From an uncultured cyanobacterium (GTDB lineage: Bacteria > Cyanobacteriota > Cyanobacteriia > PCC-6307 > Cyanobiaceae): a DNA stretch of 57,730 nucleotides. The stretch spans positions 1 to 57,730 of the forward strand of contig CAIJRN010000017.1 of NCBI GenBank assembly GCA_903823115.1. Reading direction: 5' to 3'. The translations under genes and the position numbers were made by a program. Below, one piece after another: positions 1 through 57,730 of this stretch (its first letter is position 1; each line of letters starts with the position of its first letter). The notes below the pieces were generated by a model that was given only the letters and a program-made list of their open reading frames with translations, was not told the DNA's origin and ran no database searches.

Positions 1-719
1 CGTAAGCGGCAGCTCAGCTCTTGGCGGAAGCCGAATTTGAGCGGAGCGTAGAATTGCTGGTTAACACCTGCTTGACGCAGAATCGATTCAGGATAGAGGC
101 TGTCGCGTGGATTGTACATCCAGCAGACCGGCAGGATGCCCTCGTTGGCAATGTTGCCACCACTGAGGATCGTACGGATACCATGGCGCCGTGCTGCGCG
201 ATGCAGCACGGCCTGAATCGCGATGTCGGTGGGCAATTCGATATCGGGTACTCCCGCTTCCAGGAAAGCCCGCTGCACCTGGCGGAACTGATTCCAGTCG
301 AGCACCTCGGCCTCATAGGTGATCCCAGGGAGGGAGGCCAGCTGGTAGACGTTCTGCAAGGCGATCGGGGTATCCCAGCCGTTGTCGAGATGCACGGCCA
401 GCACGCGCAAACCTGCCTTGTGGGCATGCAAGGCAACGGTGGAGCTATCAACTCCGCCGCTGATGCCCACCACGACATCGTGATCGCCACTGCCGCGGGG
501 GATCGCCTGCCAGAAACGCTCCAGATCGGGCACAGCATCAGCTCGGTAGGCGGTGACGAGCAGTCGCCGCTCAAGGAAGTCAAGACAGTGATTGCAGCGA
601 CCGCTGGCATCAAAACGGATCCAGGGATCGCTGGTGTCCATCACGCAGAAGCTGCAGATCCGGTATGGGCGCTGCGGTGCTTTAGTGGTGTATTTGCTCA
701 AAGTGATTCTGCCGCTCAT
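1..719 (-). CDS. wbpG: N-acetyl sugar amidotransferase, WbpG/PtmG-like (3' end cut by window edge)
   Basis: The first 239 residues are visible; the 3' end lies beyond base 1. Two CxxC pairs (Cys22/25 and Cys42/45, in ICSFC and RCNHC) look like a zinc site. They precede a PP-loop SGGVDSS at residues 87-93, which binds ATP in the adenine-nucleotide alpha-hydrolase fold. This order is typical of the WbpG family, which uses ammonia from a HisH/HisF-like pair to convert an N-acetyl or carboxyl group of a UDP-sugar to an acetamidino or amide group for O-antigen or glycan synthesis. The ATG at 719 overlaps the hisF-like stop as ATGA, so the genes are probably translationally coupled. The family call is firm; the exact sugar substrate cannot be read from the sequence. 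Confidence 0.88.
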   Translation of the reverse strand, partial: MSGRITLSKYTTKAPQRPYRICSFCVMDTSDPWIRFDASGRCNHCLDFLERRLLVTAYRADAVPDLERFWQAIPRGSGDHDVVVGISGGVDSSTVALHAHKAGLRVLAVHLDNGWDTPIALQNVYQLASLPGITYEAEVLDWNQFRQVQRAFLEAGVPDIELPTDIAIQAVLHRAARRHGIRTILSGGNIANEGILPVCWMYNPRDSLYPESILRQAGVNQQFYAPLKFGFRQELSCRL

Positions 720-1507
720 CTCACCAAGCTTTGAAAGCCGGGCAACTGCTGTTGAAGCCAGCGATGTGTGAGGGGGTAATTGAGCAGCACTTGGCGACTG
801 TTTGGGGCATAAACGAACAGGCTACCGGCCGCTAATCCAGAGAGGGGAGTGACCTCTAGCAGTTCGGCTAGATGGCGAGAATGACCACAGCCGCCCAACG
901 CCACCAGTGAAATGGTGAGGTTGTTGTTAAGGGTCGCCAGCACTGGCACGTCATAGCCCTGGCCCAAGCCATCCCGCTCGACGGACTGGATCACCAGTTC
1001 ACCGGCACCGGCCTGCTGAGCAGCCAGGGCCAGATCCTGCAGAGGCAGGCCAGAAGATCCGGAATCAGGCCTGCCGAACCAGGCCAGCGTTTCACCGCCG
1101 CAAGGGCTGAGCACGTTGAGAATCACGGTGATCGTGGAGGAGCCGAAGCGCTCGGCGGCATGCCTGAGGAAGCCGAAATCGTCAGCCAGCACAGCGCTCA
1201 GCGCCACCTTTTCAACACCAAGGGCAAGCAGATCATGAATCTGCTCAAGACTATTAATACCACCGCCCACCGTGAGCGGGACAGTAGTGAAGCGAGCCAA
1301 GGCCTCCACGAAAGACATAGGAATGGTGCGTCCCTGGGGCGTGGCATCGATATCCAGAACCAGCAACTCATCCACTTCAAAGCCACTGAACACATAAGCG
1401 GCATTAAGCGGATCGCCGAGATACTGGCGAACATCAAATTGCCTGGTTTTCACCAGATGCAGGTGCTGGTCCACCAGCAGCGATGCGACAAGACGGGGAC
1501 GCAGCAT
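716..1507 (-). CDS. hisF2: HisF2-like ammonia-relay subunit of surface-sugar amidotransferase
   Basis: A 263-residue TIM-barrel protein of the HisF family, with the phosphate loop TVGGGI (79-84), the DID strand end near residue 52 and SVERDG. By hand alignment with canonical HisF, the two catalytic aspartates (Asp11 and Asp130 in Thermotoga) are replaced here by Leu11 and Asn131. That argues against imidazole-glycerol-phosphate synthase activity. Together with its place between a WbpG-like amidotransferase (ATGA overlap downstream) and a HisH-like glutaminase (2 bp upstream), it points to the HisF2 type of O-antigen clusters, which channels ammonia to WbpG. The histidine-pathway hisF is expected elsewhere in the genome. 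Function is inferred from family and context. Confidence 0.85.
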   Translation of the reverse strand: MLRPRLVASLLVDQHLHLVKTRQFDVRQYLGDPLNAAYVFSGFEVDELLVLDIDATPQGRTIPMSFVEALARFTTVPLTVGGGINSLEQIHDLLALGVEKVALSAVLADDFGFLRHAAERFGSSTITVILNVLSPCGGETLAWFGRPDSGSSGLPLQDLALAAQQAGAGELVIQSVERDGLGQGYDVPVLATLNNNLTISLVALGGCGHSRHLAELLEVTPLSGLAAGSLFVYAPNSRQVLLNYPLTHRWLQQQLPGFQSLVR

Positions 1508-1509
1508 GG

Positions 1510-2145
1510 TCAGCCCGTCAGGAAATTATGAAGCAGCTGCAGACCCTGACGACGGCTTTTTTCAGGATGGAATTGCACCCCACAGATGTTTCCCTTTTCC
1601 AGCAGGCCCAGCCATGGCTGATCGTGTCGGTAGAAACCGCAGCTGGTAGAGACTTCTTCTGGAGTGCCCATCACGCCGTAGGCATTGGCAAAATAAAACA
1701 GTTGCCTGTCTGGGGGAATAGCACGCAGCAAACGGGGGTGACCAACACAGGATTCGATGCTGTTCCAGCCGAGGTGCGGAACCTTGTACAGGCGAGGATT
1801 GGCAGGACGGATGCGAAGACTGCAGTGATCAGGCAGCAGGCCAAGGCCGGGATGCTGTGGGGCTTCCTCACTGGACCGGGTGAGGAGCTGGAAACCAAGG
1901 CAGATCCCGAGGGTGGGCAGCCCATCTTGGACGAGCCGAATTACCTGGTCCCAAAGGCCGCTGCTGCGCAAGCTGTCGATCGCTGGGCCGAAATGGCCGA
2001 CACCGGGAAGGACGAGCGCGTCCACGGACTGAAGAGCATCTGGCGTCGAGGCAAGAAAAGCCTTAGCGCCTACAGCATGGAAGGCGGCCTCAAGAGACGC
2101 GACATTCCCTGTCCCGTAGTCAACAATGGCAACGCTAGAACTCAA
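1510..2145 (-). CDS. hisH2: HisH2-like glutamine amidotransferase subunit
   Basis: A 211-residue class I glutamine amidotransferase of the HisH family. The nucleophile is Cys82 in GICLGFQLL, and the catalytic His193 and Glu195 lie in FHPEKS. The N-terminal VDYGTGN and LPGVGHFG segments are also HisH-like. It should release ammonia from glutamine and pass it to the HisF2-like partner that begins 2 bp downstream, feeding amidation of a sugar by the WbpG-like enzyme. The start used is the TTG at 2145, because no better in-frame start lies before the first conserved residues. It is separated from the upstream glycosyltransferase by a short G-rich spacer. Confidence 0.87.
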   Translation of the reverse strand: MSSSVAIVDYGTGNVASLEAAFHAVGAKAFLASTPDALQSVDALVLPGVGHFGPAIDSLRSSGLWDQVIRLVQDGLPTLGICLGFQLLTRSSEEAPQHPGLGLLPDHCSLRIRPANPRLYKVPHLGWNSIESCVGHPRLLRAIPPDRQLFYFANAYGVMGTPEEVSTSCGFYRHDQPWLGLLEKGNICGVQFHPEKSRRQGLQLLHNFLTG

Positions 2146-2192
2146 AGCATCTAAGTCGATGCTGAAACTCTAGCCGCTGGATCAGAAAAAAA

Positions 2193-2212
2193 GGGGGGGG
2201 GTGGGGTGGGGG
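2193..2212 (+). repeat. G-rich homopolymer tract (G9-T-G4-T-G5)
   Basis: Twenty bases containing 18 G in runs of 9, 4 and 5 separated by single T, preceded by seven A. It lies in the 92-bp gap between the glycosyltransferase stop and the hisH2 start. The flanking genes are read from the other strand, so the G-run is in the template strand. Single-base spacers and long G runs make it a plausible G-quadruplex former and a slippage-prone site. No function is shown. Confidence 0.7.
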
Positions 2213-2240
2213 TAATGCAGTCCCGGCTAAAGCTGCATTA
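2213..2240 (-). other. Inverted repeat at the end of a glycosyltransferase gene
   Basis: TAATGCAG (2213-2220) and CTGCATTA (2233-2240) form a perfect 8-bp stem with a 12-nt loop that includes the glycosyltransferase stop codon. In the direction of transcription it is followed by a C-rich stretch and then seven T (2186-2192). The spacer is too long for a classical intrinsic terminator, so this may be an attenuator or may be fortuitous. Confidence 0.35.
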
Positions 2241-3491
2241 TCCGCTATTTGCATCAACAGGGGCCAAGGTGGTTCTGGCGGCGCTGGCGATCGCTGCCGA
2301 CACGCGGGACGCGGAATAAGCGGCACTGGGTGGTGGCAACTCGAACTGACTGCGATCCATCGCTTTCCAGGCCTGCCAGTAAGCAACAATCGCCGAGGCG
2401 ATTCCATCAGGATCACCATGGGAGACAGCCTTTCCGAGTCCGTTGGTGATAACGAACTGACCGCTGGCACCACCTGGATGGGTGATCACCAGCACAGGCC
2501 GACGGAGAGCGAGGTAGTCGGTGAGCTTGGAAAGCAAAAACTGCGAGTCCCGAGCCAAATCGAATCGCCAATCGATGGCTAAGAGCAGATCGGCCTGACG
2601 CTGCAGATGCAGTGCATGAGAGGCCGTGACCAAACCGAGATCCTGCATCCAGGGCCCCGCCTTGCGGATCAGGCGGCGGCAGTGCGGGGTGGAATGGCCG
2701 GCCTGCAGAAGCTCCAGGTCGGTAAACAGGGGATGCTGGCTGGGGAGAGAGGCCAGGGCCCGCAACAGCGGATCCACCGGACGCTCGGCGGTGAAACTGC
2801 CGGTGTGGACAACGCGGAAGCGCTTGCCTGGAGCCCAGGGCCCCGGCTGCAAGCTGGATTCGTCATAGACATTGAAGTCCAGCACCATCCGATCAGCGAG
2901 CCCGGGATAGCGCTGCTGGTAGCGCTCCAACGTCACCGGGGAGGTGAAAGAAATGCGGCTGGCGGTTTGGAGACAACGACTCTCCTCAGCACGATGCCAG
3001 CGGGAGCGATTCCATGAGGGCTCCAGGGAGGATTCGCACCAGGGATCGCTCAGGTGCAGAAACCAGGGCACCTGATAGAAGCGTGCCAACTTGAGAGCAA
3101 GGAGATGGGAGGAGGGCGGGAAGGCGCGGGAATAGATCAGATCAGGCTTCTGTCGCAGATGGCGGATCGCCCGCTGGTCTTGCCAGGTGAACAGAAACGA
3201 CCAGTCGGGCCGTCGGGCCAACCAGGGTGCCAGGAGGCGCAGGAGGATACGCTGCCAGCGACGCAGACGACAACGGAGCTGCACAACCTGGCTGGGGTGA
3301 CTGGCCTCGGAGTCCTGCAGCAGCAGGGATGTCAGATCCGTGCCTTCGCCGGCTGGGGTCTCTGCGGTGAGCACATCGAACGCCAGATCAGGCTGGCGAC
3401 GCAAGCCCTGAAGGATCTTGCCTACCTGCAACGCCTCGGCGTTGTTGGAAGGCGGCGTTTCCACCGATACAAGGAGGATCCTGTGAGTCAA
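2238..3491 (-). CDS. Glycosyltransferase, GT-B fold (GT4-like)
   Basis: About 417 residues from a TTG start at 3491. This start overlaps the upstream stop as TTGA and gives a normal GT-B N-terminus (HRILLVSVETPPSNN). The frame stays open upstream but only as an antisense-like extension within the previous gene. The first domain contains KPDLIYSRAFPPSSH, and the C-terminal domain has a conserved segment SKLTDYLALRRPVLVI (about residue 321), typical of nucleotide-sugar-binding halves of GT4-type enzymes. It is probably cytoplasmic and transfers one sugar to the growing polysaccharide. Acceptor and donor are unknown. Confidence 0.75.
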   Translation of the reverse strand: MTHRILLVSVETPPSNNAEALQVGKILQGLRRQPDLAFDVLTAETPAGEGTDLTSLLLQDSEASHPSQVVQLRCRLRRWQRILLRLLAPWLARRPDWSFLFTWQDQRAIRHLRQKPDLIYSRAFPPSSHLLALKLARFYQVPWFLHLSDPWCESSLEPSWNRSRWHRAEESRCLQTASRISFTSPVTLERYQQRYPGLADRMVLDFNVYDESSLQPGPWAPGKRFRVVHTGSFTAERPVDPLLRALASLPSQHPLFTDLELLQAGHSTPHCRRLIRKAGPWMQDLGLVTASHALHLQRQADLLLAIDWRFDLARDSQFLLSKLTDYLALRRPVLVITHPGGASGQFVITNGLGKAVSHGDPDGIASAIVAYWQAWKAMDRSQFELPPPSAAYSASRVSAAIASAARTTLAPVDANSG

Positions 3492-4723
3492 GCCGGAATG
3501 GACGGTGGAGTCTGAAATTTCTCCATGAGGTGATTGTAGGTGCTCAGCATGGGCTCGGGACTGCGGAGCCGCAGGCCAATGGATCGGATCCGCTGACGGT
3601 GACCCGGCTCGGCAAGAATGGCCTTGAGACGATATCCAGCCCTCTGCACTTGAGTTGGATCGTTGAAACAGGCGATGGCACCGGCGCCTTCCAATTCCAG
3701 CCACTGGGCTTCATCACCGACGCCGGGCGGCATCAACAGTGGCAGGCCACACGCCCAGTATTCGCCGTGCTTGATGGCAGAGCAGGCGAAGGACCAGGGA
3801 CCGCTGTTGATGAATGACAGGGCAAGGTCGGCGGCATTGAGGTAATCGCCGACGTGATCATGAGGAACGCAATCCACGAACAGTTGATGGGCCTCAAAAC
3901 CAACTTGCAGGAGCTGCCAACGCACAGGTTCTGGATCGGCGGAGGTGAGAATGATTATATGGAGACTGCAGCCCAGCGACGCCTGCAGATGGCGCAGCAT
4001 GGCGAGTTCATGGAGGGGCGAATAAATCCCTCCGAACTTGCCGGCATACACCACCGCTAGCCGGTTGCCGATGCCGAGCTGCTGGCGCATCCGGCTGCGA
4101 GCCTGAGGATCGAACCGGAATCGTTGGGCATCCACCCAGCAGGGAACCGTGTGTAGACGGGCCGGAAGAATACCTTCCTGCTGCTGCAGATGGCGGGCAT
4201 AGCCCTGACTGACAGTGATCAAGACAGCGGCACTGCGTTTGACTTGCCGCTCCCAGCGCCGCTGAACGAGGTATTTAGGGTCCCAGCGGCTCCAGGTGGC
4301 GGTCTGCCGCATGTACTCGGCATGGGGCTCGAAGGACTCGGCCACATAGGGTATATTTAGGCGACGCTGCAGTGAGGCGCCATGGATGGCGGAAGTACCG
4401 CGGCAGATGATGAGGTCGGGTTTCAGCTGTTGAGCAGCCTCGGATAGACTGCGGCTCCAGCGCTGATGGTGACGGAGGCGCGAGAGCAAGGGAAGCCGGG
4501 ACTGAAGCGAAGGCAGAGGATAATGTTGAACCTTGGTGGGCAGAGATTGCAGACTGGGTAGATCGTGATGATTGGCTATGGAGTCTTCCACTGGGCGTTC
4601 TGGAGAGAACAACCAGATCTGCTCGACCCGCGGATCAGCACTGAGCGCGGCGAGATGGGGAACCACGGTGGCCAAGGTGAGCGGATCACTTGCTGGCCAG
4701 GGAATGATGAAAAAGAGTCTCAC
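3488..4723 (-). CDS. Glycosyltransferase, GT4-like
   Basis: 411 residues from a GTG at 4723. The N-terminus (MRLFFIIPWPASDPLTL) starts directly with the first beta strand. Visible GT-B features are KPDLIICRGTSAIHG, AAVLITVSQGYARHL followed by the linker VPCWVD, VVYAGKFGGIY at the start of the C-domain, and HGEYWACGLPLL near the donor site. The gene overlaps the next glycosyltransferase by TTGA and lies 6 bp after the oxygenase gene, so it sits inside one transcription unit. Specificity is not known. Confidence 0.77.
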   Translation of the reverse strand: MRLFFIIPWPASDPLTLATVVPHLAALSADPRVEQIWLFSPERPVEDSIANHHDLPSLQSLPTKVQHYPLPSLQSRLPLLSRLRHHQRWSRSLSEAAQQLKPDLIICRGTSAIHGASLQRRLNIPYVAESFEPHAEYMRQTATWSRWDPKYLVQRRWERQVKRSAAVLITVSQGYARHLQQQEGILPARLHTVPCWVDAQRFRFDPQARSRMRQQLGIGNRLAVVYAGKFGGIYSPLHELAMLRHLQASLGCSLHIIILTSADPEPVRWQLLQVGFEAHQLFVDCVPHDHVGDYLNAADLALSFINSGPWSFACSAIKHGEYWACGLPLLMPPGVGDEAQWLELEGAGAIACFNDPTQVQRAGYRLKAILAEPGHRQRIRSIGLRLRSPEPMLSTYNHLMEKFQTPPSIPA

Positions 4724-4729
4724 TCCTGT

Positions 4730-5530
4730 TCAGCCCAGAGGGGTCCAGCGGCGTAACCAGTAGCCGAGGCGCTGACGTAGCGAAGCGTTGGCTGTCTCAA
4801 TCTGCTCGCCTATGGCGGGTAAATAGCGAGTGGTGATGGCCTGGAATCGACGTCGCTCACGCCAGGGCCTCGGTGCAACCGTATAATAATAAAAGGCCAA
4901 GGATGTTCTCGGATAGCCTTCAGGGAATTGATGCGGAGTGGGATGTCCGTGAAATGTTCTGTCGTTTGCATTGAAGATCACCAGTCGATTGGCGATCGGC
5001 TCGATAGCCGTCATCTCCCCCAGGTGTTGGCGTCTTGGGTTAAGGGTAAGGAGAAGCCGACCATCCCAGGCAGACTGATAGCCACTATTGAGATATAGCA
5101 GCACATTGATGCGGCGGTGCAAATGGAGTTGGCGATTCCAGTTGAAATCTGTATGCAGCTTGAGGAACCCACCACGCTGGGTACGGTGCAGACCACCGCC
5201 TTCGAGGTAGGGGTCTGCAATCAGACCGGAGATGCCAGAGACCCTTTCCAGAAAGCGCAAAAAGTTTCCTGAGTTGAAAAAGCAGCAAACCTGGGACATG
5301 ACAGGAGGCATCTGCCCCCAGTCGTTGAGAGCAGTTTTACTTTTTTGCGTGAAACCGTTGGAAGCATTGATGCTGGTTTCCACGGCGCGGCACTGCTTTT
5401 CAAGCTCATTCGCGAGCGCTGCAGGCAAGAAGCTATCGATTCCAAGGTGAGGGAAGGGGCGGGCCGCGTCAAAAGAGGTTTTGAGGGACAGCCAGTCGGG
5501 CTGCTCGATGGAGTTGTAGAGATCGCTCAT
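4730..5530 (-). CDS. 2OG-Fe(II) oxygenase (prolyl-4-hydroxylase-like)
   Basis: 266 residues from the ATG at 5530; an in-frame start 11 codons upstream is also possible. The iron triad HxD...H is visible as His126 and Asp128 (KLHTDFNW) and His194 (TFHGHP), with Arg208 in YPRTSLAFYYY as the expected 2-oxoglutarate ligand. The spacing and the RINVLLYLN strand match Fe(II)/2-oxoglutarate dioxygenases of the P4Hc superfamily. Such an enzyme within a glycan locus may hydroxylate a sugar, lipid or protein target, but the substrate cannot be deduced. It is followed at 6 bp by a glycosyltransferase. Confidence 0.8.
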   Translation of the reverse strand: MSDLYNSIEQPDWLSLKTSFDAARPFPHLGIDSFLPAALANELEKQCRAVETSINASNGFTQKSKTALNDWGQMPPVMSQVCCFFNSGNFLRFLERVSGISGLIADPYLEGGGLHRTQRGGFLKLHTDFNWNRQLHLHRRINVLLYLNSGYQSAWDGRLLLTLNPRRQHLGEMTAIEPIANRLVIFNANDRTFHGHPTPHQFPEGYPRTSLAFYYYTVAPRPWRERRRFQAITTRYLPAIGEQIETANASLRQRLGYWLRRWTPLG

Positions 5531-5793
5531 GGCCTCAGGAAACAACAAACCAATCCATGCCAACCAACACAGCGGAGCAATTATGACTCAAAGCACTTAC
5601 TACATTCATCGCAGAGACACGAGATTCAGCCATGAACGATAACATCATCATCACAGCGCTGAATGGCATAAGTCTTCGCTATTCGCAGCAATCCTATGAC
5701 ATTCCTTGGGTCGCCGCTCAAAGCAACGATGTAAATGCAGATGTAAAAATACGACCTGAGAAGATAAGTTGTTTCCAGCACCGTGTTCATCGA

Positions 5794-6933
5794 TCAGTTG
5801 ACAGAGAACAGGGATGGCAGACACTCAGCAGCCAGGTGGGCCTCGATCCTCTGGAGTTGACGCTCATAAGTGTGATCAGCAGCGAACGCCTGGCGGGCTG
5901 CCATGCGCTGCGGGCTATTCCAATGATCCAACTGCTGAAGCACGGATTCAAACAAGGCGATATAGCCATCGTTAGAGCCATTTTCACTCATGGCAAGGAG
6001 GTCAGCATCTTGGGAATATTCACCGGTGTAGGTGGCCACAATCGTGCGACCACTGGCCAGGTATTCCATAAACTTGTGCGGGCTGGCCTGATCTGCATGA
6101 TAACTTGCCTGGTAACAGACCAGCTGTAGATCGACACACTCCAGAATCCGGGGAATCAACGAACTAGTAACCTTCCCCCACCAATACACATTCTGAGAAC
6201 CGGTCAAATGCCGCCTCAGGAAGCTGTCAGGCGAACAGGCCCCCACGAAGTGAAACTGCACCTCTGGATGAGCCTTAATCAGACTGACCAGGAGATCGTG
6301 ATCCAGGTAGGCCATGTCCAGGTTGCCAACATAGGCGGCTTGCACCCCTGGGGCGGCCAGTCGCTGGCGCTGGATGGCAGCCAGCTGGAGGGATTCATAC
6401 ACCGGAGCCAGGCCATGATGCAACCGATAAACGCATCGATGATGCGGTGAGAGCTGCTGGCGGATCAGCTCAGTAGTGCAGAAGCAGATATCAGCGGTGC
6501 GGGCGGCAAGGGCGGGATGAAAATTCTGGTTGAGATCCACCTGGTGATAAATCCGCAGACGATCACCGGCAAAGCTAAGGTCGTAGAAGCGGGAATTCTC
6601 AAACAGCCACACCACAGAAACCCTGGCGCCGGCCAACCGCTCCAGCCGCTGCAGCCAGCGACGTTCCAACCAACGCCGGAGTGAAGCCGGGAGAAAACGT
6701 AGCCCCGGTAACAGGCTTGGCCCTTGCACCAAGCGGATGCCAGGTTCATCCGGAATCGGGCTCAGCGTGAGCTCCCGTAAGGAGGGATCCGGTGGATCCA
6801 CAAACAACACGGAGCGGCCTCGGCGCGCCAAGGAGCGAGCGTAATGGTGCTTGCTGACGGAATGGGCCTCCCAAGGTTCCGGGCTGATCAGCAGCACCGC
6901 AGTCGGCGGTGAAGGGCGCATGGGCATTAACAT
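5794..6933 (-). CDS. Glycosyltransferase, TuaH/GT4-like
   Basis: Up to 379 residues. Possible starts are ATG 6933 or ATG 6927; the latter overlaps the upstream TAA as TAATG. The N-terminal VLLISPEPWEAHSVSKHHYAR and RSVLFVDPP, the central RIYHQVD, and the C-terminal AAYVGNL...YLDHDLL and HKFMEYLASGRTIVAT segments resemble GT-B glycosyltransferases related to teichuronic-acid TuaH. It is preceded by the GT11 gene with a 7-bp overlap. It is followed by 263 bp of AT-richer non-coding sequence (5531-5793), in which no gene was seen. Confidence 0.75.
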   Translation of the reverse strand: MLMPMRPSPPTAVLLISPEPWEAHSVSKHHYARSLARRGRSVLFVDPPDPSLRELTLSPIPDEPGIRLVQGPSLLPGLRFLPASLRRWLERRWLQRLERLAGARVSVVWLFENSRFYDLSFAGDRLRIYHQVDLNQNFHPALAARTADICFCTTELIRQQLSPHHRCVYRLHHGLAPVYESLQLAAIQRQRLAAPGVQAAYVGNLDMAYLDHDLLVSLIKAHPEVQFHFVGACSPDSFLRRHLTGSQNVYWWGKVTSSLIPRILECVDLQLVCYQASYHADQASPHKFMEYLASGRTIVATYTGEYSQDADLLAMSENGSNDGYIALFESVLQQLDHWNSPQRMAARQAFAADHTYERQLQRIEAHLAAECLPSLFSVN

Positions 6934-7790
6934 TTACAGCCAGCGAGCCGTAAAAGATTGCTGCGTAAACGATGCATGTGTTGAAAATAGGATTTGCGTC
7001 GATAAAAGAGCTTTTCAAAATAGAAACGCTCCGCCAGATTCAAGCGCATCATCTCCGCAGCAGGGAGCATCTCGTAACGCGCTTCATCCCAGACCTGGAG
7101 GTCGACGCCTTCAAGATTATCCGGTGCCCAGATTCCGGCATGGGGCACTGGGAAGCCGATCCATTCCGCCTGGCCAAGGAAGGCTGCCCACCAAGCGAAC
7201 GAGCTAGGAGAGAGAGCCAGTTGACGGGCACTCCTCAGAAAGTCGAAGTCCTCCTGGGCGGACTGGCTGCGGAGGATCGGCCGGTAGCGGCGGAAACGAC
7301 GGAAAAAGGGATCGGCCGGATCGTCGGTGACCAGGATCAGATCGCGGAAGCGGCTCTGCTCGATCAGCTGCTCATACCAGGAAAAGGGCAGGGCCCAACC
7401 ATGCCAGAGATAGTCCCGCCGACGCACATGCACCACGAGGTCTCGGGGGTGGGGTTGATTGATGCTGGCCACAGGCCGCTCCAACCAGCGGCGGATGGCC
7501 TGTTTATAGGGCTGAAAATAAGCGTAGCGCTGAAACCAGCCTCGCAGAACCAAGCGGCGTGGCGAGGGATCGGCCAGAAGCCCATTCAGATCGAGGCGGT
7601 GACCTTCGAGAAGGATTCTGGGCTGATCAAAGCTGCGCCCCTCAACGCGCAGCCCTGTTCCAGGGAAGCCTGAAATCGGGCAGACCTGAAGAGCGAATCC
7701 AAGCCGCTCAGCAAGTATACGGCCCAAGCAGTATTGGAAGAGTTGATTGCCTGCCTGGTCCTGAAAGATGACTTCGATCAATTTAATCAA
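6927..7790 (-). CDS. GT11-family (alpha-1,2-fucosyltransferase-like) glycosyltransferase
   Basis: 287 residues from a TTG start (7790 or 7781). Conserved GT11 features are the N-terminal GNQLFQYCLGR, the HVRRRDY motif (HxRRxDY) that binds the GDP-sugar, ILVTDDP, and the C-terminal SPSSFAWWAAFLG. The usual GGLGNQLFQY start is altered to DQAGNQLFQY. GT11 enzymes transfer L-fucose from GDP-fucose in an alpha-1,2 linkage; gmd and fcl lie in the same locus. A second GT11 occurs at 19.9 kb. Confidence 0.82.
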   Translation of the reverse strand: MIKLIEVIFQDQAGNQLFQYCLGRILAERLGFALQVCPISGFPGTGLRVEGRSFDQPRILLEGHRLDLNGLLADPSPRRLVLRGWFQRYAYFQPYKQAIRRWLERPVASINQPHPRDLVVHVRRRDYLWHGWALPFSWYEQLIEQSRFRDLILVTDDPADPFFRRFRRYRPILRSQSAQEDFDFLRSARQLALSPSSFAWWAAFLGQAEWIGFPVPHAGIWAPDNLEGVDLQVWDEARYEMLPAAEMMRLNLAERFYFEKLFYRRKSYFQHMHRLRSNLLRLAGCKC

Positions 7791-8073
7791 CCAGGCAAAT
7801 ACTTATCGGCTAAATAAAAAGATTCAACGAAAGAACAATATCCTGTGATTGCATTAAACAGCATTTACATGGCTAGCCATAAGGTAGCATCAGATAAAGA
7901 CATCGATTGCAGTCACGGGAAAAGCGGTATCTACAGGGGATCATAGACAAGCAACCGACTTGCGAAAGAAGGCAACCACAGAAAACTCAGCAGAACAAGG
8001 CGCTGCCCCTACAAAAAGACAGAACGAGCATACATATTACTTAGCCCACCTGGAAAAGAAAAAAGCAAGTCGA
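7791..8073. other. AT-rich intergenic region
   Basis: 283 bases between the GT11 gene and an FkbM gene, clearly AT-richer than the surroundings. No open frame with protein-like content and no hairpin followed by a T-run was recognised. It probably holds the promoter for the GT11 gene and its downstream neighbours. Confidence 0.4.
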
Positions 8074-8820
8074 TCACTTGGCCCGCCAAACATATCCACC
8101 GAAAGAAAAAATCCTCGTTAACAACTTAAATGCTTTGCGTAGAACCCGAAGAAGAGCGCTAGCTAGACGCAAACCCAGAAACCGCAGCTTAAGCCAAGCG
8201 AGATTTCGCTTTGCATACAATGCGTCCCCCCATCCGGCTCCCGTATCAACCAATGCAACTCGAGAAAAACCAAAAACACCAAGATACTCATCAAGATCAG
8301 CAATCAAAGCGCAATCAACATATACCTCCTCGAAGCTAACTTCAGTATAAATAAAATCCGTGAATTCAAGCTGCCGTTTCAACCCTCGCAACGCCTCCAA
8401 TTCATAGCCTTGAATGTCAAGGTTGATAAAGTTAAGCCTTGACCTATTCGCCCCTAGCTGATCAATCCAATCATCAACAGCAACAAGCGGTACAGATTGT
8501 TTCTGGCTGTACTTAATAGAGGGATAATGGTCCGCATGCGTTCCCAAAGCGAGAAGCGAAGATGATTGCCCATTGCTCGCGATGTTCAACAATGCAGATC
8601 CACCCGTCTTGGGAGAAGCTGCAAATCGACCAAGCGACATCGCCGAGAAACCTGAAAGCTTATCCTCTAGAAAACTCCACTTGGAAGGGTTTGCCTCCAC
8701 CCAAAGAATGTGCTCAATCCGTGCCTCACGATAATCGGAAAGCTCCTCCGCCTCATGCGCACCAACATGAATAATTCCGCGAATAAGCCTTACTGGCATA
8801 TGGCCGAAGGGAATCAGCAT
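8074..8820 (-). CDS. FkbM-family methyltransferase
   Basis: 248 residues from the ATG at 8820; a TTG five codons upstream is less likely. The SAM site is IIHVGAHEAEEL, followed by WVEANP, LLNIASN and a C-terminal FINLDIQGYELEALRG. This last has the Asp of the FkbM family pattern DxxGxExxxL and is followed by YTEVSFEEVY. FkbM enzymes O-methylate sugars or related groups. The gene is AT-richer than its neighbours and lies alone between two non-coding gaps, which suggests separate acquisition. Confidence 0.83.
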   Translation of the reverse strand: MLIPFGHMPVRLIRGIIHVGAHEAEELSDYREARIEHILWVEANPSKWSFLEDKLSGFSAMSLGRFAASPKTGGSALLNIASNGQSSSLLALGTHADHYPSIKYSQKQSVPLVAVDDWIDQLGANRSRLNFINLDIQGYELEALRGLKRQLEFTDFIYTEVSFEEVYVDCALIADLDEYLGVFGFSRVALVDTGAGWGDALYAKRNLAWLKLRFLGLRLASALLRVLRKAFKLLTRIFSFGGYVWRAK

Positions 8821-9039
8821 GCTTAATTTCTGCAATTAAAAAGCATCAAAGACAAAGATCTCCAGGAAAGATTGACACAAAGACGATGGGCACATTTGCA
8901 CGGCAAAATCACAAGCAAATGACCGGATCAGGGGCTCCAGAGGTAATTGATTTTTTGCCCGGGTATAGAATGGCGACTGAGCAACAGGGCGATTTGTGGT
9001 ATGTGCGTCAGCACCTGCGAGACTTGATCGACACAAGAA

Positions 9040-10200
9040 CTAGTTGTTATGCAACAATTGCTCTAATAAATCTAGCGGCACCTGCATGTTCTGCTGCGCA
9101 TCAGCAGGGCAAGCCAAAAGGTGATGGCAGTCGCAGAAGTGACCACTGATCTGCATGAACTGGTAGGTGAAGCCGAAATGGCGATTGGCCGGAAACAGTT
9201 CGATCACACGCGCCTGGCTGCTGAAGATCAGGTTCACCATGCCGGCACCATGGATGGCCACCAGGTGGGTGAGCGACGCGAACAGGGCAATCTGCTCCCG
9301 AACAGTGAGCTGTTCGGCCAGAACCTCCTCGTAGCCATGCCGCTGCAGACAGGCGAGCACCTGGTCGTGGTTGGCCAGCCCGCGAGATCCGCTGCGAGGC
9401 CTGCTGAGAAACACCCGGGTGCTTTTTTCCTTCACCAGCAAGGGCTGGCCGGAGAGGCTGAGCAACGCACGGCGCCGCACAAACTCCAGTGCCCAGCGCG
9501 GATAGAGATGACGGCCCCAATGGGGATGCTCATCGCAGAGCCGGCCAAAGCGCTGCGACGGCAGCAGCAGCCGCTCCACCCGCACCCGCCGGTGCGTCCA
9601 GGGCCTCACCCGTGCCGGCTCGATCCCGAAGATCTCAAGCCATTGCCACACAAAAGTGGGCACCGGTGCATTCACCACCACCAGCGGCTGGGATGCGGGC
9701 ATACCGAGAGACTGGACCTGCTCGAGGGCGTCCAGCAGGGGCAGAGCCTCCGCCACCCAGTGAAAATAGTTTTGGTTGAGGCAGTTGGCGAGCAGCAGAG
9801 CCGTGGGCCAGCGCTGCTGCAGCGGCAGCCAGCGCCGTAACAGCAAGGAGCGAGGGTCTCCGTGCTGCAGGAGGTAACCCTGGGACCCCAACACACTCTC
9901 CAATACAACTCTGCCCCGCCACACCGCCATCGGCGGATTGCCCACCAGCTCGACGTTGGGGAGCAGGGCCAGGAAGGCGCCAGGATCGGGGTGAACGCCT
10001 ACCAGGACGGCCAGCAGCGGAGGGCTGGCCATGCCATGGATCTGGTAATGGTCAGTACGGATCTGCAGTGTGTCTGGCGGCCTCAGCTGCTGGGCATGGG
10101 TGAGCCATTCCTGGCGCAGGACCAGACAATCCCCTCGGGCCACAGCGCGCCGCCAGGGGGCATGGAGCATCCGGCCGAGGACAGGCCGCAAGCTCTTCAT
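9040..10200 (-). CDS. GT61-family glycosyltransferase (DUF563)
   Basis: 386 residues from ATG 10200, overlapping the upstream stop as ATGA. Hallmarks of family GT61 are NQNYFHWVAEALP in the N-terminal half, LVVVNAPVPTF, VFLSRPRSGSRGL, and the C-terminal IHGAGMVNLIFS followed by VIELFPA. GT61 enzymes add xylose or related sugars in plants; bacterial members sit in capsule and O-antigen loci. The acceptor is unknown. The 8836-9039 stretch downstream shows no gene. Confidence 0.84.
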   Translation of the reverse strand: MKSLRPVLGRMLHAPWRRAVARGDCLVLRQEWLTHAQQLRPPDTLQIRTDHYQIHGMASPPLLAVLVGVHPDPGAFLALLPNVELVGNPPMAVWRGRVVLESVLGSQGYLLQHGDPRSLLLRRWLPLQQRWPTALLLANCLNQNYFHWVAEALPLLDALEQVQSLGMPASQPLVVVNAPVPTFVWQWLEIFGIEPARVRPWTHRRVRVERLLLPSQRFGRLCDEHPHWGRHLYPRWALEFVRRRALLSLSGQPLLVKEKSTRVFLSRPRSGSRGLANHDQVLACLQRHGYEEVLAEQLTVREQIALFASLTHLVAIHGAGMVNLIFSSQARVIELFPANRHFGFTYQFMQISGHFCDCHHLLACPADAQQNMQVPLDLLEQLLHNN

Positions 10201-11351
10201 CTGCGGAAAGGCCGGGCGCTCTGCTCGACAACTGCGAGCAGTTGACGCCCCACGGCCTCGCGGGAAAGACGGGCACCAGCCTGGTGGGCTATGGCGTTGT
10301 GATCCCAGGAAGGTGGATGATCAAGGAGCTCGCGCAAGGCGGCGGTCCAAGCCTCAGGGCTGTTCTCCACCAGCCAGCCATTGGCGGGCTCGATCAACTC
10401 TGGCAGGGCACCGACAGCTGAAGCCAGGACAGGCACACCGCAGCAGAGGGCTTCGGCGCAGACCACGGAGAAGGTTTCATAGTCGGAGGGGTGGAGCAGG
10501 GCGGTGGCGCGCTGCAGCTCCGCAGCGATACGCGGCTTGGGCTGGGGCCCGAGAAGCTGAATCGCCACCTCGAGCTGATGGGTGCGAATGAAGGACTCCA
10601 TCGCCGGCAGCTGCTCGCCGCCACCGATCACGCGGAGGCGGATCGTTGGATGCTCAGCAAGCAGGGAGCGAATCGCCTCGAACACCAGCAGAGGACGCTT
10701 CACCGAAGCCCAGCTGGCCACCATCAAGAAGTGAGCGCCCTCAGGCAGAGAAACCTGGGGATCGTGACGGAACAAGCTGGTATCCACGGCGTTGGGCACC
10801 ACAGTCACGCTGAGATCCGGGCGTACGGCAAAGCGGCGGATGTCGTTAGCGAGAGCCTGGCTCACGGCAACCACAGGGATACCTGTGGCCAACATGCCCT
10901 GCAGGCGCTGCAAAGACCGACTGCCGGGGGAGAGCTGAAAAATGGTGTGGTAGGCCGACCAATGCTCGATCAGCAACAGGCGACGGCCAAACAACGCCCG
11001 CACCAGCCGCGGGAAGCGCAGCAGCGGGTAGGCGATATGAACCACGACTAGGTCCCAATCACCGCGCCTGAGTCGAAAACGCAGAATCAGCAGTAACAGC
11101 AGGGTCAACAACTCACGTAGCTGCCAGCTGCGAACGGAGCTCTGCAGCAACAGCGCATGGCGGCCGGCACCGCGATCGACCATCTGCAAGTGGCAGGGCT
11201 GATCAGACTCCTGGACTTCGACATGCCAGAGCTGCTGGCTCACGTACGGAGACAGCGCCTCGAGATGCTCCGTGATGAAAGGGGTGCGATGCGGAGCCTG
11301 GGGCTCGGCGAACCAGTTGGTGATGTGCAGGATGCGCAACACAATGGTCAA
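10197..11351 (-). CDS. Glycosyltransferase family 4
   Basis: 384 residues from a TTG start at 11351, which overlaps the upstream stop as TTGA. The N-terminal domain has ILHITNWF...PFITEHLEAL. The linker VVPNAVDTSLF is followed by a C-domain with LMVASWASVKRPLLVFEA, LRVIGGGEQL and the E-x7-E donor motif in ETFSVVCAEAL. This is a typical retaining GT4 enzyme. It is coupled to the GT61 gene downstream and the GT25 gene upstream by 4-bp overlaps, forming a cassette. Confidence 0.87.
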   Translation of the reverse strand: MTIVLRILHITNWFAEPQAPHRTPFITEHLEALSPYVSQQLWHVEVQESDQPCHLQMVDRGAGRHALLLQSSVRSWQLRELLTLLLLLILRFRLRRGDWDLVVVHIAYPLLRFPRLVRALFGRRLLLIEHWSAYHTIFQLSPGSRSLQRLQGMLATGIPVVAVSQALANDIRRFAVRPDLSVTVVPNAVDTSLFRHDPQVSLPEGAHFLMVASWASVKRPLLVFEAIRSLLAEHPTIRLRVIGGGEQLPAMESFIRTHQLEVAIQLLGPQPKPRIAAELQRATALLHPSDYETFSVVCAEALCCGVPVLASAVGALPELIEPANGWLVENSPEAWTAALRELLDHPPSWDHNAIAHQAGARLSREAVGRQLLAVVEQSARPFRR

Positions 11352-12214
11352 CGGAGAGAGTAGGGAACTCGGCGTAGAAAACGATCGGAGAGGGCCAGGA
11401 TGTGTGCGTTAAGCTGCCGCTGAAGTCGTTGCCAAGGCTGACGGGGAGGCGAGGAGACGACGCAGGGGATTGGATCCTGCTGGGTACTTGGGATGACATC
11501 GTCCTGGAGAAACAGCGGTGGATCGGCAACCAGCACCAGACCGAGAGCACCCAGCTGGCGGCGCGCCTGCCAGTCGTCGGCCAGAAACGCGAGACCATCA
11601 GGCTCCAGGGCCAGGCAGTGCCGTGCTGTCTCGCGCGAGATCAGATAAGCGTGGGCACGCCAGAGGGGCCGGTTGCGGTTCTGCTGCAACTTGAGAGTGA
11701 GGGATATCGCGGGAGGATGCCCCTGTCTCCTTTGACGCAATGGGCGCAGATCGGCAGGGTCGAGGTGTTCCGGGCGCGGCCCGAGATGGCAGAACAAAGC
11801 CTGAGGACGGGCCTCAAGTAAAGGCAATATCAATTGGGTGAGGGCCTCTTCAACCTGAGGGATGGTGGGAATGATGTCGTCTTCGAGAACAACCAGAAAC
11901 TGGGCAGGGGTTGCCAAAAATGCCAAAAGGGCTGAGCGATGGCTGAGGGCGCAGCCCGCCTCGCTACTGCGCCAAGGACGGCGATAACGCCGCTGCAGCG
12001 CGGCGACATCCAGGAAACGCCGGTAGCGCCATGGCGGTTGGCCGCGAAGATCAGCGCCAGGCCAATGACGCACCACCCATGCAGCCGGCAAGCCACGGTG
12101 AAGGAGGACCTGACGCCGATCGATACAATTGGGCAACGAAAGTATTGCCACGGCTACCTGACTGCGCTGCCCGTCGACCAGCTCCGCCAAAGGACGAATC
12201 AGGACTTCATCCAC
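11348..12214 (-). CDS. GT25-family glycosyltransferase (LPS-type)
   Basis: 288 residues from GTG 12214, chosen because it overlaps the upstream stop by only 8 bp; longer in-frame starts reach 12265. Family GT25 features are the N-terminal AILSLPNCIDRRQVLLHRGL, AGCALSHRSALLAFL and the DxD-like LVVLEDDIIP, followed by WRAHAYLISRETAR. GT25 includes LPS beta-1,4-galactosyltransferases. The next gene (GT4) begins within its stop as TTGA. Confidence 0.83.
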   Translation of the reverse strand: MDEVLIRPLAELVDGQRSQVAVAILSLPNCIDRRQVLLHRGLPAAWVVRHWPGADLRGQPPWRYRRFLDVAALQRRYRRPWRSSEAGCALSHRSALLAFLATPAQFLVVLEDDIIPTIPQVEEALTQLILPLLEARPQALFCHLGPRPEHLDPADLRPLRQRRQGHPPAISLTLKLQQNRNRPLWRAHAYLISRETARHCLALEPDGLAFLADDWQARRQLGALGLVLVADPPLFLQDDVIPSTQQDPIPCVVSSPPRQPWQRLQRQLNAHILALSDRFLRRVPYSLR

Positions 12215-13331
12215 GGGTGCGATCGCTGAGGCGCTGCCAGAGAGTGCGCAGGCGGCCACGCACACTGGGTCGATCCTCCGCCGGCAACCGAGCCAAGAGC
12301 AGGGCTAAGGTCTGCGGATGCTCTGTAGCAAGGAATTGGAGGGGAACGGCGAGCTCGTCAAGCCATTCTGCATAGCCTGTCTGCCATGGAAGTCCATAGG
12401 CAGGAAAGGCCAGCTGGGCTCTGTAAAGATCAGTGATGCCAACCAAGGCTTCTTCACCTAAAGAGGCATAAAGATCAATCGCAATGGCAAATGCTTTGAT
12501 AATTTTCAATACACTTCTTTGGGCGTCAGTCGAAGTCGTAATGCTACCTGGCTGAAGGACATATTGATGCAATACTTCAGGAAGAACAACAACACGCTTT
12601 GCTTCCCAGAAGCAGCCGATATTAACCAATGTATCCTCAGTACCATTTTGCATCCATCGTTGTCTCTTCGTTCCCCATTTCTGGACCAACGGAGCTCGAT
12701 AGAGTTTATTCCAAAGAGCCCCAGTACCGAAGGAGAGCCTGCAAAAACTCTGGAATACATTATCATCAAAATTCAAGGAACTCTTGAAGCGAACCTTGTC
12801 GCCCAAGAACCTTCCGTCCGGCGTTACCCTTTCTGAACCGCAAATGACAATATCGGCATTTTTAGACTCTGCTGCTGAGAGCAAAGTTTCAAACATCCCT
12901 GGCAAAGCGATATCGTCTGAGTCGAGAAACCCTATCCATTGGCATGTGGCCTGCTTGATGCCTTCAGCTCTGGCAAGGTGAACACCAACATTCTCGGATA
13001 GGGATATTATTTTTAGCCTGGCATCAATCTCAGCAAAGCTTTGAAGAATTGAGTGCGTGCCATCCCGTGATGCGTCATCGACACAAATGATCTCGAGGGA
13101 AGAGAGAGATTGAGAACGAATCGAGTCAAGTGTTTTTGTAATTGTCCTTTCGGAGTTGTGACAAGGTATAATGACAGAGACGCCTTGCAATAAATCAACA
13201 AGAAGAACAGGGGGAATACGACTCATGCCAAATGATTTTCTCCAGCCCTGCTCACGCATGGCCCATACAAGCTTACGCAAATAATAGTGATGCACGCTCC
13301 TGTCAAGCGGAAAATAGCGCAAAGTTAACAA
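12207..13331 (-). CDS. Glycosyltransferase family 2
   Basis: Up to 374 residues. The start is uncertain: TTG 13331, ATG 13259 or ATG 13226. The GT-A core begins with VSVIIPCHNSERTITKTLDS, followed by ICVDDASRDGT and the metal site WIGFLDSDDIALPG, with GTGALWNKLYR and TEDTLVNIGCFW further on. These are GT2 hallmarks of an inverting transferase. The 5' half is AT-richer than the 3' half. The gene is coupled to the GT25 gene by an 8-bp overlap. Confidence 0.85.
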   Translation of the reverse strand: MLTLRYFPLDRSVHHYYLRKLVWAMREQGWRKSFGMSRIPPVLLVDLLQGVSVIIPCHNSERTITKTLDSIRSQSLSSLEIICVDDASRDGTHSILQSFAEIDARLKIISLSENVGVHLARAEGIKQATCQWIGFLDSDDIALPGMFETLLSAAESKNADIVICGSERVTPDGRFLGDKVRFKSSLNFDDNVFQSFCRLSFGTGALWNKLYRAPLVQKWGTKRQRWMQNGTEDTLVNIGCFWEAKRVVVLPEVLHQYVLQPGSITTSTDAQRSVLKIIKAFAIAIDLYASLGEEALVGITDLYRAQLAFPAYGLPWQTGYAEWLDELAVPLQFLATEHPQTLALLLARLPAEDRPSVRGRLRTLWQRLSDRTRG

Positions 13332-13588
13332 GCAACATTGAATAACTCTATCTGTTAGCCTAAAAATGAAATATTCGGCTTGTCATGCGAGGCTACCAGT
13401 TTGTCCCAAGGCTCAAAAGGAATCCCTTTGCTAACGCTCCAAAGCATCGATTCAAAGACATCAGAGATTTTACATAGTTTTAAAAATATTAGATCTGTCT
13501 ATTTGGGCTTTAAACAGCGTCCTATAGCGGCTTATTGGACAAATCGATTAGGGCCACCAATCGAACGCATGAGACAAGCGCCTAATCA
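13332..13588. other. AT-rich intergenic region
   Basis: 257 bases upstream of the GT2 gene and downstream of the next minus-strand gene. No protein-like frame or clear terminator was seen. It may contain the GT2 promoter. Confidence 0.35.
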
Positions 13589-14401
13589 TCAGATATATTC
13601 CTTGGTCTTTGCGTAGAGTATTTTTCCACAATTAAGAGGAAGCAAGCTTAGTCCTTTTAATGCGTACCAGCTCAGGCTTCGCTCTATTGCCGGCAGGTCT
13701 CCGCTCCACTCTCTGAATACTGCAACCCAAAGCTGGTTATGTCTTAGCAAGTGATGACAAATCCGTGTGCGCTGCACAGCAATCCCCTCCCTGTTCATGC
13801 ATTCAGCAAGAAAACGCTCTGGATGCAGTGACTTTCTCGCTTCAAGATTCGAATCAAGCAGCTTGATTCTTTCACAATATTTGTCCATAACCACGGAAGA
13901 GCCAAATCCAAACCGGTCATTAAGTCCATGCCAGTTATCATGAACTGGAACATAAAGGCAGTTGGCATCAAGGCTGGATAGCCTTTCAATATTGGAGCCG
14001 TAGAATAGATTGTCATAACGGAGTCGAAAAACCCAGTCGTATCTGCTGCCACTTATTTTTTCATGCTCTGACTTGATTTGATTTGCTTTGTGAAGACTTC
14101 GTAGCTGAAGCCAGTATGCCCGCAATGGCCCTCCACTGTGCCAAGGATGATGGTAGATTTCATGGTCAGAAGAATGCTCTTTGATAAGAGGAACTATTAG
14201 GCTTTCGTCCTCTAAAACAATCTCAGTAAAAATGCTCCTTGGTATCTTTGAGGAGTCGGAGTCTTTCGGAGCGTGACCAAAAATATCAATTTTCGTTATT
14301 CCATACTGATTCTGCAGTGGCCGCAGGACGTGCTTCTGGAATGAGTGGAATGTTGAGCTGAAGCTTCTTGCCTGGCCGGAGAAGCATAATGCAATTTTCA
14401 C
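13589..14401 (-). CDS. Uncharacterised glycan-locus protein, possibly a glycosyltransferase
   Basis: About 270 residues from GTG 14401, which begins right at the first strand (VKIALCFSGQARSF). The SGQ.R start, IDIFGHAP, the acidic YDWVFRLRYDNLFYG stretch and the late SSVVMDKYCER recall poorly characterised bacterial and plant proteins thought to be glycosyltransferases. I could not place it firmly in a family. AT-rich codon use separates it from the GC-rich genes around it. It lies just downstream of a glycosyltransferase pseudogene. Confidence 0.6.
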   Translation of the reverse strand: MKIALCFSGQARSFSSTFHSFQKHVLRPLQNQYGITKIDIFGHAPKDSDSSKIPRSIFTEIVLEDESLIVPLIKEHSSDHEIYHHPWHSGGPLRAYWLQLRSLHKANQIKSEHEKISGSRYDWVFRLRYDNLFYGSNIERLSSLDANCLYVPVHDNWHGLNDRFGFGSSVVMDKYCERIKLLDSNLEARKSLHPERFLAECMNREGIAVQRTRICHHLLRHNQLWVAVFREWSGDLPAIERSLSWYALKGLSLLPLNCGKILYAKTKEYI

Positions 14402-14563
14402 GAAATGAATAAAACAAGGCGAACTATGCAAGATCGAAAACTAGCCAACAGATGAGCAGAAAACCAAGAAATCAGGCTCAAAGGAAAGAAGCCAAGCTCA
14501 CTTATCCATCTACTCCATATTTGTTCATAAACTTTTAAATGTTTGTTCGCTAAAAAATGGTTT

Positions 14564-15085
14564 TCAGAGTACATCAACTCTTGCTCGAGCTTCGTTCTCC
14601 AGATTCCTACACCACTGCAGATCATGGAGCACCAAGCGGATCTCCGCTGCCAGCGAGCTCGGCTCAAGCGGCACTGCCATGGCCCCAGACACACTGTCGG
14701 CAACGATGTCGACCAGACCGCCAGCGCAGAAAGCCACCACGGGGGTGCCGCAGGCATGGGATGCGAGGCCGGTGTTGGTCAGGTTGACTTAGAGGTAATG
14801 GATCACAGACACATCGGCGGCGGCATAACGGTGCAGGATGAGGTCGTCTGAAAGGCGGCCGATGTATTGGATGTGGAAGCCGAGATCGGGCGGCTGGGGA
14901 GGTCGGTCTTGGCCAAACACATCCAGCTCCGGCAGCTCCACCAAGATGCGGGCCACCTCCGATAAAGTCCAGGTGGACAGGCCGATCGGGTGGGGATCAC
15001 CGTGATCGGCCAGTCGACGATCAGGGCACTGAGGCGGGCCCAGACGGTCAGCCAGTGTGGCGGCAATCACAAGACCGCCAGCTGC
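14564..15085 (-). pseudogene. Decayed partial copy of a GT4 glycosyltransferase
   Basis: Pieces of the intact GT4 at 15756-17108 are recognisable in order: HWLTVWARLSALIVDWPITVIP, then after a 1-base frameshift near 14990 PIGLSTW, then with about 45 residues missing LDVFGQDRPPQPPDLGFHIQ and AAADVSVI, then an in-frame TAA (about 14791) where the intact copy has Gln, then NLTNTGLASHACGTPVVAF and GGLVDIVADSVSGAMA. The N-terminal half is absent; homology begins right beside the Uma2 gene. It is non-functional and likely arose by duplication followed by insertion or deletion. Confidence 0.85.
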
Positions 15086-15086
15086 C

Positions 15087-15734
15087 TCACCCCGCCCAGA
15101 TCTCAGCAAGCTGCAGCTGCAGCCCGGGGAAATCCGCAGTGGCCTCCAGGATCTGGATCTGATCGAGGCGCTGGGGCTCACCACTGGCGGGCCAGACCTC
15201 CACGGCCTGCTCCTGGGGCGACAGCAGCCAACCCAGGCGGGCTCCATTGGCTTGGTAAGCCGCCATCTTGTTGCGCAGAGCCGTGAGGCCGCGGGGGCCT
15301 TCGTCGCTGGGGCTGGCCAACTCCGCTACCAGATCGGGGCAGAGGGGGGCGAAGCCACGACGCTCATCTGGACTGAGGGCCTGCCAGCGATCCAGGCGGA
15401 TCAAAGAGGCGTCAGGGCTGAAGACCGATCCATCGGGGAGGCGGAAGCCAGTAGAACTGTCGAAGGCCTTCCAGCCCCCCGCACGATTGGCGAACACCTT
15501 CAGCTGGAAGAACAGCTCTCCATTTCGGGAGCCAGTTTCGCTGCCTGTAGGCGTCATCGCGATCAGCCGACCATCCGCATCGAGTTCCAGTACCGCCTCG
15601 CGGTTCTCGGAGCACAACAGCTCAAACTGCTCCGGTGTGAGCCGCAGATCGGCAGGAAAGCGCAAGGATGCACGAGCATCAAAGGATGCTGATGATGCGC
15701 TGTGGGATGGGGCTGGGCTGGTGGTGAGGGTCAT
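15087..15734 (-). CDS. Uma2-family protein (DUF820, PD-(D/E)XK-like nuclease fold)
   Basis: 215 residues from ATG 15734; GTG 15740 is an alternative. The Uma2 features are LTPEQFELLCSENREAVLELD with the early Glu, LIAMTPTGSETGSRNGEL, SFVFSPDASLI-like SVFSPDASLIRLDRW, PDLVAELASPSD with the Glu, and GLTALRNKMAAYQANGARLGWLLSP with the Lys. The family is very abundant in cyanobacteria and has a restriction-endonuclease-like fold; its biological role is not known. Here it sits between a GT4 pseudogene and the intact paralogue, 21 bp from the latter. Confidence 0.88.
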   Translation of the reverse strand: MTLTTSPAPSHSASSASFDARASLRFPADLRLTPEQFELLCSENREAVLELDADGRLIAMTPTGSETGSRNGELFFQLKVFANRAGGWKAFDSSTGFRLPDGSVFSPDASLIRLDRWQALSPDERRGFAPLCPDLVAELASPSDEGPRGLTALRNKMAAYQANGARLGWLLSPQEQAVEVWPASGEPQRLDQIQILEATADFPGLQLQLAEIWAG

Positions 15735-15755
15735 CTCCACAGGCCTGCGGTGAAT

Positions 15756-17108
15756 TCAGCGTAGCGGGAATGTTGAGGAGCTTTTTTGGGCAGCACGTTC
15801 AAGGGCCTCCCCGTACACCTCCGCATAAAACCCCGCCACCCGCGCCGGATCCCAGAGCCGCTCCGCCCGCTGCCGTGCCGCCGCCCCCAACTGCCGGCGC
15901 CGCTGCGGATCCTCCAGCACCCAGCGGATCGCCGCCGCCAGCGAACCCGGATCAAACGGCTCTGCCAGCGCCCCGGTGATGCGGTCATCGACGATGTCGA
16001 CCAGGCCGCCAGTGCGAAAGGCCACCACGGGGGTGCCGCAAGCGTGGGCTTCCAGGCCCGTGTTGGGCAGGTTGTCCTGGCGGGAGGGAATCACGAACAC
16101 ATCGGCGGCGGTATAAAGCAGGCGCAGGCTGAGGTCGTCATGCAGGCGGCCGCTGTAATGAATGGGGAAGCCGAGATCGGGCGGCTGGGCAGGCCGGCTC
16201 TGGCCGAACACCACCAGCTCCAGCCGCTCCAGCGGCGTGCCAGCCACCTGAGTGCGAAGGCGCTGAAGGGCTTCCAGCAACAGGTCTGCTCCCTTGCGGG
16301 GATCGGTGGTGCCGCCCATGGCGCCGAACAAGACCAGCGGACGGTCGGCTGGCAGGCCCAACAGCGCCCGCGCCTGGGCCTGATCGCAGGGGGCCCACAC
16401 ATTGAGGTCGATCGGATTGGGGATCACCTTGATCGGCCAGTCGCCCATCAAGGTGCTGCGACGGGCGCAGTCCGCCAGCCAGTGGCTAGGGCAGACGAGC
16501 TGCATAGGTTTGCCAGCCGGCCGGCGCCACGTGCGCTGCTTGCGCAGCCAAGTGCGGCGGTTGAGGTCGGGCCCTGCTTCATGGGCGGGGCGGCTGGCGG
16601 GGCTGTAGCCCTTAGCGAAGCGCTCATCGCTGCTGGCGGTTTCGCCGGGCAGGGGTGGACTGGTGTAGTGCTCCGCACCGCAGAATGCCCACTGGTCGTG
16701 AAGGGTCCACACCAGGGGCATGGGCAAGCGCCCAATCTCTTCGATCGAAAGCGTGGAGAAGCCGATCCAGTGGAGATGCACCAGATCGCACTCCCCTCGC
16801 TGAAAACGCATACTTAAATCAGTGCCAAGGCCGGAGGAGGGCCAAGCAAAGGAGTGCAGCACTGGATTTCCCGTGCGGAAACCTCGGCAGATCAACGCTG
16901 TTAGGCGAGGATGGATTCGTGACCAGAGGCGACTCTGTTGGATGCCACCACCGATCACTGATGGGTCGTCGCTCTGGCGGTTGATCACCCGCATCTGTGA
17001 CTCAAGCCCATGGGTGGCGCCGTGCTCCACCAGACTGCGATAAATGCGGTAGGCGGCGCGAGCGGCGCCGCCGCTGATGTCGGTCGCGTTGACGTGGAGG
17101 ATGTTCAA
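15756..17108 (-). CDS. Glycosyltransferase family 4
   Basis: 450 residues from a TTG at 17108, which overlaps the upstream methyltransferase stop as TTGA and gives the expected N-terminus LNILHVNATDISGGAARAAY. The longer upstream frame lacks protein-like content. The N-domain has VHLHWIGFSTLSIEEI and TLHDQWAFCGAEHY; the linker is VIPNPIDLNVW; the C-domain has LVLFGAMGGTTDPRKG and the donor motif NTGLEAHACGTPVVAF. The ISGGAARAA start is common in cyanobacterial GT4 enzymes of exopolysaccharide loci. A broken paralogue lies at 14564-15085. Confidence 0.87.
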   Translation of the reverse strand: MNILHVNATDISGGAARAAYRIYRSLVEHGATHGLESQMRVINRQSDDPSVIGGGIQQSRLWSRIHPRLTALICRGFRTGNPVLHSFAWPSSGLGTDLSMRFQRGECDLVHLHWIGFSTLSIEEIGRLPMPLVWTLHDQWAFCGAEHYTSPPLPGETASSDERFAKGYSPASRPAHEAGPDLNRRTWLRKQRTWRRPAGKPMQLVCPSHWLADCARRSTLMGDWPIKVIPNPIDLNVWAPCDQAQARALLGLPADRPLVLFGAMGGTTDPRKGADLLLEALQRLRTQVAGTPLERLELVVFGQSRPAQPPDLGFPIHYSGRLHDDLSLRLLYTAADVFVIPSRQDNLPNTGLEAHACGTPVVAFRTGGLVDIVDDRITGALAEPFDPGSLAAAIRWVLEDPQRRRQLGAAARQRAERLWDPARVAGFYAEVYGEALERAAQKSSSTFPLR

Positions 17109-18022
17109 CGCTTGGGGCTCACAACGCTCAGCAGCTTGCGGGGATAGTGCAAGGGGCGACTCACGGCCAGCTGGGCTCGATAGCGCAAGGGTGTGATGTG
17201 CCGTGATCGCCACTCGTGCCAGGAGAACGACCGCTGGCTGCGTTTCTCCATCGCCCGCAGACGCGGCCAATCGGGCTGAAGCACCTGAGCTCGGCGATAG
17301 AAAGTCGCGTGACTGCCCTCGCAAGGTCCGAGAACTTCCAGGCCCAGGGCCTGGCAGAAGGCGTCAAAGCTGTAGCGCAGGTGGAAGGTGCAAGGTAGGT
17401 GGCAGAGGACAACCGGGTAAAAGCAGTTGGCGATCAGCAGGTGGCCACCAGGGCGCACCGCATCCACCATCGCCCCCAGCAGCGCGAGAGGATCACTGAC
17501 ATGTTCGAGTACATCGGTACTCACCAGCACGTCAACGCTCTGGGTGCTGAGTTGAGGAACAAAGCGAATATTTGGGAACGGCAAGCAGCTCAATACACCA
17601 TGTCGAGGCGGGTAGGGCTCGCAGATGCTGATCTCGGCCTGTGGCAGAGCTGCTGCCAGCAAGCGGGCCAAGGTTCCGAAGCCTCCGCCGAAATCCAATA
17701 CTGATTGTGGATTCAGGCCAGCAATCGCTTCTGTTATGGCATACCGATGGACCATCGAAATGGAATCACTTTCAGTATACAACCCATTCAGGATCCAAAC
17801 AGGATCGCCATAGAATGATGAGATACGTGATGGATCAAGCAGCCTGTTGTCGCACCCATGCTTAAGCCATGCTTCATCAACAAGCTGCCAGAGCCTTTCA
17901 ATCGATGGTTCCTCATTAAATCGACCCACAAGCAGGCATAGGTCACTAGATTCTTCTCCAATGCCATCGTGAGCAACAATTCTGACCGCCATGAGATTGG
18001 ATTCTATATCTTTTGTAGGCAT
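17105..18022 (-). CDS. Class I SAM-dependent methyltransferase
   Basis: 305 residues from ATG 18020-18022. The SAM-binding motif I is VLDFGGGFGTLARLLA, followed by ISICEPYPP, VDVLVSTDVLEHVSDPL (motif IV region) and VRPGGHLLIANCF. This is the classic Methyltransf_23-type arrangement. In the polysaccharide locus it probably methylates a sugar precursor or the chain. It overlaps the upstream methyltransferase by 19 bp and the downstream GT4 by 4 bp. Confidence 0.82.
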   Translation of the reverse strand: MPTKDIESNLMAVRIVAHDGIGEESSDLCLLVGRFNEEPSIERLWQLVDEAWLKHGCDNRLLDPSRISSFYGDPVWILNGLYTESDSISMVHRYAITEAIAGLNPQSVLDFGGGFGTLARLLAAALPQAEISICEPYPPRHGVLSCLPFPNIRFVPQLSTQSVDVLVSTDVLEHVSDPLALLGAMVDAVRPGGHLLIANCFYPVVLCHLPCTFHLRYSFDAFCQALGLEVLGPCEGSHATFYRRAQVLQPDWPRLRAMEKRSQRSFSWHEWRSRHITPLRYRAQLAVSRPLHYPRKLLSVVSPKR

Positions 18023-18930
18023 ACAAGCAGGGTGTGCCCTTTGATCAGCTTCCTGCCGCCGAGAGCCAGCATTGATCTGAATAAAGGCAGAGATAGGCGG
18101 TTAAAAACAAGTCGTCTCGCGGTTCTCCCGGCTGATGCCTCAAAAGCTTCGACCCAAGACCCCATAAACCAATCCACATGATAAGGCGCCAAAGGCTCAA
18201 AAGCCACATCAATAACTCGGGCTGGCAGTATCTCTTCAAGAAAATAGAAGGCTTCCTTGCTCCAGTGAGTCATGTGATGAGGTGGCTGATCAAGTAGATC
18301 ATTATGCTCAGGATCCATTCGCCGCACGACTTCAGAATTTGGAACGGACAGAATTAGACAACCATCTTGCTTCAATAACGCAAGAGCTTGTTCAAGAAAG
18401 CTTTTAGGATTGGGAAGATGTTCTAAAACCTGAAAAGCACAGACCGCGTCAAAGGATTCAGCATGGTTAGTGCCTAGAGATCCCAAATTCTGTTCAAAGA
18501 TTGTGAAACCCATATGCCTTGCTGCTTGAGCCCCTTCATTGTTGAGCTCAACACCGAAAATGTCATTCCCACATGCTTGTGCCTGCTTAAGAAAAGCCCC
18601 TCTCCCAACACCAACTTCTAAAATCTTGTGCTGACTATTTTGGCTGTGTTTTCTCAAGAGTTGAAGAGCGTATCTAAATTCCCACTTCTCCTCCATGTAG
18701 TACCAGGGAAATTTCTGGAGCTGCAAATAAAGGCTCTCTTCTCCAGCCGCAGTAGCTGGGGTGTAAAAGCAAAGGCCAGATTTGTTATCACTCCAATACT
18801 GAACTTCTGCGGCTGAGCTTTCAGGCTCCCAATCAACCCCTAGCTCCTTCCGCCATCGGGAAGAAATGGCCTTGGCGTCGATAGCCTTTATGAGGGTACA
18901 ATCATCAGAACCGGAAAGGGGGCCAATCAT
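18004..18930 (-). CDS. Class I SAM-dependent methyltransferase
   Basis: 308 residues from ATG 18930. Motif I is ILEVGVGRGAFLKQAQ, then IFGVELNNEGAQAAR, FDAVCAFQVLEHLPNPKSF and LKQDGCLILSVPNSE. The later HHMTHWSKEAFYFL is frequent in glycan-locus methyltransferases. The N-terminal approximately 90 residues (SDNKSGLCFYTPATAA) resemble the substrate-side extension of bacterial sugar methyltransferases. AT-richer than the GT4 downstream. Substrate not known. Confidence 0.82.
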   Translation of the reverse strand: MIGPLSGSDDCTLIKAIDAKAISSRWRKELGVDWEPESSAAEVQYWSDNKSGLCFYTPATAAGEESLYLQLQKFPWYYMEEKWEFRYALQLLRKHSQNSQHKILEVGVGRGAFLKQAQACGNDIFGVELNNEGAQAARHMGFTIFEQNLGSLGTNHAESFDAVCAFQVLEHLPNPKSFLEQALALLKQDGCLILSVPNSEVVRRMDPEHNDLLDQPPHHMTHWSKEAFYFLEEILPARVIDVAFEPLAPYHVDWFMGSWVEAFEASAGRTARRLVFNRLSLPLFRSMLALGGRKLIKGHTLLVCLQKI

Positions 18931-18938
18931 TTGCTTTA

Positions 18939-19877
18939 TTAAAGTGATCGATGCGAAAACAAAGTGCGCCGAAGAAGAGCCTTCAGTTTTGATTGGATCG
19001 TTTGCCTATCTGGCATTACAGCTCCGCCGAAATGATGATCAAAGCTATAGCGATCAGCCGCCGCGTCCCGCAACACAAACTGCGGATGGATCAACTCGCC
19101 CAAGCCCTGATCAGCCACCGTGGGATCGGCAACGGCGGTGGTGTGGGTCCCATCCACCCCGAACCCCACATTGCTCACGAGGTTGCGGTTGGGTAGGGTT
19201 GTGAGACCGCCGTTGGCCAAGCAGGCGAAGGTCAACTGGTAGTCCCACCAAGTAATAGGCACAGCCTTCTCATAGGTCCGCTGCCAAATGGCGCTCCAGT
19301 AGTTGCGCTCAAGCGGGTCTTCAAAAAGCGTGTCCAGCAGGCCAGAGTCGCGTAGGTGTGGCCATTGGCTGAGGTCGGCGTCGTAGTGCTGCCAGCAGCG
19401 GCGCCAGCTGGCCCAGCCCCAGCCGTGGTTGTAGCGGCTGAAATAATAGCTGCCGTCTCCGCGCCACTGGCCGTTCTGGAAGTTATCGCCGCTGATGCAC
19501 CACACCCGCGTGTCGTGGCGGTAGCGCTCCAGCAGGGTGGTGCAGTAGGGGAAGAAGTCGGGATGTGGAACGCAGTCGTCCTCCAGGATGATGCCCTCCT
19601 CCACTTGCTCGAAGAACCAGGTGATGGCGCGGCTCACCCCCAAACGGCAGCCCTGGTTCACATCGGAATAGAGGCGCTCGATCTGGCAGGGCCAGTCGAT
19701 CTCCCGCTCAATCACCGCGCGGGTGGCGACCACCTTCTCGGCTTCGCCGGGCCGCTCGGGGTTGGGGCCGTCGCAGGCCACATACAGGTATGTGGGTGCT
19801 ATCGGGCGGATGGCATCGATAACCTGGCGCAATGTGTGGGGGCGGCGCCAGGCGATTAGGAGGAGGGGGGTGTTCAT
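18939..19877 (-). CDS. Glycosyltransferase, GT-A type (HlpA-like)
   Basis: 312 residues from ATG 19877. N-terminus PLLLIAWRRPHTLRQVIDAI, then YVACDGPN, GCRLGVSRAITWFFE and the metal-binding IILEDDCVPHPDFFPYC are typical of glycosyltransferases annotated as GT2-like or HlpA-like. The later SGDNFQNG, HGWGWASWRR and ITWWDYQLTFACLANG are also hallmarks of this group. GC-rich, in contrast to the AT-rich GT11 just upstream, so the two probably arrived separately. Confidence 0.82.
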   Translation of the reverse strand: MNTPLLLIAWRRPHTLRQVIDAIRPIAPTYLYVACDGPNPERPGEAEKVVATRAVIEREIDWPCQIERLYSDVNQGCRLGVSRAITWFFEQVEEGIILEDDCVPHPDFFPYCTTLLERYRHDTRVWCISGDNFQNGQWRGDGSYYFSRYNHGWGWASWRRCWQHYDADLSQWPHLRDSGLLDTLFEDPLERNYWSAIWQRTYEKAVPITWWDYQLTFACLANGGLTTLPNRNLVSNVGFGVDGTHTTAVADPTVADQGLGELIHPQFVLRDAAADRYSFDHHFGGAVMPDRQTIQSKLKALLRRTLFSHRSL

Positions 19878-19930
19878 ATGGCTATGACTACAAGTCGTGA
19901 CACAAAGCCTTTACAGCAAACACTTATTAT

Positions 19931-20842
19931 TCAAATTAAAAAGACATCACTATATTCTAGCCAAGATGTTTTAATCGTTGACGGAAACCATTCTCCTTGA
20001 CGCCATCCTGCCCAATATCGTGGGGCTAAATAGCGAACATTAGGATAGAATTGCCTGCCATACCAAGCGGCCCACCATGAAAACGTACTCGCCGAAAGGA
20101 TACCACCCCCTGAGCACTGAGTCATTAGGAAGAAATCGTCAATCTCTGAGCCCCTAAAGATTGAAACCATGGGATGTGATCCAAGCCGGTCTTCGGCAAA
20201 GGGGCGATCATCGGTACATACAATAAAATGAGCTCGCTTATCAGCTCGAGCGATCTCATTCATTTGCTGCTCATACCACTTAAATGGCAAGACAGCCGGG
20301 TGGTCACTCGATGGCCAGCGTAAATAGTCTCCACGGCGGAGATGCAGAAAATAGGGATTGAAACCTCGAGAGATTACATTAGCTTCGATCCACTCACGTG
20401 CATTCACCAAAAGCTCGATGCGTAATGGGCATTGTTCGCAAGAGACCTTTTCAAGAATGACCTCATCCTGAAAAAAACCATCGAGTAATGCTATCTTATT
20501 GCAAAGCCCTTGAGAGAATGAAATAGAAAGATTATCTCCATCACGCATTTCTGAAATCACACTCAACAACTTCCTGCCATTAGCCAGTTTTAGAGCTCTA
20601 CTTCTTCCAAGCCTACTAAAAAGTTTTTCAAGCAGGCTGCCCATCTTTGAGGCAGCAAGATGGTGCGCACTTGGTTGCAAGGATACAAGCAAACTTTGGA
20701 GCCCAATGCATATAATCTGAGCTCTTGGGGCCGCACTGCGTGCTGCTAAATACTGAAAGAACTGATTCCCGAGCCTACCATTTTCGAAGATTATGATGTA
20801 TTTGAGGCAATTTAAGCTAGGACATGTCAAGCTCTTAATCAT
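19931..20842 (-). CDS. GT11-family (alpha-1,2-fucosyltransferase-like) glycosyltransferase
   Basis: 303 residues from ATG 20842, which overlaps the end of the FkbM pseudogene by 8 bp; a TTG two codons upstream is possible. GT11 motifs are ENGRLGNQFFQYLAAR, FLHLRRGDYLRW (HxRRGDY), PFKWYEQQMNEI, FIVCTDD, and STFSWWAAWYGR. It should transfer L-fucose or another GDP-6-deoxyhexose from the product of gmd and fcl. AT-rich codon use unlike the GC-rich locus average suggests horizontal acquisition. Confidence 0.86.
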   Translation of the reverse strand: MIKSLTCPSLNCLKYIIIFENGRLGNQFFQYLAARSAAPRAQIICIGLQSLLVSLQPSAHHLAASKMGSLLEKLFSRLGRSRALKLANGRKLLSVISEMRDGDNLSISFSQGLCNKIALLDGFFQDEVILEKVSCEQCPLRIELLVNAREWIEANVISRGFNPYFLHLRRGDYLRWPSSDHPAVLPFKWYEQQMNEIARADKRAHFIVCTDDRPFAEDRLGSHPMVSIFRGSEIDDFFLMTQCSGGGILSASTFSWWAAWYGRQFYPNVRYLAPRYWAGWRQGEWFPSTIKTSWLEYSDVFLI

Positions 20843-21777
20843 AGACAATGGTGCACCAAGGAGGAATAAAAGACATATTCCTAAATCCTACTATATTCTG
20901 CCAGGCAAAGCATTCAACTGCTTCGCTGTATCTATTCATGTCGACCAGTCTCTTTCCAGGCGCAAGCTTGAAGAGTTTGAAACCATAAGTGGTATATAGC
21001 AAGGAGAAAAAGTCTCTAAAATAAGTCTTTGAGTCAATATTGCATCCCCCAAATTCAAACTGGAGTGCATCTACAAAAGGGCATCTCGAAAAATCAGCTA
21101 TCGAAAGAATTCGTTCTCAAGCTGAGGCAGATGCGGGAATGAGTCTCATTTGCTGCGTCCCGCTGGAACTCGAATTTTTCGAGGTAGCCTAAACACGATG
21201 AAAGCACATGAGCCCCCTCCCTAAACACCTCTAGCTCATGCCCTTCAACGTCGACTTTTAAAAAAGTAATTCGGCTAATACCCTATCTTTTGATCCAATG
21301 GTCTAAAGTTGTTGTTGTGACAATTTCATTCTGATCAAGGCTTAGGCCATAGTGATCAATATCTTGGTCGTAAAAGGATGCTAATCCAGAGCCCTCTCTA
21401 TCCTTATATAGCTGCTTGCTGCCCTCATTTGAGGATAAGCCAAAAGGATGGTACAGAATATTTCCTTTATACTGATCTTGAAGAGCGCAAAGACTTGGCT
21501 TATGATTAATCGATGGCTCAAAGCAATGAATTTCTGAACTTTTGCCAAGACTTGCTGCCAGAAGTGCTGAGTATTCCCCTTTATTTGCGCCAACATCCAG
21601 CACAATGGAATCCGTGTTCATTATTGTATTTACAATATCAACGACCAGTTCGACTTCGTCGCACAGCCCATAAGAACCATAAACTTTGCCATACAAGAAA
21701 TCTCTTTTATAGGCAATCCGCTTGGAAAGGCGAGATAGTAGTCTATTGGCAAGATTCACTGCTATTCTTTTTCTCAT
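20835..21777 (-). pseudogene. FkbM-family methyltransferase, broken by a nonsense codon and an insertion
   Basis: The 5' part (ATG 21777, ATGA overlap with the DUF268 gene) has the SAM site IVLDVGANKGEYSALL and HCFEPS. After DHWIKR an in-frame TAG (21283-21285) interrupts it; the same frame then continues with GISRITFLKVDVEGHELEVF, the FkbM core. A 111-bp element (21079-21189) then breaks the reading frame. A further +1 frame resumes with FVDALQFEFGGCNIDS and GFKLFKLAPGKRLVDM down to a TAA at 20835. The complete FkbM protein is therefore represented but cannot be made. Confidence 0.85.
21079..21189. mobile_element. Miniature inverted-repeat element or IS remnant in the FkbM gene
   Basis: 111 bp bounded by imperfect 16-bp terminal inverted repeats: GGGCATCTCGAAAAAT at 21079 and, inverted at the other end, GGCTACCTCGAAAAAT (13 of 16 identical). 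It interrupts the FkbM frame between the DVEGHE core and the QFEFGG segment, where homologues have only a few residues. No coding capacity for a transposase. A target duplication is not obvious (A-rich flanks on both sides). A non-autonomous element or the fused ends of a deleted IS is the likely nature. Confidence 0.6.
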
Positions 21778-22538
21778 TTTGTTAGATGGTAGCAACCAAT
21801 CCCAAAACAGGATCGCTTCTGATTGGTGAAGTTTTCACCATAGATATACGCTTTATCTTGGACAGTAAAATGAGAAAACTGGCTTAGGAACAAGTCCTCG
21901 TTAAATGATCGGTGAGCGTTAAAGTATGTTTTGGGGTTATCTTCAATTGGCACAGATATATAGAGATTTCCGCCTGGTTTAATCACTCTTGCCAGCTCAT
22001 TGCAGGCCTTCAATGATCCGAGTGGATCCAGGGGGTCACCATAGCGCCCCAGTCCTATATGCTCAATGACGCACAATGAGGATAATGACTCAATGCTGCT
22101 ATCTGGAAATGGCAAGCCAAGGATTGTTCCTTGAACAAACTTGATTGATTTCATTTCTAAACTGAGTGGCCTAAGGTCAACCATAGTGAGAGGAACCACC
22201 TTGGAGAGAAGAGCCACATACTTGTGGTGAGAGCCAATATCGACATGTGATCTTGGCTTGGCCTTTACAACAAGATCAAAAGCCCAGCTGTCTTGATAAA
22301 AGTAGGTTGGCTCAATGGGCGTAACTGATGTTGCATCCCAGATACACGGATACAGCACAATCGATTCTATTGAATCAGAGGCGGATGTCTTCTCCTGAGT
22401 GAGCTGTTTGTATGCCCACAACGAGGAGCGGAATCGGTGCCATGCCTTGCGCACTCTAAGAGATTGCTTAACTGGCGCTAATGATAAAGAAATGAGCTTT
22501 CTTGCTTGGCTAGGCAGCTTAACTTGAACAGATCTCAT
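21774..22538 (-). CDS. DUF268 methyltransferase-like protein
   Basis: 254 residues from ATG 22538. The DUF268 signature is visible: YFYQDSWAFDLVVKAKPRSHVDIGS (in pieces), MVDLRPLSLEM, LSSLCVIEHIGLGRYGDP followed by DPLGSLKACNELARVIKPGG and LYISVPI. The glycine-poor motif HVDIGS replaces a classical SAM motif I. The family is found in glycan loci and is regarded as methyltransferase-like. It begins 3 bp after wzt and overlaps the FkbM pseudogene as ATGA, so it is in the exporter operon. Confidence 0.82.
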   Translation of the reverse strand: MRSVQVKLPSQARKLISLSLAPVKQSLRVRKAWHRFRSSLWAYKQLTQEKTSASDSIESIVLYPCIWDATSVTPIEPTYFYQDSWAFDLVVKAKPRSHVDIGSHHKYVALLSKVVPLTMVDLRPLSLEMKSIKFVQGTILGLPFPDSSIESLSSLCVIEHIGLGRYGDPLDPLGSLKACNELARVIKPGGNLYISVPIEDNPKTYFNAHRSFNEDLFLSQFSHFTVQDKAYIYGENFTNQKRSCFGIGCYHLTK

Positions 22539-22541
22539 GGG

Positions 22542-23870
22542 CTATACAACTGCAACGGTCCAATCGGCATGAACAAGAAACTTTCCGTGGCTTGAGGGAG
22601 GGATCTCCCCGGTACCATAAAAATCTCCAGCCTCAACCTTCAGCCTCTTGGCTTGGCTGATACAATCAAGGAACTCTCCGTCTTTAATCAGTGAGTAGCT
22701 TATTGAGTAATCACCAGCTGGCAAAGGTAGTCTTGAAATTCGTACTCTTAAAGCACCTTTACTAGAGGTAGCGTCAAAGGGCTGACCTGTCATCCGATTG
22801 TGAGTGAGGAAAAGAGAGTCGCCGAGAGCATCAAGAATCTGAACGCTACAGATAACTCTACTTAGATCATTGGGCCGACCATCCTTGGACTCAAATGAAA
22901 GTTCTATTACCAAGTCTTCGCCGCTAATAGCCGAATCAGCAACAGAGCCGGTAAAGCTCACTAAGTTTATTCCGGTTATAAATAGCTTTCCATTTCCCTT
23001 TCTCGGCTTCGCCGAGAGGGAGCCTGGTTGATTTTCATCTTGATCAGCACTAAGGTAGGTTTCTATTGAGGACATCACATTGCCTGTGAAGCGGATGCTT
23101 CCTGATTGCATTAGAATGCAACTCTGGCAGAGTTTTTGAATCGCAGCCATCTGGTGGCTCACAAACAGCACCGTACGCCCCTCCCTATCCGCTACATCCT
23201 CCATCTTCCCTAGACACTTCCTCTGAAAACTGGCATCCCCCACCGCCAACACCTCATCCACCACCAGAATCTCCGGCTCCAAGTGTGCCGCCACCGCAAA
23301 GGCCAGCCGCACATACATGCCGCTGGAGTAGCGCTTCACCGGCGTATCGAGAAACTGCTCCACCTCGGAGAAGTCGACGATCTCATCAAACTTCAAGCGG
23401 ATCTCTCGCCGCGTCATCCCCAGGATGGCACCATTCAGGTAGATGTTCTCCCGGCCCGTAAGCTCCGGGTGAAAGCCCGTGCCCACCTCCAGCAGGCTCG
23501 CCACCCGGCCGCGGAGCTCCACCCGGCCCGTGGTGGGTTCAGTGATGCGGCTGAGGATCTTCAGCAACGTGCTCTTGCCCGCCCCATTGCGGCCGATGAT
23601 CCCCACCCGCTCACCGCGGCGGATCTCGAAGCTGACATCCTTGAGAGCCCAGAAGTCTTCCTCGGATTCATGACGGATACGGGCACTCTCCTGGCGAGCA
23701 CGCGTCAGCTGTCCCGCAAGGGTGAACGGGTTAGCCCAGCGAGCCATCGTCGAACAGCGGTCGACGATCAGATCTCGAAACGTATCTTGGCGGTGCTGTT
23801 GTTCATGCTGAATCTTGTATTTCTTTCCTAGGCCTTCAACTCTGATGACAACGTCGTTATCGCTTGCCAT
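22542..23870 (-). CDS. wzt: ABC-type polysaccharide exporter, ATP-binding subunit Wzt
   Basis: 442 residues. The ABC domain contains Walker [10 protein letters not shown] (93-101), the signature YSSGM (181-185), Walker B ILVVDE (201-206) and the switch His239. The extended segment between residues 20 and 75 is characteristic of O-antigen and teichoic-acid exporters. A C-terminal domain (about 270-442) with [12 protein letters not shown]-like beta strands ([26 protein letters not shown]) is the carbohydrate-binding module that recognises the modified non-reducing end of the chain. It lies 3 bp after wzm. The methyltransferases downstream could supply the cap it reads. Confidence 0.92.
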
Positions 23871-23873
23871 TGC

Positions 23874-24746
23874 TCAAATCACATCCACAAATGATTTTTC
23901 TGCTGCTCTGAAACTCAGTACGCCAGCGACGGATAGTAAAGTGACGACGACTAGTGAGAGACCGATGCTCATGGGATTCACGACAGCGCTCTTGCCAATA
24001 ATTGCCCAACGGAAACCTTCGATGACGCCGACCATCGGATTAAGACCATAGACAAACTTCCATTCGGAAGGAACGATCGTCGTTGAATAAGCAACTGGGC
24101 TGATATACTGACCAATCTGGACCATGAAGGGTACCAGCAAGGTTAAATCACGGTAGCGGATCGTCCAGGTCGCCAGCAACAGACCCAAGCCCATGGAGAA
24201 GCAAAACACCACGAGCAACCAAAAGGGCAGAGTCAGCATTCGCCAGGTAGGCCAATAATGATACCAAATCATCATGGCAGCGAGGATCAAGAACGACACC
24301 GCGAAATCCACCAGACAGGTGATTACCGAAGCTGCCGGCGCGATCAATCTTGGGAAATAAACTTTACTGAACAGTGCCGAGCCACTGAGAAGGCTACTGG
24401 AGACGCTAGTGAGGGCACTGGCAAAGAACTGCCACGGCAACAGGGCTGCAAACACCATGATGGCGTAGGGGGCATTGCCATCAGTTGGTAAGTTGGCCAG
24501 TTTTCCAAAAATGACTGTGAAAACCACCATCGAAAGAAAAGGCCGAATCACCGCCCAGCCCACCCCGATGGCCATCTGCTTGTAGCGCACCGCCAAATCG
24601 CGCCAGGCCAGGATCACAAACAGCTCTCGGTAGCGCCAGAGATCCTTCCAGTACTGCTTCTCGATCCGATTGGGCTCGAGTACTAACCACTGCTGACTGG
24701 GGTCACGATTCTTGGATCGTTGAAACCTACTCAAGCTTTTTAGCAT
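23874..24746 (-). CDS. wzm: ABC-type polysaccharide exporter, permease Wzm
   Basis: 290 residues, ABC-2 membrane type. After a cytoplasmic N-terminus with YWKDLWRYRELFVILAWRDL and the family motif VRYKQMAIGVGWAVIRP, six hydrophobic segments follow: around MVVFTVIFG, YAIMVFAALLPWQFF, ITCLVDFAVSFLIL, FWLLVVFCFSMGLGLLLA, the YISPVAY region, and the C-terminal LSLVVVTLLSVAGVL. It pairs with Wzt (3 bp downstream) to move an undecaprenyl-linked polysaccharide across the inner membrane. Confidence 0.92.
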   Translation of the reverse strand: MLKSLSRFQRSKNRDPSQQWLVLEPNRIEKQYWKDLWRYRELFVILAWRDLAVRYKQMAIGVGWAVIRPFLSMVVFTVIFGKLANLPTDGNAPYAIMVFAALLPWQFFASALTSVSSSLLSGSALFSKVYFPRLIAPAASVITCLVDFAVSFLILAAMMIWYHYWPTWRMLTLPFWLLVVFCFSMGLGLLLATWTIRYRDLTLLVPFMVQIGQYISPVAYSTTIVPSEWKFVYGLNPMVGVIEGFRWAIIGKSAVVNPMSIGLSLVVVTLLSVAGVLSFRAAEKSFVDVI

Positions 24747-25102
24747 GGCATCAGAGAGTTGAGGAGCTGATTGAGCAGGTCATGCCGCTCGAACAAATCG
24801 GCGGCCAAGGTACCAAATCCTGTAACATATCTACCCTGCCGGCCGGGCCAGATTCGCTGGCAAGGAGACGCCAGGGTGAGGATTAGTTCATCTGCGCGAG
24901 CCAGGCTGATCAGATCCACGAAGGTATCGATATTCAATGCACGGCTTGTCACGTCTGTGTTGCCATGAATGGGCTTTCCATTGGTTTGTGGAAGCTGCTG
25001 TAATCTCAGCAGGTTAATGCCGGAAAGTTTTTCGGCGGTAGCTGTCTGCACATCGGCGGAGTCAGTCCATAGAACGACATCTTTGTCCCACACGGATCTC
25101 AT
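24740..25102 (-). CDS. Small hypothetical protein, possible fragment
   Basis: 120 residues from ATG 25102, with an in-frame stop just upstream. It overlaps wzm by 7 bp. The sequence VVLWTDSADVQTATAEKL, then DTFVDLISLARADELILT and ending FGTLAADLF, resembles the C-terminal half of GT-B enzymes such as NodZ-like fucosyltransferases (a TDS strand, then a DLxxLxxAD helix). This is a weak resemblance. It may be a truncated remnant of such a gene or a short protein of unknown role. Confidence 0.45.
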   Translation of the reverse strand: MRSVWDKDVVLWTDSADVQTATAEKLSGINLLRLQQLPQTNGKPIHGNTDVTSRALNIDTFVDLISLARADELILTLASPCQRIWPGRQGRYVTGFGTLAADLFERHDLLNQLLNSLMPC

Positions 25103-25175
25103 GGTATTTCGCCTTCACAACGGAATGGCGCGCACATGTTTGGCGGCTCAGGAGGTTGATGGATTGCATAATGGA

Positions 25176-26141
25176 CTAGCTAGCAATTGCTAACTTCCAG
25201 TAAAAGATCTTACTGATATGGTTGCCGTAGGCTTTTTTCAGCGAAGATCTCATGGCTCGATTGGCAAGCCAACGCAAGAGTGCATTGCTCTCAATTTTGC
25301 AGAATTCTTTTCGGATGCAAGCAGCCTCCTCAGGCTCTGCCGAGTTGACCCAGCGCAACAGCAAACGGCGCTTGTTGATATTGAGAATTTGACTTCTCCA
25401 TCGATCGTTTAGAATGACGCTCACTGTCAGTGCGCTGTGGATGTGTACCTTGAATTGGTCAACCCAGGACTTTGTGCTATAAAGAGATCTGGGCCGGATT
25501 CGATATATGCTCATTGATCGGTGAAGAAAGCAGAGTTCGCCACTTTTCAATGCTGACACACAGAGCAACCAGTCTGCCCCAGTGTTGTCATGCAAGCCAG
25601 CTCCGCTGAAGTCGACACGAATCTCCGGAGTATGGCGACAGAGGATAGAGCTGCTGGCTGATCCAACAGCCATCTGCTTGACAAAGTGCCTGAGCTGGTA
25701 GCGTGATTCACCATTTCCGCTTCGGGGCTTCAGCGTATCACCCTCCAGCAGATCGCTCTGATTCATCACAATCGAGAGCGATGAATCGCCATCCAGCCGA
25801 TCTACCTGGATCTGCAGCTTTCTAGGGTCTATCCAGTAATCATCGCCATCGCAGAGGGCCAGGAACTGGCCACGGGCCATTGCCACCAGCGGTGAGGCTG
25901 GATTGAGGCCTTGGCCATGTTGATTGGTGGTCTGAAATACCACACTGATCTGGTCTGGGTATTGCTCCACATAGCGGTGCAGAATAGCTGGAGTGCCATC
26001 CGTGGAGGCATCGTCGTGTACCAGGATTTCCACCGCAAAGCTTGTCTGTTGGGACAGGATCGACTCAAGGCATTGCTCGATCCAGGGCTCCACGTTGTAA
26101 GCACGAACGAGCACGCTGACTCGTGGCTCAGCTTTAGCCAT
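25176..26141 (-). CDS. Glycosyltransferase family 2
   Basis: 321 residues from ATG 26141, overlapping the upstream FkbM stop by 8 bp. GT-A/GT2 core: VSVLVRAYNVEPWIEQCLES, VEILVHDDASTDGTPAIL, and FLALCDGDDYWIDPRKL, with the DGDD metal and donor site. LHDNTGADWLLCV and FLHRSMSIYRIRPRS follow, as in many rhamnosyl- or glucosyltransferases of O-antigen clusters. The first half is GC-rich and the C-terminal half AT-richer. Confidence 0.86.
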   Translation of the reverse strand: MAKAEPRVSVLVRAYNVEPWIEQCLESILSQQTSFAVEILVHDDASTDGTPAILHRYVEQYPDQISVVFQTTNQHGQGLNPASPLVAMARGQFLALCDGDDYWIDPRKLQIQVDRLDGDSSLSIVMNQSDLLEGDTLKPRSGNGESRYQLRHFVKQMAVGSASSSILCRHTPEIRVDFSGAGLHDNTGADWLLCVSALKSGELCFLHRSMSIYRIRPRSLYSTKSWVDQFKVHIHSALTVSVILNDRWRSQILNINKRRLLLRWVNSAEPEEAACIRKEFCKIESNALLRWLANRAMRSSLKKAYGNHISKIFYWKLAIAS

Positions 26142-26922
26142 TGCTCTTTTCCCTCAGCAACCAGTTGGTCATACCTCGGTAGCGGCTGTACTCTTCAACC
26201 ACTCCATAGCCCAGCGGTTGCAGAACGTCCAGGAGTTGCCTCTGCTGCCCATCTCCCACCTCCACAAACAGCAGCGGCCGGTCGCGCTCGAGCACCGGCA
26301 ACAGACCTTCAAGGCAGGCCAGCTCATGCCCCTCCACATCGACCTTGATCAGCTGTACCGGCTCCTGGAGCCACTCACTCCCCACGACGCAACGGCACAG
26401 GTGCTCAGCGACCACCCCTGCACGACTGGGCATCTCCTGCTCCAGGCTTGACCCACCCAGATTGCTGTGGGGTTGGCGGAGCCTTGCCTCGCCATTGCGA
26501 TTCGACAATGCCAGCTGGTGCGTTTTAACCTTGTGCTGCAGACCGTTGATCGCCACGTTGAACTGCAGGATCGCAAAAGCCTGCGGATTGGGTTCGAAGG
26601 CGATCACCCGCTGTGTTCGCTCCAGCCCTGCCAACCAGAGGCTGTGGTTGCCGACGTTGGCGCCCACATCCACCACTGTGCCCCCTTGGAAGTGGCGCTC
26701 GATCAGGGCCAGCTCCTCCGGTTCATAGATCCTGCCTTGGGCGTGTTCCCCCTGCACGCTGTCGCCACGATCAAGCACCAGCAGGCTGAGCTCTCCATGG
26801 GTGGTCTGCACCCGATGCACGCCGCCTTCAGCCAGTTCCGAGGGCCTGATCGGGCTGACGCGAACGCCAGCCGCCCGCAGCCAGCTGTGGCCGCTGTCGA
26901 GGAGTGGGCGGTGCCAGGTCAT
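26134..26922 (-). CDS. FkbM-family methyltransferase
   Basis: 262 residues from ATG 26922, coupled to galE by ATGA. SAM motif VVDVGANVGNHSLWLAG, then VIAFEPNPQAFAIL, LALSNRNGEARL, and the FkbM core LIKVDVEGHELACLEGL followed by LLFVEVG. This is a complete FkbM enzyme. It could replace the function of the pseudogene at 21 kb, though their targets may differ. Confidence 0.87.
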   Translation of the reverse strand: MTWHRPLLDSGHSWLRAAGVRVSPIRPSELAEGGVHRVQTTHGELSLLVLDRGDSVQGEHAQGRIYEPEELALIERHFQGGTVVDVGANVGNHSLWLAGLERTQRVIAFEPNPQAFAILQFNVAINGLQHKVKTHQLALSNRNGEARLRQPHSNLGGSSLEQEMPSRAGVVAEHLCRCVVGSEWLQEPVQLIKVDVEGHELACLEGLLPVLERDRPLLFVEVGDGQQRQLLDVLQPLGYGVVEEYSRYRGMTNWLLREKSNG

Positions 26923-28049
26923 GGGGCAGGAAGCAACGATGGACTTGTCAAACCATGGGGGGCCTGAGCAGAAGTGCTGGATAGCCTGTACCCCTCAGGG
27001 TTCTGGCTCTGCCAGTGCCAGCTGTCGCGGCACATCTCCGCCAAGGTTCGCCGGCACTGCCACCCCAGCGTGCGCATTGCGGCGCTGGGATCGGCGACGC
27101 TGCGGGCGGCATCACCTTCGCGTCTTGTCACCACCTGTACGGGGACGGGCTTGCCAGACGCCTGCTCATAGGCGTTCACCACCTGCCGCACGGTATGGCC
27201 CTGGCCGCTGCCGAGATTGAGGGTGAGCAAGCCTGGATCTGTGCGTTGCAGATGATCCAGCGCCGCCAGATGGCCTTCTGCCAGATCCATCACGTGGATG
27301 AAATCGCGCTCGCCGGTGCCATCTCGGGTGGGCCAGTCGTCTCCAAACACCTCCAGGGCTTGCCTGCGTCCCAGCGCCACCTGGCTGATCAGCGGAAACA
27401 GGTTGCTGGGCACACCCAGCGGATCCTCACCGATGCAGCCGCTGGGATGGGCACCCACCGGGTTGAAATAGCGCAACCGCGCCAGACGCCAGCCGGCAGC
27501 AACGCTCTCTCCATCGCTGATCTGCAGGTCGGCCAGGAGTTGCTCCACAGCCACTTTGGTGGAGCCGTAGGGATTGATCGGCTGGATCGGCGCTGTTTCC
27601 GGAATGGGGATCTGCTCCGGCATGCCGTACACCGTGGCACTGCTGCTGAACACCAGGGTGCGGCAGCAGTGGGCGGACATGGCCGCCAGCATCTGCACCG
27701 TGCCACCCACATTCACATCCCAGTAGCGCAGCGGCTGCGCCACTGATTCCCCCACCGCCTTGAGCCCGGCGAAATGCACCACTGCCTCGATCGGGCCCTG
27801 CGGCGCCAACGCCGTGAAGGCGCGCTCCAGATCGTCTGCCTGGCGGATGTCGCCCTCTACCAACACCAGACGCTCTGCGGCATCTCCACCCACCAGCTCC
27901 ACCACCCGCCGCAGGCTCTCGCGGCAGCTGTTGCTGAAGTTGTCGAGCACCACCAGCCTGCGGCCGGCCTCCAGGAGCACCAGGCAGGTGTGGCTGCCGA
28001 TGAAGCCTGCCCCGCCGGTGATCAGGATGCGCTGCGGGGGAAGAGTCAT
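26919..28049 (-). CDS. galE: UDP-glucose 4-epimerase
   Basis: 376 residues from ATG 28049, chosen because the Rossmann strand ILITGGAGFIGSHTCLVLLE starts a few residues later; a longer frame starts at 28100. The catalytic Ser/Tyr/Lys are in FSSSATVYG and NPYGSTKVAVEQ, followed by RLRYFNPVGAHPSG and WPTRDGTGERDFIHVMDLA. These are the standard GalE signatures for UDP-Glc/UDP-Gal (or HexNAc) epimerisation with bound NAD. It feeds the polysaccharide locus; a second galE-like gene occurs at 35.5 kb. Confidence 0.9.
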   Translation of the reverse strand: MTLPPQRILITGGAGFIGSHTCLVLLEAGRRLVVLDNFSNSCRESLRRVVELVGGDAAERLVLVEGDIRQADDLERAFTALAPQGPIEAVVHFAGLKAVGESVAQPLRYWDVNVGGTVQMLAAMSAHCCRTLVFSSSATVYGMPEQIPIPETAPIQPINPYGSTKVAVEQLLADLQISDGESVAAGWRLARLRYFNPVGAHPSGCIGEDPLGVPSNLFPLISQVALGRRQALEVFGDDWPTRDGTGERDFIHVMDLAEGHLAALDHLQRTDPGLLTLNLGSGQGHTVRQVVNAYEQASGKPVPVQVVTRREGDAARSVADPSAAMRTLGWQCRRTLAEMCRDSWHWQSQNPEGYRLSSTSAQAPHGLTSPSLLPAP

Positions 28050-28142
28050 GGGCGTTGATTCAGCAGTCGAAACTGGATCGCGTAGATGAACGGGTTTCAT
28101 CGGATCACCACATCGACAGCCCCCATGCAGGGATAGGTGAGC

Positions 28143-28283
28143 TCATCGGCCCAAGGGAAACGATCTGACGCAGAGAAGCAGCACCGGCTCTGCCTCTGCC
28201 AATAGCAGCTTCGCTGCGTCTCGGTCAAACGTGGCGAACTGCTCGCCTTCCAGCTGGCGGTCGCCATAGGCGATCTCACCCAT
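28143..28283 (-). pseudogene. C-terminal remnant of a PIN-domain (VapC-like) toxin
   Basis: A 46-residue frame from ATG 28283. It contains GDRQLEGEQFATFDRDAAKL, the pattern of the last PIN-domain strand and acidic residue (ATFD) with the following helix. The rest of a PIN domain is absent. It stops in unrelated sequence and lies 45 bp downstream of hicA. A different frame over the same bases also stays open but lacks this resemblance. Confidence 0.5.
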
Positions 28284-28328
28284 GACTTTCACAGTTGGAG
28301 AACTGAGATGGGGTTATGGGCCGCGAGT

Positions 28329-28505
28329 TCAGGATGTGAGATCACGAAGAATTTTCTTAGCCAGGATTTCGTTGATCTCACGATGTCTTGGCACCGGCTG
28401 GGTGCATCCGTTGCGTGGCTGGTGAAAAATGTCATATCGGCCTCCGTGGCGCAGGAGGACGCAGCCAGCTTGCTCCAGTTCCCTGATCAGATCAGTTCGC
28501 TTCAA
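28329..28505 (-). CDS. hicA: HicA-family toxin
   Basis: 58 residues from a TTG at 28505, which overlaps the hicB stop as TTGA. It shows the compact dsRBD-like HicA pattern: KRTDLIRELEQAGCVLLRHG, YDIFHQPRNG and QPVPRHREINEILAKKILRDL. HicA proteins are translation-independent mRNA interferases. In this subgroup the essential histidine usually follows GG[RKN]; here it is Tyr24 (GGRY), which a single C-to-T change could produce. The toxin may therefore be weak or dead even though the frame is full length. Confidence 0.8.
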   Translation of the reverse strand: MKRTDLIRELEQAGCVLLRHGGRYDIFHQPRNGCTQPVPRHREINEILAKKILRDLTS

Positions 28506-28729
28506 GCGACAAAAAGCTCTCCAACTTTCCGAATCCCTGGGAGGTCTTCTTTGGAGAATTCTCGGAAGAGATCAAGCAGTTGTTCCTTTAGATCTTCAAG
28601 ATCATCACCCTGAGTCCAGTGGTCTGGATATGCATTCAGATAGCCCAGAAAGCAGCCATTGGATTCACGCCAATAGGTATATGGTTCGCTCCATGGCGTT
28701 CGTTCGGTATTGGTTTTGGCAAGTGTCAT
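28502..28729 (-). CDS. hicB: HicB-family antitoxin
   Basis: 75 residues from ATG 28729. It starts within a longer open frame that fuses unrelated broken genes; this Met lies directly before TNTERTPWSEPYTYWRESNG. The HicB fold is indicated by YTYWRESNGCFLGYLNAYPD, DLEDLKEQLLDLFREF and the end PGIRKVGELFVA. No C-terminal DNA-binding domain is evident, so this is the short HicB form placed upstream of hicA. Gene order hicB-hicA with coupling is common in cyanobacteria. Confidence 0.8.
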   Translation of the reverse strand: MTLAKTNTERTPWSEPYTYWRESNGCFLGYLNAYPDHWTQGDDLEDLKEQLLDLFREFSKEDLPGIRKVGELFVA

Positions 28730-28929
28730 CGGTCCTCGATGCCTCGTCATGCCCATCACTGTAGCCCCGGCCAAGCTGGGCTGAAGCTTGTGAGTGGCAT
28801 GGCGGGGGTGGGATCCTGCTTGAGGCAGGCAGCTGTGCTGCTCGTTCGAGCTGAGGTGCCTGGAGGCTACAAGTAGGAAGCCGTACAGCCCCGCTTTGAA
28901 ATTGTCGGGGTTGGAGACACCAGCTGAGA

Positions 28930-29059
28930 TGTGCTTACTGCCAAAGCCAGGATCACCCGGGCTTTTTCTTCCCATGCTGCGGCCATGGCGCTGGGAGGGC
29001 CGGCGCTGAGCGGCCTTCAGCGCCAAGACAAGCTGGCGCACCAGACAACCTTGGGGCAT
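28930..29059 (-). pseudogene. Decayed FitA/VapB-like antitoxin
   Basis: From ATG 29059 the residues LVRQLVLALKAAQRR and RHGRSM match the intact antitoxin at 30.4-30.7 kb (LVRQLALAEKEALRRRAKRHGRSM). After a 1-base shift near 28968, next to an A-rich run, the matching frame continues EEKARVILAL where the intact copy has EEEARLIL. No partner toxin follows. A degraded paralogue of a ribbon-helix-helix antitoxin. Confidence 0.65.
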
Positions 29060-29629
29060 CACCCCACCAGACCCCAGCCGTGCGCATCGAGGATCTCCAG
29101 TACGGCGGGTTCGCCGTTGGCAGCTGGCCAGTGCATCAGAGGGATAAAGCAGGCCATCGGGCTGCTCAACCGCGTCGTGCCACCAGCCTGACCAGGCCTG
29201 ACACACGGGCAGCTGCTCGCGCGTGGTGAGCAAGCGGGCATCCAGATTCAGCCGGGCAAGGACCGGCTCCCTCAGATCCAGCACCTGCAGCTGACGGGTG
29301 GCCGTGAGCCGGGTAATGCAGCGTTCTTCTAGTTCCTGGCGGGTGAGGAACTTGACAGCCGCAGGCCCATGGTTGGCTATCACCTGATGGCCGTAGGTTT
29401 CGTCAAAGGCGATCTCCAGGCTATCGGCCAGATAGAGCACGCCAAATGCACCATCGATTGCATTCCATCGACCTTGGTCGTGACGCCCCCAATGCAGGGC
29501 ATCAGCATGGCGGCATCGGTGGATGCGGAACCACTGACTGCCAGCAGCAATGGTGTGCAGGCGCAGGCCTCTGGCCTGCTGCTCCGGCGGGAGCGGCAGG
29601 CTCACCTCAGCGAGCCAGCTGGCAGCCAA
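29059..29629 (-). pseudogene. RES-domain toxin, frameshifted
   Basis: The frame from about 29629 (ATG; GTG 29605 is an alternative) carries RES-domain features: WFRIHRCRHADALHWGR, GRWNAIDGAFGVLYLADSLEIAFDE and a later WWHDAVEQPDGLLYPS. A 1-base shift near 29138 breaks it; the next frame continues MHWPAANGEPAVLEILD to a stop at 29059. RES toxins degrade NAD+. The expected length is nearly complete once the shift is corrected, so the lesion looks recent. Its antitoxin gene lies immediately upstream and is also broken. Confidence 0.75.
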
Positions 29630-30200
29630 ACTGGCGCGCCTTGCTGCTAACCGCCTCCAACGCCAGCGCTTGCGAACTGCACAGCAGGGCGGCAGGCGTG
29701 TCTCCCAACTCCGGATCAGGACTCAGCAGGAAGCGCAGTTGGGTCGGACCGCTCTCGGTATCCAGCAGAGGCAGCAAAGATTCCAGGGCAGGCCAGACAC
29801 GCCCGCCGGCCAGATCAAACTGAAATGCCGGATAGACGCTCTGCTTGCCGTGCCGCCAGCCAAGCAGCCGCTTACGGTCGCGCCGCTTGCGAACGCCTTC
29901 GCCGCTGAGGCCGAGCAGCTGTTGCACCTCAACCGGGCTGAGGCTGCCGCCGCAGGCCTACACCAACTGCACCAGGGCCTGCTCTCCCCGCAACCGCAGC
30001 AACACCTCACGCGGCGGCGGCACGGGCTCGCGGCGCCAGGCGTCGATCACCAATTCAGTGAGCAAGCTCAGATCATCAAGCGCAACAGCTGATGGCCGAT
30101 GGCTGATCTCCTGAACAGGGCCACCCGGGGAGGCCAGCTTGCGGAGCACCAGCTGGTTAACGCGGCCCAGCAGCTCACGCGCTTGGGGATCATCCACCAA
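29607..30200 (-). pseudogene. Xre/MbcA/ParS-type antitoxin with an in-frame stop
   Basis: A single frame from about 30200 to 29607 is interrupted only by a TAG at 29958-29960. Upstream of it lies LLRLRGEQALVQLV; directly after it SLSPVEVQQLLGLSGEGVRKRR (helix-turn-helix), then SVYPAFQFDLAGGRVWPAL and FLLSPDPELGDTPAALL, the signature of the toxin-binding domain that pairs with RES toxins. The order antitoxin-then-RES is the usual one. The nonsense codon should prevent full-length antitoxin, matching the broken toxin downstream. Confidence 0.75.
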
Positions 30201-30402
30201 GGCGACGGACGCCGAGCCCGACTTTCAGCAGGCGGCGGCGATTGGCATCGGGGTGACTCGCCGCACCGAAACGCAGCTCGAACACCACCACGCTCGGAAG
30301 CCACACCTCGGCAGGATCCTGCGCATCCAGCCAACCGACGACGGCCGGATGTGGCTGCCGCAGCATCAAGGCGGACACCACGTTGGTATCCAGCAAGATC
30401 AC
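30190..30402 (-). pseudogene. VapC (PIN-domain) toxin, C-terminally truncated
   Basis: 70 residues from GTG 30402, overlapping the antitoxin stop as GTGA. ILLDTNVVSALML and VWLPSVVVFELRFGA carry the first two PIN acidic residues (Asp5, Glu42). Similarity ends at about residue 58 (NRRRLL); the last acidic residues and about 70 residues of a normal VapC are missing. The frame then runs into the RES antitoxin gene. It was probably created by a deletion joining two toxin-antitoxin modules. Confidence 0.75.
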
Positions 30403-30656
30403 GGTTCGAACATCGCCGCTGTGGCTGTCTCACCCTGCCATTCGGCAATCGGTTCCTCCAGCCCTGCATTGGCAAACAGTGCCGCAATCCGGGTGCCAAG
30501 GCCCTGCCTCTGCGGAGTGGCATCCTCGTCGCTGGCCAGAGCCTGGCGCAGGATCAGCCGCGCCTCCTCCTCCATGCTGCGGCCGTGGCGCTTGGCTCGC
30601 CGTCTCAGGGCCTCCTTCTCCGCCAAGGCGAGTTGACGAACCAGCAGCTGCGCCAT
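30399..30656 (-). CDS. vapB: FitA/VapB-like ribbon-helix-helix antitoxin
   Basis: 85 residues from ATG 30656; GTG 30662 is an alternative. N-terminal AQLLVRQLALAEKEALRRRA and KRHGRSMEEEARLILRQAL are typical of FitA-type antitoxins with a ribbon-helix-helix DNA-binding region. The C-terminal tail (IAEWQGETA) should bind the toxin. It is coupled by GTGA to a truncated vapC, so it is now an orphan in effect; it could still neutralise related PIN toxins. Confidence 0.8.
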   Translation of the reverse strand: MAQLLVRQLALAEKEALRRRAKRHGRSMEEEARLILRQALASDEDATPQRQGLGTRIAALFANAGLEEPIAEWQGETATAAMFEP

Positions 30657-30707
30657 CTCCACCTTGATTGAAGTGATATCACGATATCCCCGGAACGGCT
30701 TGTGGCT

Positions 30708-32195
30708 TCACAACCGCAGTGCCCCCAGCTCCCTGGGCACCATCCCCTTGAGATCCAGCAGCACCGCTCCCGGCTCCAGTAGCTCTTGCCACTGCTCGGG
30801 GGTCTGCTGCGTGAACTGATGATGCGCCACCGCCGCCAATACGCCGCGATAGGGGCCGGAGCCCTCGAGGCTGGGGTGCACCGTGATGCCGTATTGCTGC
30901 TGGGCCTCTCCGGCATCCACCCAGGGATCGATCACCTCCACCTGCAGCCCGAAGCCTTCCAGGCCGCGCACCGCATCGATCACGCGCGTATTGCGCAGAT
31001 CCGGGCAGTTCTCCTTGAAGCTCAGGCCCAGCACCGCCACCTTCGCTCCCTGCAGCGACAGACCCTTGCGCGCCATCGCCAGCACCAGCTGCTCGGCCGC
31101 CCAGCTGCCCATGGCGTCATTGATGCGCCGGCCGGCCAGCACCACCTCCGGGTAGTAGCCCATCTGCTCCGCCTTGTGGGTGAGGTAGTAGGGATCCACA
31201 CCGATGCAGTGGCCGCCCACCAGCCCCGGCCGGAACGGCAGGAAGTTCCACTTGCTGCCCGCCGCCTCCAGCACATCCAGCGTGTCGATCCCCAGCTTGT
31301 GGAAGATCAGCGCCAGCTCATTCACCAGGGCAATGTTGAGATCACGCTGGGTGTTCTCGATCACCTTCGCCGCCTCTGCCACCCGCAGGCTCGGCGCCGC
31401 ATGGGTGCCCGCCGCGATGATCGAGCCGTAGAAGCCATCCACCCAGCTGGCCGCCTCGGGCGTGCTGCCGCTGGTCACCTTGACGATTGTGGTGAGTTTG
31501 TGCTCGCTGTCGCCCGGATTGATCCGCTCCGGGCTGTAGCCGACGGCGAAGCCCTGGTTGAAGCGCAGACCCGATTCCCGCTCCAGGATCGGCACACACT
31601 CCTCTTCGGTGGCGCCGGGATAGACGGTGCTCTCGTAGATCACCAGCGGCAGCGTCTTCGCCCCGGCCTCTGCCCGCTGGCGCAGGGCCGCCCCCACCGT
31701 GGCGCTGGCTTTCTGCAGGGGCGTCAGATCCGGCCGTTTGGAGCCATCGATCGGGGTGGGCACCGTCACCACGAACACATCCGCCTCGGCCAGCGGCATC
31801 TTCTCGGCGCTGAACTCCAGCAGAGTTGCCGCCTGCAGCTCCTCGGTGCTGCTCTCCTGGGTGCGATCCAACCCTTGGCGCAGTTCCTGCAGCCGCTGTT
31901 GCTGGATGTCGAAGCCGATCACCCGGCGGTGCAGCTGCTGCCCGCTGCGCAGGCAGATCCCCGGCCGGGCAAAGGCCACCGCCAGCGGCAGCCCCACATA
32001 GCCCAGGCCGATCACCGCCACCGTGCAGGTGCTGAGCTCCGGGTACGGCAACACTGGCGCAGGCAGGGGCTGGAGAGGGGGATCAGGGGCGCTGCGCAGG
32101 TCCGTAGGCATGGCGGCAGACACAGAGGTGGGCATGGCGGACTGACCGATCACCGCAAGGACCAACTTAAAAACGAACAGGCCGTACTGGCCCAT
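30708..32195 (-). CDS. tviB: Nucleotide-sugar dehydrogenase (TviB/WbpO-type UDP-HexNAc dehydrogenase)
   Basis: Up to 495 residues from ATG 32195; ATG 32135 or 32111 would remove a low-complexity N-terminus. The NAD-binding strand is VAVIGLGYVGLPLAVAFARP, then VTVPTPID, YESTVYPGATEE, FAVGYSPERINPGD and the active-site cysteine in LVGGHCIGVDPYYL, with KVAVLGLSFKENCPDLRNT at the start of the third domain. The GYSPERINPGD signature is that of the Vi-antigen TviB/WbpO group, which oxidises UDP-GlcNAc or UDP-GalNAc to the uronic acid, rather than UDP-glucose dehydrogenase. It can provide the acidic sugar that the amidotransferase trio modifies. Confidence 0.88.
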   Translation of the reverse strand: MGQYGLFVFKLVLAVIGQSAMPTSVSAAMPTDLRSAPDPPLQPLPAPVLPYPELSTCTVAVIGLGYVGLPLAVAFARPGICLRSGQQLHRRVIGFDIQQQRLQELRQGLDRTQESSTEELQAATLLEFSAEKMPLAEADVFVVTVPTPIDGSKRPDLTPLQKASATVGAALRQRAEAGAKTLPLVIYESTVYPGATEEECVPILERESGLRFNQGFAVGYSPERINPGDSEHKLTTIVKVTSGSTPEAASWVDGFYGSIIAAGTHAAPSLRVAEAAKVIENTQRDLNIALVNELALIFHKLGIDTLDVLEAAGSKWNFLPFRPGLVGGHCIGVDPYYLTHKAEQMGYYPEVVLAGRRINDAMGSWAAEQLVLAMARKGLSLQGAKVAVLGLSFKENCPDLRNTRVIDAVRGLEGFGLQVEVIDPWVDAGEAQQQYGITVHPSLEGSGPYRGVLAAVAHHQFTQQTPEQWQELLEPGAVLLDLKGMVPRELGALRL

Positions 32196-32256
32196 GGCAA
32201 CAGCCAGGAGTGCAGGCGAGGCCTCTCCGTAATGGGAGCGGCAGGCAGTTGGGGCT

Positions 32257-32697
32257 TCAGGTTGGAATGCGCAGCTCTTCCACAGGCAATTGGTGATGAC
32301 TGGCCGCTCTGCACAGGCCGATATCGAAACTCACCAGGAGCAGGTTCAGACGCAGACAGATACTGAGGTGCAGAGCATCGCCAGCACGCAGGGGTGGGGC
32401 TTCCGCCAGAGAGAGAAGCGCAGCACAATCGAAATCTACCGGCTCCAACAGAACCGTCTGCAGTCGACCCTCGCGTAGAGCCTCAAAGCGCTTCCATGCA
32501 TGCTGTCGTTCTTCCGTGGTGATCACGCCGCGGCGGCCCTGCAGGGCCAGGGCAGAAGCCAATTCCGAACTCACCCAAGGTGAGATAAACCAGACCTGTT
32601 CAGCATTGGCGCGTAAAAAATGAAGAGCTATCGATGTACCTGGCTCATGTACCAGCGCCGCCACCAATACAGAGGTATCGAAGTAGAGGCGTTTCAA
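32257..32697 (-). CDS. vapC: VapC-family PIN-domain toxin
   Basis: 146 residues from a TTG at 32697. The four PIN acidic residues are present: Asp7 (LYFDTSV), Glu45 (SSELASAL), Asp107 (AGDALHL) and Asp125 (SFDIGL). It should be a magnesium-dependent ribonuclease, probably acting on tRNA or rRNA. It begins 12 bp after the Phd-like antitoxin, so the pair is a complete toxin-antitoxin operon and the best-preserved one here. Confidence 0.85.
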   Translation of the reverse strand: MKRLYFDTSVLVAALVHEPGTSIALHFLRANAEQVWFISPWVSSELASALALQGRRGVITTEERQHAWKRFEALREGRLQTVLLEPVDFDCAALLSLAEAPPLRAGDALHLSICLRLNLLLVSFDIGLCRAASHHQLPVEELRIPT

Positions 32698-32709
32698 GGG
32701 GGATGCGCT

Positions 32710-32958
32710 TCAGAAGCGTGCTCCTTCACGGAGGTCCTTGAGCAGGGCTCCAGCATCACTGCCGGGATGCATGGGCTGTTGGGTGGTGTCAGCCAGGAAG
32801 GATTCCAGGTCGAAGGCATGGGGTGGACCCTGATCAGCACGGGTGAGACGTGCCACGGCAACCCCCCGTCGGGTGATCTGCACATCTTCACCGGCTTGCA
32901 CGGCGTCGAGCAATGCCGAAAGTTGAACCTTGGCTTTGGCCACGCTGAAACTTTGCAT
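32710..32958 (-). CDS. Phd/YefM-family antitoxin
   Basis: 82 residues from ATG 32958. FSVAKAKVQLSALLDAVQAGEDVQITRRGVAVARL is the standard Phd/YefM DNA-binding N-terminal domain. The C-terminal part (FDLESFLADTTQQP) should wrap the toxin. It precedes the vapC gene by 12 bp. It likely represses its own operon, but no operator was identified. Confidence 0.83.
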   Translation of the reverse strand: MQSFSVAKAKVQLSALLDAVQAGEDVQITRRGVAVARLTRADQGPPHAFDLESFLADTTQQPMHPGSDAGALLKDLREGARF

Positions 32959-33020
32959 CGAACTTTAAATGGTCACCTGACTTTTAGCGATCCTATCGCC
33001 GGTTGAGGCATCGAGGGTGA

Positions 33021-34043
33021 TCAGACCCCGTGGTACTCCCGATACCAGGCCACGAAGCGGGCCACCCCCTCACGCACCGGCGTGTTGGGCTTGAAGCCGG
33101 TCCAGGCCTCCAGGGCCGTGGTGTCGGCCGCCGTGGCGGGCACATCGCCTGGCTGCATCGGTAGCCACTGCTTCTCAGCGGTGATCCCCAGCGCCACTTC
33201 GATCGCCTCGATGTAGTCCAGAAGCGGCGTGGGGTTGGAATTGCCGATGTTGAACACCCGGTGCGGCGCCCAGCTGCTGGCGGGATCGGGGTCGGCCGGA
33301 TCGAAGCCAGGATCGGGCTCGGCGGGGCGATCCAGCACCCGCAGCAGGCCTTCGACGATGTCGTCGATGTAGGTGAAATCCCGCACCATCTGCCCGTTGT
33401 TGAACACCTGGATCGGCTCGCCCGCCAGCATCGCCCGGGTGAACAGGAACAGGGCCATGTCCGGCCGGCCCCAGGGGCCATACACGGTGAAAAAGCGCAG
33501 GCCGGTGGCCGGCAGCCCATAAAGATGGCTGTAGGTATGCGCCATCAGCTCATTGGCCTTCTTGCTGGCTGCGTACAGGCTCACCGGGTGATCCACCCCT
33601 TGGTGCTCGCTGAACGGCAGGCGGGTGTTGCCCCCATACACCGAGCTGCTGCTGGCATACACCAGATGTTGAATGCCGTGGTGACGGCAGCCCTCAAGAA
33701 TGTGGCCGAAGCCCACCAGATTCGCCTGGATGTAGGCCGACGGATTCTCGATCGAGTAGCGCACCCCCGCCTGGGCCGCCAGATTCACCACCCGCTCCGG
33801 CCGATGCTGCGCGAAGGCCCGACGCACCGCCTCACCATCCTCCAGATCCGCCTCAATCAGCGTGAATGCTGTGCCCGTACGGGATGCGGTGTCCTGCAGG
33901 CGCTGCAGCCTGGCCCGCTTCAGGGCCGGGTCGTAGTAGGGGTTGAGGTTGTCAAAGCCGACAACCGCCGTGCCGCGCTCCAACAGCCGGGTGCTGAGGT
34001 GAAAGCCGATGAAGCCTGCCGCGCCGGTGACGAAAACACTCAT
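33021..34043 (-). CDS. UDP-glucuronate 4-epimerase (CapI/LspL-like)
   Basis: 340 residues from ATG 34043. SDR-type epimerase with VFVTGAAGFIGFHLSTRLLERG, DNLNPYYDPALKRARL, ASSSSVYGGNTRLPFSE, the catalytic SLYAASKKANELMAHTYSHLYGL, and RFFTVYGPWGRPDMALFLF with VRDFTYIDDI. These match UDP-glucuronate 4-epimerases of capsule loci, which make UDP-galacturonate. With the dehydrogenase at 30.7 kb it supplies uronic acids. It is read away from the plus-strand gene on its right. Confidence 0.87.
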   Translation of the reverse strand: MSVFVTGAAGFIGFHLSTRLLERGTAVVGFDNLNPYYDPALKRARLQRLQDTASRTGTAFTLIEADLEDGEAVRRAFAQHRPERVVNLAAQAGVRYSIENPSAYIQANLVGFGHILEGCRHHGIQHLVYASSSSVYGGNTRLPFSEHQGVDHPVSLYAASKKANELMAHTYSHLYGLPATGLRFFTVYGPWGRPDMALFLFTRAMLAGEPIQVFNNGQMVRDFTYIDDIVEGLLRVLDRPAEPDPGFDPADPDPASSWAPHRVFNIGNSNPTPLLDYIEAIEVALGITAEKQWLPMQPGDVPATAADTTALEAWTGFKPNTPVREGVARFVAWYREYHGV

Positions 34044-34397
34044 GGAATCGGGCAGAACCGCAGAGCGGCCTCAGGAAAGAGCTGGTGCGGGCCATGCCCC
34101 CAACCCTCAGTGAACAGGAGACATTCTGCCCGGCTGCCCAGAAACCTCAACGAGAGGTCACACCATTGGCGATGCGGTACCGCAGGGCGCGTGCGAGTGC
34201 ATCAGCTGCCGCCGGCGGTCCTTCTCAATCAAGGGATGTTCGGCAGGATCGAATCGCCCGAGGAGGCCGGCGGCAGAACCGTCCCAATGCGTTTTTCGCA
34301 TTGCCAAATCGTGTGATCGATGGACGCTCCCGATTCGCACTGCCGGCGGCGTAACGACGCCGGGCCCTTCCCTCTGACAGCCTGCAGGGGGACCCAG
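34044..34397. other. Divergent intergenic region with hairpins
   Basis: 354 bases between two divergent genes. A perfect 7-bp stem CAATGCG/CGCATTG with a TTTTT loop lies at 34285-34303, and a shorter GC-rich stem (GGCGT/ACGCC) near 34348-34361. Neither is followed by a T-run. It should contain both promoters; no credible gene was seen. Confidence 0.5.
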
Positions 34398-35582
34398 ATG
34401 TGTTCAGGGATGGTTCCAGCGGTCGCTTCCCGCCTGCTGATCGGCTTGCAGCACCCTCTGCGACAGCTCCGGTCTGCCAGAGCGCCAGCGGGCTGGGCCT
34501 TGGTCGGAGCCCTGTTGCTGGTGGCTGTGGCCGTGCCGTTCATCCTGGCCAGGATCCCGTTCCGGCCAGGCCCTACCGCTGGCGTCTCCCTCGCTGCCGG
34601 CGAGACCAGCCACCTGGGGAGCCGCCACCTGGCCCTGGTGATCAACAGCGCCGATCCGCTCAGCGAGGCGATCGGCAACTACTACCAACAGGCTCGGCAG
34701 ATCCCGGCGGAGCAGGTGATTCGGGTGCGGTTTGCGCCGGGGCCAACCAGCCTGCCGGTGGCGGAGTTTCGCCGCATCCGCCGCCAGGTGGAGCGGCAGA
34801 CGCCCGATCGGGTGCAGGTTTATGCCCTGGCTTGGGCGACGCCCTGGCAGGTGGGCTGCCAGTCCATCACCAGTGCCTTCAGCTTTGGCTACCGGCCTGA
34901 GGTGTGTGCGGGGCGCTGCGGCTCGGCCCGCGTCAGCCCCTATTACGCGCGCGGCGATGTGCGGCGCCCCTGGGATCAGTTGCGGCTGCGCCCTTCGATG
35001 CTGCTGGCCGCCACCAGCTTGGCCGCGGGCCGTGCCTTGATTGATCGGGGCGTTGCCGCTGATGGCAGCGCCCCTGCTGGCACCGCCTATCTGCTCAGCA
35101 CCTCCGACCCGCTGCGCAATGTCCGCGCCGATCGCTTTGCTGCGGTGGCCGCAACCCTGGGCCGGCGCCTGCGAATTCGGGTGCTGTGGGGGGATGCCCT
35201 TGAGAGCGCTCCCGATGTGATCGCCTATTTCACCGGCCTGACTGTGGTGAGCGGCATCAGCAGCAATCACTACCGCCCCGGCGCCGTGGCCGATCACCTC
35301 ACCTCCACCGCTGGCGTGCTGACGGGTCCTTCGGGGCGCTCAGGCGATGGCGGCTACGGCCAGATGAGTGCCCTGCGCTGGCTGGAGGCCGGCGCCACCG
35401 GCAGCTACGGCACCGTGGTGGAACCCTGCAACCTGACCGCCAAGTTCCCCGATCCCGGTCTGCTACTCAGCTACTACCGCCGCGGCGACACCTTGATCGA
35501 GAGCTACTGGCGCAGCGTGGCGATGCCGGATCAGGGAGTGTTTGTTGGTGAACCGCTGGCCAGGCCCTGGGGTAGGCGCTGA
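34398..35582 (+). CDS. TIGR03790-family protein, membrane-anchored, unknown function
   Basis: About 394 residues from ATG 34398. An N-terminal hydrophobic segment (ALVGALLLVAVAVPFILA) anchors an outside domain. ALVINSADPLSEAIGNYYQQARQIPAEQVIRVRF is the typical opening of the TIGR03790 family, and YALAWATPWQVGCQSITSAF, SGDGGYGQMSALRWLEAGATGSYGTVVEPCN and a late YYRRGDTLIESYW-SVAMPDQGVFVGEPLARP complete it. The family has no known biochemical role. It is the only plus-strand gene within the polysaccharide locus, and its end overlaps the galE-like gene tail to tail by 52 bp. Confidence 0.75.
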   Translation: MCSGMVPAVASRLLIGLQHPLRQLRSARAPAGWALVGALLLVAVAVPFILARIPFRPGPTAGVSLAAGETSHLGSRHLALVINSADPLSEAIGNYYQQARQIPAEQVIRVRFAPGPTSLPVAEFRRIRRQVERQTPDRVQVYALAWATPWQVGCQSITSAFSFGYRPEVCAGRCGSARVSPYYARGDVRRPWDQLRLRPSMLLAATSLAAGRALIDRGVAADGSAPAGTAYLLSTSDPLRNVRADRFAAVAATLGRRLRIRVLWGDALESAPDVIAYFTGLTVVSGISSNHYRPGAVADHLTSTAGVLTGPSGRSGDGGYGQMSALRWLEAGATGSYGTVVEPCNLTAKFPDPGLLLSYYRRGDTLIESYWRSVAMPDQGVFVGEPLARPWGRR

Positions 35583-36646
35583 TGCCAGGCCCAGGCGTGT
35601 TCAATGATCGTCGCCAACTCGGGATAACGGGGGCGCCAACCCAGCTCGGTGTGGGCCTTGCTGGCTGCGGCCACCAGCTGGGCCGGATCGCCAGCACGGC
35701 GCGGGGCCACATGAGCCAATAAACCTCGCCCCGTTACGGTCTTGGCCGTTTCGATCACCTGCTGCACCGAGTAGCCGGTGCCGTTGCCGAGGTTGTAGAT
35801 CAGCGGCACCCGCACGGGCTGATCGCGCTCCCGTAGCCGCAGCAGCCGCTCCAGGCCCAGAACATGGGCGTCGGCCAGATCGCTGACGTGGATGTAGTCG
35901 CGGATGCAGGTGCCATCCGGAGTGGGATAGTCGTCGCCATAGATCTGCAGATAGGGCCTGCGGCCACCCATCACATCCAGCACCAATGGAATCAGATGGG
36001 TTTCCGGGTCGTGGTTCTCGCCCAGATCCCCGGCCGGATCGGCACCGGCGGCGTTGAAGTAGCGGAAGATCACGCTGGGCAGCCCATAGGCGCTGGCGAA
36101 ATCGTTCAGCAGCTGCTCCACCATCCACTTGCTGCGGCCGTAGGGATTGATCGGCGCCTGGGGATGGTCTTCGGTCATCGGCACCTGCTGGGGCACCCCA
36201 TAGGTGGCGCAGGTGGAGGAGAAGACGATCGGGATAGGGGATGGCGGAATGGGGCCTGGACTGGAGTCAGCACCCTCCTGAGGCGCGGCGATCAACGTCT
36301 CCAGCAGGGTGAGGGTGTCGCCGAGGTTGTTGCGGTAGTACTTGGCCGGATCACTGACCGACTCGCCCACATAGGCGTAAGCAGCGAAATGAAGCACCGC
36401 CTCGATGGCTTTGCCCTCCAGGCCGCTGCCGACCAGCTCAGGATGGTGTCCCTGCAACAGGTCCGTGAGCAGCTGCCGGTCGCCCACCTGGCCCACCACC
36501 AGGGGCACCTGCAGGGTCTGGCGGACGATCTCGGCATGGCCGTAGACCAGGTTGTCGAGCACCACGGGCTGATGGCCCGCCCGGCTCAGGGCCCGCACCG
36601 CATGGCTGCCGATGTAGCCGGCCCCGCCCGTGACCAGAACCCTCAA
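35531..36646 (-). CDS. galE: UDP-glucose 4-epimerase (second copy)
   Basis: 371 residues from a TTG at 36646, which overlaps the fcl stop as TTGA; the first residues then read (M)[14 protein letters not shown]. Later features are VVLDNLVYGH, HFAAYAYVGESVSDP, the catalytic FSSTCATYG and NPYGRSKWMVEQLL, IFRYFNAAGADPAGD, and PDGTCIRDYIHVSDLADAH. A short Pro-rich insertion (GADSSPGPIPPSPIP) precedes the IVFSST strand. It differs from the galE at 27 kb and probably is the housekeeping-like cyanobacterial type. It overlaps the TIGR03790 gene on the other strand. Confidence 0.9.
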   Translation of the reverse strand: MRVLVTGGAGYIGSHAVRALSRAGHQPVVLDNLVYGHAEIVRQTLQVPLVVGQVGDRQLLTDLLQGHHPELVGSGLEGKAIEAVLHFAAYAYVGESVSDPAKYYRNNLGDTLTLLETLIAAPQEGADSSPGPIPPSPIPIVFSSTCATYGVPQQVPMTEDHPQAPINPYGRSKWMVEQLLNDFASAYGLPSVIFRYFNAAGADPAGDLGENHDPETHLIPLVLDVMGGRRPYLQIYGDDYPTPDGTCIRDYIHVSDLADAHVLGLERLLRLRERDQPVRVPLIYNLGNGTGYSVQQVIETAKTVTGRGLLAHVAPRRAGDPAQLVAAASKAHTELGWRPRYPELATIIEHAWAWHQRLPQGLASGSPTNTP

Positions 36647-37623
36647 AGTCTCACCTCGCTGCCGGCTTCCCGGCTGGAAATGTAGTCGGACACTGTGCTG
36701 ACCAGTCCCTGCTCCAGGGGAATGCGGGCCTGCCAGCCCAAGGAAGCCAGGCGGCTGACATCCAGCAGCTTGCGGGGGGTGCCATCGGGCTTGCTGCGAT
36801 CCCAGCGGATCTGCCCCTGGTAGCCCACGGCCTTGGCCACCTGCGCCGCCAACTCCTGAATCGTCACGTCCATACCGGTACCGACATTGAGATGTTGCAG
36901 CTCCTCGTTGGCGGGCTGCCAGCGCTCGAGGCAAAAGTGCACCGCATCCGCCAGGTCATCGACATGCAGGAACTCCCGCCTGGGGGTGCCGCTGCCCCAG
37001 CAGATCACCTCGCTGGCGCCGCTGGCGCGGGCCTCCTGGAAACGGCGGATCAGGGCCGGCAGCACGTGGCTGTTGGTGGGGTGGTAGTTGTCGCCAGGCC
37101 CATAGAGGTTGGTGGGCATCAGGCTGATCGCATCGAAACCGTGCTGCTGCCTCAGGGCCCGACACAGCTGGATCCCAGTGATCTTGGCGATCGCATACCA
37201 CTCATTGGTGGGCTCCAGGGCCCCGGTGAGCAGGGAGTCTTCCCGGATCGGCTGCTCGGCGAACTTGGGATAAATGCAGCTGCTACCCAAAAACAAAAGG
37301 CGCCGGCAGCCCTGGCGCCAGGCGTTTTCGATCACGTTCTGCTGGATCTTGAGGTTGTCCAGCAGGAAGTCTGCGGGATAGGTGGCATTGGCGAGGATGC
37401 CGCCCACCCTGGCCGCAGCCAACACCACCACGTCCGGCCGATGGGCCGCAAACCAGGCGGCCGTGGCCTGCGGATCGCTGAGATCGAGTTCTCGATGGCT
37501 GGCGGTGAGCAGCCGCTGGTAGCCAGCCGCACGCAGGCGGCGCAGGATGGCCGCACCAGCCATGCCGCGATGGCCGGCCACGAAGGTGAGATCGCTGGGC
37601 TGGATCAAGGGGCCGGAGCTCAT
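36643..37623 (-). CDS. fcl: GDP-L-fucose synthase
   Basis: 326 residues from ATG 37623, coupled to gmd by ATGA. NADP site [42 protein letters not shown], the catalytic [10 protein letters not shown] and [11 protein letters not shown], then [28 protein letters not shown] and [10 protein letters not shown]. These are the standard signatures of the epimerase/reductase that turns GDP-4-keto-6-deoxymannose into GDP-L-fucose. Confidence 0.93.
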
Positions 37624-38738
37624 GGCAACAGCACCTGGGGAGGATTCTCCATCGATCCCACCACCTGGAATCCTTCACGGCGCAACAGAGCCTCCTTGGC
37701 CGCTTCCTCCTTGTCGTTGGCCACCATCTCTGAAACCAGCTGCTCAAGCGTGGTGGTGGGGCTCCAGCCCAGCTTCTCGTGGGCCTTGCTGGGATCCCCC
37801 AGCAGGGTTTCCACCTCAGCTGGGCGGAAGTAGCGCGGATCGATACGCACCACCATGGCGCCGTTGTCGCTGCGCAAGCCGGTTTCAGCCACACCTTCAC
37901 CAACCCATTCAATCCCCCCCCAGCCGAGTTCAAAGGCGGCCAGCTCAATGAAGCGGCGCACCGATTCCTGGCGGCCCGTGGCAATCACGAAATCTTCGGG
38001 TGGACCGACTTGCTGCAACATGCGCCACTGCATCTCGACGTAGTCACGGGCGTGTCCCCAATCGCGCCGCGAATCGAGGTTGCCCATGTACAGGCACTGA
38101 TCAAGGCCCGCATCAATCCGGGCCAGACCTCGGGTGATCTTGCGGGTGACGAAAGTTTCGCCGCGGCGGGGGCTCTCGTGATTGAACAGGATGCCGTTAC
38201 AGGCATACATCCCGTAGCTCTCGCGATAGTTGACCGTGATCCAGTAGGCGTAGAGCTTGGCAACGCCATAGGGGCTGCGCGGATAGAAGGGAGTGGTTTC
38301 CTTCTGAGGGATTTCCTGCACCAGGCCGTACAGCTCAGACGTGGAGGCCTGATAGATGCGGGTCTTGGCCGTAAGGCCAAGGATGCGCACGGCCTCCAGC
38401 ACCCGGAGGGTGCCAAGGGCATCACTGTTGGCCGTGTATTCGGGGCTTTCAAAGCTCACCGCCACATGGCTCTGGGCACCAAGGTTATAGATCTCATCCG
38501 GCTGGACCTGCTGGATGATGCGGATCAGATTGCTGCTGTCGGTGAGATCGCCGTAGTGGAGCACCAGACGCGGATCGCTCTCATGGGGATCCTGGTAGAG
38601 GTGATCAATGCGATCGGTGTTGAAGCTGCTGGCCCGGCGCTTGATGCCGTGCACGACATAGCCCTTCTCCAGCAACAACTCAGCAAGGTAAGAACCATCT
38701 TGGCCGGTGATGCCGGTGATCAAGGCTGTCTTGGTCAT
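37620..38738 (-). CDS. gmd: GDP-mannose 4,6-dehydratase
   Basis: 372 residues from ATG 38738. [77 protein letters not shown], the catalytic [10 protein letters not shown] and [10 protein letters not shown], and [17 protein letters not shown] are all hallmark Gmd motifs. First step of GDP-L-fucose (and GDP-rhamnose or perosamine) synthesis. It heads the gmd-fcl-galE coupled set and ends the polysaccharide locus on this side. Confidence 0.95.
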
Positions 38739-38834
38739 AGGTGCGGGAACTGAGAAGATATGCCGGGATTCATCAACCAGTGCCAGCTGGAGATTTTGAG
38801 CGGAAAATGGTGCGGGCGAGGTGCGAGCGAATTG

Positions 38835-39353
38835 TCAGATGAACCGGTATTGGCGCATGCCGGTGACTCCGGTTGCCCTGGCATGGCGACGACTGAAATC
38901 ACTCACGGTGGGATTGCCCTCAACCCGTATCACACCGGTAGCCTGCTCCCAAAGCTCTCGCGGGACAGAGCTGAGGGTGTAGTCCTGTTCTTCATGGCGC
39001 TTGACGTACCACCAACGGGACGATTGACAGTGCTCGCACCAAAAGCACTCAATCCACTCACCGGTGAGGGGCAAAACGCGATTGAAGGCAGCCAGGAGTT
39101 CGTCTGATTTGCGCTTGCTGAGACCGCGCAGCATCAATTGACCGACTTCAGTGACGTAGAGATGATATTTTGCGGAAACACTGAATATTTTTTGATCTGG
39201 GTGACTCGGACAGAGCAGCTCTCGACGCTTCGAACGCCTTCGGGGGCGGCGCTTGTTGCTTACAACCTCCACCACGGGGTCGAAAGCTTGCGGATCGATG
39301 GCATCATCCACAAGCTCGGGGCCAGAAGTGACTTCGATCAACGCAAGACACAC
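38835..39353 (-). CDS. Conserved hypothetical protein with possible zinc-binding cysteines
   Basis: 172 residues from GTG 39353. A basic stretch (NKRRPRRRSKRRELLCPSH) is followed by a folded region with YHLYVTEVGQLMLRGLSKRKSDELL, WIECFWCEHCQSSRWWYVKR and a C-terminal GNPTVSDFSRRHARATGV. The CxxC pair plus an earlier Cys-His could bind zinc. The composition suggests a nucleic-acid-associated protein, but I do not recognise a family. It is 96 bp from gmd. Confidence 0.55.
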   Translation of the reverse strand: MCLALIEVTSGPELVDDAIDPQAFDPVVEVVSNKRRPRRRSKRRELLCPSHPDQKIFSVSAKYHLYVTEVGQLMLRGLSKRKSDELLAAFNRVLPLTGEWIECFWCEHCQSSRWWYVKRHEEQDYTLSSVPRELWEQATGVIRVEGNPTVSDFSRRHARATGVTGMRQYRFI

Positions 39354-39567
39354 GGAGGGGCAATGACGTAAACAGACTTTAAAGAAAAAGCCTGCCTACA
39401 AGTTGACCGGAGAGGACCGCCATCGACCTGACATGGCTTCGCAAGCTGCGGCACCAGTCCAAAGACAAAGAGCGGTCGCCAGCGTCGGACGAACTTCTTG
39501 CGTGATTTTAGCATAGATCCTGCTGAGATATGGCGTGCAGGACTCGGAAGGAGCAGCTTGGTCTTTG
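39354..39567. other. Intergenic region, no confident gene
   Basis: A short plus-strand frame at about 39423-39506 reads DLTWLRKLRHQSKDKERS, which looks protein-like but lacks a normal start and stops after about 28 residues. The rest carries no recognised feature. It may be a gene remnant. Confidence 0.3.
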
Positions 39568-39594
39568 AAAAAAAGCAGCCCCAAAGGGCTGCTT
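39568..39594 (-). terminator. Intrinsic terminator of the Bax-inhibitor-like gene
   Basis: On the minus strand a 9-bp stem (AAGCAGCCC/GGGCTGCTT) with a 4-nt loop is followed by seven T. It lies about 50 bp downstream of the Bax-inhibitor-like stop codon. Confidence 0.85.
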
Positions 39595-39645
39595 GAAGAA
39601 GTCATCGCTATCGCGTCTGTTCTGACTCAGAACGAAGAACAGTCT

Positions 39646-40386
39646 TCAGTCACGGCGGCCACCACCACCCTGAAGTGCGATCACAAGACGCAGGATGAAG
39701 ATGAACAGATTAATGTAAGTCAGATACATTCCCAGAGCACCAGCAAGATACTGGTCGTCCCGGTAGGTGCGGGGCATGGTGTAGAAGTCGACGAAGGCCG
39801 CTCCCACGAACAACACCGTGCCAAACCCGGCGATCATGAGCTCAAAACCGCCGGCACTGAACACACCCGGAGCAAAGATGCTGCCGATTAACTGCACCAC
39901 CATGGCGATGACCAGGCCGATGATGCCCAGACCCACCACACCGGCCAGAGCCTGACCGACGTTGTCACTCATGCGGCGGCCGAAGAACGAGGCCACCACA
40001 AAGGTGAGTCCGGTGGCGAGAGCCGCCGTGCCAACAGCGCCGATACCAGCTGCAGCGACCGCGTAGCTGACGATGCCGCTGAGCGTGAAGCCGGTGATCA
40101 GGCTGTAGGCCGTGAGAATCGGCAGGGCGGTGGCGTTGTTGCCTTTGCTGGCCGCGTTCTGGGCGACGAAGAAGAGAATGAAGTTGCCGATCAAGGCTGC
40201 CCAGAACAGCGGCATGAACAGCTGTGGGCTGGATGCCATCAAAGAGATGCCTCCGAGCACCCCGGCGGCGGTGAGCACCATGCCGCCACCGACGTAGGGC
40301 AGGGCCTTGTTGACCACGTTGGGGCCCACCAGGGAACCCCTCTGGGCCTCCTGGATGGCTTGCTGGAAATTGCTGCTGGCCGGCAT
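39646..40386 (-). CDS. Bax inhibitor-1/YccA-family membrane protein
   Basis: 246 residues with seven predicted membrane helices, including MVLTAAGVLGGISLMA, LFMPLFWAALIGNFILFFVAQN, ILTAYSLITGFTLSGIVSY and the C-terminal YLTYINLFIFILRLVIAL. The pattern GFTLSGI followed by an acidic YRDDQYLAGALGMYL near the last helix is diagnostic of the BI-1/YccA family. These proteins may leak calcium or regulate membrane proteases. It is a single gene with its own terminator. Confidence 0.88.
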   Translation of the reverse strand: MPASSNFQQAIQEAQRGSLVGPNVVNKALPYVGGGMVLTAAGVLGGISLMASSPQLFMPLFWAALIGNFILFFVAQNAASKGNNATALPILTAYSLITGFTLSGIVSYAVAAAGIGAVGTAALATGLTFVVASFFGRRMSDNVGQALAGVVGLGIIGLVIAMVVQLIGSIFAPGVFSAGGFELMIAGFGTVLFVGAAFVDFYTMPRTYRDDQYLAGALGMYLTYINLFIFILRLVIALQGGGGRRD

Positions 40387-40463
40387 GGCTCAGAAGGTGT
40401 TGAAACTCCCCCCATCCTGCCAGCGACTGCGGGGGTCCGTTAGCCGCTCTGGTGTGGATCCCC

Positions 40464-41018
40464 CTATGGGCCGGTTGGCGAGGAGCTGGGGCCGGAGGCT
40501 GTTGCAGCTGCCGGCCAGAGCCGCACCTCAAGCACGGCCACACCTGTACCGATGCTGGATTCGACGAAGCGCAACAGGGCGTTCAGGCCCGGGCTCAGGG
40601 TGGGATCCAGGCTGGCGGTGACCATGATGACGATCACGGTGATCGCCGCCAGGCGGCCGTGGCTGGGCACGTTGATCAGATTGCAGATCAGCACCGTGGC
40701 GAAAATGGTCACGGCCATGCCGATCGGATGGAAGGGCAGCAGCGTCAGGTAAACGGCGCTGGTGATCGCCCCGATCGCCGAACCCAGAAGCCGCAACGAC
40801 GCCGAGGAGGCGGTGTCCTTTCGGGAGCCCTGGGTGACCACGATGGCCGAGATGGCCGACCACAGCCCGCCGATCTTGGGCAGATAGCCGGGAAACAGGC
40901 TGGTGAAGGCGAAGCCCAGCGCATAGGCCAGCAAGGCAGCCAGGGCGATCTGGGCCGGAAGGCGCAGCCGTTCAGCTCGTCTCATCAATCGCTGCAGACC
41001 TGCTGGGTATCGAATCAC
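40464..41018 (-). CDS. FUSC-family membrane protein
   Basis: 184 residues from GTG 41018, which overlaps the phoH stop as GTGA. Four to six hydrophobic segments are present: LPAQIALAALLAYALGFAFT, WSAISAIVVTQ, RLLGSAIGAITSAVYLTLLPF, GMAVTIFATVLICNLINV and AAITVIVIMVTASL. AIVVTQGSRKDTASSASLRLLGSAIGA is the typical FUSC/aromatic-acid-exporter repeat pattern. The role is unknown. It is the last gene of the ffh-rpsP-phoH operon. Confidence 0.75.
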   Translation of the reverse strand: MIRYPAGLQRLMRRAERLRLPAQIALAALLAYALGFAFTSLFPGYLPKIGGLWSAISAIVVTQGSRKDTASSASLRLLGSAIGAITSAVYLTLLPFHPIGMAVTIFATVLICNLINVPSHGRLAAITVIVIMVTASLDPTLSPGLNALLRFVESSIGTGVAVLEVRLWPAAATASGPSSSPTGP

Positions 41019-42028
41019 GTCCTGGGTGCTCTCGCCAGCGATCGGGCATCGCGGCGGGCGTAGGCCTGCACCAGCCGCTGCACCAACGGATGGCGCACCA
41101 CATCGGCATCGCTGAAGCGGCAGATCGCCACCCCTTCCACCCCCGCCAGCACCTGCTCCGCTTCCACCAGGCCACTCACCTGGCTGCCGGGCAGATCGAT
41201 CTGGGTGACATCGCCCGTGACCACCATGCGCGAGTTTTCGCCCAGGCGGGTCAGAACCATGCGCATCTGGGCGCTGGTGGTGTTCTGGGCCTCATCGAGG
41301 ATCACGAAGGCATCGGCCAGGGTGCGCCCGCGCATGTAGGCCAGGGGAGCCACCTCAATCACGCCCCGCTCCAGCAGGCCGTCGGTGCGCTCCCGGCCCA
41401 GCAGGGTGTGCAGAGCGTCGTAGAGGGGGCGCAGGTAGGGATCCACTTTCTGCTGCAGATCACCGGGCAGGAAGCCGAGCCGCTCGCCCGCCTCCACCGC
41501 CGGCCTGGTCAGCACCAGCCGCTCCACCCGCCGTTCCTGCAGCATCCGCACCGCCTGAACCGCAGCCAGGAATGTTTTCCCGGTGCCCGCAGGCCCGATG
41601 GCCAGGGTGAGGTCGTGGTGTTCCATCGCCTCAATGAAGCCCTTCTGGCGAAGCGTGCGCGGCCGCAGCGGTCGACCGCGCACGCTGGTGGCCAGCACCT
41701 GGCTGCCCATGCCGCGGTGCTCTTCGCCGCAGCCACTGTCAAGAGCGGTGAGGGCGCTCTGAAGATCGACAGCAGCAATGGGCCCGCCGCTCTGCCAGAG
41801 GGGCCTGAGCAACTCCAGTAGCCCTGCGGTTCGCTCAACCTGGTCCGGGCGACCGCTGAGGTGCAGATCAAGACCCCGCAGCCGCAGCGTGCTGCCGGTG
41901 AGGGTCTCAATGAGGCGCAGATTGGCCTCTCCCGCCCCGGCCAAGGCCAGGGCGGACTCTGGGCCGCTCAGAGCCAGGGTGAACGGCTTTGATGCGGAAC
42001 CTTCCTGGATGCTGCCGGTGGTGATCAG
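41015..42028 (-). CDS. phoH: PhoH-family ATPase
   Basis: Cytoplasmic P-loop protein with Walker [51 protein letters not shown] and [11 protein letters not shown] (Walker B), then [14 protein letters not shown]. The first conventional start is TTG 41944, but PhoH-like residues ([22 protein letters not shown]) continue upstream in the open frame. The likely start is a CTG at 42028 that overlaps the rpsP stop as CTGA, giving about 337 residues. PhoH proteins are linked to RNA metabolism and YbeY-like functions. It is coupled at both ends to neighbours. Confidence 0.85.
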
Positions 42029-42459
42029 GCCTCGGCTGCAGCGTCCTCTGCGGGAGCTGCGGCGGCTTCAGCGGCAGCAGCTTCAGCAGCAGCCTTGGCT
42101 TCAGCGGCGGCGGCCTCAGCGGCAGCTTTGGCGGCGGCCTCGGCTTTTTTGGCTTCGGCGGCGGCGGCTTCACGGGCCGTGGCCTGCTTCAGCTTGCCGA
42201 CGGTTTCCGCTGGCCTGATCGTCTTCTCGATCAGGCCACCTTTCTCAAGCAGGTAGCGCACCGTGTCCGTGGGCTGGGCCCCTTGGCTGAGACGGGTGCG
42301 GATGGCCTCCGTGTCCAGGCGGGTCTCCTTGGTGCGGGGATTGTAGAAGCCCAGTTCCTCCAAGGGACGACCGTCCCGGCGGGAGGTGCTGTTGGTGGCC
42401 ACAAGGCGGAAACTCGCTTCCCGCTTCTTACCAAACCGCTTCAGGCGGAGCTTGATCAT
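42025..42459 (-). CDS. rpsP: 30S ribosomal protein S16 with an alanine-rich tail
   Basis: 144 residues from ATG 42459. The conserved core is [35 protein letters not shown] and [12 protein letters not shown], ending near residue 85. An additional tail of about 60 residues consists almost only of Ala, Glu and Lys (repeats of the [11 protein letters not shown] type), encoded by repetitive GC-rich sequence at 42028-42207. Bacterial S16 is normally about 80-90 residues, although picocyanobacterial proteins can carry such tails. The tail should form a charged helix projecting from the ribosome. Confidence 0.93.
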
Positions 42460-42493
42460 CGTGGCCCTGACATGAGATTTCCAATCGATGAAT

Positions 42494-42757
42494 CTACCTT
42501 GTGGGCTGCCCCTCGACGTTCGTAGCGGGAGGATACGAACTGCTTGAGGGCAGCACGACACCCAACAGCCAGAACAGCAGCGTCAGGCTGGCCAGGGCTG
42601 AGAGGCTCCAGCGGTAGAGGGGAGTACGCCACATCGTCCGAATCTCGATCCAGACCGGCTGCAGCAGGCGCTTCAGGACCGAAGGCCTGGACCGATGACG
42701 GCGGCGACGTGCTTTATGGCGCCGTTTGCCTGCGTGCTCCCGTCTCGCTTCCGCCAT
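42494..42757 (-). CDS. Small basic membrane protein between ffh and rpsP
   Basis: 87 residues from ATG 42757, sharing one base with the ffh stop (TGATG). The first 25 residues are very basic ([18 protein letters not shown]); then [21 protein letters not shown] forms one membrane helix near residues 49-69, followed by a short polar tail. I do not recognise the family. Its strict position between ffh and rpsP suggests a role near translation or protein targeting, but this is only context. Confidence 0.6.
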
Positions 42758-44232
42758 CAGAGCGCCCCGAACCCCTTGCGGTTCTTCTTCGGCTTGGGCG
42801 TCCGGGGCGGAGTAGCGCTGCCATGGCGGCCGCCTGCGGGCATCCCTCCCATTCCGGGCATCCCTGGCATTCCTCCCATACCTGGCATCCCTCCCATCCC
42901 TGGGAAGCCTCCCATGCCTGGCATGCCAGGCATGCCCCCCTTGCTGATCTGCTGCATGAAGCCTCGCATCTTCTGGAAGTCGGCGAGCACCTTGTCCACA
43001 TCAGCCGGGGTGTGACCGCTGCCGGCGGCGATGCGGCGCCTCCGGCTGGGTTGGGAAGCCAGCAATTCGGGCTGGCAGCGTTCAGCTTCCGTCATCGAGC
43101 CGATCATCGCCTCGATCTTCCTGAGCTGCTGCTCGCCCTGCTTGAGCATGCCGTCGTCGATCTTGTTCATGCCCGGGATCATCTTCATCAATCCCCCCAA
43201 GGAGCCCATGCGCTTGATCAGGCGCATCTGCTTGACGAAGTCCGAGAAGTCGAAGCTGGCCTCCTGCAGCTTGCGCTGCATCTGCTCCACATCGGCCAGC
43301 TCCACCTCCTTGGTGGCCTTCTCCACCAGGGTGAGCACATCACCCATACCGAGAATGCGGCTGGCCATCCGCTCCGGGTGGAAAGGCTGCAGTGCCTCCA
43401 CCTTTTCGCCGGTGCCGATGAACTTGATCGGTGCGCCGCTCACCTTGCGGATCGAAAGGGCAGCACCACCGCGGGAGTCGCCGTCGAGCTTGGTGAGCAC
43501 CGCGCCGGTGATGCCGACCTGGTCGTGGAAGGCGCGGGTGAGTTCGGCCGCCTCCTGGCCGATCATCGCGTCAACCACCAGCAGCACTTCATCGGGCTTC
43601 ACCGCTTCGCGGATCCGCACCATCTCCTCCATCATCGCCGTGTCGATCTGCAGCCGACCCGCGGTGTCGACCAGCACGGTGTCGAAGCCCTCCTGGCGGC
43701 CCTTGGCCACCCCGGCGGCGGCGATCGCCTCGGGGCTGGCTTCGGTCCCCAGGCTGAACACCTCCACGCCGATCTGCTGGCCAAGGGTGCGCAGCTGGTC
43801 GATGGCGGCGGGCCGATAGACATCAGCCGCCACCAGCAGGGCCTTGCGACCCTGCTCCTTGAGATGGAGACCGAGCTTGGCGGTGGCGGTGGTCTTGCCC
43901 GCCCCCTGCAGGCCGGCCATCAGGATCACGGTGGGGCTCTGGTCGGCGCGGGCCAGGGGAGCGTTCGCCCCGCCCATGGTGGCCACCAGTTGCTCGTGCA
44001 CCAGCTGGATGAACTTCTGATCCGGACTGACGCCCCGCACCACCTCGGCACCGATCGCCTTGCGTCGCACCTCCTCGACGAAGTCCTTGACCACCGGCAG
44101 GCTCACATCCGCCTCCAGCAGGGCGCGGCGCACCTGCTTGAGGGCCTCGTCGACATTCGACTCGGAAATCGTGGCCTGACCCCTCAGGCCCTTGACGGCG
44201 TCTTCAAAACGCTGGGAAAGCTCGTCGAACAT
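42757..44232 (-). CDS. ffh: Signal recognition particle protein Ffh (SRP54)
   Basis: 491 residues from ATG 44232. N domain FDELSQRFEDAVKGLRG; GTPase domain with AGLQGAGKTTATAKL (G1), VAADVYRPAAIDQL (insertion box), VLVDTAGRL (G3) and TKLDGDSRGGAALS (G4); M domain with GSLGGLMKMIPGM and SRRRRIAAGSGHTPADV, which binds 4.5S RNA. It guides nascent membrane proteins to the translocon. The C-terminus has a Gly-Met-Pro-rich repeat (GGMPGM units, 42831-42945) before a basic end. First gene of the rpsP-phoH-FUSC operon. Confidence 0.96.
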   Translation of the reverse strand: MFDELSQRFEDAVKGLRGQATISESNVDEALKQVRRALLEADVSLPVVKDFVEEVRRKAIGAEVVRGVSPDQKFIQLVHEQLVATMGGANAPLARADQSPTVILMAGLQGAGKTTATAKLGLHLKEQGRKALLVAADVYRPAAIDQLRTLGQQIGVEVFSLGTEASPEAIAAAGVAKGRQEGFDTVLVDTAGRLQIDTAMMEEMVRIREAVKPDEVLLVVDAMIGQEAAELTRAFHDQVGITGAVLTKLDGDSRGGAALSIRKVSGAPIKFIGTGEKVEALQPFHPERMASRILGMGDVLTLVEKATKEVELADVEQMQRKLQEASFDFSDFVKQMRLIKRMGSLGGLMKMIPGMNKIDDGMLKQGEQQLRKIEAMIGSMTEAERCQPELLASQPSRRRRIAAGSGHTPADVDKVLADFQKMRGFMQQISKGGMPGMPGMGGFPGMGGMPGMGGMPGMPGMGGMPAGGRHGSATPPRTPKPKKNRKGFGAL

Positions 44233-44259
44233 CAGCGGAGAGGGATTGAGGGAACCGGT

Positions 44260-46323
44260 TCAGCCGGCGGCGTGGGAGGCGGCCAGGCGCCAGCGGCCGC
44301 CGTCGCGACCGAACACATAGACGTTGCGCAGGGTGGTGACGGGCGTGCTCCCCACCACCTTGCCAGCGGCATTGCGGCGGCTGTCGCTATAGCGCAATCT
44401 GGTGATGACGGCGATGCGGTCCGGGGTGCGCTCGCTGATCGCCAGGTCAGCGATGCCCACCTCAATGGCTTGAACGGCACCTTCGGCTTGATCCTGGCGT
44501 CGCTCGCTGGCCAGACGCTCCACCATGCCGTCCCGGGCGATCGCCTCAAGGTTGGCCGGCAGAGCGGCGCCGCCGAGCACCCGTGATTTGGTCGCCAGCC
44601 AGGTCTCCAGCAGGCTGCGGATCTCGGCTTCACTCGGTTCGGCCGTGGTGAGGGGGGTGAGCGTGCCGCCGGGCTGGGACGGCGAGCCAACCTGGTTCTG
44701 GGCTTCAGGCCTGGTCCGGGCCGGTTTCGGCGGCTCGACGGGTCTGGCCGAGCTGGACGGCGAAGTCCCAGGGGCGGGTTGTACCGGGATCACCACCAGG
44801 CCCCGCGCCGGGCCGCCTCCCGGGGCCTGGGGTGGGATCGCCGGCCGCGATCGCAGCAGCCAGGCACCGCCAGCGACGGCCAGGAGCAGCACGACGGCAC
44901 TCGCCAGCAACCGCGGCGCCGGCAGGGAGGGCAGGGAGAGCTGGGGCAGGTTCAGCTCCGGCAGGCGCCAGGAAAGAGGGGCCTCGTCGTCCTCGGAGTC
45001 TGTGGGGGAGGACATCTCCTCCTTCGAGCCAGGGCGGAGGGAGGGCAGGCTCCAGTCGAAACTGTCCAGATCGCCACCGCTGGTGGAAAGAGGCGAGATC
45101 TCAGCGGGGCCGCCGGGGACGGGAGCCATCGGCGCCTCAAAGCTGCGGCCACTGCGGCGGTCCTCCCGCTCCACCCAGGCCACCACGTCACGATCACTGA
45201 AGTAAGCCTCCAGGTCGGGATCGGCATCGAGATCGCGGTAGCCGGGCAGGACATCGCGACCGAGCCAGTCGCGGCAGTAAGCACAGAGCTGGGCCAGGGG
45301 GTCGTCGCTGTGGCGGGCGGCCCAGGCCTTGAGATCCTTGTTGGCGCCGTGCTCAAAAGTGCTGCGGGCCGTCTCCACATCCCCCAGCAGCAGGTGAAGG
45401 TTGGCCAGGAGCGATTCAATGCCGCTGCGCCCACTGGCCAGCAGGCGGTCGCGGGCGGCGGCGATCCGCTCGGGTTTGCGCTGGGCGAAGCCGGAGGCGG
45501 TGAGCGCCGTGCTGGCGAGGAAATCGGCGGCATCCGATCCCTCATCACCCCAGCGGCTGAACAGATCCACCTGTTCCTGCACGGTGAGGAAGCCACGGAT
45601 CTGGCGGAAAAAGGCCTGGAACTCCTCGCTGCTGAAGTCCGGGTCACTGTTGGACTCCAGGCCGCCGCGGCGCTGCACCAACTGTTCCAGCAGGGCCAAT
45701 CCCTCGGCCCGCTCGCTCTTGGCAGCCAGATCGCGGCTGAGCAGATCCAGGATCCGGTAGGGGGTGAGGCGCTCCAGTTCGGCGTTCATGCGTTCCCGCA
45801 GTTCAGGCACCTGGCCCATGCGCTGCAGTAAGTGCAGCCCCTGACTGAGGATGCCGGCGGCACGTTCAAAATGGCGGCTCTGCTTGGCCTCATCGGCCGC
45901 CTCCAGGCAGGCCAGGCCGGCCAACAACGTCAGATCGGCTTCGCGGCTGCTGCCCAGGGCAGGCGCCTGGGGGGGCTGGAGGTTGCGGCAAGCCAGTTCG
46001 AAGCAATCGGCCGGCTGACCCGCTTCCAGCAGCAGCAACAGACCCGCCACCTCGCGACTCGTGGGCACCTCCAGAGCCGCCACCACACCGCCATCGCCAC
46101 TGGACAGGGCGGTGAGGTCGGATTCGTAGGCGGCTCGGCGCTCGGCGTCGCTGAGCAGGTCGGCGCTGGCGCGCAGCAGTTCGGCCCGGGCCAGCAGGGT
46201 GTCGGCGGTGAAACCCTGTTCGGGGCTGCGGTCGAGCCTGGTCGCCAAGGTGCGCAGCACTGTCTGGGCGTCACTGGCCGGGCTGACGCCGAGGAGACGA
46301 AAATGATCGAGCGGCAAGTCCAA
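44260..46323 (-). CDS. ftn2: Cell division protein ZipN/Ftn2 (ARC6 homologue)
   Basis: About 687 residues from TTG 46323, chosen because it gives the expected start (M)DLPLDHFRLLGVSP; the longer frame runs into the pdhA promoter. The N-terminus is a divergent J-like domain (FRLLGVSPASDAQTVLRTL, DLLSDAERRAAYESDL). A long helical middle follows, then a Pro/Ser-rich acidic linker, one membrane helix (LLASAVVLLLAVAGGAWLL, about residue 550) and a C-terminal IMS/DUF4101 domain (LETWLATKSRVLG). It anchors FtsZ at the division site. It lies 27 bp after ffh on the same strand. Confidence 0.88.
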   Translation of the reverse strand: MDLPLDHFRLLGVSPASDAQTVLRTLATRLDRSPEQGFTADTLLARAELLRASADLLSDAERRAAYESDLTALSSGDGGVVAALEVPTSREVAGLLLLLEAGQPADCFELACRNLQPPQAPALGSSREADLTLLAGLACLEAADEAKQSRHFERAAGILSQGLHLLQRMGQVPELRERMNAELERLTPYRILDLLSRDLAAKSERAEGLALLEQLVQRRGGLESNSDPDFSSEEFQAFFRQIRGFLTVQEQVDLFSRWGDEGSDAADFLASTALTASGFAQRKPERIAAARDRLLASGRSGIESLLANLHLLLGDVETARSTFEHGANKDLKAWAARHSDDPLAQLCAYCRDWLGRDVLPGYRDLDADPDLEAYFSDRDVVAWVEREDRRSGRSFEAPMAPVPGGPAEISPLSTSGGDLDSFDWSLPSLRPGSKEEMSSPTDSEDDEAPLSWRLPELNLPQLSLPSLPAPRLLASAVVLLLAVAGGAWLLRSRPAIPPQAPGGGPARGLVVIPVQPAPGTSPSSSARPVEPPKPARTRPEAQNQVGSPSQPGGTLTPLTTAEPSEAEIRSLLETWLATKSRVLGGAALPANLEAIARDGMVERLASERRQDQAEGAVQAIEVGIADLAISERTPDRIAVITRLRYSDSRRNAAGKVVGSTPVTTLRNVYVFGRDGGRWRLAASHAAG

Positions 46324-46371
46324 CCGACAGGGGCGCAGTGGCGCGTGACTGTAGTAAGCAGCAGCGGTTTT

Positions 46372-46403
46372 GACTGTACCCAGGGGACGGACCCCGTACA
46401 GTC
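46372..46403. promoter_or_regulatory. Interrupted palindrome in the ftn2-pdhA divergent region
   Basis: GACTGTAC (46372-46379) and GTACAGTC (46396-46403) are perfect inverted arms, 16 bp apart, with inner GGGG/CCCC (46383-46386, 46392-46395) also complementary. It sits 30 bp before the pdhA ATG and 49 bp from the ftn2 start. A related half-site GTGACTGTAG occurs at 46345. Candidate operator for a dimeric regulator, or an mRNA hairpin. Confidence 0.5.
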
Positions 46404-46432
46404 GCCTCCATGAATCGCCATGGTCAGCTGAC

Positions 46433-47551
46433 ATGACCCAGGAACTGACCGCCGCCCGCGCCACTGCCAGCGCCAATGCAAGCGCCAGCGCCGACATCGC
46501 CGTGCCCCCCGAAGCCGGCAGTCATGCCCTGCGTCACCAAGGTCTGTATCCAGCCGAACCGGCCTCGGTCAGTGGCGAAGAGGGCCTGATGCTCTACCGC
46601 GACATGACCCTCGGCCGGCGCTTTGAAGATAAGTGCGCCGAGATGTACTACCGGGGCAAGATGTTTGGCTTCGTGCACCTCTACAACGGCCAGGAAGCCG
46701 TCAGCACGGGCGTGATCAAGGCGATGAAACTGCAGCACGATTGGTTCTGCAGCACCTACCGCGACCACGTGCATGCCCTCAGCTGCGGTGTACCAGCCCG
46801 GGAGGTGATGAGTGAGCTGTTCGGCAAGGCCACCGGCTGCAGCAAGGGCCGCGGTGGCTCAATGCACTTGTTCTCGCGTGAACATCACCTGCTGGGTGGC
46901 TATGCCTTCATCGGTGAGGGCATCCCGGTGGCCCTCGGCGCCGCCTTCACCAGCCGCTACAAACGCGATGCCCTCGGCCAGGCCGACAGCGATGCCGTGA
47001 CGGCCGCCTTCTTCGGCGATGGCACCTGCAACATCGGCCAGTTCTACGAATGCCTCAACATGGCAGCCCTCTGGAAGCTGCCGATCCTGTTCGTGGTCGA
47101 GAACAACCGCTGGGCGATCGGTATGGACCACAACCGAGCCACCAGTGATCCTGAGATCTGGCGCAAGGCCGCGGCTTTCGGCATGGCCGGCGAGGAGGTG
47201 GATGGCATGGACGTGCTGGCCGTGCGTGGCGCCGCCCAGCGGGCCATTGAGCGGGCCCGCGCCGGTGAAGGCCCAACCCTGCTCGAATGTCTCACTTACC
47301 GCTTCCGCGGCCACTCCCTGGCCGATCCCGATGAGCTGCGGGCCGCCGAGGAAAAGGAATTCTGGGCCAAGCGCGACCCGATCAAGCAGCTGGCCGCACG
47401 ATTGATCGCCGCTGGCCTCGCCAGCGAGGCCGATCTCAAGCAGATCGAGAAGGAGATCGACGCCGTGATCGCCGACTGCGTCGAGTTCGCCCTGGCGGCT
47501 CCCGAGCCCGATGGCAGCGAACTCACCAAGTACATCTGGGCGGAGGATTGA
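46433..47551 (+). CDS. pdhA: Pyruvate dehydrogenase E1 component, alpha subunit
   Basis: 372 residues from ATG 46433; a TTG at 46370 would add a segment within the palindrome and is unlikely. ThDP-binding motif [20 protein letters not shown] followed by ILFVVENN, with [47 protein letters not shown] and [15 protein letters not shown]. This is the cyanobacterial/plastid type. It decarboxylates pyruvate in the complex that makes acetyl-CoA; the beta subunit gene is not in this window. It stands alone, divergent from ftn2. Confidence 0.94.
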
Positions 47552-47561
47552 GCCCGGTGCT

Positions 47562-47620
47562 GGCAGGCCTCACCTGATCAGCCGCTGATCCAGTCCCGTT
47601 GCTTGGCTTCGAGGCCTGCC
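47562..47620. other. Inverted repeat between convergent pdhA and sigma factor genes
   Basis: GGCAGGCCTC (47562-47571) and GAGGCCTGCC (47611-47620) form a perfect 10-bp stem with a 39-nt loop between two converging genes. No T-run follows on either strand. It may help end transcription on both sides or protect mRNA ends. Confidence 0.4.
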
Positions 47621-47660
47621 GCCATGGTGCGTGGCAGAGCCCCTTGGCTGAACCTGGGAT

Positions 47661-48587
47661 TCAGAGGATGGAAGCGGTGCGACGGGTGAGGTTACGGAGT
47701 TTGCGCAGGGCCTTGAGTTCCACCTGACGCACTCGTTCGCGTGACACATCCAGCTGGCGGCCGATCTCCGCCAGGGTGTGCCGATCCTGGCCGTCGAGAC
47801 CGAAGCGCAGGCCCAGCACTTCCCGCTCCTGTTCGGTCAGTTGATCGAGCCAGCGGCTGAGTTGCTCCTGGTGCATGCCCCGCTCCACCTTGTCCAGGGG
47901 CTCCTCGGCGGAGGTGTCGGCGATCAGATCTCCCAGGAAACTGCGCCCCTCATCGGCATTGATGGGGGCATCCAGGCTGGAAGTGGTGAGGGACTGCCGC
48001 AACAGCGAATCGAGCTCTTCGATCGGCATGTTGAGCGCCTCGGCGATTTCCTGCCGACTGGGCATGGCCCCGAGTTTGTGGGCCAGATCAAGGCTCACCT
48101 TGCGAATGGTGGTGAGCCGTTCGCTCAGGTGCACCGGCAGCCGGATCGTGCGGGACTGACAGGCGATGCCGCGGGTCATGCTCTGGCGGATCCACCAGAA
48201 GGCGTAGGTGGAAAATTTATAGCCGCGGGTTGGATCAAACTTCTCCACGGCGCGCTCAAGACCGAGAGAGCCCTCCTGAATCAGATCCAGCAGCTCCAGT
48301 CCTTTGCCCTGATATTTCTTCGCGACACTGACGACTAGGCGGAGATTGGCCTTCATCATCCGCTGCTTTGAGCGATGTCCGATCTTGATGATCTTGCGTT
48401 CTTGCGGGGAATAGTCGACTTTTTTCTGCTCCTCCAGCTGCATCATCGCCTGCACCTGATTGCCGAGCTCGATCTCTTCTGCCGGGGTGAGCAGGGGCTC
48501 GCGACCGATGGAGGCCAAGTACCAGGAAATGGAATCAGCACCCCTCCAGCTGGAGCCGCCACTGACTTTGACGGAGGTGGCAGTCAT
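47661..48587 (-). CDS. Group 2 sigma-70 family sigma factor
   Basis: 308 residues from ATG 48587. Region 1.2 (SISWYLASIGREPLLTPAEEIELG), region 2 (NLRLVVSVAKKYQGKGLELLDLIQEGSLGLERAVEKFDPTRG in pieces, then YKFSTYAFWWIRQSMTRGI), region 3 (LPVHLSERLTTIRK) and the region 4 helix-turn-helix (TLAEIGRQLDVSRERVRQVE) are all present. It lacks the long acidic region 1.1 of RpoD and so is a non-essential, stress or light/nutrient-responsive cyanobacterial group 2 factor. Which Sig letter it should receive cannot be settled here. Confidence 0.9.
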   Translation of the reverse strand: MTATSVKVSGGSSWRGADSISWYLASIGREPLLTPAEEIELGNQVQAMMQLEEQKKVDYSPQERKIIKIGHRSKQRMMKANLRLVVSVAKKYQGKGLELLDLIQEGSLGLERAVEKFDPTRGYKFSTYAFWWIRQSMTRGIACQSRTIRLPVHLSERLTTIRKVSLDLAHKLGAMPSRQEIAEALNMPIEELDSLLRQSLTTSSLDAPINADEGRSFLGDLIADTSAEEPLDKVERGMHQEQLSRWLDQLTEQEREVLGLRFGLDGQDRHTLAEIGRQLDVSRERVRQVELKALRKLRNLTRRTASIL

Positions 48588-48731
48588 GAACCAATGCGGG
48601 AAGCCAGGCGATTTTCACACGTATTCAGCTTTCTTGGGGGTGGTTTCAATAACCCTTCAGCTTTCAATGGCAAAACAACACAAAGCCGGCAGAAGCACTG
48701 CCGCCCAAGGCTCTTCAGCGCCGCTTCGTGC

Positions 48732-48771
48732 CGAAATCGCCACACCGGTGAGTGCCAAAACGGCGATTTCG
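48732..48771. promoter_or_regulatory. 10-bp inverted repeat upstream of the sigma factor gene
   Basis: CGAAATCGCC (48732-48741) and GGCGATTTCG (48762-48771) are perfect inverted arms with a 20-nt spacer containing the palindrome CACCGGTG. It lies about 145 bp upstream of the sigma factor start and 35 bp downstream of nnr, on the minus strand. It may be an operator or a terminator lacking a T-run. Confidence 0.4.
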
Positions 48772-48805
48772 CCATCGCCGCAGCCGGCAGTGTTGCGTTA
48801 TTACT

Positions 48806-50524
48806 TCAGAACTGCTGTAGCTGCGCCGCAACAGCCTGGGGGCTCACTCCGCCGGGACCGCAGCGTTCCAGGCAATGCAGTGCCGCCTGGGCGTGGGCCA
48901 GGGCCACCGCCGCCAACAGAGAGGCATCGGAGCCCGGGCTGGCATCAGGCCACCGCCGCGGCTCGCTCGCCAGGGCCAGGGCAGCCCGAGCCGCTGCATA
49001 GCCGGCCAGCACATCGCCGAGGCCGCCTCGAGCCGCCTGCGGAGCCGCCTGCAGCAGTTGCCAGCGGCGCCCATCCGCCGCCGCCACCACCGTGCGGGCT
49101 CCCTTCAGTAGCACGCTGGCGCCACTGCGTCGGGCGGCCTCGGAGGCCGCCTCAAGAGGCTCCAGGCCCTGGAGGGCCGGAAACAGCCGCGCGAACTCCG
49201 CCGCATGGGGCGTGATCCAGGTGGCACCCCGGCGCAATCGCAGCCAGACGCATACTCCGTCTTCGGGCTGTTCGCTCTCCTGTCTGGCCGCAGAGCCACC
49301 GGAGGGGCCGAGGCCTTCGCCAGAGCGCAGGGCCAGGCGGTTGAGGCCATCGGCATCCAGCACCAACAGGCCTGGAAAGGCCTGCAACCGGCTCCAGGTT
49401 TCCGCCTCGGAGCCGGGGCTGGACTCGGGAGCAGGCAGGCCATGGCCGGCCGCTGCCAGGCGACCCAGCCCAGGACCCAGCAGGATCACATCAAGACGAT
49501 CGAGATCCAGGTCCGCCAGCGGAGTCAGGTCCAGCCCAGCCGCGGCCGTAGCCCCCAGCTCAGCTGCCAGCACCACCTCGGGATGCACCATCCAGAGATT
49601 GGCCACCAGCTCCCGGGGCAGGGCTGCCCGCAGGCTGCCGCAGCCCGCAGCACTGGCCCCGGCCAGGGCCAGATGGGCGGCGCCGCGGAAGCGGCGGCTG
49701 CCGGCCACCACCAGCAGGCGACCGCGGGCGTATTTGGCGGCGGCGGGATCGGACCGCGGCCAGGGGGCCATGGGCCCATCGCGGCCAGCCAGCGCCAACG
49801 GGGTCGAGGCGGGCAAGCTGGCCAGCAGGGACGGGTGCAGGCCCAGGTCAATGCGCTCCAGCAGTCCCACCCGAGCCAGGGCCTTGTCCTGGATGAAGCC
49901 CCGCTTGATCAGGCCGATGCTCCAGGTGCGCTGGGCGGTGGCACCACCCCGACCCAACAGGCGACCGGTGTCGGCGCAGAGGCCCGTGGGGCCATCAACG
50001 GCGAACAGCGCCTGGGGCCGGCTGGACTGCCGTTCTTCCAACAGGGTTTCGAGCTGTTCTCCGGGGGAGCGGCTCTGGCCGATGCCGAACAGGGCATCAA
50101 TCCAGAGATCCGGATCGCCAGGCTCAGGCGTGGACTCCAGCCGGGGAATCCCCAGCCAGAGCGCATGGCGTAAATGGTCTTCAGTCAGGGGCTTGAGGCG
50201 CTCAAACGGGCACCAGATCCGCACCGCGACTCCAGCCAGGTGCAGCTCTCGGGCGATCACCAGGCCGTCTCCGCCGTTATGGCCTGGACCCACCAGCACC
50301 AGAACGCCCTGGTCGGGGCCGATCGCCGCAGCCGCGCCCTCCTCTGCCACCAGCAAGCGACGACTCACCGCCAGCGCCGCTTTCTCCATCAGCGCCGCCA
50401 CCGGCATGCCACTGGCGAACAACCGCTCTTCCAGGGCCGCCATCTGGACCGCCGTCACCAGCAGGTGGTCGGCATCGGCAGCGGGCCAGATGGGGGAGGG
50501 GGGCACGACGGAGCGGCAGGGCAA
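48806..50524 (-). CDS. nnr: Bifunctional NAD(P)H-hydrate epimerase/ADP-dependent dehydratase
   Basis: About 572 residues from TTG 50524; internal starts near 50450 are possible. The N-terminal YjeF_N half shows MPVAALMEKAALAVSRRL, VLVGPGHNGGDGLVIARELHLAG and WIDALFGIGQSR (epimerase). The C-terminal half shows [72 protein letters not shown] and GGLGDVLAGYAAARAAL (dehydratase). The enzyme repairs damaged hydrated NAD(P)H. It is back to back with mnmA. Confidence 0.93.
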   Translation of the reverse strand: MPCRSVVPPSPIWPAADADHLLVTAVQMAALEERLFASGMPVAALMEKAALAVSRRLLVAEEGAAAAIGPDQGVLVLVGPGHNGGDGLVIARELHLAGVAVRIWCPFERLKPLTEDHLRHALWLGIPRLESTPEPGDPDLWIDALFGIGQSRSPGEQLETLLEERQSSRPQALFAVDGPTGLCADTGRLLGRGGATAQRTWSIGLIKRGFIQDKALARVGLLERIDLGLHPSLLASLPASTPLALAGRDGPMAPWPRSDPAAAKYARGRLLVVAGSRRFRGAAHLALAGASAAGCGSLRAALPRELVANLWMVHPEVVLAAELGATAAAGLDLTPLADLDLDRLDVILLGPGLGRLAAAGHGLPAPESSPGSEAETWSRLQAFPGLLVLDADGLNRLALRSGEGLGPSGGSAARQESEQPEDGVCVWLRLRRGATWITPHAAEFARLFPALQGLEPLEAASEAARRSGASVLLKGARTVVAAADGRRWQLLQAAPQAARGGLGDVLAGYAAARAALALASEPRRWPDASPGSDASLLAAVALAHAQAALHCLERCGPGGVSPQAVAAQLQQF

Positions 50525-50561
50525 CTTCCATGATGGAGAGATCTGAACAGGACATCCCGGG

Positions 50562-51884
50562 ATGTCCGTGAGCGTGCCGGTGCCTCCATCCCAACAGCAA
50601 CACGAGATGGATCTCCCTCTCCATCAACCCAGGGATCAGCATCAAGCGCCCGCAGGCAGCGAACCTGCTTCAGCGACGACCCTGAACGCTCCTCTGCATT
50701 CAGCGGGCACGGCCACCCTCGCCGGAGCCGCAGCCCTCGAGCGGCTGCGCGACTGGCCCGGAGAGCATCGGGTGGCGGTGGGACTCTCCGGCGGGGTCGA
50801 CAGTTCCCTGACGGCAGCTCTGCTGGTGGCAGCCGGCTGGCAGGTGGAGGGCCTCACCCTGTGGCTGATGAGCGGCAAGGGGGCCTGCTGCGCCGAGGGT
50901 CTGGTGGATGCCGCCGGCATCTGTGAGCAACTGGACGTACCCCATCACGTGGTGGACAGCCGCGAGCGCTTCCAGGCCGAGATCGTCAATTTCCTGGTGG
51001 ATGGTTATGGCGCCGGGGTCACACCCCTGCCCTGTTCCCGCTGCAACCGGGAGGTGAAATTCGGCCCGATGCTCACCTGGGCCGAAGCGGAGCGCGGCAT
51101 CGGCCGCATCGCCACGGGCCACTACGCCCGGGTGCGCCACGCTGAAGCCGGTGCTTCCCTGCCGGTGCCCGGTGAAGCCCGCGGCCGCCATCAATTGCTG
51201 CGGGGGCTGGATGTCCACAAGGATCAGAGCTATTTCCTCTACGACCTGCCCCAGGAGATCTTGGGCCGGCTGGTGTTTCCGCTGGGGGAACTCACCAAGT
51301 CCGACACCCGCGCGGAGGCTGCGCGGCTGGGGCTGCGCACAGCCGCGAAACCGGAAAGCCAGGATCTCTGCCTGGCCGATCACCACGGCTCGATGAAAGC
51401 CTTTCTGGATGCCTATCTGCCGCCAAGGCCAGGGGACATCGTGCTCGGCGATGGAACGGTGCTCGGACACCACGATGGTCTCGAGCATTTCACGATCGGC
51501 CAGCGCAAGGGTCTGGGTGTGGCCTGGAGTGAGCCCCTGCATGTGGTGCGCCTGGATGGCGCCCTGAATCGGGTGGTGGTGGCGCCGCGGGCCCAGGCGG
51601 CCCGTCAGGGCTGTGAAGTTGGGGCGGTGAATTGGCTGTCGATGGCAGCGCCACAAGCGCCGATCGCCGTGATGGCCCAGGTGCGCTATCGCAGCGAACC
51701 CGAACCAGCGCTGCTGACGCCCCTGCCCCCCAGCGAAGCCGATCAAGCCGCCGGGCGCCCGCATCGCTGCCGCCTGGAATTCACCGAGCCCCAGTTCTCA
51801 ATCACCCCAGGGCAGGCGGCTGTTTTTTATGCCGGCGAGGTCTTGCTGGGGGGCGGCTTGATCCACACGGTTTGCTCCGAATAG
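50562..51884 (+). CDS. mnmA: tRNA-specific 2-thiouridylase MnmA
   Basis: 440 residues from ATG 50562; the N-terminal about 65 residues are low in conservation, so a later start is possible. [19 protein letters not shown] is the PP-loop; the catalytic cysteines are in [13 protein letters not shown] and [14 protein letters not shown], with [23 protein letters not shown] and the C-terminal beta-barrel. It puts sulfur on U34 of glutamine, glutamate and lysine tRNAs. The gene is divergent from nnr. The 51885-52046 region after it shows no gene or terminator. Confidence 0.93.
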
Positions 51885-52046
51885 CCGCAAAGAACGCCAC
51901 AATGACCGCTGCAAAGTAGCGAGACCAATAAGCATTGAGTGCCCCGATGGGCCGCACAACACAAAGCACTCTGTGACGCAAGGAACCGCCCCAGTCAACA
52001 CAGGGCTCCAAGTGAAACGTCACCATCAAGGAGACCCAGCGACAGC

Positions 52047-52367
52047 TCACCAATAAGGATCACCCGGCATCTCAACCTGCAGCTGACCGCCCTTGCAGCC
52101 AGGCACGGTGGCCATGCAGGCCCGCACCACCTGGCCATTCACCTCGATTTCGCAGGCGCCGCAGCTGCCGCCGAGGCAGCCTGTGGGAATCACGACACCA
52201 GCCTCGCGGGCGGCGATCAGCCAGTCGCCGCCAGGGAAAGCCTCAGTGAGACGCCCATCCGGCCAATGAATCACAACCGGGGTCTTGGACACGCAGGAAC
52301 TCCGCTGGCGAAGGGCTGAGCTGGATTGTGGGCGAAACCAGGGCAGCGCCCGCAGGCCTCGAGGCAT
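52047..52367 (-). CDS. 2Fe-2S ferredoxin-like protein
   Basis: 106 residues from ATG 52367, which shares a base with the cobQ stop (TGATG); a GTG at 52292 would give 81 residues and start right at the fold (VSKTPVVIHWPDG). The plant-type cluster ligands are in PTGCLGGSCGACEIEVNG and a later VRACMATVPGCKGG. Only three plus one cysteines in the normal spacing are visible: CxxxxCxxC and a downstream Cys. Located with cobQ, which suggests a role in electron supply, but this is not proved. Confidence 0.85.
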   Translation of the reverse strand: MPRGLRALPWFRPQSSSALRQRSSCVSKTPVVIHWPDGRLTEAFPGGDWLIAAREAGVVIPTGCLGGSCGACEIEVNGQVVRACMATVPGCKGGQLQVEMPGDPYW

Positions 52368-53977
52368 CAGCTGAGCAGCGGGCCCAGATCCACATGCTTC
52401 TCGAAGGCGTCCGCCAGCCGATCCAGCAGGTCATCGCGCTGGCGGGCATGGTGCGGCTGATCCTCACTCAGCAGCGGCAGATTGTGGCGTTGGCGCAGCT
52501 GATTCAGCCAGCGTCGGCGCCAGGGGCCGTTTTCGAACACGCCGTGCAGATAGGTGCCGGCCACCAGACCACCCTGCTCGCCGCAACGCTTCCACCAGCC
52601 CAGCCCCTCCTGGCAGCTCAGAGGTCTGAGCTGATCTTGCTCATGCCCATGGGCCAGAACGCGGCTGGAAGCTTCGCCGACAACGTGGCTGTCCCCTTGA
52701 TGCAGTTCAAAGCCCTCGAGTTCCAAGGCTGCTCCATCGGGCCACAGCGCCTGAGCGCGGCATTGGCGCAGGGTCTTGCTGCCGGCGTAGCGGGTTTCCA
52801 GGGGCAACAGACCCAGTCCTCGGCTTTGCTGAGCCGCGGCCGTTCGCGGGGCTGGGGCCTGGCCTGGGACGGCCGATGCATCGTCATCGTCCAGCAGGCC
52901 TCCCTCGAGCCCCTCGGGATCGCACAGCCGCACACCCAGCATCTGCAATCCGCCGCAGAGGCCGAACAGATGGCCGCCCGCTGCCACGTAACGGCGCAGA
53001 TCTTCATCCAGGCCTTCGGCCTGCAGGGCCGCCAGATCGCGCCGGGTCTGCTTGCTGCCGGGCAGGATCACGGCATCGGGCCGGCCCAGGGCCTCGCCCG
53101 GCCTGAGCCAGCGCAACTGCACCGTCGGCTCGGCTTCGAGCGGATCGAGATCGGAAAAATTGCTCATCGAAGGCAGGCGCAGCACGGCGATCGTCAGCTC
53201 CGCCCCCTGCTTGCGGCCCCGGCGCTCCAGCAGATCGAGGGAATCCTCCGGAGGAAACAGTTCGTCCAGCCAGGGCATCACCCCCAGCACCGGTACCCCG
53301 GTGTGCTGCTCCAGCCAGCGGCGCCCTTCGTCGAACAGCTCACGGCGGCCGCGGAAGCGGTTGATCAGGATGCCCCGGATGAGCGGACGCTCCACCGGCC
53401 TGAGCAGGGCCAGAGTGCCCACCAGCTGGGCGAAGACCCCACCGCGCTCAATGTCGGCCACCAACAGGCAGCGGGCCCGCAGGTACTGGGCCAGGCGCAG
53501 ATTGGTGAGGTCTCGGGGCTGCAGATTCACCTCCACCGGGCTGCCCGCCCCCTCCAGCACCAGCCGGCCCGACGGATAGTGGTCCTGCAGCTCGGCCAGG
53601 CCGGCGCGGATCGCCGCCCAGCCGGGCCGGAACCAGTCGCGGTAGTAGTGCTCGGCGCGGACCGAACCCACCGAACGGCCCAGATGGATCACCTCACTGG
53701 TGCTGTCGCCGCGGGGCTTGAGCAACACCGGATTCATCGCCACCTGGGGCTCCAGTCCCGCCGCCCAGGCCTGCAACGCCTGGGAGTAGGCCATCTCACC
53801 GCCGGCCTGATCCACCCAGGCATTGAGGCTCATGTTCTGCCCTTTGAAAGGCAGCGGTGTTTCGCCGCGGCGCTTCAGCACCCGGCAGAGGGCGGCAGTC
53901 ATCAGTGATTTGCCAGCGCCGCTGCTGGTGCCCAGCACCATCAGGGGGGTGGGACTGCCAGGCCGGGGCCGGCTCAC
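52367..53977 (-). CDS. cobQ: Cobyric acid synthase CobQ
   Basis: 536 residues from GTG 53977, coupled to the preceding gene as GTGA. The ATPase domain starts with [22 protein letters not shown], then [46 protein letters not shown] in pieces, and [22 protein letters not shown]. The C-terminal glutaminase domain has [12 protein letters not shown] with the nucleophile Cys and [11 protein letters not shown] with the catalytic His. It amidates four carboxylates of adenosylcobyrinic diamide in B12 synthesis; cyanobacteria make pseudocobalamin. Confidence 0.95.
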
Positions 53978-54381
53978 AACCGCGGCCGGTGGCGCATGAG
54001 ATTCTCCCGAATCCGCTGGCGCAGGCCAGCCCTGGGAATCTCACCGGGCCAGCGGCTGATCACAGACCTGCCCAGGGGAGTGAGCCGCACCCGTTCGGTG
54101 AGGCCCTGACCGTCCACCTCCCGCCGCAGCACCCCGAGCCGGATCAGCCAGATGAAGTGGGTTTCGGCCCGCTCAACGCCAACAGGAGCAAACAGCAGCG
54201 TGGGCGAGTCGGCTCGCGCGGCCAGCGCGCCACTGCTGGTCGCCCCTTGGCTGAGCTCTTCATAGAAGGCACGGCGAAACGGCAGACACATGAGCGAGCG
54301 GGCCGCCCGATCACGGGCCCAGCGATCGTGGGCATCCAGGGAGGTCCTGGATCCACCCTGATCAGTTGTGGACACAGGCAA
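53974..54381 (-). CDS. Npun_F0494-family-like hypothetical protein
   Basis: 135 residues from TTG 54381. [58 protein letters not shown] and a basic C-terminus resemble the cyanobacterial Npun_F0494 family, whose function is unknown; the [11 protein letters not shown] segment looks like a winged-helix wing, so a small regulator is possible. It overlaps cobQ as GTGA and follows the secreted protein gene by 5 bp. Confidence 0.6.
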
Positions 54382-54386
54382 GGCGA

Positions 54387-55205
54387 TCAGTTGAACAGGC
54401 TGTTGAGCAGCCCCTCAAGCGTGTTGACGGGCGGAGCCGCCTCGGCCCCACTACGGCCATAGCCATAGCCGGGATTCTGACCACTGGGGTTGCCCCAGCC
54501 ACCGTTGTTGCCCCAGCCGCCTGTGTTGCCACTGCCACTGCCATTGTTGAAGCCGCTGCCGTAACCACGGCTGGCATCGAGCTGCAGATCGGACCAGCGG
54601 AACATCATGGCGTTGCCCCTGTTGCTGTAGGCAACCGGCCAGGTACCCGTGGCATCGCGCAGCACCAGGCGGCCATTGCCCTGGTTGTAGAAGCTGTAGC
54701 GGCGGCCATCACGGGTTTCCACCAGATAGGCGCTGCCAGAGAAATCCTGGCGGCGGCTCAGGCGGCAACCACCGCTGAACAGGTTGCGACCGCGCTGAAG
54801 CAGCTGGCAGGTGCTCTCGCCGGGGACATTGCCACCACCGCCACTGCCACCGCTGTTGCCGAACAGCTGCTTGGTCAGGCGATTGCTGACGTTGCGCCGT
54901 TGCCAGCCGTCATCCCAGCAGGTGCGCCGATTGATGCTGCAAACTTCACCACCGCTGAACTGGAAATCCTGGGCAGGGGGGCGGCCGGAGATCTGACGCA
55001 ACAAGTCCCGTTCCGCCTTTTCGCCAAAGCTGCGGCGCGTCTGATTCACCGATGGCCCCTCGCTGTCGTAGCAGATGCGCTGACTGTTGTCGCAGACCAC
55101 GCCGGGGCGGGGCAGGTCCAGGGCCAGGCCAGCGCTCTGCAGGAAGAAGGCTCCCGCCGCCCCAAGCAGCAGGGGCAGCGAGCGGATCTGGCGGCGTGGG
55201 CCCAT
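54387..55205 (-). CDS. YcgJ/Fels-1-like secreted protein with a Gly/Asn-rich tail
   Basis: 272 residues from ATG 55205, which begins a signal peptide (RSLPLLLGAAGAFFLQSAGLA). The mature part starts with GVVCDNSQRICYDSEGPSV, then SFGEKAERDLL and FSGGEVCSINRRTCWDD, a cysteine pattern seen in the YcgJ family of enterobacteria and Fels-1 prophage. A second domain follows (GSAYLVETRDGRRYSFYNQG). The C-terminal approximately 60 residues are Gly/Asn/Trp-rich (GSGSGNTGGWGNNGGWGN). It should be periplasmic or secreted; the role is unknown. Confidence 0.62.
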   Translation of the reverse strand: MGPRRQIRSLPLLLGAAGAFFLQSAGLALDLPRPGVVCDNSQRICYDSEGPSVNQTRRSFGEKAERDLLRQISGRPPAQDFQFSGGEVCSINRRTCWDDGWQRRNVSNRLTKQLFGNSGGSGGGGNVPGESTCQLLQRGRNLFSGGCRLSRRQDFSGSAYLVETRDGRRYSFYNQGNGRLVLRDATGTWPVAYSNRGNAMMFRWSDLQLDASRGYGSGFNNGSGSGNTGGWGNNGGWGNPSGQNPGYGYGRSGAEAAPPVNTLEGLLNSLFN

Positions 55206-55276
55206 GGCGCTGAAACAGGTCACTGATGATGAAGGTAGCCAAGCCGTGGGATGGTGACGCCAGATTCTGTGATCCC

Positions 55277-55876
55277 ATGTTGCTGCTGGCTTCGGCTTCG
55301 CCGGCCCGTCGTCGCCTGCTGAAGCAAGCGGCCATTCCCCATCACGCCATGGTGAGCGGTGTGGACGAGGAAGCCATTCACGATCCAGAGCCCAGACAGC
55401 TGGTTCTCCTCTTGGCCCAGGCCAAGGCGGAAGCCTTGGCCGGTTGCGGCGATGCCGAGGGGACTGGCAGCGGGCGAAGCGATCACGGCTTTGCAGCGGT
55501 GCTGGGCTGCGATTCGCTGCTGGTGTTTGAAGGCCAGGTCTTCGGCAAACCGGCCGATGCCGGGGAAGCCCAGGAACGCTGGCGCTGCATGGCCGGTCGC
55601 TGGGCGGAATTGCACACCGGTCACTGCCTGGTCGCCGCCGATGGTTTGCCCCTGCTGGAAACCGTCACCACCCGCGTCCAGTTCGCCGCCGTCGACGACG
55701 CCACGATTGCGGCCTATGTCGCCAGCGGTGAACCGTTGGCCTGCGCTGGCGGGTTTGCCCTCGAGGGCCGGGGAGGACTGCTGGTGGAAAGGATTGAAGG
55801 CTGCTACAGCAATGTGATCGGCCTCAGCTTGCCGCTGCTGCGCCGCTGGCTGGCGGCTCTGCCCGAAACCGCCTGA
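55277..55876 (+). CDS. maf: Maf-family nucleoside triphosphate pyrophosphatase
   Basis: 199 residues from ATG 55277. [21 protein letters not shown] is the Maf start motif, followed by [37 protein letters not shown], the [14 protein letters not shown] strand, and the C-terminal [32 protein letters not shown]. It hydrolyses non-canonical nucleotides (dTTP/UTP or modified). It is divergent from the secreted protein gene. Confidence 0.93.
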
Positions 55877-55995
55877 GCAGCGGAGAAGGGTCTGGATCTG
55901 GTTGCTGGGCCCTGGCCTGAAGCGGGCTTCCGAGTGTCTTGAGCCAGCCGTCCCGCCTCAGCGGCCAGGGCAGGCACCGCACCCCGGCAGCCAGC

Positions 55996-56021
55996 AAAAA
56001 GCCCCCGCATCGGCGGGGGCT
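55996..56021 (-). terminator. Intrinsic terminator of psbC
   Basis: On the minus strand AGCCCCCGC/GCGGGGGCT forms a 9-bp GC-rich stem with a 4-nt loop, followed by five T. It is about 37 bp after the psbC stop. Confidence 0.85.
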
Positions 56022-56057
56022 GGGGATGGATCCAGGCTGAATCCAAACTACTGGCGA

Positions 56058-57446
56058 TCAGTCGAGATCCGGCATGGCCAGGGTGGGCTCGGCCTGACGG
56101 TCGATGCCCTTCTCGAAACCAGCGGCAGCGGCGCGAGCGCGGCCGGCATGCCAGAGGTGACCGACCAGGAAGAAGAAGGCCAGCACGAATTGCACTGAAG
56201 CCAACCACTGGCGGATGTTGACGAAGTTCACCGAATTGGGCTCGGTGATGATGCCGCCCACTGAGTTCAGGGAGGCGTTGGGTGCGTGGGTCATATACTC
56301 GGCTGCACGACGCACCTGCCAGGGCTGGATGTCGTTCTGCAGCTTGTCGAGAGACAGACCATTGGGGCCGCGCAGGGGCTCCAGCCAGGGACCGCGGAAG
56401 TCCCAGAAGCGCATGGTTTCACCACCGAAGATGATCTCGCCTGTGGGGGAGCGCATCAGGTACTTGCCCAGACCGGTGGGGCCCATGGCCGAACCGATGT
56501 TGGCGCCGAGGCGCTGGTCACGCACCAGGAAGGTGAAGCTCTGGGCCTGGGAGGATTCGGCGTTGGTGGGGCCGTAGAACTCCGAGGGATAAGCGGTGTT
56601 GTTGAACCAGATGTAGGCCGAGGCGATAAAGCTCATGAAGCTCAGAGCGCCGAGGCTGTAGCTCAGGTAGGCCTCACCATTCCAGATGAAGGCACGACGC
56701 ACCCAACCGAAGGGCTTGGTGATGACGTGCCAGATGCCACCGAAAATGCAGATCAGACCGATCCAGATGTGGCCGCCGATGATGTCTTCCATCGAATCGA
56801 CGCCGATGATCCAACCTTCACCACCAAAAGGGGCGCGGGTGAGATAACCGAAGATCACACCAGGGCTGAGGGTGGGATTGGTGATCATACGGACATCACC
56901 ACCACCGGGGGCCCAAGTGTCATAGACACCGCCGAAGAACATCGCCTTGAACACCAGCAGCAGCGCACCGACTCCCAGAAGGATCAGGTGATAGCCAATG
57001 ATGTTGGTCATCTGGTTCTTGTCGCGCCAGTCCTGGGAGAAGAACGAGGAGTAGTTCTCCAGGATCTCCGGACCACGGATGGCGTGATAAAGGCCACCAA
57101 GGCCAAGAACGGCCGAACTGATCAGGTGCAGAACACCGACCACGAAGAACGGGTAGAGGTCGGTGACCTCGCCACCCGGACCTACGCCGTAGCCGAGAGT
57201 GGCGACGTGCGGGAACAGGATCAGACCCTGTTCGTACATGGGCTTGTCGAAGGTGAAGTGACTCACCTCGAACAGCATCATGGCGCCGGCCCAGAACACC
57301 ATCAGACCAGCGTGGGCCACATGGGCACCCAGCAGACGGCCGGAAAGATTGATCAGGCGAGCATTACCGGCCCACCAGGCATAGCCGGTGGAGTCGAGGT
57401 CCTTGCCCCCAACCGAAATGAGACCGGAATTAAAGGGCGTTTCCAC
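56058..57446 (-). CDS. psbC: Photosystem II CP43 chlorophyll apoprotein
   Basis: 462 residues from GTG 57446, the standard psbC start, 17 bp before the end of psbD. (M)[55 protein letters not shown], the large lumenal loop with [31 protein letters not shown] and [19 protein letters not shown], which contributes a ligand to the Mn4CaO5 cluster, and a last helix [21 protein letters not shown]. Inner antenna of PSII, in the thylakoid membrane. Confidence 0.98.
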
Positions 57447-57730
57447 GGGGCAGAACCTCTTCAGGGAAGACGAAGTTTTCGTGCGGCTGGTCCGCAGGGG
57501 CCATCCAGGCGCGCAGACCCTCATTCAGCAGAATGTTCTTGGTGTAGAACGTCTCGAACTCAGGATCTTCAGCGGCCCGGATTTCCTGTGACACGAAGTC
57601 ATAGGCGCGCAAGTTGAGCGCCAGGCCGATGATGCCGATGCTGCTGGTCCACAGACCCATCACCGGCACGAACAGCATGAAGAAGTGCAGCCAGCGCTTG
57701 TTGGAGAAGGCGATCCCGAAGATCTGGCTC
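57430..57730 (-). CDS. psbD: Photosystem II D2 protein (5' part outside window)
   Basis: The C-terminal about 99 residues are visible: [24 protein letters not shown] (in part), [40 protein letters not shown] in pieces, and the end [10 protein letters not shown]. This is the last membrane helix and the C-terminal tail of D2. The classic psbDC overlap means the two are co-transcribed. The start lies beyond base 57730. Confidence 0.97.

Follow-up and report, generated by a model that had tools for sequence, protein, structure and literature searches.

A type II MITE with IS5-family ends in a broken FkbM methyltransferase gene of a cyanobacterium, and a possible helical phasing of lengths in its family

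Duplication of 4 bp of target DNA is a trait of the IS5 group, and Nezha is reportedly a MITE of cyanobacteria. Engineered short IS50 and IS1 elements, in work of 1994 attributed to Goryshin and to Lane, are said to transpose in a manner that depends on how the spacing of their ends relates to the helical repeat of DNA. According to the part of a review considered here (PMC10969869), type II bacterial MITEs are mobilised by IS, and the ISSoc2-derived MITEs of Synechococcus are mentioned among them. The element that we describe shares several features with the type II MITEs of that part of the review, namely a length below 500 bp, the lack of a transposase, terminal inverted repeats (TIRs), a target duplication, similarity to an IS only at the ends and the occasional inactivation of a gene, but it differs from them in its own ends, in a length of about 111 bp throughout the genus and in length classes spaced by ~10.5 bp across bacterial groups. 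As for ciliates, the internal eliminated sequences (IES) of Paramecium have lengths with a ~10-bp periodicity, and the portion of that paper used here (PMC3464196) recalls from experiments on transposon ends that, in DNA near or below the persistence length, pairing two ends on the same face costs twist energy unless their spacing fits the helical repeat.

We analysed a stretch of 57,730 nucleotides from an uncultured cyanobacterium (hereafter the window), which is contig C17 of a genome of 3.42 Mb that is assembled in 86 contigs and 99.8% complete. An earlier note, made from the sequence alone, had read an FkbM pseudogene with a short TIR element in it, a reading that is supported by the broken frames, by the copies of the element and by an IS with matching ends. 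The remnant is one methyltransferase gene with two breaks, an in-frame TAG, which that note had also named, and a frame-shifting insert (Table 1). From its ATG, the frame is open up to the TAG and then open again as far as the insert, which shifts it; past the insert, homology to intact FkbM proteins continues in another frame, which ends in a TAA. The gene thus lacks an intact methyltransferase reading frame, on account of the TAG and the insert, while both pieces are otherwise still open. Its family is clear from the 5' piece, which matches PF05050 at 2.6e-16 when an X is put at the stop, and whose first 170 residues match TIGR01444 at 6.3e-10 (39.7 bits against a cutoff of 37.7). The 3' piece on its own matches no Pfam family. 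Since both pieces align with the same three intact FkbM proteins (L212, L216 and L217), the 5' piece at 30–37% and the 3' piece at 34–36% identity to their C-terminal part, they belong to one gene that was broken by a nonsense codon and a frame-shifting insert. The enzyme has probably been lost.

Table 1. Coordinates of the features discussed, in the window unless another contig is named.
Feature	Position	Strand	Details
Two SAM methyltransferase genes, same cluster	17105–18022, 18004–18930		
Glycosyltransferase family 11 (GT11) gene, open	19931..20842	-	PF01531 2e-12; ATG at 20842
FkbM-family methyltransferase pseudogene, whole remnant including insert	20835..21777	-	PF05050, TIGR01444, alignment of both pieces to intact FkbM proteins
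FkbM 3' piece, different frame	20835..21078	-	terminates TAA 20837–20835; translation and homologue alignment
Left flank AAAA	21075..21078	.	possible remnant of 4-bp target duplication
MITE, imperfect TIRs, IS5-family ends	21079..21190	.	112 bp; aligned copies
Left TIR GGGCATCTCGAAAAAT	21079..21094	+	family consensus GGGCACCTCGAAAAAT
Right TIR	21174..21190	-	one extra base relative to closest relatives
Right flank AAAC	21191..21194	.	possible duplication remnant, 3/4
FkbM 5' piece	21191..21777	-	start ATG 21777–21775
In-frame TAG stop of FkbM gene	21283..21285	-	reading frame
DUF268/methyltransferase-like gene, open, upstream neighbour of FkbM	21774..22538	-	PF03269 5.2e-12
ABC exporter ATPase, Wzt C-terminal domain	22542..23870	-	PF00005, PF14524
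ABC-2 exporter permease	23874..24746	-	PF01061
Second FkbM-family gene of cluster, open	26134..26922	-	PF05050 5.3e-15
Related elements of genome G439	C31:39794–39936, C16:50572–50735, C99:9260–9444, C28:1615–1820		

The boundaries of the insert, which holds no transposase gene, were set from aligned copies and give a length of 112 bp; the 111 bp of the earlier note is right within one base. The TIRs match at 13 of 16 positions, as that note had counted, and at up to 16 of 16 in relatives. With our boundaries the flanks are AAAA and AAAC, with the 111-bp boundary AAAA and TAAA, and a 4-bp target duplication would be matched in three of four bases at best. An assembly or sequencing error, with the FkbM frame intact in the organism, is hardly credible as an explanation of these lesions: an insert of this size with homologous copies in other genomes is impossible from base-calling error, and it sits well inside the 57.7-kb contig, away from its ends.

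Copies of the insert were searched for in 42 genomes of the genus, its own and 41 others, at E ≤ 0.001. Seven genomes matched, weakly or partially for three of them (G001, G033 and G063) and strongly for the own copy and for three related genomes, so that the other copies which the earlier note had proposed to look for do exist. These 11 strong copies, in three of the 41 other genomes (four in G010, five and one partial in G023, one in G062), are 86–92% identical to the insert, across the whole of it or the greater part. Close copies end together in the alignment; 4-bp repeats (e.g., TACA, TAAT, TGTA, TGTG or CATA) flank several of them but not others. The end pattern is more widespread, being found with at most one mismatch in 25 of the 42 genomes, against none of the 42 for a reversed control pattern. 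The genus loci examined contain 33 distinct TIR-to-TIR elements, 26 of them 109–112 bp long, whose interiors have diverged into seven similarity groups; 18 have a perfect 4-bp duplication, 10 match in three of four flank bases and five more poorly.

Other observations were made on the family. The insert holds a palindrome-like core AATGAGTCTCATT at 21138–21150, kept in the middle of most of the 33 otherwise diverged elements of the genus, which is perhaps a binding site. The own genome carries a second, divergent MITE (C53:131960–132069), which lies in a stretch identical (100%) to one in another genome (G016:C19) across the 451 bases compared, despite a collection with one genome per species. 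At L017 (~1501–1607, G010:C123), a MITE copy is found between direct repeats of more than 20 bp that themselves contain MITE-end-like sequence, as if the element and its flank had been tandemly duplicated. Four loci of a single genome, G462 (L136, L289, L305 and L350), hold 36-bp structures in which two TIRs are 4 bp apart and flanked by matching 4-mers, and which could be either minimal elements or palindromic remnants. The plasmid records searched gave no match to the MITE, and viral contigs contain 13 stretches with the exact end, which are included among the loci of the length analysis below.

An autonomous IS with the same ends, which the earlier note had suggested looking for, exists and is an IS5-family element of ~1.25 kb. 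Five such elements of 1248–1253 bp were found, one each in G019, G028, G029, G030 and G061, and their target duplications are exact over 4 bp in four cases (TTAT, TTCA, GTCA and ATAA) and TTAA/TCAA in the fifth. The transposase of G061, the one protein of the five that was profiled, matches NF033581 with 268.7 bits (cutoff 140) and contains DDE_Tnp_1 (PF01609) and DUF772 (PF05598). The partner thus resembles IS5-family IS (NF033581) in its 1.25-kb size, its DDE transposase with DUF772, its short inverted ends and its 4-bp duplication, unlike the window element, which is without a transposase and has little in common with such IS besides the ends. At E ≤ 1e-20, 22 of the 42 genus genomes match the G061 transposase, some with only relatives near 30% identity or fragments.

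As for the own genome, five contigs break 120–140 bp inside an IS with these ends. The end of C55 and the start of C46 are both flanked by AGAA, the end of C47 and the start of C31 both by TGTT, and each pair has one of either IS end; for C56 no partner was found. Such matching flanks and complementary ends suggest that the genome has two full IS copies, one at C55/C46 and one at C47/C31, which the assembler did not place. The assembly itself matches the IS body at E ≤ 1e-20 in nothing except 45 residues at C19, and no intact transposase gene is assembled.

The MITE and the IS have little in common besides the 16-bp ends, the remaining matches being short and at chance level. An origin of the MITE by simple internal deletion of the IS is not supported, since in the five copies compared the alignment is confined to the ends and a few bases more. 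This confinement of likeness to the ends is that of a type II MITE, as delineated in the part of the review considered here (PMC10969869). We conclude that the insert is truly a mobile element, namely a type II MITE that belongs to an IS5-family IS and sits in a decayed gene. Such MITEs are probably mobilised in trans by the transposase of the IS. The copy in FkbM, whose ends have decayed, is likely to be immobile now.

It is improbable that the insert is instead a domesticated regulatory or structured-RNA element and not a selfish MITE. A palindrome-like core similar to GAGACTCATT, a motif chosen after inspection of the sequences, is present in 25 of the 33 genus elements, mostly at the same position, against 1.6 in shuffled interiors, and most of the relatives folded have low folding energies compared with shuffles, as a domesticated element might. 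However, folds differ among copies and owe much of their energy to the pairing of the ends, the fold of the window copy is only slightly favoured over those of shuffles (z -1.6 and -2.3), promoter-like sites are at chance level, and the perfect target duplications of 18 of the 33 elements point to transposition. We accordingly rejected both forms of this reading: the structured-RNA form after folding 13 strands, whose interiors fold differently, and with no Rfam match at the insert in a search of the window, and the regulatory form since promoter- and terminator-like sites occur at the shuffled level.

The gene order on the minus strand is ABC-2 permease, Wzt-like ATPase, DUF268, FkbM remnant and GT11. 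The stop of DUF268 and the start of FkbM overlap as ATGA, and the GT11 start overlaps the 3' end of FkbM by 8 nt, so that to judge by these overlaps the three genes look translationally coupled. Premature termination of FkbM would then also remove its presumed coupling to GT11, the own frame of which is open. The GC content of the three genes (0.41–0.45) is below that of the whole window (0.605) and of four measured neighbours (0.51–0.63), for which reason they look like an acquired cassette. Both flanking genes are open and match their Pfam families, which bears out the earlier note's statement that they are intact, and its proposal of a loss of surface-sugar methylation with retention of the exporter is plausible, if putative. 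Methyltransferase genes left in the cluster are the two SAM methyltransferases, the methyltransferase-like DUF268 gene and the open second FkbM gene.

Elsewhere in the window, fragmented minus-strand frames at 14398–15250, adjoined by a Uma2 endonuclease gene (15087–15740), resemble the glycosyltransferase at 15756–17324 (e.g., PPQPPDLGFHIQYIGRLSDDL compared with PAQPPDLGFPIHYSGRLHDDL) and are perhaps a second pseudogene, a decayed duplicate of that gene. An orphan frame of 120 residues (24740–25102, minus strand), with the ABC permease on one side and a GT2 gene on the other, matches no Pfam family at E ≤ 0.001 and is perhaps another gene remnant. An IsrR antisense RNA, which according to its Rfam description regulates isiA expression, is found at 56843–57029 on the plus strand (RF01419, 163.9 bits). 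Its presence, together with that of the exact family end in named Synechococcus and Cyanobium sequences, suggests a picocyanobacterial host.

Whether the MITE killed the gene or arrived in a dead one depends on the order of the two lesions. It is quite possible that FkbM died first, either by the nonsense mutation or because a foreign cassette that was not needed decayed in another way, and that the MITE inserted afterwards into sequence already dead. The TAG exists besides the insert, the cassette is AT-rich, the targets of the MITE family are mostly AT-rich 4-bp sites, and no close FkbM was found in the 41 other genomes of the genus. The intact allele that the earlier note had hoped to find in sister strains was sought in a collection with one genome per species, where the search returned distant relatives only. 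In the 42 genus genomes, tblastn with the 170-residue 5' piece gave four distant matches besides the own gene (27–30% identity), and a sample of 388 genomes of the class had two besides the own gene at E ≤ 1e-12 (28% and 36%). Against an early death stands the fact that decay is not far advanced, both pieces being open apart from the two lesions, although this is not decisive.

The account that we favour is, as a whole, highly probable. In it, a sugar-modification cassette of low GC (DUF268–FkbM–GT11), placed downstream of an exporter of the Wzm/Wzt type, would hold a dead FkbM gene, struck by a nonautonomous type II MITE of ~111 bp and by a nonsense mutation, in either order, with the enzyme lost and the MITE copy now immobile. 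The MITE, which is without a gene of its own, would depend for its cut-and-paste movement on the DDE transposase supplied in trans by the 1.25-kb IS5-family IS, which would recognise the same 16-bp ends and duplicate 4 bp of a mostly AT-rich target. The weak points of this account are the window copy, with three of four flank bases and a 13/16 inverted repeat, the absence of an intact transposase gene from the own assembly, the slight likeness of MITE and IS beyond their ends, and the lack of a close intact FkbM allele among the genomes searched, which makes decay before the arrival of the MITE possible.

The lengths of the family were then compared beyond the genus. The exact end GGGCACCTCGAAAAAT was looked for in 84,980 genomes and found in at least 120 stretches, which among the matches listed lie in cyanobacteria (including Synechococcus and Cyanobium), many proteobacteria and a few others. 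TIR-to-TIR pairs shorter than 250 bp among these listed matches measure 59, 81, 90, 99, 110–111, 119, 128–132, 142–143, 150–152, 161, 164 and 206 bp. The helical-phasing hypothesis arose from this initial list and thus from part of the data on which it was tested. In a first set of 63 elements, which fell into 22 groups by interior similarity, the group medians have their largest Rayleigh statistic at 10.50 bp (nR2 12.2); ungrouped lengths peak at 10.25. The full set, for which genomes were hand-chosen from those with the end pattern among the matches listed, comprises 354 loci with 122 candidate pairs with complete flanks; 98 of these pairs match in at least three of four flank bases and were retained, and the other 24 were left out. 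The lengths of these 98 short elements, from several bacterial groups, tend to cluster in steps of about 10.5 bp, the helical repeat. Under a looser grouping threshold, group medians (n = 25) have a best period of 10.5 and group-lengths (n = 44) one of 10.6, five of the 44 group-lengths (e.g., 105 and 127 bp) falling outside a half-turn window that was drawn after seeing the data. When lengths are collapsed into 20 classes, the best period is again 10.5 (nR2 7.5), and the Monte Carlo p, which allows for any period from 6 to 20 bp, is 0.013. Three stricter selections give 10.5 in all three statistics, with class-level p of 0.010, 0.027 and 0.040; the best period is 10.5–10.6 bp in 12 of 12 statistics of this four-selection analysis and in four of five of the preceding full-set analysis.

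A search for exact-ended pairs (pattern length 71–131) returned none in 20 genomes, although the pattern does work when applied to one locus; variant ends, present in several of the 20, may be the reason.

It is possible, if rather doubtful, that this 10.5-bp ladder is an accident of common descent and internal duplications, such as 21-bp repeats, and not a helical constraint. Lengths are inherited within a lineage, as the narrow range of most genus elements indicates, and in genome G439 (host of L075, reached via a Halothiobacillus contig) related elements of 143, 164, 185 and 206 bp differ by exact steps of 21 bp, i.e., two helical turns, as an internal repeat would give. Moreover, the signal is weak to moderate on new groups alone: nine medians give nR2 2.75 (p about 0.06) with a best period of 13.9, and 12 group-lengths nR2 4.75 (p about 0.009) with a best period of 10.6. 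However, groups without detectable interior similarity have the same length phase, the collapsed classes remain best at 10.5 over all four selections, and leaving out one class at a time keeps the best period at 10.4–10.6. The 26 inward pairs whose flanks match poorly, with 18 distinct lengths among them, come partly from the same subfamilies as the kept elements; they have nR2 8.5 at 10.5 and a best period of 10.6. By contrast, control pairs show nothing at 10.5, whether on the same strand (24 pairs, 21 distinct lengths; nR2 0.59, best 14.1) or pointing outward (seven pairs; nR2 0.14).

We therefore lean toward a helical constraint on length. For short elements of about 60–260 bp, it is somewhat probable that the two ends are brought together by the transposase over a small loop of DNA, with the result that mostly elements whose length is in helical phase (steps of ~10.5 bp) amplify. 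An IS5-type transposase that synapses short elements through such a loop would favour amplification of in-phase derivatives, and this constraint would be the simplest account of the ladder. With similar, moderate confidence, we suggest that, in cyanobacteria and proteobacteria alike, the helix quantises the lengths of natural MITEs that depend on an IS5-family transposase, as in a helical-twist experiment run by evolution, and that pairing of the ends of elements as short as ~60–160 bp across a DNA loop sets the size classes open to a MITE family.

A length periodicity near 10.5 bp, as in ciliate IES, is thus present on all data and weaker on new groups alone. The IES of Paramecium, in the portion of the work used here (PMC3464196), are eukaryotic and excised by a domesticated piggyBac transposase, unlike these bacterial elements with IS5-family ends, and the filter would be amplification here but excision there. 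The literature searched, a partial coverage with subscription papers mostly outside it, yielded no report on this MITE family, none on natural bacterial MITEs with phased lengths, and no occurrence of the end sequence GGGCACCTCGAAAAAT as text, and the parts of PMC4132750 and PMC3660474 that were covered hold nothing on MITE lengths in helical steps. As read from the length series, the family resembles the engineered IS50 and IS1 elements in that end spacing relative to the helical repeat would matter for transposition; it differs in that those are constructed laboratory series and this is a natural series across species.

The breakage of FkbM is itself ordinary, a routine strain-level variation of a sugar cluster, and it is the length series of the family, not the broken gene, that raises interest. 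If the phasing is real, it would be a bacterial counterpart to the length periodicity of ciliate IES and would explain why these MITEs keep lengths of 99, 111, 130, 143 or 151 bp despite diverging interiors. The geometry of the IS5-family synaptic complex would then be testable with simple constructs, and a length-phase rule could also aid the detection of MITEs.
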